A stretch of DNA of 32,023 nt from Chloroflexaceae bacterium (lineage in GTDB: Bacteria; Cyanobacteriota; Cyanobacteriia; Cyanobacteriales; JAAUTE01). A program made the translations under genes and the position numbers. Positions 1 through 32,023 of the stretch are shown here, piece by piece. The stretch spans positions 1 through 32,023 of the forward strand of contig JAAUTE010000011.1 in the NCBI GenBank assembly GCA_012031815.1, given 5' to 3'. The notes beneath the pieces are model-generated. The model worked only from the letters and a program-made list of their open reading frames with translations. It had not been told where the DNA came from and did no database searches. Each line of letters begins with the position of its first letter. The first letter of the stretch is position 1.

Positions 1-833
1 GACAGGATGGTTAGCTGTCCCTTGAAACGCCGCAGTAGCCGTTCTTCGGGAATGGAAGCCGATCCCAAAACGATGCCAGCGACCACTACGGTCATCAGTC
101 CCGATTCGCTGCGGATGGTCTGGGCTAAGCCAAATAATCCCCACAATCCTGCTAAAACCATCAGGTTTTTCAAGTCTTCAGAAAGATGCCCCGCGCGTTT
201 GAGGAGAACGCCTAGGAGCCAGCCGCCCACCCCGCCGATCGCCGCCCCGGTACCTAAGCGCAATAGCAATCCGCTGATAATCTCTAAGGGGCCAGCACTG
301 CGATTGAGGATAGTATCTAGGACAACGACGGCGAGAATGGCACCAATGGGGTCTATTAACACCCCTTCCCCTTCTAAAATCGTCGCTACTCGCCGATCGA
401 CTTGAACTTGCTTGAGCAGCGGGCCGATGACGGTTGGCCCGGTGACTACCACCAGGGAAGCATACAAAAAGGCGATCGCCCAGGGAAACTCTACCAGCCA
501 GTGAGCAGCCATGCCGCCGCCGATGAGGGTAATGAGGGTTCCGAGGGTTACTAGGTTGCGAATACTGCCTGAAACCCGCCCCAACTCCCGCAACTCTAAG
601 TTGAGTCCGCCTTCAAATAAAATAATGGCAACTGCTAGTGCCACCAGCACTTCTAAGCCAACGCCAAGTTCATGGGGATGCAACAGACCTATGCCGTCTG
701 GGCCTAAGGCAATGCCAAACAACAACAGAAACACAATGCTGGGTACTCTAAGGGATTCACCCAAAACTTGAGCGCTTATGCCTGCAAGCACCGCAATAAC
801 AATTTGTAAAGTAAGTCCGAACGATCCTTCCAT
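1..833 (-). CDS. NhaP-type Na+/H+ (cation:proton) antiporter, partial (C-terminus beyond left edge)
   Basis: The reverse complement is open from an ATG at 833 to the left edge, about 277 codons, and reads MEGSFGLTLQIVIAVLAG at the start. It is not in the ORF track because it has no stop inside the window; the two plus-strand ORFs listed here are its shadows. The protein is a chain of hydrophobic helices with the CPA1/NhaP-like stretches FEGGLNLELREL, VVTGPTVIGPLLKQ and EGVLIDPIGAILAVVVLD. The paired acidic residues in such helices are the cation-binding site of this family. Expected role: exchange of Na+ or K+ for protons across a membrane, in pH and salt homeostasis. Cyanobacteria carry several paralogues, so I do not assign a specific nhaS number. 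Any C-terminal regulatory domain is outside the window. Confidence 0.9.
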   Translation of the reverse strand, partial: MEGSFGLTLQIVIAVLAGISAQVLGESLRVPSIVFLLLFGIALGPDGIGLLHPHELGVGLEVLVALAVAIILFEGGLNLELRELGRVSGSIRNLVTLGTLITLIGGGMAAHWLVEFPWAIAFLYASLVVVTGPTVIGPLLKQVQVDRRVATILEGEGVLIDPIGAILAVVVLDTILNRSAGPLEIISGLLLRLGTGAAIGGVGGWLLGVLLKRAGHLSEDLKNLMVLAGLWGLFGLAQTIRSESGLMTVVVAGIVLGSASIPEERLLRRFKGQLTIL

Positions 834-1361
834 AGGTCTACTAATGGCAGGCAATGCTTTAAAGGATTGGGTCGAGAGTCGGTCAGCATGAATCTTAGCT
901 AAATTCCGAAAGTGATGCAGTCGACAAGCGTAACTTCTCGCCTGATGAATCTTTTGTTAAACCGACTTTCTTGGGATTTTCAGGGCTTAGGGAATCGCAA
1001 TCATTGGCTGGGTTGAGAACTTTCTAAAGTTTTGGTTAAGTTTCTCTTGTCAAGTCATCCGCAAAAAGCCTTGAAATGATTGTGCTAAGCGTGGGGAGAC
1101 AATTTTGAGAGGAGCGTTAGGGTTGCAGCAGGGGGTGGTGTCAGCAACGGCAGGGAGCGGAGAAGCCAAAAACCGCTGTCGGGAGGAGAGAAAGGCGGCA
1201 GTTTGGGCGGTGTTTTTACGGTGGCTTCATTTTAGCACTCAAGATTTCCTAAATCAAAACCGTACAGTTCGTCGCCCCACCAGGAATCGCTCTGCTCAAG
1301 GGGTGGCGTTTCCTTGGGTGGAATTGTTGCTTATGCTGGATTCAAAGCTTAGTGATTGTTC
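834..1361. other. Intergenic region between divergent antiporter and glycosyltransferase genes
   Basis: About 530 bases lie between the divergent starts of the antiporter gene and the GT39-like gene. The ORF-track entry 1105..1365 begins with TTG, has no recognisable protein features and runs into the next gene, so I do not accept it. The left half is AT-rich and probably holds the antiporter promoter. The right half (about 1105-1260) is purine- and G-rich. I see no tRNA, known small RNA or clear terminator. Confidence 0.4.
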
Positions 1362-3048
1362 ATGAGTCATCAAACCTTTGCCTGGGGACGTTTCCAAAAT
1401 CGCTTGCGTCGCGAAGAGCGCTGGCTGGAGTTTTTTTGTTTGTCAGGCTTGTTGCTGGCGGCAATGGTTCTGTTTTTAGTGAATTTGGAGCGGGTTTCCC
1501 TTCAAGATTGGGACGAAGGGACGGTCGCTCAAGTGGCCAGAGAAATTTGGCGATCGCCTTCTGGATCGCTGGGTTGGCTGTTTCCGACCCTGTGGGGCGA
1601 GCCGTATCACAATAAACCGCCGCTGCTACACGCCTTGATTGCGATCGCCTATGGGCTGGGCGGGGTGCAAACCTGGACGGCGCGGTTGCCGGGAGCGCTA
1701 TTAAGCGTGCTGAGCGTGTTGCTGCTCTATGGGGTCGGGCGGGAATTGTTTCCGGCGCGGCTACCGTCTTTGCTGAGTGCGGTCATTTATTTAACGTTTT
1801 TGCCCATTGTGCGCCACGGTCGCCTGGCGATGTTGGAAGGGCCGCTGCTGTGCTGGAGCCTGCTGGCTCTGTGGTGTGCCCTGAGAGCGCGGCGGGATTT
1901 GCGGTGGGCCCTGGGGATCGGCATGAGCTTGAGTCTGGCGGGGTTAACCAAGGGCATCTTCTGTATGCTCATTGGGAGCATAATTTTGGGCTTTTTGGCT
2001 TGGGATACCCCCCGATTGTTGCGATCGTGCTATCTCTGGCTGGGAGTGATACTAGGGGCGCTACCGTTGGTCGGTTGGTATGGCGCTCAGTGGCTGCGCT
2101 ATCGGGAGGAGTTTGTCCAGGTGGGTTTGCTGGGACAATCCCTGGAGCGGATCTATAAATCCGTGGAAGGGCACGACGGCCCGGTTTGGTACTATTGTCT
2201 GGAAATTCTGAAATATGGCTGGCCTTGGCTAATTTTTTTGCCTGTGGGGTCTGCATCTGGCCTGGGAGCATCGCAACTGGAGCTGGGGGAAGCTGGTCTT
2301 AGTCTGGAGTGGAGTCTATTTGCTGGTTGCGTCCCTGATGGCGACAAAGTTGCCCTGGTACATTGTGCCGCTCTATCCGGCGCTATCTCTGGCTGGGGGC
2401 GCACAATTGGCAGAGGTTTATCGCTGGCCGAGCGATCGCGCTTTTCCGAGAGTGTGGCGGCTGGTGATCGAGATACTGGCCTTGGGAACCACAGGCGCGG
2501 TGGGGGTTTTGGCCTGGCAGGGGGACATCTTTCTGGCTTGGTTGGCGGCGACCCTGGCCCTAACCCTGTGGCTGACAGCCTTGTTCCTCCTGAAACGCGA
2601 TGATCAGTTCATTGGGCTGCTGGCTTGGGGAACCTATATTTCGCTACTGCTGTTGGTTTGCTCGCCCTACTGGTTGTGGGAACTCAATGAGGCGTTTCCG
2701 GTGGAGCCAGTGGCGGCGCTGATTCGGCAACAGGTTCCGCCCGATGGGGTAGTTTACACCTCCTTTGGCTATGAACGGCCCTCCTTGAGTTTTTATAGCG
2801 ATCGCCGGGTAATTTCGCTGCCGGAAGCCGTTGAGCGGGACTTTCCGGGGGCTGGCGAGGACAAGAAACGCCAAGAGCTAGTCTCTCGGCTGCAAGCCTG
2901 CCTGCAACGGTCGACTCCTTGCTATTTACTGTTAGATAAGCCGATTTGGGTGGAATTAACCCCAAAAAACGGACAGCTTCTGGGTGAGGTGAGCAGTGGT
3001 CTCGACTGGCTGCTCCTGAGCAATCGTTCCTCCCTTGAGAGCCGCTAA
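1362..3048 (+). CDS. GT39/ArnT-like membrane glycosyltransferase, frameshifted near 2246-2249
   Basis: Two overlapping ORFs (1356..2603 and 2320..3048) form one gene. I chose ATG 1362 (MSHQTFAWGRF) over the upstream TTG. The first part has a membrane segment, then DWDEGTVAQVAREI, the acidic luminal loop typical of PMT/ArnT enzymes, followed by HNKPPLLHALIAIAYG and HGRLAMLEGPLL. The second part continues with LPWYIVPLYPALSLAGGA and a soluble C-terminal domain. The switch lies at a GGGG run (2246-2249). Removing one G gives FLPVGLHLAWEHRNW and an exact 562-codon gene. The family moves sugars from polyprenyl-phosphate carriers to lipids or proteins on the outer side of the membrane; the substrate here is unknown. 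The single homopolymer indel looks like a sequencing error, but a real null allele cannot be excluded. Confidence 0.85.
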
Positions 3049-3136
3049 TGCCCCTGTCCTGGCCGTTTGGGGAAGGGGGGCAAGCTAAGATGAAAAGAAA
3101 TAAAATCCCGTTAACGCTTAGCTCTCGGATAAATTC

Positions 3137-3406
3137 ATGATTGCCTACGAAGCTTCTAACTTAATCGCCAATAGCCTGCAATACTTTTTGCAGATTTACA
3201 TGGTACTGATTATTATTCGCGTACTGCTGACCTGGTTTCAAACCACCGAATGGGCCAACAACGCCATTGACGTTCTCAGCCCCGTAACCGATCCCTACCT
3301 CAATATCTTTCGCTCTTTGATTCCACCCCTGGGAATGATGGATATTTCGCCAATTATTGCCATTTTTGTCCTGCAAATCCTGGCGGGACTCTTTCGGGGA
3401 TTTTAG
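3137..3406 (+). CDS. YggT family membrane protein
   Basis: An 89-residue protein with two hydrophobic segments (about residues 14-32 and 68-86) separated by a polar loop. The loop contains the family-typical VLSPVTDPYLNIFRSLIPP, and RVLLTWF precedes it. This is the YggT/Ycf19 arrangement found in cyanobacteria and plastids. Family members have been linked to thylakoid organisation, cell division and nucleoid distribution, but no enzymatic activity is known. It stands alone between the glycosyltransferase and a convergent gene, so the neighbourhood gives no further clue. The length matches the single-repeat form of the family. Confidence 0.9.
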   Translation: MIAYEASNLIANSLQYFLQIYMVLIIIRVLLTWFQTTEWANNAIDVLSPVTDPYLNIFRSLIPPLGMMDISPIIAIFVLQILAGLFRGF

Positions 3407-3453
3407 CCGTTCTACTGGGGAGGAAGAAGTGAATTGGAGAATTTTCGTTGATT

Positions 3454-3891
3454 TTAGCGAACTTTGCTAGAAAAACCAGAAGCTTTGAATTTTTCCAGCT
3501 TTAACGGCGTGGGTTGATTGCTCGCCACAGAAATTCGAATTTGAAAATCACTGACGCCCGGTGGAACGGCTTCTAGGGAACCGAGCCGATTGCGATTTTG
3601 CAGGACGGGATTGCCATTGGCATCGTAAATTCGGCCAAAAACATCGGCGTCATAGACGGTTTTGCCTGTGGGGTTGTTGGCTTTGCCGGTTACGAGAAAG
3701 CAGTTTGCGGGCAAGCTGCCGCCGCCGCTGGTGACCATGCCTTCCGCCAATTCCGGGGGACAGTCTTCATAGGTCAGATGGGACAGTTTAATGGGGGTGA
3801 GGGCTGCTGCTGGGGGCGCAAAACTCAAGCCCACACAAGACAACAATACTCCTAGACAAACGGCGATCGCGCTCAATTTAATCGATTTCAT
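3454..3891 (-). CDS. Secreted or lipid-anchored cyanobacterial hypothetical protein
   Basis: A 145-residue protein starting MKSIKLSAIAVCLG with a clear signal peptide. Cleavage after PPAAA is likely. An LLSC stretch at residues 16-19 could instead act as a lipobox, although leucine at -2 is not ideal. The mature part has two cysteines (DCPPEL and ANCFLV) that may form a disulfide. It is followed by a segment resembling an FxLYD-like beta sandwich (NNPTGKTVYDADVFGRIYD, then PPGVSDFQIRISV). I do not recognise a named family with certainty. The gene converges on yggT and has no operon partner. Likely periplasmic or envelope location; function unknown. Confidence 0.75.
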   Translation of the reverse strand: MKSIKLSAIAVCLGVLLSCVGLSFAPPAAALTPIKLSHLTYEDCPPELAEGMVTSGGGSLPANCFLVTGKANNPTGKTVYDADVFGRIYDANGNPVLQNRNRLGSLEAVPPGVSDFQIRISVASNQPTPLKLEKFKASGFSSKVR

Positions 3892-4028
3892 CTGGGAAAA
3901 GTCCTACCGCTAGCTCACCTTCAGCTTAGCGCGATTATGCCGCCAAGGTCAGCCCTGGGCCGTCCCCCGCGATCGCCTGGGAGAAGGGTTAAGTTAAGAG
4001 TAGGGCTTGGTTGAAACAGGGCTTTGCT

Positions 4029-4667
4029 ATGGATCGAGCCGAGATAGAAGCGGCGCTACAGTCAGCGTTTGTACAATGCGAACTGAATTTATGCCCCCTC
4101 AGTGAAGGACAGCAGCAAATTGTCCGCCTAGCTCTCTTGGCCGCTTTTTCCGGAGAGACAGCCAGCCTTTTGGGGGAGGAATCCCAGGACAATCCCCTGG
4201 ACGAACTCGATCCCCAACAGCGTCAAGCCTTGCTCGCCTTCATCACCGCCCACGAAAAGCGAGAGATTCCCTGGAAAATTAAGTTGCTCAACGATTGGCT
4301 GGGCGATCGCAATTCTGGCGAGGTGCAGTTTATTCGGGATATTTACGGGCTATCCTGGCTCAATCGCGTCCGTAAAGTTCATCTGGCTAAATACCTCGAT
4401 CCCGGCGATGCCAGCAGCAGTTTGCGCCTCAAAGTAGGCGATCGCATTGAGGTTTGCAACGGGCTATGGGAGTGGGTACAAGATGATGGCCCCTGTTCCC
4501 GCGAATGGTTTCCCTGTCAAGTGGTGGGGATTCGCGAGCTAGCGGAGGGAGAACTTAACTATACAAGCTGCATTATTCGCTTTGAAAGCGGCTTGGAATA
4601 TGAAATCCAAGGAATTTATCAATGGAATCGCTATAATTGGCGATTTCCCCAGGAAGAGACGCCCTAA
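4029..4667 (+). CDS. Conserved cyanobacterial hypothetical protein
   Basis: I take ATG 4029 (MDRAEIEAALQSAF) as the start rather than the TTG at 4011, giving 212 residues. The first half is helical and acidic (DPQQRQALLAFITAHEKREIPWKIKLLNDWL). The second half looks like a small beta domain binding no obvious cofactor (LRLKVGDRIEVCNGLWEWVQDDGPCSREWFPCQVVGI, later YEIQGIYQWNRYNWRF). There is no signal peptide or membrane segment, so it is probably cytosolic. I do not recognise its function. It lies in the same direction as the sbcD-like gene, 76 bases upstream, and may share its transcript. Confidence 0.75.
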   Translation: MDRAEIEAALQSAFVQCELNLCPLSEGQQQIVRLALLAAFSGETASLLGEESQDNPLDELDPQQRQALLAFITAHEKREIPWKIKLLNDWLGDRNSGEVQFIRDIYGLSWLNRVRKVHLAKYLDPGDASSSLRLKVGDRIEVCNGLWEWVQDDGPCSREWFPCQVVGIRELAEGELNYTSCIIRFESGLEYEIQGIYQWNRYNWRFPQEETP

Positions 4668-4743
4668 GCCCCATGCCTCCCTAAATTAGCAGCCTCAAAC
4701 AGGCTAAAATTCAGCCAAGGCAGCGCTAGTGGGGCGGAAAGTT

Positions 4744-6033
4744 ATGGCGATCAAGATTTTACATCTCTCCGATATTCATTTAGGCAGCGGTTTTGCCCAC
4801 GGTCGCCTTAACCAGGTGACCGGCTTAAATACGCGGCTGGAAGATTTTGTCACTGCCCTGCGGACTTGTATCGATCGCGCGATCGCCGAACCGGTAGATT
4901 TGGTGTTGTTTGGCGGGGATGCCTTTCCCGACGCGACGCCGCCGCCCTATGTCCACGAAGCCTTTGCCTCCCAGTTTCGCCGCCTGGCCGATGCTGAAAT
5001 TCCAACCGTGTTGTTGGTGGGCAACCACGACCAGCATTCCCAGGGCAGTGGCGGCGCGAGTTTGTGCCTGTACCGTACCCTGGCGGTTCCTGGATTTATC
5101 GTGGGCGATAGCCTGACGACCCATCGTCTGAAGACCCGCAACGGTCCGATTCAGGTGATTACCTTGCCCTGGTTGACCCATTCGGCGCTGCTGACCCGGC
5201 CGGAAACGGAAGGGTTGTCCCTGGCAGAAATCAATCAATTACTGATTCAGCGCTTGGAACCCGTCCTGGAAGCAGAAATTCGCCGCCTCGATCCCAATCT
5301 CCCTACGGTTTTGCTCGGCCATTTAATGTGCGATCGCGCCACCTTGGGAGCGGAGCGGTTCCTGGCGGTGGGCAAAGGTTTTACCCTGCCCCTGTCGCTG
5401 CTGTTGCGATCGCAATTGGATTATGTGGCCCTCGGTCACGTCCACAAACACCAAAACCTCAATCCCAGCAACGATCCCCCCGTCATTTATCCCGGCAGCA
5501 TTGAACGGGTGGATTTCAGCGAGGAGGGCGAAACTAAGGGCTATGTCCTAGCGGAAGTGGCTAAAGGGCAAGTTACCTGGGAATTTTGTCCCCTAGAGAC
5601 CCGTCCTTTCCTCACCATTACTCTGGATGTCTCCCAGGAAAGCCAGCCCCAAGGGGCCATTTTGGCGGCGATCGCCAAAGCCTCCCTGGAAGAAGCCGTA
5701 GCGCGAATAATTTACAAATTGCGTTCTGAACAGCTCGATCTCATTGATACGGCAGCGCTCCACGGGGCCCTCGCTTCTGCCCACAGTTACACCATCCGGC
5801 CAGAACTGCTCAGCCAACTGGCCCGGCCCCGCATCCCGGAACTGAGCGCGGGCAACAGTCTCGATCCCCTGCAAGCCCTGACGACTTACCTAAAAAACCG
5901 GGAAGAATTAAGCGATATTGCCAGCGATATGCTGGAAGCAGCCCAATATTTGCTGGCAGGGGAGGGGGAATGGTCGGGCAATGGGCAGGAAACCTTTCCC
6001 GTCGCCCCCTCTCAACAGTTGCGGCTGCTGTAG
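4744..6033 (+). CDS. SbcD-like DNA repair exonuclease (metallophosphoesterase)
   Basis: A 429-residue protein from ATG 4744; the GTG at 4729 in the track adds five unlikely residues. The calcineurin-like metal motifs appear in order: LSDIHLG near the start, GGDAF, GNHD, GHLM and GHVH. These residues bind the two metals used for phosphodiester hydrolysis. The order and length fit SbcD/Mre11-type nucleases, which work with an SbcC ATPase on hairpin and broken DNA ends. No sbcC lies in the window, so the partner, if any, is elsewhere. The C-terminal third is a helical region ending in a short polar tail. The reading frame is intact. Confidence 0.85.
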   Translation: MAIKILHLSDIHLGSGFAHGRLNQVTGLNTRLEDFVTALRTCIDRAIAEPVDLVLFGGDAFPDATPPPYVHEAFASQFRRLADAEIPTVLLVGNHDQHSQGSGGASLCLYRTLAVPGFIVGDSLTTHRLKTRNGPIQVITLPWLTHSALLTRPETEGLSLAEINQLLIQRLEPVLEAEIRRLDPNLPTVLLGHLMCDRATLGAERFLAVGKGFTLPLSLLLRSQLDYVALGHVHKHQNLNPSNDPPVIYPGSIERVDFSEEGETKGYVLAEVAKGQVTWEFCPLETRPFLTITLDVSQESQPQGAILAAIAKASLEEAVARIIYKLRSEQLDLIDTAALHGALASAHSYTIRPELLSQLARPRIPELSAGNSLDPLQALTTYLKNREELSDIASDMLEAAQYLLAGEGEWSGNGQETFPVAPSQQLRLL

Positions 6034-6073
6034 CTTTAAAACAGAAAATGTAGTTTCTCGGATTAGACACTCC

Positions 6074-7226
6074 ATGAAACGATTCCTGGCGATCGCCGTT
6101 AGCGTAGCCATTTTTGCTGCTCCTGTATTCTCAAGTCGATTTTGGCGAACTGCTGGCGGTGCTGGCCAACTGCGATCCCCTCTGGTTGGCGGTCAGTGTG
6201 GGCACAATCGTCCCCCTTACCCTAATAACGGCCTGGCGCTTGCAGCAATTGATGCCCCCAGCCAGCCCCTAGGTCCATTGGGAAGCAAATCGGCTAATTT
6301 TAGGAGCTTGCGTCCTGAATATGGTGCTGCCGTCCAAAATGGGCGATATTGCCAAAGCCTACTTCATGAGCGATCGCGGCCATTTGACGGGAACTCTGGC
6401 GCTAGCGCTGGTGGTGTTTGAGAAAACCTGCGATATGCTGTCCCTGCTGCTGTGGTGTGTTTTGGGACTGCTGTGCTATCCCCGCAAAGATGAGCTGTTT
6501 TGGCTGATGACCCTGGCGGTGGCCGGAGGATTAATCCTCGGATTGGTGCTGCTGGCCTCCCGATCCTTTGCCGATGGCTTTTTTCACCTAGGCAAACAAA
6601 TCTCTCCCCAGGGTTTAAAGAAGAAACTAGGCAGCTTGCAGGCATCCTGGGGGGAAATGCACGCTTATTTTTGGCAGGATAAGTGGCAGCTTACTAAAAT
6701 TGTCATTACCTCTATTTTTCTCTGGTTTTTACACTTATTGCAAATCTGGTTATTTGTCTTGGCCCTAAAAGCCTGGGTTCCCTTTATGGCCAACCTCGCC
6801 CTGTCTCCCCTGTCAATCTTGGCGGGGTTACTGCCGTTAACCTTTGCGGGTGTGGGAACCCGTGACGCCGCTATTGTTTGGTTTTATGAGCCTTATTTGA
6901 CGACTACAACGGCCATTGCCCTAGGATTACTCTGTACCTCCCGCTATTTTCTGCCGGCTTTGGTGGGCCTGCCCTTGCTCGGTGAAATGCTCAGCGCTGT
7001 CAAAAACTCAACCGAGCCAACTCTTAAAATGCGATTGCCATTACCGTTAGAGAATGGTCAGGGCCATATCTGTATCGCAAAATTTAATATCAGTGCCGCT
7101 ATTATTTTTGATTGTGCCATCAAGTTTCAGCAGATCTTGATCGGCAGAGACAAAAATGTCAGCATCAAAGATGATAGCACTGGCAACATGAAGCGCATCA
7201 GCCGCGCGTATTCCCTTAATTTGTAA
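6074..7226 (+). pseudogene. Flippase-like (lysylphosphatidylglycerol synthase TM-region / UPF0104) gene, frameshifted, with in-frame stop and replaced 3' end
   Basis: ATG 6074 opens MKRFLAIAVSVAI. The frame then breaks at a TTTTT run (6111-6115). Removing one T gives a continuation with LYSQVDFGELLAVL and, later, NMVLPSKMGDIAKAYFMSDRG, the hallmark of this integral membrane family. A second lesion, TAG at 6270-6272, lies in the restored frame just before VHWEANRLILGA. It could be a nonsense change or a pair of compensating indels. The membrane domain runs to LVGLPLLGEMLSAV near 7010. The last 60 or so residues are antisense translation of the PIN gene, so the native end has been lost. Family members are polytopic proteins proposed to move lipids or lipid-linked intermediates. 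Several lesions make a genuine pseudogene more plausible here than elsewhere in the window. Confidence 0.75.
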
Positions 7227-7604
7227 ATCTAAACACTTTAGCTGAACTTTCACGGTTGCCGCCGTAAGGTCGAGGATACTAATGCTAAAAAAATCTGCAA
7301 TAATCTTAGTCTGTGGCACAATAGAGCGAGCGATAAAAACTCGAAAGGTACTAGCATTATCAATTCCTCTGGCAACTGAGGTATGAATAAGTTCTTTAAA
7401 TACAGCTTCTTCGAGTTCATAATAAATCAGGCATGATGTTGCTCCTAAGTGAGAGGAAGCAATCTTTTTAAAAAGTATCTTTGCATCTTCAAATAATATT
7501 TGAGGCTGACGGCCTCGGCGCAGCCCTTTTCGTAAGGTGGGAACTGCTTGTGCGGAACCACACAGATAATCCAGGAAAATCCCTGTGTCGAGATAAACGT
7601 TCAC
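7047..7604 (-). CDS. PIN-domain protein (second gene of a PIN-PIN pair)
   Basis: A 185-residue protein starting with GTG and sharing a 4-base GTGA overlap with the stop of the upstream PIN gene, which suggests translational coupling. All expected acidic residues of a PIN ribonuclease fold are visible: D6 in VYLDTGIFLDYL, E63 in LIYYELEEAVF, D136 in IRAADALHVASA, and D155 or D157 in VSADQDLLKLD. PIN proteins are Mg2+-dependent RNases, many of them VapC-type toxins. No antitoxin-like gene (RHH, AbrB or Phd type) is next to it. Its 3' end overlaps the readthrough tail of the flippase-like gene on the other strand by 180 bases. The region has no HIP1 sites, consistent with recent arrival. Confidence 0.85.
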   Translation of the reverse strand: MNVYLDTGIFLDYLCGSAQAVPTLRKGLRRGRQPQILFEDAKILFKKIASSHLGATSCLIYYELEEAVFKELIHTSVARGIDNASTFRVFIARSIVPQTKIIADFFSISILDLTAATVKVQLKCLDLQIKGIRAADALHVASAIIFDADIFVSADQDLLKLDGTIKNNSGTDIKFCDTDMALTIL

Positions 7605-8113
7605 ACCTTACTCCCAAGTTCAACTAGCAGTTCTTCCGGGGTAACGACTTGCGGCTTTCCAATTGAAAGAGAGTTTAAAGCGTTTTTTAATTGCCCATCA
7701 TCACTCACTAAATAATCGCACTCAGCAGCACTGCTTAAAATCAAAATATCGTTGGAGTGAGCAATGCGATCACGAAGGAGTGGAGCATGAGCTAGATATT
7801 CCTCGGCTTTCTCAAGATTCAAGGGTAGCAGAATAATTTCTGGATCTAGCGACTCCTCTAAACCCGAAATGCGAATTGTATTAATTTCTTGTACAAGTGA
7901 CCCAATACCCATCATTGGTTGACCCAATCTTTCTAGAAAAAGCAGTTCCTGAAGCACGACAGGATTAACAGCGAACCTTAATTTTTTCCCCATTTCATCA
8001 AACAAAAACCGAAAACTCGCCTTTCTTGTGGGTTCAAGCTCCTGCCTGTGCAAATAGTCATCTAAAACGTCTGTGTCTAAAAAAATAAAGGGTTTGCCGT
8101 TATGGTGCTGCAT
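7601..8113 (-). CDS. PIN-domain protein (first gene of a PIN-PIN pair)
   Basis: A 170-residue protein from ATG 8113. PIN-fold acidic residues can be assigned: D13 in FIFLDTDVLDDYL, E56 in NPVVLQELLFL, D122 in AHSNDILILSSA, and D138 in YLVSDDGQLKNAL. It therefore looks catalytically complete, although the sequence diverges from typical VapC. It is the promoter-proximal gene of a two-gene operon with the second PIN gene. The roughly 160 bases upstream, before the divergent deacetylase gene, contain no further ORF, so a conventional upstream antitoxin is absent. One PIN protein might inhibit the other, or both might act on RNA together; this is inference only. Confidence 0.8.
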   Translation of the reverse strand: MQHHNGKPFIFLDTDVLDDYLHRQELEPTRKASFRFLFDEMGKKLRFAVNPVVLQELLFLERLGQPMMGIGSLVQEINTIRISGLEESLDPEIILLPLNLEKAEEYLAHAPLLRDRIAHSNDILILSSAAECDYLVSDDGQLKNALNSLSIGKPQVVTPEELLVELGSKV

Positions 8114-8272
8114 TTTGGCATTTCTTAGCGCGTTGGTTTCTCTTTTAGTTTAAACTATCGGCTGTGTGCCTAGCATGCTAAAAAATCAACAAACCTCCCC
8201 CTCAGCGATCGCACCATCGACTTACACTAAAAAATAGACCCAGCCACCGCCTCTCACCCCTTGGCAAGCCCC

Positions 8273-9220
8273 ATGTTTCCCCTTATCTACTCCGACAAAT
8301 TCCTCCAGCACGATACCAACTTTTTCAAGCAGGCTACAGGCGGCTACCATCCCGAATGCAGCGATCGCCTGATAGCCATTGTGAAAGCGCTCAAAACGGC
8401 TCCCTGGGCTGACCAATTGGATTGGCAGCGGCCAACGCCCCTAGCAGAGCGGGATGTGATGCCCTGGTTGCAGCAAGTTCACGACCATCGCTACATCGAG
8501 CAGTTACAAAACATGGCCGCCAAGGGCGGTGGTTTGCTGGATTGGGATACTCCTGTATCGCCTCAGAGCTACGACGTGGCCCTGCTGGCGGTTAATGCTT
8601 GGTTAGATGGCGTCGATCGCGTTCTTTCAACCCAGGGGCCCGCTTTCGTGTTAGCCCGTCCTCCCGGCCACCACGCCACCCGCGAACAGGGCATGGGCTT
8701 TTGCCTCCTCTCCAATGGGGCGATCGCGGCCCAATATGCCCTAGCGCAGCCAAATATCAAGCGAGTTGCCATCCTAGACTGGGACGTACATCACGGCAAC
8801 GGCACCGAGGCGATCGTCCAATCCCATCCTCAAATTGTTTATTGCTCCCTCCATCAATCCCCTTGCTATCCCGGAACCGGGCGCAGCCAAGACCGTGGCC
8901 AGTTCAACAACGTCCTCAATCTGCCCATGTCCCCCGGCAGTAGTTTCAATGAATACCAGCCCGCTTTTGAGCAAAAAGTAGTGCCGTTTCTCAGCAACTT
9001 CGCCCCTGACCTGCTAATTATCAGTGCTGGTTACGACGGCAATCATGACGATCCCCTGGCAGAAATTGCGCTAAAGCCCCGTGATTTTGGCACATTTACC
9101 GAGTATTGCCTGGAAATCACCCCCAAAATCCTTTTTGGGCTGGAAGGCGGCTACGACCTCAACTCCCTCTCCCAATCTGTCTTAGCCACGGTTGAGAGCT
9201 GTTTGAATTTCGTTAATTGA
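8273..9220 (+). CDS. Histone deacetylase family (AcuC/HDAC-like) deacetylase
   Basis: A 315-residue protein from ATG 8273 (MFPLIYSDKF); the TTG at 8261 is less likely. Zn-dependent deacetylase signatures are all present: HPECSDRL near the N-terminus, RPPGHHA with the paired catalytic histidines, DWDVHHGNGT with metal-binding Asp and His, SAGYDGNHDDPL with the second metal Asp, and LEGGYDL at the end. Bacterial members deacetylate small molecules such as polyamines, or proteins; the substrate here cannot be told from sequence. It is divergent from the PIN pair and monocistronic as far as can be seen. The frame is intact and length is normal. Confidence 0.92.
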   Translation: MFPLIYSDKFLQHDTNFFKQATGGYHPECSDRLIAIVKALKTAPWADQLDWQRPTPLAERDVMPWLQQVHDHRYIEQLQNMAAKGGGLLDWDTPVSPQSYDVALLAVNAWLDGVDRVLSTQGPAFVLARPPGHHATREQGMGFCLLSNGAIAAQYALAQPNIKRVAILDWDVHHGNGTEAIVQSHPQIVYCSLHQSPCYPGTGRSQDRGQFNNVLNLPMSPGSSFNEYQPAFEQKVVPFLSNFAPDLLIISAGYDGNHDDPLAEIALKPRDFGTFTEYCLEITPKILFGLEGGYDLNSLSQSVLATVESCLNFVN

Positions 9221-9268
9221 GCTTTAACTCTTTAAAATATCGAAAATCTGAGTTTTTTTTCAGAAAGC

Positions 9269-9293
9269 ACCCCTCCCTTTCTTAGAGAGGGGT
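9269..9293. terminator. Possible hairpin between the deacetylase gene and the small membrane peptide
   Basis: ACCCCTC (9269-9275) pairs exactly with GAGGGGT (9287-9293) across an 11-base loop. It lies between two convergent genes. There is no T-run directly after the stem on either strand, although TTTTTTTT sits just before it at 9253-9260, so termination is only suggested. Confidence 0.35.
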
Positions 9294-9365
9294 TAATTAG
9301 TGCTTACTCGATTACACCCGCAGAAATTGTGCGATCGCTGAAATGAGCGAACCGAAAATCTCAGC

Positions 9366-9467
9366 TTAAATGAGCTTAATAGCGCGAAAGAGCTTATAAG
9401 CTCCCATTGCAAAAACCGTATAGCCGACCAGGATAGCGATAAAAGCAACAACAGCAGATGGAGTCAT
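9366..9467 (-). CDS. Small single-pass membrane peptide, 33 residues
   Basis: An ORF too short for the track: ATG 9467 to TAA 9366. It reads MTPSAVVAFIAILVGYTVFA followed by MGAYKLFRAIKLI. One hydrophobic helix (about residues 5-22) is followed by a basic tail, the layout of the many 30-40 residue subunits of photosynthetic and NDH complexes in cyanobacteria. I compared it from memory with PsbX, PsbY, PsbN, Psb30, PsaM, PetL, PetM and PetN and found no convincing match. It stands alone between the deacetylase gene and aroB. Without conservation data it could be chance, but composition and position favour a real gene. Confidence 0.5.
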   Translation of the reverse strand: MTPSAVVAFIAILVGYTVFAMGAYKLFRAIKLI

Positions 9468-9539
9468 CGGTTTACCTAGGCAAGATAACGACAATTAGCT
9501 GTTATTGTACTGTTGAAGAAGCTCCCATTTCCATCTGGT

Positions 9540-10643
9540 ATGCAGACCATCGCCGTTAACTTACCGCAGCATTCCTACCAAATCGCCATTTTTCCCCACG
9601 GCCTTCAGCAATTAGGCTCCCAGCTCCGCCAGCTTCCCGTCGGCAACAAAGTTCTGCTCGTTTCCAATCCCACGGTCTTTAACTATTATGGTGAAATTGC
9701 CCGCCAATCCCTGGAGAATGCCGGATTTAGCCTGGCGGTGCATTTAATTCCCGATGGCGAACAGCACAAAACCCTCGATCGCCTGGCAGAGGTTTACGAT
9801 ACGGCTTTATTGCATCGGATTGAGCGCTCTTCAACCCTAATTGCCCTGGGGGGTGGCGTAATCGGCGACATGACCGGATTTGCGGCGGCGACCTGGCTGC
9901 GGGGCGTCAATTTTGTCCAGGTTCCCACGACCCTGCTGGCGATGGTTGATGCCTCCATCGGCGGCAAAACCGGCGTCAACCACCCCCAAGGCAAAAATCT
10001 CATCGGCGCATTTTACCAACCCTGCCTCGTCCTCATCGATCCCCTCACCCTCAAAACCCTCCCCCCTCGCGAGTTTCGGGCCGGCATGGCCGAAGTGATT
10101 AAATACGGCGTTATCTGCGATCGCCCCCTCTTTGATGCCCTAGAACAGGCTCCCTCCCTGGATAGCTTAGAAAAGCTTAGCCCCCAACTCCTAGAGACCA
10201 TTCTCCAGCATTCCTGTCAAGCTAAAGCCACCATTGTCTCCCAAGACGAAAAAGAAGCCGGATTGCGAGCAATTTTAAACTACGGCCACACCCTTGGCCA
10301 TGCGATCGAAAGTTTGACCCATTACAGCCAGTTTCTTCATGGCGAGGCTGTGGCCATGGGCATGGTAGCCGCCGGGGAAATTGCCCGCCGTTTAGACCTG
10401 TGGACAGCAGCGGATGCCCAGCGACAAACCCAACTCATCCACAAAGCCCAATTGCCCAGCCAGATCCCCTCTCACCTAAAAACTAACGCCATTCTTACCG
10501 CCTTGAAAACCGACAAAAAAGTCAAAGACGGCACTGTCCGCTTCGTTTTGCCCACAGCCAACGGCCAGGCGATCGTGGAAGATGGGGTTACGCCAGAAGT
10601 ACTCCGAACAGTCTTAGCAGAAATTGGAGCGATCTCCGATTAA
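9540..10643 (+). CDS. aroB: 3-dehydroquinate synthase
   Basis: A 367-residue protein from ATG 9540 ([17 protein letters not shown]); the TTG at 9513 is not needed. It converts DAHP to 3-dehydroquinate, the second step of the shikimate pathway, using NAD+ and a divalent metal. Visible family motifs are [30 protein letters not shown] in the nucleotide-binding part, [19 protein letters not shown], the metal-ligand region AEVIKYG, and the histidines of [11 protein letters not shown] and HGEAVAMGM. Length is normal and the frame intact. No other aro genes are adjacent. Confidence 0.97.
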
Positions 10644-10954
10644 TTCCCTTTCCCCTGGGTTAAACCCTGGTCACCAATCCGAATTTTCACCAAGTAGCCT
10701 TTTAATAGCCAATCAGGGAATCGCGATAGATTCCTCAAAACTCTTAACAAAAATTTGCTATTTCTTAAATAGAAACTCAAACTAAACCAGTCTGCATAGA
10801 CAGAAGGACTTTTGTCATCACCCTGTCATTAGTGCTTATCCCATTCAACGGTAGGAAAAATTCACCCAAATAGATGACTCAAGTGCGGGAGGGCAGAACT
10901 CCATCAACAGTAATATATTCTTTAGAAAGGTAACGAGTTTTTTCACCTCCAATC
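10644..10954. other. Intergenic region upstream of the ABC permease
   Basis: About 310 bases, AT-rich in the middle. A small inverted repeat GGAATC/GATTCC (10717-10734, 6-base loop) may belong to the end of aroB transcription, but no T-run follows. A 19-codon ORF starts at ATG 10873 and ends 22 bases before the permease start. It has no visible conservation signal and I do not call it as a gene. Confidence 0.4.
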
Positions 10955-12208
10955 ATGGTCTCCATTGCTCGCAAGAACCTGCTAGAGGACTTGCCTCGCT
11001 TTTTAGTTGCCCAAGCCGGTATTATGTTTGCAGTTGGGCTTGTCGCGATCCAGACCGGGATTCTCAACGGCTTTACTCGCTCAACGGTGCGGTTAATTGA
11101 AGATTCCGAGGCAGATTTGTGGGTGGCTTCCGAAAAAATAGTTCATTTTGAGCTAACTGAACCCCTACTGACTAGTCAACTAGAGGAGGCGGAGCAGATT
11201 CCCGGCGTAGCTGTTGCTGAAGCCCTTTTATTGGGTGTAGGTCGCTGGCAAACTCCTCAAGGTCAGCCCGATCCCCTAAAGATCGTTGGCTTTGATCCCC
11301 AAGGGCAACTTTTTCAGCCGGGTTACATCTCAGAAGGGACTGTTAACTCGCTACTCCAGCCTTATCAGGTCATGGTAGACCGGACAAGACTCACTTCTCT
11401 TCAGGCGGAAGGCATAGGCGTTAACGGCACGGTTAACCAGTTGCCCGCTCGCATTGCTGCCATTACAGAAGATAGTCAATCAATCCCGGCGTCAGCTTTT
11501 GTTTTTACCTCATTAGACAATGCCAACACCTATCTCACCAGCAGTCTCAGTACCAAGGTGAATTGCCAACTCCAGGAAAACGATAACCTGCGCTGTACCA
11601 AGGTCTACGAAAACTCCGGTGCAGCGGCTGAAGTTAACCCAGGGACAGCACCCGCTATCTTACCGTTGAGCCAAACTGACGCTATTACCTACATCTTGGT
11701 TAAAGCCCAACCCCAGCAAGACCTGACTGCCCTCAAGCAAAAGCTAGAAGCCGCCCTGAACGAAACCCGCGTTCTAACGACAGCAGAATTATCGCAAATA
11801 ACCCGTCAATTCTGGCAAACGAAGACGGGAGTGGGCTGGATTCTCGGATTAGGCGCAGCTGTTGGGGTTGTAGTGGGCATGGTGGTAGTTACGCAAATTC
11901 TCTATGCCTCAGTCTCCGATCATCTCAAGGAATTTGGCACTCTCAAAGCGATGGGTGCTTCCAACGGCTTGTTGTATCGGATCGTTATGGAGCAGGCTCT
12001 CTGGATGGCTGTTTTGGGCTATGTACCCGGAATGTTGCTCTGTGTAAGCATAAGTGTTTTTGCGGCTGGCCAGGGGATTGTCATTTTGATCACTCCCTTG
12101 ACGGCGGCTGCGGCTCTAGGGTTGGTGGTGGTGATGTGTCTTGGTTCTGGGGCTTTAGCTATCGGTAAGGTGATCCGTCTCGATCCGGCTAGCGTCTTTA
12201 AAGCTTAA
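10955..12208 (+). CDS. ABC transporter permease, FtsX/MacB type (DevC-like)
   Basis: A 417-residue membrane protein with the FtsX-family layout: one N-terminal helix (about 18-40), a large extracytoplasmic domain (about 45-285), then three C-terminal helices (about 290-315, 340-370 and 380-405). The last loops include the typical coupling motif VSDHLKEFGTLKAMGAS. The protein ends VIRLDPASVFKA, as expected for this family. DevC-type permeases work with a DevA ATPase and a DevB adaptor to export glycolipids or other substrates through TolC. The ATPase follows 82 bases downstream, but no DevB-like adaptor gene is present in the window. Confidence 0.88.
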   Translation: MVSIARKNLLEDLPRFLVAQAGIMFAVGLVAIQTGILNGFTRSTVRLIEDSEADLWVASEKIVHFELTEPLLTSQLEEAEQIPGVAVAEALLLGVGRWQTPQGQPDPLKIVGFDPQGQLFQPGYISEGTVNSLLQPYQVMVDRTRLTSLQAEGIGVNGTVNQLPARIAAITEDSQSIPASAFVFTSLDNANTYLTSSLSTKVNCQLQENDNLRCTKVYENSGAAAEVNPGTAPAILPLSQTDAITYILVKAQPQQDLTALKQKLEAALNETRVLTTAELSQITRQFWQTKTGVGWILGLGAAVGVVVGMVVVTQILYASVSDHLKEFGTLKAMGASNGLLYRIVMEQALWMAVLGYVPGMLLCVSISVFAAGQGIVILITPLTAAAALGLVVVMCLGSGALAIGKVIRLDPASVFKA

Positions 12209-12290
12209 GAGTGTTCCCAGCGTTAATTAATCTTAAAAGTTTTTAATAGTTGACGACCCCCTAATTTACTCCCAGAAAAAGGTACCGACC

Positions 12291-13046
12291 GTGTTGATCC
12301 AGCAGTTATCTCCTCAGCGCAACCGCAATCGAACTAAAGCGATCGCTGCACGCGATGTGCGGATGGTCTACCAATCGAGGGCGGAGCGCCATCAGGTACT
12401 TAAAGGTATTGATTTAGAAATTCCCCGTGGGGCCTGTCATGTGTTGATGGGTCCGTCCGGTTCGGGAAAAACGACGCTAGTGTCAATTTTGGCGGGACTG
12501 CTGACACCGACGGCAGGGCAAGTGTTTTTGCTCGATCGCGAAATTACTCAGCTTTCGCCTCGGGAGTTGACTCGCTTCCGGCGAGAGCATTTGGGGTTTG
12601 TGTTTCAGGGGTTTAACCTGTTTCCGGCCTTAAGCGCGGCGGAAAATGTGGAAGTCGCCTTTAACGTCAAGGGAATTCGGGGTAAAGCGGCAGTAGCGGG
12701 GGCCCAATCTCTGCTCGATTTGGTCGGGTTGGGGGATAGGCGCCATTATCGTCCCTGCGATCTCTCCGGGGGACAGAAACAACGGGTGGCGATCGCGAGG
12801 GCATTGGTAGGTGAACCTGAAATTATCATTGCCGACGAACCGACGGCTGCCCTGGATGCTCAAAATGGCCAGGCCATTTCCCAACTGCTGCACCATTTAG
12901 CAAAAGAACAGGGCTGTACAGTGCTGCTGGTGACCCACGATCCTCGCTTGCTCAAGTATGCTGATACGGTTCATTATTTAGAAGATGGGCAAATCCAGCC
13001 TCAGGACTCTAGCCGTGCCAGATTTTATCTCAACAGTGTGGCTTGA
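12291..13046 (+). CDS. ABC transporter ATP-binding protein (DevA/LolD/MacB-like)
   Basis: A 251-residue ATPase beginning with GTG 12291. Walker A is GPSGSGKTT (residues 54-62), the signature is [15 protein letters not shown], Walker B is [12 protein letters not shown], and the H-loop is VTHDPR. The Q-loop region [18 protein letters not shown] is typical of ATPases that pair with FtsX-like permeases. It presumably powers the permease encoded just upstream, acting at the inner side of the cytoplasmic membrane. The N-terminal 20 residues ([12 protein letters not shown]) are poorly conserved, so the exact start is uncertain. Confidence 0.93.
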
Positions 13047-13111
13047 ACGGTTGAGGGGTTGTCCAACGGGTTAGCATCAACATAAGTGCAAACTTTGGGC
13101 GATGGTTGAGG

Positions 13112-13640
13112 ATGGAATTACCCAGTGATATTTTGATCTATGCGAAGGGGTCAGGAATTGTGACCCTGTTCTGTTTGGGCTTGGCTGCCTTCGGTTTTGT
13201 GTTTAAGTGGGGCATCCGGTTTCGCTTGGTGGGGGTGACCGGTTTTTTGCTGGTGCTAACGGGTGGACTGTTTGCCCTGAATGTAGCCTTATTCACACGA
13301 ACGGTGGTTCCTGGCGCAGTCCGCTACACGTTGGTTTATGACAATGGCGCTAATCAAACCGCGATCGCCGTGCCCCCCAACCATTACGGAAGCGGCAGTG
13401 ATCGCCACGTTACGCCAGGCATCAGATGACCTGTATTCGCCGGGACGGTTGGGATTGGGCAAAAATCGCTTAACTATCCGCCTGCGTACCGTCATCCACC
13501 CGGAAGAGGGGGTTTCTGTCCCGCTTTACCTGGGGGAGGTGCAACGCTCCCTAACCCAGCGAGAGGATAATGGGCTAAAGCTGCAACTTTTCCCGGAAAA
13601 TCTGGCACAATTGCCGACCCCTACTGATTTGGAGGAATAG
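13112..13640 (+). CDS. Ycf51 (DUF2518) family protein, frameshifted at a C6 run
   Basis: Two track ORFs (13106..13429 and 13338..13640) form one gene from ATG 13112. The first part has two membrane helices and the family-typical FKWGIRFRLVGVTGFLLVLTG, then FTRTVVPGAVRYTLVYDNGA. The frame breaks at CCCCCC (13373-13378). One C fewer gives AIAVPPTITEAAVIATLRQA and a continuous 175-residue protein ending LAQLPTPTDLEE. Ycf51 is conserved in cyanobacteria and some red-lineage plastids and has no established function. It is 65 bases after the ATPase gene and its stop nearly touches the next start, so all four genes here may be one operon. Confidence 0.82.
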
Positions 13641-13646
13641 AATTTG

Positions 13647-14795
13647 GTGAAATCTTCGCAAACGGTTGCGGCGGCTGCCGAGACCGAGACCGCTGCTGTC
13701 CCGCTCCTTATAGCCCCGGCACGGTCTTGCGGGGAAATGGAATTTTAGGACAAACCGCTTCAATTGCCTGTTTCGGCCAGCGCCCTCTGATTGTGGGCGG
13801 CGATCGCAGTTTCAAAATTGTCCATAAGCCGCTACAAGCTTTAGCCAAAAACCATTCCCTGACCCTGACTCAGGCAAGCTATCACCCCGATTGCTCGGAG
13901 ACTTCCTTAGAAGGGTTGCGCGGGGCGGTGGTGTCTCAGCAAGCGGATTTTATTATCGGCGTAGGCGGGGGGAAGGCTCTGGATGCGGCAAAACTTCTGG
14001 CCGAACAATGCCAGTTACCAATTGTCACTATCCCTACTTCGGCGGCAACCTGCGCGGCCTGGTCAGCCCTCTCCAATGTTTACTCCGATGAAGGAGCCTT
14101 TGCCTACGATGTAGCGCTGGCTCGCTGTCCGGATTTGCTGATCCTTGATTATGACCTGATTAAAACGGCTCCCCCCCGCACCCTGGTGGCCGGCATCGGT
14201 GATGCGATCGCCAAATGGTACGAAGCATCGGTGAGCAGCGGCAGTTCTACGGCAACCCTAACGGTGGCAGCATTGCAACAGGCGCGGGTTTTACGGGATC
14301 TACTGCTGCAAAACGCCAAATCTGCTCTACAAGACCCTGGCGGACCTGTTTGGCAGGAAGTCGTTGACGCCACTATTTTGCTCGCCGGGGCGATCGGGGG
14401 GGTTGGGTGGGGCTGCTTGTCGCACAGTCGCCGCTCACGCCGTCCACAATGGTTTAACCCAAATTAGCGGGGGGGGCAAAACCTTACACGGGGAAAAAGT
14501 CGCCTATGGCATTGTCGTTCAATTGCGTTTGGAGGAGCTGGTGACAGGAAGTCAGCTAGCTCTGTCGGCTCGCCAGCAGTTACTCCAGTTTTACGAAGAA
14601 ATTGGACTGCCATCGACCCTGGAAGCCCTCGGATTGGGGGAAGTGGCCCTGTCCGAGCTGCGCCGGGCGACCCTCTTTGCCTGTCGGTCTGATTCCGATA
14701 TCCACCGCTTACCCTTCCCGGTCGTTCCTGAACAACTGCTGGCCGCAATGGTTTCGACTACGGAGCCGAAGGCTAGCAAAGAAGGGCGAGTTTAG
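13647..14795 (+). CDS. GldA-like iron-containing alcohol (glycerol) dehydrogenase, two frameshifts
   Basis: The start is GTG 13647 (or TTG 13644), with GGAGG at 13631-13635 placed correctly upstream and overlapping the end of ycf51. The N-terminus MVKSSQTVAAAAETETAAVP leads to IAPAR. Adding one G at 13723-13724 then gives IAPARVLRGNGILGQ. The middle part has GVGGGKALDAAKL (nucleotide binding), PTSAATCAAWSALS, and GDAIAKWYEA (metal Asp). Removing one G from the G7 run (14396-14402) joins it to GGAACRTVAAHAVHNGLTQI and LHGEKVAYGIVVQL, which carry the metal histidines. The two shifts cancel, giving 382 residues, normal for the family. Members oxidise glycerol or reduce related ketones with NAD(H); the exact substrate is unknown. 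Confidence 0.83.
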
Positions 14796-14847
14796 GATTA
14801 GGGAGGTGGATTGCCGGGATTATCAGCGGTTTTCTCCTCCCGTAGGA

Positions 14848-15831
14848 TTATAGTTGCAGACTGACTAGTTTACGAACAGCCTCGGAAATTTGGGGTGGTT
14901 GGACGATGGTGAGCCGCTCCAACGTACCGTTATAAGGTGTCGGGATGTCCTGGGAAGAAAGCCGAACGACGGGGGCGTCGAGTTCATCAAATAATTGATC
15001 GTTGATTAATGCCGTTAATTCTGCCCCAATTCCCCCGGTTTTCATACATTCTTCCACAATGAGAACACGGTGGGTTTTGCGAACGGAGGTGGCGATGGTG
15101 GGGATATCCAAGGGTTTAAGGGAAATTAGATCGATGATTTCCGGGTCGTAGCCTTGTTTTTCCAGTTGTTTGAGGGATTGCAGGCAGTGGTGACGCATGC
15201 GCGAGTAGGTCAATATTGTCACATCGCTGCCGGGCCGCACGACTTCCGCCTGATCCAACGGCAATAAATATTCGCGATCGGGTAAATTTTCTTTCAAATT
15301 GTAGAGCAAGACATGCTCGAAGAAAATTACCGGGTTATCATCTCGAATGGCGGATTTTAATAAGCCTTTGGCATTGTAGGGGGTCGAACAGGTTACCATT
15401 TTGATGCCAGGAACCGCTTGGAAATAGGCTTCCAGTCGTTGGGAATGTTCGGCCCCCAGTTGGCGTCCCACCCCACCCGGCCCGCGAATAACCAGGGGAA
15501 TTTTAAAGTTACCGCCGGAAGTGTAGCGCAACATGCCCGCATTATTGGCAATTTGGTTGAAGGCGAGCAGCAAAAAACCCATATTCATGCCTTCGATAAT
15601 GGGCCGCAACCCGGTCATGGCCGCGCCTACGGCGAGTCCAGTAAAGCTGTTTTCGGCGATGGGCGTATCCAAAAGCCGCCATTCGCCATATTTTTCGTAG
15701 AGATCTTTAGTGACTTTGTAGGAACCGCCGTAGTGACCAACATCTTCTCCCAGAACGAATACAGTGCCATCTCGGTTCATTTCTTCGTCGATCGCCTCTC
15801 GCAAAGCATTAAACAATAGGGTTTCTGCCAT
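14848..15831 (-). CDS. pdhB: Pyruvate dehydrogenase E1 component, beta subunit
   Basis: The track ORF starts upstream at 15954, but the natural start is ATG 15831 ([18 protein letters not shown]), giving 327 residues; MGKI 12 bases earlier is an alternative. With the alpha subunit it forms the thiamine-diphosphate enzyme that decarboxylates pyruvate and passes the acetyl group to E2. Visible motifs are [37 protein letters not shown], and [19 protein letters not shown], followed by the transketolase C-terminal domain ([17 protein letters not shown]). No alpha-subunit gene is adjacent, as usual in cyanobacteria where pdhA and pdhB are unlinked. The gene converges with the GldA-like gene. Confidence 0.95.
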
Positions 15832-15987
15832 AATTTTTCCCATCGCAGCAAATGAGATTTTAGCATCAGGGGCGGCGGTTCGGGGATCTTTGCTGAGCTT
15901 GACCCCAGTTGGCTCCTCTCTCCTTTTCTGTGCTTTAGGGTCGGTGAGAGGCAATAAGCCTCCGGCACCGCTTGGCTTCAGGGAAAT

Positions 15988-16296
15988 TTATAAATTGCGC
16001 TGATAATCTTCGAGTATGTCAACCAAGTTGACTTGACATTGCAGGGGCAGAAGGTTGAGCAAGGCGACGTGAGTGCGCCCGCCACCGAGGGGAACGGAAA
16101 TTGCTTCCAGCATTTTGATAACGGCGTCTTCGGTGACAGTTTTGTCAGCAACGAGGGGATAGGCTCGCTCGGCAACGGTGGTGTGCAAGTGGGCGTCACA
16201 GAGGTACAGATGCCATTTGGCGATGTCCATGTAGATTTTATCGCCAATTTCCGCCGCTAAAGCTTCGATATCTTGAGTTGTGCCAGGTTTAGCCAT
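15988..16296 (-). CDS. DUF3181 family protein
   Basis: I take ATG 16296 (MAKPGTTQDIEALAAEIGDK) as the start, giving 102 residues; the track adds ten residues from an earlier non-conserved start. The sequence KIYMDIAKWHLYLCDAHLHTTVAERAYPLV and the end NLVDILEDYQRNL fit DUF3181, a small cyanobacterial family without known function. There is no signal or membrane segment. It overlaps the 2TM gene by 8 bases, so the two are co-translated. pdhB follows about 155 bases downstream on the same strand. Confidence 0.85.
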   Translation of the reverse strand: MAKPGTTQDIEALAAEIGDKIYMDIAKWHLYLCDAHLHTTVAERAYPLVADKTVTEDAVIKMLEAISVPLGGGRTHVALLNLLPLQCQVNLVDILEDYQRNL

Positions 16297-16540
16297 TGGT
16301 TTTAACCGAATAATCGGCGATCGCAAGAATATAGATGAGATGCAGCAGGAGAACCGCGGCCCAGAGGCCGGTAACCCACACCGTCCAGGGCCAGGCAGCC
16401 CCTTTGAGAGTTCTCACAAACCAAAGACCGGAATTGCTAGCGGCAAAAATGGCGACGTGTAGGGCAAAATTCATGCGGTCATCAAGTTTGCGGTAGGCGG
16501 GGTCTTGGCGATCGGGTAGGCGGGGCCAGCGTGGAGGCAT
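16289..16540 (-). CDS. 2TM domain-containing small membrane protein
   Basis: An 83-residue protein with a basic, tryptophan- and proline-rich N-terminus (MPPRWPRLPDRQDPAYRKL). Two membrane helices follow, at about residues 26-42 (HVAIFAASNSGLWFV) and 50-75 (WPWTVWVTGLWAAVLLLHLIYIL). This matches the bacterial 2TM domain, whose function is unknown. It is the first gene of a short operon with DUF3181, and its stop lies inside the DUF3181 start region. Confidence 0.8.
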   Translation of the reverse strand: MPPRWPRLPDRQDPAYRKLDDRMNFALHVAIFAASNSGLWFVRTLKGAAWPWTVWVTGLWAAVLLLHLIYILAIADYSVKTNG

Positions 16541-16847
16541 AGGGTTAAGTGCGGTACTTTTTATTATTTTTCTACCATTTAAAGCTGCCTCCTGCCCCAG
16601 GGAGAGACTGGTATCCAGAAATTGACAATAGCAACTCTTTTTCAGCTAGCCATAGCCCCTTGGGAAATTACCCTTTCCCCGGCCAGGGGATGCGATCACA
16701 ACTGTTGATGGCGCTTGTAGGGGTATACCCAGCCTGTTAAAGCTGAGCCTGCCCAATTTAATGATATTAATTACTATTAAAGGGTGGAGAGCTTCTGGAA
16801 TTTCCCTTGGTTTTACAGGCAGTCAAAGCAGTCTATCCTTAATAATT

Positions 16848-16862
16848 TGAGAATGAGTCTCA
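16848..16862. promoter_or_regulatory. Fur-box-like palindrome upstream of the porin
   Basis: TGAGAATGAGTCTCA is a 7-1-7 type near-palindrome, the form of Fur binding sites. The flanking bases extend it to TTGAGA-N5-TCTCAA. It lies about 95 bases before the start of a porin of the iron-uptake group, which supports iron-dependent repression by a Fur protein. No other Fur-like site was found by eye. Confidence 0.55.
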
Positions 16863-16863
16863 A

Positions 16864-16899
16864 GAAGTTGCGATAAGATAATTGTCTAGGCGCAACTTC
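16864..16899. promoter_or_regulatory. 9-bp perfect inverted repeat in the porin leader
   Basis: GAAGTTGCG (16864-16872) and CGCAACTTC (16891-16899) flank an 18-base AT-rich spacer. It follows the Fur-like site by one base and ends about 58 bases before the porin start. It could form a hairpin in the mRNA leader or be a second operator. Confidence 0.5.
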
Positions 16900-16957
16900 G
16901 TTAGAAATTATGAGCGGTTGCCCTAGAACGGAATTGATTTATTAGAGTGTGAGGACT

Positions 16958-18646
16958 ATGGCAACAATCAAGGTAGGATCACGCATTTTTGCGGGAAATC
17001 TTGGCGTTTTCTTGGGGATTTTGGCGGCAACGAGCGCAACGGCTGGGGAGATTCAACCTGAACTCTTCGCTAGCATCGCCAACCCAACTCCTTCTCTGCT
17101 GGCCCAAGCCAGCGATGGCGATCTTTTGAACCAGGTAGAGCGCTACAACCGTGATCTGGTGCCCAGTCGCGCCACGGGGCAGGTGAGTGATGTGCGAGAG
17201 TTACAGGATGTGTCGCCCTCGGATTGGGCTTTTGAGGCCCTGCGGAGTTTAGTCGAGCGCTATGGGTGTATCGAAGGCTATCCCGATCGCACCTATCGCG
17301 GTAATCGAGCCCTGACCCGCTATGAATTTGCGGCGGGGTTAAATTCCTGCTTAAACGCCATTGAGCGCCTCATTGCCCAAAGCGAGGCGGTGGCGCGGGA
17401 GGATTTGGCGACCTTACAGCGGCTCGTTCAAGAATTTGAGGCGGAATTGGCGGCTTTAGGGGCAAGGATTGATAATTTGGAAGGCCGGGTTGCTTTCCTG
17501 GAGGACAATAATTTTTCCACGACAACCAAGCTAGAAGGACAGGTCATCTTTGCTGTGGGACAGATTTTTAGCGGCGAGGATTTTGACGATGGTGGCGATG
17601 CAGACCGCATTACGGTGTTTGGCGATCGCGTCCGCCTGGAGCTATTTACCAGCTTTACCGGAGAAGACGAGCTATTCACCCGATTGTCTGCCGGAAATTT
17701 TCCTGAATTTAGCAGCGTGACCGGGCTGCCCCAAGGGGAAATCGGCTTCGCTCAGCCGGATGGCAACAGTGTGGGGTTAGAGGTGTTGTTTTATGTGTTC
17801 CCGCTGACGGCATCTACCCAAATCTACGTGGCAGCGGCGGGGGGCGCATCGGACGACTTCACGCCCACCTTGAACTTCCTGGATGGAGACGGTGCGGAGG
17901 GAGCGATTTCTGCTTTTGGCACGCGCAACCCGATTTATTTTCAGCAGGAAGATGCTGGTTTGGCAATTATTCAGGAAATTGGCGACAAAGTTTTGCTGAC
18001 CGCCGGTTATCTCGCCAATCCCGCCAATGAACCAGTATCGGGGTCGGGTTTGTTCAATGGCCCCTTCACCGCGATCGCCCAGTTAACCCTTACTCCAGTC
18101 GATCCGTTTAGTATTGGCTTTACCTACGTGCATAGTTATCGCCAAACCGACACCGGAACCGGGACGCGCCTGGCGAATTTGGCCTTTTTTGCGGAGGATG
18201 AGCTGGAGATCGAAGACTTGCCCACCGCCAGCGATTCCTACGGCGTGCAGTTTACCTGGCGCATCGGCGAGCGTTTTGTGTTGGGCGGCTGGGGCGCGTA
18301 CAGCTTCGTGCGAACCCTAGAGTCCTTTGACGGCTTGCTCAATCGGGGCAGCCAAGAGATTGTCAACTGGGCAGTCACCCTGGGATTCCCGGATTTGGGC
18401 AAAGAAGGCAGTGTTGGTGGAATTATCGTCGGCTCTGAACCTTTTGTCGTGGATTCTAACCTAAACATTCCCGGACAAGAGAACGAAGACGAGGATTTTT
18501 CCCTCCATGTCGAAGCCTTCTACGAGTATCAAATCAGCGACAATATTGCTATTACGCCCGGTGTTATCTGGATTACCTCGCCCAATGGCAACAGTGGTAA
18601 TGAAGATCAAGTGATCGGCGCGGTGCGCACCACCTTTAGTTTTTAG
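16958..18646 (+). CDS. Iron uptake porin (SLH domain plus OprB-type barrel)
   Basis: A 562-residue outer membrane protein from ATG 16958, with a GTG at 16949 as an alternative. It has a signal peptide (cleavage after SATAG is likely). An SLH domain (about residues 75-125: DVSPSDWAFEALRSLVERYG, IEGYPDRTYRGNRALTRYEF) anchors it to the peptidoglycan. A short coiled coil (about 130-180) comes next, then an OprB-like beta barrel to the C-terminal phenylalanine (GAVRTTFSF). This architecture defines the major cyanobacterial porins, several of which carry inorganic iron. The Fur-like site upstream supports an iron role. A strong terminator follows. The frame is intact. Confidence 0.93.
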   Translation: MATIKVGSRIFAGNLGVFLGILAATSATAGEIQPELFASIANPTPSLLAQASDGDLLNQVERYNRDLVPSRATGQVSDVRELQDVSPSDWAFEALRSLVERYGCIEGYPDRTYRGNRALTRYEFAAGLNSCLNAIERLIAQSEAVAREDLATLQRLVQEFEAELAALGARIDNLEGRVAFLEDNNFSTTTKLEGQVIFAVGQIFSGEDFDDGGDADRITVFGDRVRLELFTSFTGEDELFTRLSAGNFPEFSSVTGLPQGEIGFAQPDGNSVGLEVLFYVFPLTASTQIYVAAAGGASDDFTPTLNFLDGDGAEGAISAFGTRNPIYFQQEDAGLAIIQEIGDKVLLTAGYLANPANEPVSGSGLFNGPFTAIAQLTLTPVDPFSIGFTYVHSYRQTDTGTGTRLANLAFFAEDELEIEDLPTASDSYGVQFTWRIGERFVLGGWGAYSFVRTLESFDGLLNRGSQEIVNWAVTLGFPDLGKEGSVGGIIVGSEPFVVDSNLNIPGQENEDEDFSLHVEAFYEYQISDNIAITPGVIWITSPNGNSGNEDQVIGAVRTTFSF

Positions 18647-18675
18647 AAAATTAGCCGTTTTTTGTCGAAACATTC

Positions 18676-18706
18676 AGGTCTGGGGGCGCGTCTCCCAGGC
18701 TTTTTT
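18676..18706 (+). terminator. Intrinsic terminator of the porin gene
   Basis: CTGGGGG pairs with CTCCCAG (one G-T wobble) around CGCGT, with further weak pairing outside. TTTTTT follows directly at 18701. It begins about 30 bases after the porin stop. Confidence 0.85.
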
Positions 18707-19214
18707 CCTGAGTGGCAGCCATGGAACTTCCTGGCGATCGCTTCTCAGCCAGCCTTCCTTTTCTCAGGATCGTTCCCGTTGGCGATCGCCAAGCCTATCT
18801 GTAAAAACCCGATTAAATCGCTATCAATCGTTGATTTCCCCAGTTAATTGCCAAAAAGTTCTTCCTGAGAGGGCAAACGGGAAATGTAAATTTTTTTAAA
18901 CTTTATTGATTTTTGTTACATCTGCTTGATCCCGGTGCTAACTTCGGCATAGGGCGAGTCGGTCTGGTCAACCGGCCGCTAAACAGCAAAGAAAAACTGA
19001 CTGGCAATCCAATCTTGCGTTTTTTATCGGCAATTACCGTTGGCAATGCGCTTAGTTCGGGAATTAGCGCTTTCTAGTGAATTCAGCATTTCCGTAACTG
19101 TTGATTTCGAGAAATTTCAACCCATCGCTGTCCTTGTCTCCTCGCCGTTGAACCCTTACCGGGCATATTTCCAGGAGACTCCTTAGCGAAACGTCACTTC
19201 ATGGAGGTTGACTC
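18707..19214. other. Long non-coding stretch between porin and SDR gene
   Basis: About 500 bases with two HIP1 sites near its left end and an AT-rich segment around 18880-18920 that could hold a promoter. No ORF with gene-like features and no recognisable RNA gene were seen. GGAGG at 19203-19207 is a good ribosome binding site for the next gene. Confidence 0.4.
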
Positions 19215-20008
19215 ATGAATCTATTGGGAAAAACTGCCCTCATTACCGGGGCTTCTCGCGGCATTGGTCGTGCCATCGCCCTAGAGCTAGCCAAACAGGG
19301 GGTAAGTCGTATCTTGCTCGTTGCCAGAGATGTCAACCGTTTAAATGAGGTCGCTGCCGAAATCGCCGTTCACAACGTTGAAGCGATCGCCTTACCGATG
19401 GATTTAACCCAGCCCCAGGCCGTAAACGTAGCCGCTGCCCAAACTTGGCGGGACTATGGCCCCATCGATTTGCTGGTTAACTGTGCCGGGGTTGCCCATC
19501 AAACGTCGTTCCTCAAAGCTCGCTTATTGCAAATTGAGTCGGAAATCGCGACTAATTTAGTAGGAATGTACGCGCTTACCCGTCCCATTGCTCGCCGCAT
19601 GGCCGCTCGCCGTCAGGGTCACATTGTCAATGTCTCCAGCCTCATGGGCAAAATTGCCGCCCCCACCATGGCCACCTACTGTGCCACCAAATTCGCCATC
19701 CTGGGCTTTACTCAGGCATTGCGGGGAGAGTTAGCGCCCTACAACGTCCAGGTCAGTGCTTTGCTGCCATCCTTGACTGATACCGACATGGTGCGAGAGT
19801 TTAATTGGTTTCGCTGGGTTAGCCCAACTACGGCGGAAAAAGTCGCCCAAGCCTTGGTCAGGGGGCTGCGCCGGGGTTCCTCGGAGATTCTGGTGGGCTG
19901 GCAAACTTGGCTGGCGGTTTGGTGCGATCGCTCGCGCCCGCCCTTCTGGAAAAGTTGGTACAACAGGCGGCGCCGCCGCCGATGCTAATAAATTCTAAAT
20001 CCCTGTAG
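19215..20008 (+). CDS. Short-chain dehydrogenase/reductase, C-terminal frameshift
   Basis: ATG 19215 with GGAGG eight bases upstream. Classical SDR motifs are present: TGASRGIGRAIALE (NAD(P) binding), NCAGVA, VNVSSLMG (catalytic Ser region), and YCATKFAILG (Tyr and Lys). The track ORF ends in an arginine-rich tail (YNRRRRRRC), unlike the family. Adding one T at 19931-19933 turns this into CDRFAPALLEKLVQQAAPPP and moves the stop to 20008, giving 264 residues. The corrected tail is hydrophobic and amphipathic, as in related cyanobacterial proteins. Substrate unknown; membrane association through the tail is possible. Confidence 0.85.
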
Positions 20009-20308
20009 CTTTTGCCAACCAAGACGGGTTTCTGGCATCAATCCTGAGGAATGCATCCGCATCAAACCCGGTTCGCGATCGCCAAAATCACTCAACTGGC
20101 TTGGGTGGGCGATCGCAAATCTCAACAATAAAAAGTTACTCTGGAAAGATTTTTCGGCTGAAATTTAATGCGGGTGTTAGGATAAGAGTCGAGTTTAATT
20201 ATTCGGTTACGGTGTTTGTTTCTAGTATTGACGATTTTTCGCGTTTTGTATTAGCAAACTCTCCGAAATCTAACTCCCTACACATCTCTGGTTTTGGAGA
20301 ACAAATTT

Positions 20309-20623
20309 ATGTCGATTTACGTAGGCAACCTCTCCTATGAGGTTACTGAAGCCGATTTGACGGCAGTTTTTGCTGAATATGGTTCTGTTCAGCGGGTTCA
20401 TCTGCCGGTCGATCGCGAAACCGGTCGCAAGCGTGGCTTTGGCTTTGTGGAAATGAACACGGAAGCAGAAGAAGATGCGGCCATTGAAGCTCTAGACGGC
20501 GCAGAATGGATGGATCGCGATATCAAAGTCAACAAAGCCAAACCTCGCGAAAACAAAGGCCCCTCCGGTGGTGGTGGTGGTGGCCGTCGCGGTGGTGGCG
20601 GCGGTTTCTCTCGCGGCTACTAA
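20309..20623 (+). CDS. RRM-type RNA-binding protein (cyanobacterial cold-shock Rbp)
   Basis: A 104-residue protein from ATG 20309, with GGAGA nine bases upstream; the earlier in-frame ATG at 20294 is less likely. RNP2 is IYVGNL (residues 3-8) and RNP1 is KRGFGFVEM (41-49), both complete. The C-terminus is a glycine/arginine-rich tail (about 84-104). This is the Rbp family, which binds mRNA and, in several cyanobacteria, rises at low temperature. The region 20101-20308 upstream is free of genes and AT-rich, consistent with a long leader as in other rbp genes. A terminator follows. Confidence 0.95.
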   Translation: MSIYVGNLSYEVTEADLTAVFAEYGSVQRVHLPVDRETGRKRGFGFVEMNTEAEEDAAIEALDGAEWMDRDIKVNKAKPRENKGPSGGGGGGRRGGGGGFSRGY

Positions 20624-20644
20624 TCCTAAGGGATAAAACCCTTT

Positions 20645-20669
20645 AACTGACCCAGTCCCTTCAGTTTTT
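20645..20669 (+). terminator. Intrinsic terminator of the RRM gene
   Basis: AACTGA (20645-20650) pairs with TCAGTT (20661-20666), and the stem runs into TTTTT. It lies about 20 bases after the rbp stop; a smaller AAGGG/CCCTT hairpin lies just before it. Confidence 0.7.
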
Positions 20670-20788
20670 CCTCGCCGGCAGGATGGCTGTAAGGGTCTGG
20701 GTTATTAGCTGTAAGGATTTGGCGATCGCCCTTTGCTGAGCTGAAATCAATGAGATAAAGTGAGCGTGTTTGACTTCTGCAAGGCAAG

Positions 20789-21476
20789 ATGGAAACCCAC
20801 AAACGCACCCGTTTAAGGCGAATTGGCTTAACTTCGCTGTGGCTCAGCCTGATCATCTATGCCGTTAGCTTTGCCCCACCCGACCGCCCCGGAACGCTGG
20901 AACTGATTCAAAACCTGGCAACGGGTCAGTGGGCAGGCATTAATCCCCTGGTAATTGCGCTATTCAATCTTATGGGGGTTTGGCCGCTCATTTATGCCAG
21001 TGTGCTCTTCATTGACGGCAAAAATCAGAAAATTTGGGCTTGGCCCTTCGCGATCGCCTCTTTTGGGGTGGGAGCCTTTGCCCTGCTGCCTTACCTGATC
21101 CTGCGTGCCCCCAATCCCGATTTTACGGGCGAGAAAAACTGGCTCCTCAAATTCCTCGACTCCCGCTGGAATGGCATCATTTTGGCGATCGCGACCTTGA
21201 TTTTACTGGGCGGGGGACTTTTCTATGGGGATTGGGTAGATTTCCTGAGACAATGGCAGACAAATCGCTTTTATTCAAGTTATGAGTCTGGATTTCTGCC
21301 TATTGTGCCTGCTATTTCCGACATTGCTGGGCGACGATTTGGCGCGGCGCGAGATGAATCATTCAGCTTGGTTTTGGCCGGTGGCGCTGCTCCCCTTACT
21401 TGGCCCGACCATATACCTGTGCTTGCGGCGTCCGCTACCGGAGAGGAAATCAGCGCTATCGGTTGCCGGTCAATAA
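20789..21476 (+). CDS. Cyanobacterial polytopic membrane protein, frameshifted at a T4 run
   Basis: The gene starts at ATG 20789 (METHKRTRLRRIGLTSLW). The track shows an intact-looking ORF to 21502, but after residue 160 it becomes soluble and unlike the start. In the other frame, 21282..21476 reads MSLDFCLLCLLFPTLLGDDL, then WFWPVALLPLLGPTIYLCLRRP, which continues the membrane pattern. Removing one T from TTTT (21269-21272) gives QTNRFIQVMSLDFCLL and a 228-residue protein with about six helices. I recognise it as a conserved cyanobacterial type but cannot name a function. Confidence 0.72.
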
Positions 21477-21551
21477 CCTTGGTTCAAATCCTGGAAACTT
21501 GAGCAGGAAAGGGCATTTATAGCCCTAGTCCGCTGAATTATACTGCAAAAA

Positions 21552-23323
21552 TCAAACCGTACTGGGGCGGGCAACATCGGGCTTACTGGCCAGGTAAGCT
21601 AGCCCAACACAGAGCAATCCATTAGCCAGCAGATAAATCCGGGAAACCGTTTCCCCCAAGCCCCAAACCGAGGGAGCAACGACGGCGCTGACCATCAGAC
21701 AACCGGCAACCCCGATCGCTGACCCAATGGCCAGCCACTTCCAGCGGGGATGGCCGAGCAACAGCCCCACCAGCAGCAAGGGAATCAAGACGCTGGCAAA
21801 CAGAGGATTGAGCTGAGCGGTCGCCGTAACGGTATTCCCCAATTCAGGAATCGAGCTACCAAGCAAGCGGAAGGGCCACTGGGGCAGGTCGAAAATGTAG
21901 AAGCCTTGCAGCACAAACAGCCCAGAACTGCCAAAAATAATGCCGCTACCCAGCGTCCAGCTCCAAATGGGCAAGTAGGTACGCAAAAACCAGGCAATTA
22001 AGTAAGAAACAATGACCATGGCCAACTTCGGTAGAAGCGCCACCGCCCCGCCATCCAGCCAAAAACCGGGACTGAGGTAGCCATTCTCCCGCAGCCAGCG
22101 GAAAAAGTCCCGGAAGGTGATTTTTCCCTTCATCGCCACTTGAACGGCCTTTTCGGCATTGAGCTGGCCCGCGCCGTAATGGTTGAGGGGGTCTTCTGCG
22201 ACTTTATTCACCGACTCCAACAGCACCCGGCTGACGGCTTCAGGATCTTTGATGCCAGCGGATTTAATCAAGGCGGCAACGCCCGCCACGTGGGGAGCAG
22301 CCATACTCGTTCCCTGAAATTCTGCAAAAATCGCCTCTCCAGTCGCTGGATCAAGGGTATTTTGCAGGATTCTACCCGTGTTGCTTCCACCTGGAGCGGC
22401 AATATCAACCCCCGCACCAAAATTAGAGTAAGGAGCTTTTAATCTGGCTGAATCCGTGGCGGCTACGCCGATAACGTGGGGATAGCGAGCCGGATAGTCC
22501 GCGGCGTTGCGGTTGGCATTCCCTGCGGCTGCCACGATCACCGCACCTTTCCCGTGGGCGTAGGCGATCGCCTCTTGCAGGAGTTCGCTGGAACCGCCGC
22601 CGCCCAAACTTAAATTGATGATATCTGCGCCACGCTCTGCCGCAAACCGAATCGCTTCAGCAATGTCAGCAACCGTACCGCTGCCACTGCGGCTCAATAC
22701 CTTCAAGGGCATCAACGCGGCTTTATAGGCGATGCCTGCGACCCCAAAGCCGTTGTTGGTGGATTGGGCGATGGTTCCGGCAACGTGGGTTCCGTGGCCG
22801 TTGTCATCGGTGGCATCTTCGTCATCGCTGACAAAATCGTAGCCAGCGACGAACTGGGTGGCCATCAGGTCGGGAACCCGCGCTATCCCGGTATCAATGA
22901 CCGCAACCGTGGTTCCTTCGCCCTTACTGTCATCCCAGGCGGTTTCAACGGCAATACTCCGCAAATTCCACTGTTTAACGTAGTCAGGGTCGTTGGGAAC
23001 TTCCAGAGCACGATAAATATAGTTAGGTTCAATAAATTCTGTCAAGGCTTTCAGGGCGATCGCCGCAGCGCTTTGAGCCGTTTGGCGTCTCCTGCCACCA
23101 GATAAACCCGATCGGCTGCAGAAAAAATACTATTGAGTCTCGGCGCTTGTTGAAACTTGACTTGCAGGCGATCCAGTTGTTGGCTCACCTCAGCCGGGGT
23201 TAAGTCATCGCGAAAATCAATGATCAAAGAATCAAACTCACCCTGGCTCGCCAGTCCGGGAAAATGGAATAGAGCCAGAGCTAAACCCACAATAAACAAG
23301 CAGGAAAGTAAAAATTTCTTCAT
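21552..23323 (-). CDS. S8 subtilisin-like protease with C-terminal membrane domain, frameshifted near 23063
   Basis: Two track ORFs belong together. 23323..23051 encodes a signal peptide (MKKFLLSCLFIVGLALALFHF) and an inhibitor-like propeptide. 23045..21552 encodes the mature protease. Adding one G at 23061-23065 joins them as LKALRAIALKALTEFIEPNY, giving 590 residues. The triad is Asp in VAVIDTGIA, His in DDNGHGTHVAGT and Ser in FQGTSMAAPHVAG, with the oxyanion Asn in AAAGNANRNAA. After the catalytic domain come about five membrane helices in the last 170 residues. The catalytic part should face the periplasm or lumen side while anchored by this domain. Substrate unknown. Confidence 0.85.
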
Positions 23324-23501
23324 TGCTCACCTCAGAGCGCGGTCATGCTAGCTAATTGACACCACCATATTAATGCCGCAAAGTGTTTTTAGTTTTACTC
23401 TTTATCGGCGATCGCCGTTAACCCATTAGTCGCAAAATCCGCAACTTTCCTTGCTCTTTGCCGAATAAGGCGTATTTTCCAAGAATAGACCCCGGTAAGT
23501 A

Positions 23502-24131
23502 ATGCCCATGAAACTTTTGTCATTTTCCCTGATTGCTTTGAGCGCCGTGCTCCCCACTGCGATCGCCGAAGGCGTGACGCCTGTTGTTAACCAAGAATGG
23601 TACAACTGCCTGACCCGTGAGGTTTGGTCGCCGCACAAACAAGCCTGGTGCGCTAAGCTGAATCAACTTAAAAATCGAGAGTATTCCTTGCCCAATTACG
23701 ACAAATTTACCCTAAAAAGTGGCACTTTTGAAAATACAGCCCAACGCTTTGCGGTTAATCTGGTCGATCACGAGGGATTCGTGGCCTTTGGCGATTTGAA
23801 TGGAGATGGCAGAGAAGATGCGGTGGTTTTATTAATCGTAAATTCGGACAGTTCGGGAATTTTTAGCTATTTAACCCCAATTTTAACCACCGAAAACGGA
23901 CTAAAATCGTTGTATAGCCAGTTTTTAGGCGATCGCGTGCAGGTTCAATCCCTGACCATTGCCGAGGAAAAACCGGAGTTAAAAATGGTCGAGCCAGGCC
24001 CCAGCGATCCCCAATGCTGCCCAACCCAGGCGGTGACGCGAGTTTATCAACTACAACCCCAACTGGTTCCAGTCGCCGGAAATTCGGCTCCCAATTCACC
24101 ACTGCTAGTCCCGCTGCCTACTAATCCCTAA
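23502..24131 (+). CDS. Secreted hypothetical protein with FG-GAP/EF-hand-like loop
   Basis: A 209-residue protein with start at ATG 23502 or, equally good, ATG 23508. A signal peptide is clear (MKLLSFSLIALSAVLPTAIA). The mature part has cysteine-bearing segments (YNCLTREVW, AWCAKLNQL) and FGDLNGDGREDAVVLLIV, a calcium-binding loop of the FG-GAP repeat type. It ends in a proline-rich tail. Likely periplasmic. Similar lone-loop proteins are common in cyanobacteria without known function. It converges on pyrR with a 6-base gap. Confidence 0.7.
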   Translation: MPMKLLSFSLIALSAVLPTAIAEGVTPVVNQEWYNCLTREVWSPHKQAWCAKLNQLKNREYSLPNYDKFTLKSGTFENTAQRFAVNLVDHEGFVAFGDLNGDGREDAVVLLIVNSDSSGIFSYLTPILTTENGLKSLYSQFLGDRVQVQSLTIAEEKPELKMVEPGPSDPQCCPTQAVTRVYQLQPQLVPVAGNSAPNSPLLVPLPTNP

Positions 24132-24137
24132 AAACAG

Positions 24138-24680
24138 CTATTTAAGGGGTTTAATTAACTCAACGGCATCCCGTCCGTCCGTTGCTTGCAGGTAAACTTT
24201 GACCTGTTCTCCAGTGGCGGTGGGAAGCTGTTTTCCGGTGAAATCAGGGTGAATCGGTAATTCTCGGTGGCCGCGATCTACTAACACCATCAAACGAATG
24301 GCTTGCGGCCGGCCAAACTCATTGACCGCATTCAGGGCTGCACGGATGGTACGCCCGCTATAGATGACATCATCTACTAAAACAACAGTTCTTCCCGTTA
24401 AATCCCAGGGAATATAGTTTTTCTGCGGGGTTCTCACTCGAATGCGGTCTAAGTCATCCCGATAAAAAGTAATGTCTAATGCCCCCACCGGAACCTCAAT
24501 CTGCTCCAGGTCGCGAATATGCTCGGCGATCGCGCTGGCCAAAGGAAGTCCTCGGGTGTAGATGCCTAGGAGCACCAGTTGCGATAAATCTCTGGTTTTT
24601 TCGATCGCCTCTGAGGCCAGACGAGTCAGGGTGCGGCGAATTTCCTCAGCCGATAGGATTTCGACGACCGTTACAGACAT
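24138..24680 (-). CDS. pyrR: PyrR bifunctional pyrimidine regulator / uracil phosphoribosyltransferase
   Basis: A 180-residue type I phosphoribosyltransferase from ATG 24680. The PRPP loop is [18 protein letters not shown], preceded by [18 protein letters not shown] and followed by [19 protein letters not shown], all diagnostic of PyrR. In Bacillus it binds pyr mRNA to cause attenuation and has weak UPRTase activity. In cyanobacteria no pyr operon usually surrounds it, and none does here, so the regulatory role is uncertain. The leader shows no obvious PyrR-binding hairpin. Confidence 0.95.
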
Positions 24681-24763
24681 ACCCTATGCAAGAACTATAA
24701 AATCTTAATTTAACACCCACAAAGCCTGAAAAACAGCTTGAAAAACTCAGCTGAAAGACAAAA

Positions 24764-24818
24764 AGCAAGCATAGGTCGTCAGCAGTAGGCAAATCTGCTT
24801 ATTTTAGTCATGCTTGCT
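24764..24818 (-). terminator. Intrinsic terminator after the DUF1232 gene
   Basis: On the minus strand AGCAAGCAT (24818-24810) pairs with ATGCTTGCT (24772-24764), enclosing a second hairpin (AGCAG/CTGCT). The sequence then runs into TTTTTG. It separates the DUF1232 transcript from pyrR. Confidence 0.7.
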
Positions 24819-24830
24819 GGAAAAACAACT

Positions 24831-25127
24831 CTATTTCAGAGAAACGGCTGAAACATCAACGGTTTCCCTGCCCTCAGCTTCCGTGACGGGCTGCCTGGGA
24901 ATTTGGCGGTTTTTGATGAAATCAAACATAACTTGGGAAATTTCAGCCACCAACAGAGTCAGGATGGCAATATCGTCGATCTGTCCAATAATTGGAATCA
25001 AATCGGGAGAAATGTCAATTGGGCTAAGCAGATAAAGTAGCGTACCCAAAATAACCCACCAACGATATTGGGGATTGCGGATGATACTGCGATACCACTG
25101 GTAAATAGCCGTGCCGGGATTGCTCAT
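24831..25127 (-). CDS. DUF1232 (YkvA-like) membrane protein
   Basis: A 98-residue protein from ATG 25127. The core YLLSPIDISPDLIPIIGQIDDIAILTLLV is the DUF1232 signature, with two short hydrophobic helices around it (about 22-38 and 48-68). The C-terminus is polar. The family is widespread and poorly characterised. The gene stands alone, with an intrinsic terminator downstream. Confidence 0.9.
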   Translation of the reverse strand: MSNPGTAIYQWYRSIIRNPQYRWWVILGTLLYLLSPIDISPDLIPIIGQIDDIAILTLLVAEISQVMFDFIKNRQIPRQPVTEAEGRETVDVSAVSLK

Positions 25128-25242
25128 TTGTCTTTCTTTATCGATCGCGAGAATTGATTTTTATTCTGGCAAATTTCTCTGGCCATCCAGGTGGGGATAA
25201 CCGGGGGGGGAAGGCTGAATAACCGCGCCGGACGCCTTCGGG

Positions 25243-26936
25243 TCATTTCTCAACCGGCTGGGCTGTACAGTTCGCCTCTAGTACCACCAAATCTTGAAAT
25301 TGAAAAACCAGGCAATCAGTTATTTTTTGCTGCAAGGCTGGTAAATTTCCGTTTTTTAACCCCGTTTGAGCTGTTTGGGCCGCCGAGCCATATTGCTGGA
25401 GCCAGCGATCGCCCGCCAGAAAGTCGAGGGTTAATTCCTGGGGCCGCAGGAGCCAGAAATCGACGTTGTATTTGTGAATAAAACTTTCAAGATCGGCAGG
25501 ATTAGAACTATACTGGGCGATAAGCTGTTCAGACACCCGTTTTTGGAATTCTCGATAGTAGCCCAGGTGATAGGGAATGGCATATTCGCGACCCACCAGA
25601 ATCGAGCGCGCCGCAAAACTGGGTAAATTATCGGCTTCGTCGGATAGGGAAGCAATAAGGCTATCTGTGGGCTGTTTCTGGAAAAATTCATAGAGCGGCC
25701 CGGCCGTCCCCACTTTATAGGAAGTTATGGGAAAATCTTCCACAAAAAGCGGATAAAATAGCACTCCTGCCGCCATTAATCCTGTAACGGCCACTGCCCA
25801 CCTGGGCTGCCAAAACCGCCAAGCACTGTCAATCAAGATGATTAAGGCGATCGCCCCCGCCAAGCTCATCACCATACGAAAACTGTGGCCCGTGTAGCGA
25901 GACGGCAGGTGCAGCCGAAACAACAGAGCATGGGCCGCGAGAAACAGCGCCAGGGAAACGGCAACCAATTGGGGTAGCAGCCTGATATTTGGCTTTATTT
26001 GCCGCACCAAGGGAAATTGCCTGGGAAACCAGGGTAGAATCAACAACAAAAACCCCGCCGCGTTGGTCACTGGTGTCAGGGCCGAGGCCAGGCGCAAGCC
26101 CCCCCCGACCGTTCAGCCAAAACCACGCCGGATCGTCATCGTCGAAAAACCGCGATCGCCCCCCCCGCTAAAAATTCTGGCATCCTCCGAGCTTGCGCTA
26201 CCGAGACAACTGGGTCAAATTCTGTGGTCGTTAGGGCATAAATCAGCAAAATTGCCGCCGCAATCCCCAAGCCTACCCCGCACAGCCACAACTTGGGTCG
26301 ATGGGCGATTAAGCGCGATCGATCTTTCGGCCACGGGAGCATCTGCACCAACAATAGCCCCGCTGCTACCAGCATCATCTGGGGATAAAACAATCCCAGG
26401 AGTAAAATCGCTAAGCTACAGCCCCAAAGAGATTCCCGCAGTAAATAATAGCTAAACCCTAAAAATAAGGGATAAATAAAAGCTTTGGGCGTTGCTGAAA
26501 AGATAGCATCGGTCATTGCCAATCCCTGACTCAACAACACCGAGGCGCAAGCCGCCGCCGCCGGAACCGGAAAAAATCCAAGACAGACCTCGAAACAGTA
26601 AGCTGCCGTCACCGTCAGCAAAATAATAGGCAATAATTTGCTAAAGAAAATGGGAGTCAAGCCCAGTTGTGCTCCCAGCCAGTAAAGAAATTTATAGCCC
26701 GCCGGAGCGACGGTTTGAAAATAATCGGCAATCAAATCCTGAGGAAATAGCCTCGGATCGACATACCGTTGCAGCCAAAAAATATGCTGTCGTCCGTCGT
26801 CAGAAATGAGATATTCTCCGGCAAAAGCTTCTCTCAGCGCCAGGAAACCGTAGAATAGCGCTATTAAAAGCGCCAAGGTGCGCCAAAACCAATTGCGGGA
26901 TAAGACAACAGTAATTTCTGCACGTTTAATCGTCAC
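25243..26936 (-). CDS. Large polytopic membrane protein (possible GT-C-type), frameshifted at two G8 runs
   Basis: Track ORFs 26957..26136 and 26097..25243 are one gene. I prefer the GTG at 26936 as start, with AGAGAGA just upstream. The N-terminal half has about eight helices after EYLISDDGRQHIFWLQRYVD, a short acidic loop resembling the first loop of GT-C enzymes. The frame breaks at C8 runs 26159-26166 and 26099-26106 (G8 on the coding strand). Removing one base from each gives PEFLAGGRSRFFDDDDPAWF, then WLNGRGGLRLASALTPVTN, and a 563-residue protein. The rest has more helices and a soluble C-terminal domain. Function unknown; sugar or lipid transfer is only a structural guess. Confidence 0.75.
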
Positions 26937-26957
26937 AAATCTCTCTCTGCTTGACAA

Positions 26958-27301
26958 AGTTCATCCAGACAAACTTCGGCTCGCCGACAACGGCAAGTAT
27001 CAAAAGATATTAGAAAATCTAACCCGTTTAGGGTTTTTGATTCCGGGCATACTCCCGCCGCCAGATCGTGCCCCATTCACTCTAAAACGAATTGAATTAA
27101 GTTTGGCCTTCGTGCCTGGACTGCTTCGCTTAGGTCTCGGTGCGATCGCCTCTAGGCAAGCAAAAAGCCAGAACTTTCACCAGATTCAACAACATAAATT
27201 GTAAAACTGTCAGCCAAACCAGGAACGTTAAGATAGAGCTAATGGGCGGAATCCCGATCGACTTACCGCAAATAATATTTGTTAAGCAGTGCCCCTGAGA
27301 G
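26958..27301. other. Intergenic region between divergent membrane protein gene and sir
   Basis: About 340 bases. Track ORFs 26878..27204 (+) and 27130..27357 (-) cross it. Both overlap a neighbouring real gene and neither has recognisable features. The AT-rich part at 27260-27290 is a possible sir promoter. No clear regulator site was seen. Confidence 0.35.
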
Positions 27302-29277
27302 ATGACCAATACGCTAACGCCTTCTTCATCCCAGCTCTCCAAGCTGGAAAGCCTCAAAGTAACCAGTAATTATCTTCGCGAACCCCTTTTAAGCGAATTA
27401 ACCGAAAATAGCGACCATTTTTCCAAGGATGGCGTCCAGATCCTCAAATTCCACGGTTCCTATCAGCAGGACAATCGGGATACCCGCGATCGCGACTACC
27501 AGTTCATGTTACGTACCCGCAATCCGGGGGGATTGATTCCGCCCCAACTGTATTTGACCCTGGATCGCCTTGCGGACGAGTATGGCAGCGGCACATTGAG
27601 AGCAACGACGCGGCAGGGCTTTCAGCTCCACGGCATTCTCAAAAAAGATTTAAAAACCGTTATTTCCTCAATTATTCGCAGCCTAGGGTCAACCTTGGGA
27701 GCCTGCGGTGATTTGAACCGCAATGTCATGGCTCCTCCCGCTCCCTACAAAACTCGGACTGAGTATCAGGTTGCGTGGGAATATGCCAATAAGATTGCTG
27801 ACCTCCTGAAGCCTCAAACCGGCGCTTACTACGAAATTTGGCTGGATGGGGAAAAATTCCTCAGTGCTGAAGAAGACCCCGCCGTGAAAGCCGCCCGCCA
27901 GCGCAACGGCAATGGCACAATCTTTGCCAATAAGGAAGAACCCCTTTACGGCGATCGCTACATGCCCCGTAAATTTAAGTGCTGCGTGACGGTTCCGGGG
28001 GATAATTCCGTAGATTTGTACACCCATGATGTCGCTCTCGTGGTCATGCTCGATGCAGCGGGCGAAATTAGCTGGATTTAACGTCTTGGCCGGTGGAGGC
28101 TTGGGCCGCACCCACAACAAAGAAGAAACCTTTCCGCGCCTGGCCGATCCCATTGGCTACGTCGATAAAGCCGATGTGTTTGATCTCATGACAGCCATCG
28201 TTGCCGTCCAGCGCGATTATGGCGATCGCCAAGACCGTCGCCACGCCCGCATGAAGTATTTGCTAGAAGATTGGGGGCGTCGAAGCGTTTCGGAGCAAAG
28301 TTGAGAGTTATCTAGGTAAAGGGCTGGAGCCGTTTAAATCCCTGCCTGAGTGGAAATATCAGGATTATTTGGGCTGGAACGACCAAGGCGACGGCAAACT
28401 CTTTTTGGGACTCTCGGTGGAAAATGGCCGTATTAAGGACGAAGGTAGTTTTCGCTTAAAAACCGCCTTGCGGGAAGCGATCGCCCAATTTGACCTGCCC
28501 CTGCGCTTAACGCCCAATCACAACGTCATTCTCTACGAAATCGAACCATCTCAGCAGCTTCCCTTGCAGCAACTCTTCGATCGCCACGGCGTCCACACTT
28601 CCCCGGAGGCCATTTCGCCCTTGACGCGCTATTCAATGGCTTGTCCGGCGCTGCCGACCTGTGGACTGGCGATTACGGAATCGGAACGGGTTCTACCTGG
28701 CGTTATCAGTCGCATCGAAAATCTGCTGGAAAAACTGGGTTTGGCCGCGGAATCTATGGTGATTCGCATGACGGGTTGCCCCAACGGCTGCGCTCGTCCT
28801 TACATGGCAGAGTTGGGCTTTGTGGGCAGTGTTCCCGGCCATTACCAGGTTTGGCTAGGCGGCAACCCCGATCAAACTCGCCTGGCCCAGGCTTACAGCG
28901 ATCGCATGGCCCTTGCTCAGCTAGAGTCGTTTCTGGAGCCGATTTTTGCCTACTTCAAGCAAGAGCGCCAACCGGGAGAAAGCTTTGGTGAATTTTGCGA
29001 TCGCGTAGGATTTGACGCCATTCGGGAATTTACGGTGGGTTACGAATCTCTGCCCGTCAGTCCCCAATCCGATGCGGGGGAAGAAGCTATTAATGAAGTG
29101 GTCGAGCCGGAAGCTTCTGCGATCGCGGGCCGAGTCCGCAAGAATCGCCATCGCGTGGGCATTCCCGATGCCGTCTACGAGCGCCTCAAGGAACTCTCTC
29201 AAGCTCAAGGCCGCCCTATGAACCAACTGGTAGCCGAAGCCCTAGAAGCGCTTTTCAACCAAAGTCAGACCAATTAA
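27302..29277 (+). CDS. sir: Ferredoxin-dependent sulfite reductase, two frameshifts, RHH-like C-terminal tail
   Basis: Three track ORFs form one gene from ATG 27302. It reduces sulfite to sulfide with six electrons from ferredoxin, using siroheme and a 4Fe-4S cluster. Motifs: [13 protein letters not shown] near the start, [49 protein letters not shown], and the cluster cysteines in [11 protein letters not shown] and [12 protein letters not shown]. Frames break near 28069-28074 (restored: about one base fewer before [12 protein letters not shown]) and at GGGGG 28273-28277 (one G fewer gives [19 protein letters not shown]). The corrected length is 657 residues. The last 45 residues resemble a ribbon-helix-helix domain ([20 protein letters not shown]). 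Losing this enzyme should block sulfate assimilation, so the lesions are probably errors. Confidence 0.92.
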
Positions 29278-29408
29278 CTGCAAATAATGGAATATCATTT
29301 CATCTAACCCGTCTTGGGCTTGAGGCAAACTTATTTTGATCGTTATATTTAGCGTATCCAAGAAAATACCTCGATTTGTAGCGGTTTAAGGAAGTTTGTT
29401 TAAAGCCC

Positions 29409-29444
29409 AACATTAACTATTGATGATACATCGTAGTCAATGTT
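29409..29444. promoter_or_regulatory. 36-base imperfect palindrome upstream of the Panacea gene
   Basis: The left arm AACATTAACTATTGATG and the reverse complement of the right arm, AACATTGACTACGATG, agree except for two small differences, around an ATA centre. It lies about 150 bases before the Panacea gene and about 130 after sir. An operator for the downstream pair or a transcript hairpin are both possible; no T-run follows. Confidence 0.45.
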
Positions 29445-29595
29445 ATCCTCATTCGAGAGAACGGTTGATCTTTTAGTTCCCAGCTTGGGGGGGGGAACGG
29501 CTAGTTCTGGATCACCATCCTAGAGGACAAGGTGTCAGGAGCGTAGGTCTTTTAAAATAGGAGATGGAAAGGTATTAAATTATTGGGAACAAGAT

Positions 29596-30336
29596 ATGAA
29601 GAGCGTATTTAAAATAATTCCCTACCTACTTTCTAAAGCTAAAGAGGGTACTCCAGGTGGGGTTACTCCGCTGAAACTTCAAAAGCTTCTTTATTACGCT
29701 CAGGCTTGGAGTCTCGTTTTTAGAAATAAACCTTTGTTTTTTGAAGAAATTCAAGCTTGGGTTCACGGGCCTGCGATCCCCGAAGTATATCGGGAATTCA
29801 AGGTCTACAGATGCAATACAATACATGCTCCAGGCAGTGAACCGAATTGCCAGACGACGGCTGACGAACAGGAGATTGTAAATCTTGTTTGGGAAGCTTA
29901 TGGTCGAATGAGTGCTAAATATCTAGAAAATTTAACTCATTCTGAATACCCGTGGACAAAAGCCCGTGCTGGACTTTCCTCGAATCAATTATCCAATCGA
30001 AGTATTTCATTGCAAGACATGAAAAACTATTACAAATCCTTTGCCGAGTTTAACCATCAGCCTAGAATCAGCTCCAAAGCTTTTCTAAAGAGAAAAAATG
30101 TTGATTCGGTTAAAGGCTCCTCTTTGAGAAGAAACCTAACTAGTGGTATGGGTTCTGTCTTAAACCTGATGCCACAGTCTTCTCAATATCTGAGGTTTTC
30201 TCCTATTGATTTCTCAAGTCCCTTATCTGATGCTGAGTCCTTGGAATCTGATTGGGAAAAAGTTGGTTCATACTTTCAAGTAACAATGGACACCTTAAAA
30301 AAGGCAGAAAATAAGAATGAACGATCTGCCTTTTGA
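29596..30336 (+). CDS. Panacea (DUF4065/SocA-like) domain protein, putative antitoxin
   Basis: A 246-residue protein from ATG 29596. The Panacea signature is clear in residues 24-67: TPLKLQKLLYYAQAWSL, then FFEEIQAWVHGPAIPEVYRE. Residues to about 150 complete the domain. The last 95 residues are a polar, serine-rich extension I cannot assign. The Panacea domain is known as an antitoxin domain that neutralises many unrelated toxins encoded next to it, and as SocA-like adaptors. The next gene starts inside this one (20-base overlap), as in such pairs. The gene has no HIP1 site and is richer in AT than its neighbours, suggesting horizontal acquisition. Confidence 0.85.
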   Translation: MKSVFKIIPYLLSKAKEGTPGGVTPLKLQKLLYYAQAWSLVFRNKPLFFEEIQAWVHGPAIPEVYREFKVYRCNTIHAPGSEPNCQTTADEQEIVNLVWEAYGRMSAKYLENLTHSEYPWTKARAGLSSNQLSNRSISLQDMKNYYKSFAEFNHQPRISSKAFLKRKNVDSVKGSSLRRNLTSGMGSVLNLMPQSSQYLRFSPIDFSSPLSDAESLESDWEKVGSYFQVTMDTLKKAENKNERSAF

Positions 30337-30808
30337 TACTCAGACTCAACTTTCATTAGATAGAGAGTCGTCCCAAGACGGCTCTTCACTGACACCTCCT
30401 AGTGTTCAAAAAGTGGAAAGTTTAAGCTTTGTCGGCCCTATTCCACCTCCTGCTCTTTTAGAGCAATACAACCGCGTTCAGCCAGATGCAGCAAACAGAA
30501 TTATTGCTATGGCTGAAAGGGAAGAAGAACATAGACATAAAATGCAGGAAAAACTGATTAATGCTGAAATTGCCGATCGCCGACAGGGACGTTCCGAAAA
30601 GCGAGTTGGACAAATTTTTGGGTTTAGTATTGGTACAATTGCCATCGTTGCTGGTTCTATTGTGGCTGTTATGGGCGCACAAGTTCCTGGTACTTTTATT
30701 GGCTTGTCTGGTGTAACAGGTCTCGTCTCGGTTTTTGTGATCGATCGGCGATCGCAACAGCCGCCCGAATCCTCTTCGCTAGAAGATTTTGAGCAGGAAG
30801 ACCCTTAG
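30317..30808 (+). CDS. DUF2335 membrane protein, putative toxin or effector partner
   Basis: A 163-residue protein whose ATG lies 20 bases before the end of the Panacea gene. Residues 1-40 are polar and probably disordered. Residues 41-95 hold the DUF2335 core (PPPALLEQYNRVQPDAANRI, IAMAEREEEHRHKMQEKL) and are helical and highly charged. Two membrane helices follow (98-120 and 126-143) with a short turn, then an acidic tail. DUF2335 has no established function. A charged cytosolic helix joined to a membrane hairpin would suit a membrane-acting toxin held by the Panacea protein; this is inferred from gene context. A terminator follows. Confidence 0.82.
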   Translation: MNDLPFDTQTQLSLDRESSQDGSSLTPPSVQKVESLSFVGPIPPPALLEQYNRVQPDAANRIIAMAEREEEHRHKMQEKLINAEIADRRQGRSEKRVGQIFGFSIGTIAIVAGSIVAVMGAQVPGTFIGLSGVTGLVSVFVIDRRSQQPPESSSLEDFEQEDP

Positions 30809-30824
30809 TTTTTGTGATAAGAAA

Positions 30825-30870
30825 AGCTCGGATCCGAGGTTTATGATAGCATTAAACCCAAATCCGAGCT
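30825..30870. terminator. Bidirectional terminator between the DUF2335 gene and chlN
   Basis: AGCTCGGAT (30825-30833) pairs with ATCCGAGCT (30862-30870), and GGTTTA pairs with TAAACC inside. On the minus strand, reading out of chlN, the stem is followed by TTTTC. On the plus strand GTTT follows. It lies between convergent genes. Confidence 0.75.
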
Positions 30871-30909
30871 GTTTACTGTTCCGGTTTGCTTAAACCCGCT
30901 GGCAACTCA

Positions 30910-32023
<1,114 letters not shown>

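What the first reader, a model, noticed from the sequence alone, without database searches (positions are those of the whole stretch)
7047..8113. Two overlapping PIN-domain genes with no antitoxin
Both proteins keep the acidic residues of active PIN nucleases and their genes share a GTGA overlap, so they are made together. A normal VapBC operon has an antitoxin upstream; none fits in the 160 bases before the first gene. The two proteins are different from each other, so this is not a simple duplication. Possible meanings are a heteromeric RNase, mutual inhibition, or a two-part defence module.
Basis: partly seen in the sequence, partly recalled or inferred. Interest (0 to 1): 0.6.

Follow-up and report, generated by a model that had tools for sequence, protein, structure and literature searches.

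The report
Conserved two-gene PIN–PIN nuclease cassette
Two different RNA-cutting-type (PIN) proteins are encoded back to back without the usual antidote gene, and this exact pair travels as one unit through cyanobacteria, Acidobacteria, a Chloroflexi genome and a Lokiarchaeota genome, which suggests that the two proteins work only together.

Summary
PIN-A (8113–7601, minus strand, 170 aa) and PIN-B (7604–7047, 185 aa) overlap by 4 nt (GTGA). Relatives of PIN-B turned up in 20 loci of 84,980 species genomes (cyanobacteria, Acidobacteria, Chloroflexi, one Lokiarchaeota MAG). In all 20 a PIN-A relative lies directly upstream, same order, spacing −4 to +13 nt. PIN-A was never found as a family member without PIN-B; outside the family PIN hits fall from ≥124 to ≤35 bits. 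Both genes are under purifying selection and their divergences track each other (r = 0.957). All four catalytic acids are invariant in PIN-B and nearly so in PIN-A. No antitoxin-like ORF is conserved beside the pair, whereas ordinary cyanobacterial PIN genes usually have a small partner ORF. Neighbours differ everywhere, so this is a mobile stand-alone cassette. Best explanation: a heteromeric PIN ribonuclease whose subunits depend on each other, with toxin–antitoxin-like behaviour. The rival that PIN-A is a PIN-fold antitoxin for PIN-B is not excluded. A fused AlphaFold model folds both domains well but does not fix the interface. No description of such a pair was found in the held literature.

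The parts
7601..8113 (-). PIN-A, first gene, 170 aa; active-site acids D13, E56, D122, D139; conserved LRNRxxHSND motif with H119 invariant; two in-frame insertions (about 6 and 16 aa) compared with cyanobacterial relatives
7047..7604 (-). PIN-B, second gene, 185 aa; active-site acids D6, E63, D136, D155 invariant in 19/19; conserved basic insert LR...RRGR (residues 24-32), invariant D40 and H52
7601..7604 (-). 4-nt GTGA overlap of PIN-A stop and PIN-B start (translational coupling inferred)
   Evidence: same -4 overlap in L017, L018, L019, L026, L028, L030, L032, L033
8147..8152 (-). possible -10 element TAAACT, 34 nt before the PIN-A start codon; TAxAxT at the matching position in 8 other cyanobacterial loci
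   Evidence: alignment, read by eye; not tested functionally; the consensus scan did not list it
8114..8260 (.). divergent intergenic region, no antitoxin ORF, no Rfam match

Best explanation
The locus is a mobile, stand-alone two-gene cassette that encodes two deeply diverged PIN-domain subunits which act together. Shown: fixed gene order and close or overlapping spacing across very distant hosts, co-divergence, purifying selection on both, catalytic acids kept in both, no conserved third gene. Inferred: the subunits associate (PIN domains of the VapC type usually dimerise; here the two halves would come from two genes) into a heteromeric metal-dependent endoribonuclease whose activity or safety depends on having both chains in proportion, which the overlapping genes would secure by coupled translation. 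In behaviour it would be toxin-antitoxin-like (rare, sporadic, one copy per genome, unrelated neighbours) without a classical antitoxin; PIN-B is the more conserved and probably the main nuclease, PIN-A the partner that completes, positions or restrains it.
For: PIN-A upstream of PIN-B in 20/20 loci, spacing -4 to +13 nt, plus G115 and a decayed remnant of both genes in G097. PIN-A profile searches: in 291 cyanobacterial genomes 4 full members plus the G097 remnant, all beside PIN-B, the next hits dropping to 35 bits or less; in 347 + 196 + 251 genomes of three other phyla no unpaired PIN-A; 15/15 carrier genomes have just the paired copy. Distance matrices of A and B correlate r=0.957, Mantel p=1e-4, and dN is far below dS for both. 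Catalytic acids kept in both. No conserved small ORF within 500 nt, no Rfam match. Unrelated neighbours in each locus, in one case between two cobalamin biosynthesis genes. Precedent that paralogous PIN domains form a composite nuclease: SMG5-SMG6 (PMC12923823).
Against: No direct evidence of physical association: the AlphaFold model of two natural neighbours read through as one chain has pLDDT 89.7 but pTM 0.62, about what two well-folded domains with a loosely fixed orientation give (my estimate), and the linker is artificial. No activity has been measured. Fixed adjacency would also arise if PIN-A were only an inhibitor of PIN-B. The fourth acid of PIN-A is Asn in 2/22 and the third is lost in 1/22.
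Confidence: 0.5

Rival explanations
1. PIN-A is an antitoxin that has the toxin fold: it forms an inactive heterodimer with the toxic nuclease PIN-B (a VapC-like homodimer poisoned by a diverged paralogue), replacing the VapB antitoxin.
For: PIN-A is the first gene, the usual antitoxin place; it is less conserved than PIN-B (mean identity to the window 43% vs 53%). Three loci have a broken PIN-B with an intact PIN-A (L032, L034 frameshifts, L035 truncation) and none the reverse, although the search was made with PIN-B, as expected if PIN-B alone is harmful. Sporadic distribution.
Against: A pure inhibitor need not keep active-site acids, yet D13, E56 and H119 are invariant and D122 is 21/22 in PIN-A. 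PIN-A is a 146-170 aa full PIN fold with no DNA-binding domain; no operator-like repeat is shared upstream. Three broken copies are few, and two are 1-2 nt changes in MAGs that could be assembly errors.
Confidence: 0.3
2. A stress- or phage-triggered defence module of two nucleases that act on the same or successive RNA targets, kept silent until triggered.
For: Cassette-like mobility; the Lokiarchaeota copy sits next to a GmrSD_N/HEC-05 defence gene.
Against: No PADLOC model matches either protein; neighbours elsewhere are housekeeping or structural genes; none found in viral contigs or plasmids; no sensor domain in either protein.
Confidence: 0.12
3. Two VapC-like toxins brought together by chance, or two independent housekeeping RNases, with any antitoxins encoded elsewhere.
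For: VapC-type PIN fold.
Against: The pair is preserved down to about 37-44% identity of PIN-B and across phyla while neighbours are lost; neither family is found alone.
Confidence: 0.05

Closest known systems
VapBC type II toxin-antitoxin systems (VapC, PF01850 PIN)
   Same: Small bicistronic, sporadic, mobile module with overlapping genes; PIN fold with four acids; best solved structural matches are VapC proteins.
   Different: No VapB, RHH, AbrB, Phd or other antitoxin beside it; the partner is a second PIN protein with its own active-site residues; sequence too far from PF01850 for the window's own proteins to pass the cut-off.
SMG5-SMG6 composite PIN (cPIN) of eukaryotic nonsense-mediated decay (PMC12923823)
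   Same: Two paralogous PIN domains; there they join to form the full endonuclease, with one domain adding an acid and RNA contacts.
   Different: Eukaryotic multidomain proteins recruited by UPF1, and the SMG5 PIN is inactive; here both are single-domain prokaryotic proteins and both keep acid sets. Association here is not shown.
Ordinary cyanobacterial PIN genes with a small partner ORF (control loci L062-L078)
   Same: PIN nucleases of 130-150 aa in small operons.
   Different: Those mostly have a 66-98 aa ORF directly upstream or a 71-131 aa ORF directly downstream; this family has none.
HARP / PRORP protein-only RNase P (PIN-like)
   Same: Weaker fold matches of PIN-A in the PDB search.
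   Different: Poor superposition (TM about 0.4), different oligomers; no sequence match in the PDB sequence search.

Membership tests
PIN-domain superfamily | Rossmann-like PIN fold and four conserved acids | tested here: met
   Pfam PIN in 21/22 and 19/19 members; AlphaFold models match PIN structures; acids aligned
VapBC toxin-antitoxin | adjacent antitoxin gene (VapB: RHH, AbrB, Phd or similar) | tested here: not met
   No conserved small ORF within 500 nt on either side in 22 loci; a PIN partner instead
VapBC toxin-antitoxin | operator palindrome for autorepression upstream | tested here: inconclusive
   No shared inverted repeat in seven upstream regions; this short scan cannot exclude an operator
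VapBC toxin-antitoxin | one gene toxic, the other neutralises it | not testable with these tools
   needs expression; the PIN-B-only decay is a hint
Composite PIN nuclease (SMG5-SMG6-like) | two PIN domains bind and build one active nuclease | tested here: inconclusive
   fused model pLDDT 89.7, pTM 0.62
Type I or III TA with RNA antitoxin | antisense RNA or repeat RNA antitoxin beside the toxin | tested here: inconclusive
   no Rfam match at E<=0.5 in 6900-8400, no repeat array upstream; a novel antisense RNA cannot be excluded
Known anti-phage defence system | match to a PADLOC-DB model | tested here: not met

The most novel reading that the evidence does not exclude
A prokaryotic heteromeric (composite) PIN ribonuclease: two diverged PIN proteins, both carrying active-site residues, that need each other and form a transferable two-gene module without antitoxin, found in bacteria and in a Lokiarchaeota assembly and parallel in design to the eukaryotic SMG5-SMG6 nuclease; or, equally new, a toxin whose antitoxin is a relative of the toxin itself.
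Probability: 0.6. Interest if true: 0.75.

Novelty: new variant of a known kind. Interest (0 to 1): 0.62.

Why it matters
PIN nucleases are among the largest toxin families of prokaryotes and are normally understood as VapC plus a DNA-binding antitoxin. A strictly conserved PIN–PIN bicistron without antitoxin offers a simple two-protein system to test whether PIN domains can control or complete one another, a question raised for eukaryotic RNA decay by SMG5–SMG6. It also means that annotation that calls each gene a lone VapC would miss the real unit.

Tried and rejected
Missed antitoxin: ORFs of 25 aa or more within 500 nt up- and downstream of 22 loci compared all against all, only trivial matches between close relatives or PIN-A 5' ends. 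RNA antitoxin: no Rfam match, no repeat array. Chance ORFs: rejected by dN/dS and orthologues. Plasmid or phage cargo: no tblastn match in 72,556 plasmid records, none in 2.9 million viral contigs. Weak PIN hits in cyanobacteria (L011–L015, L061–L080) as further pairs: they are ordinary PIN proteins in other contexts. HicB-like 64-aa ORF upstream in G115: not shared by other loci, so not the antitoxin. Heterodimer modelling: a first alignment put PIN-A rows on the PIN-B half; a second used read-through rows with a four-letter step that the tool does not permit, so it was dropped and only two stop-read-through rows were used, the row set being chosen by script to align correctly. The interface remains undetermined. 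Literature searches for prokaryotic PIN–PIN pairs found none; the PIN superfamily classification paper (10.1093/nar/gkx494) is not held, so an earlier mention there cannot be excluded.

Full report
Observation. The two minus-strand ORFs are real: PIN-A 8113..7601 (ATG, 170 aa) and PIN-B 7604..7047 (GTG, 185 aa), overlapping in GTGA at 7601–7604. The region before PIN-A (8114 to the divergent histone-deacetylase-like ORF at 8261, PF00850) has no antitoxin-like ORF. The window lies in a 3.8-Mb draft genome with one copy of PIN-B and one full PIN-A family member.

Are they PIN proteins? The window proteins are far from the Pfam model (PIN-B E=0.0019; PIN-A none), but 21/22 and 19/19 family members match PIN. 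AlphaFold2 gives a PIN fold for PIN-A (pLDDT 77.5; the low part is residues 66–89, which holds the window-specific insertion) and for both domains in a joined model (pLDDT 89.7). PDB matches are VapC and other PIN proteins. PIN-B keeps D6, E63, D136, D155 in 19/19. PIN-A keeps D13 and E56 in 22/22, D122 in 21/22, D139 in 20/22 (Asn in L023 and L027). The two families are distant paralogues: profile comparison gives probability 46%, E=2e-4.

Is the pair conserved? A scan of 84,980 species genomes with a PIN-B alignment gave 20 loci in cyanobacteria, Acidobacteria (Bryobacterales, Solibacteraceae, Angelobacter, Chloracidobacterium and others), a Chloroflexi MAG and a Lokiarchaeota MAG, at 37–65% identity. 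All 20 have PIN-A just upstream, same strand, spacing −4 (commonest), −1, +1, +6, +9 or +13 nt. Searches by PIN-A give the same answer: in 291 cyanobacterial genomes four intact members and one remnant, all beside PIN-B, followed by a fall from at least 124 bits to at most 35 bits; PIN-B finds the same four genomes. In 347, 196 and 251 genomes drawn from the phyla of the Acidobacteria, Lokiarchaeota and Chloroflexi carriers, only the carrier itself had PIN-A. In 15 carrier genomes only the paired copy is a family member. The pair is therefore rare, sporadic and, as far as sampled, inseparable. The Lokiarchaeota and Chloroflexi cases are single MAG contigs, so misbinning is possible there.

Selection and history. 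dN is about 0.06–0.26 against dS of about 0.5 to saturation for both genes in close pairs, so both are maintained as proteins. Pairwise divergences of A and B over 19 pairs correlate at r=0.957 (Mantel p=1e-4, best permutation 0.67): they move as a unit. Neighbours differ from locus to locus: cobalamin enzymes on both sides in L019, DUF554, a 2-phosphosulfolactate phosphatase, MiaE and ribonucleotide reductase, prolyl oligopeptidase, an outer-membrane barrel and others. This is a cassette. In the window the convergent LPG-synthase-like ORF (6321..7226) matches relatives only up to about residue 228–265, i.e. to about 7005–7115, and its tail is antisense to PIN-B, as if the cassette had been joined at the end of that gene. 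In relatives that carry both flanking genes these lie on different contigs or far apart, so an exact empty site was not shown.

Antitoxin. No small ORF within 500 nt is shared between loci; no RNA family and no repeat array. Control: of the weak PIN-A hits in other cyanobacterial genomes whose context could be read, nearly all have a 66–98 aa ORF directly upstream or a 71–131 aa ORF directly downstream. Lack of such a partner is a property of this family.

Decay. In L032 and L034 PIN-B is frameshifted and in L035 truncated while PIN-A is open; in G097 both genes are reduced to a remnant; the reverse (PIN-A broken, PIN-B intact) was not seen. This fits a harmful PIN-B that PIN-A makes tolerable, but the numbers are small and the frameshifts could be assembly errors.

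Mechanism. Co-function is well supported; physical association is inferred. A read-through translation of L016 (PIN-A, stop read as Gly, three residues, PIN-B) was folded with 37 rows: both domains confident, pTM 0.62. With 148 and 183 residues and independent orientation I would expect roughly 0.55–0.6, so the interface is not settled. The preserved acids in PIN-A favour an active or composite partner over a mere inhibitor; the first-gene position, lower conservation and decay pattern favour an antitoxin-like role. I give 0.5 to a mutually dependent heteromeric nuclease and 0.3 to a PIN-fold antitoxin. The closest concept is the SMG5–SMG6 composite PIN of nonsense-mediated decay (PMC12923823). 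The promoter is probably the TAxAxT element about 34 nt before PIN-A, seen at the matching place in nine cyanobacterial loci (by eye).

Novelty. No PIN–PIN bicistron was found in the held literature; term searches inside the 2009 survey of type II TA systems (PMC2701414) and TASmania (PMC6504116) showed none either. Neither protein matches PADLOC or NCBIfam. The parts are known (PIN domains), the arrangement appears not to be: new variant of a known kind.

Noticed in passing
window 6060-7226 (+): The LPG_synthase_TM-like gene looks broken: the domain match starts at profile position 83 in ORF 6321..7226, an upstream piece sits at 6114..6272 in the same frame, and the C-terminal tail runs antisense through PIN-B.
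   Followed up: partly
PIN-A residues 113-122 (window about 7777-7748, minus strand): The near-invariant motif LRNRxxHSND of PIN-A resembles the R-x4-H motif of HEPN ribonucleases; 7 of 22 members give weak HEPN_RiboL-PSP hits. H119 is invariant though not one of the four PIN acids.
   Followed up: no
L026 3401-4873 (-): In the Lokiarchaeota MAG the pair lies beside a GmrSD_N / HEC-05 defence gene.
   Followed up: partly
L003 1210-1404 (+): A HicB-like 64-aa ORF stands alone upstream of the pair in G115, with no HicA seen nearby.
   Followed up: no
L006 1483-1900: Decayed pair in a single-contig cyanobacterial genome: PIN-A loses its C-terminal half by an internal deletion that keeps its last residues, and PIN-B stops after about 22 recognisable residues.
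   Followed up: yes
window 7601-8113 (-): The window's PIN-A carries two insertions (about 6 and 16 aa) absent from all relatives; the stretch around the second has low model confidence.
   Followed up: partly
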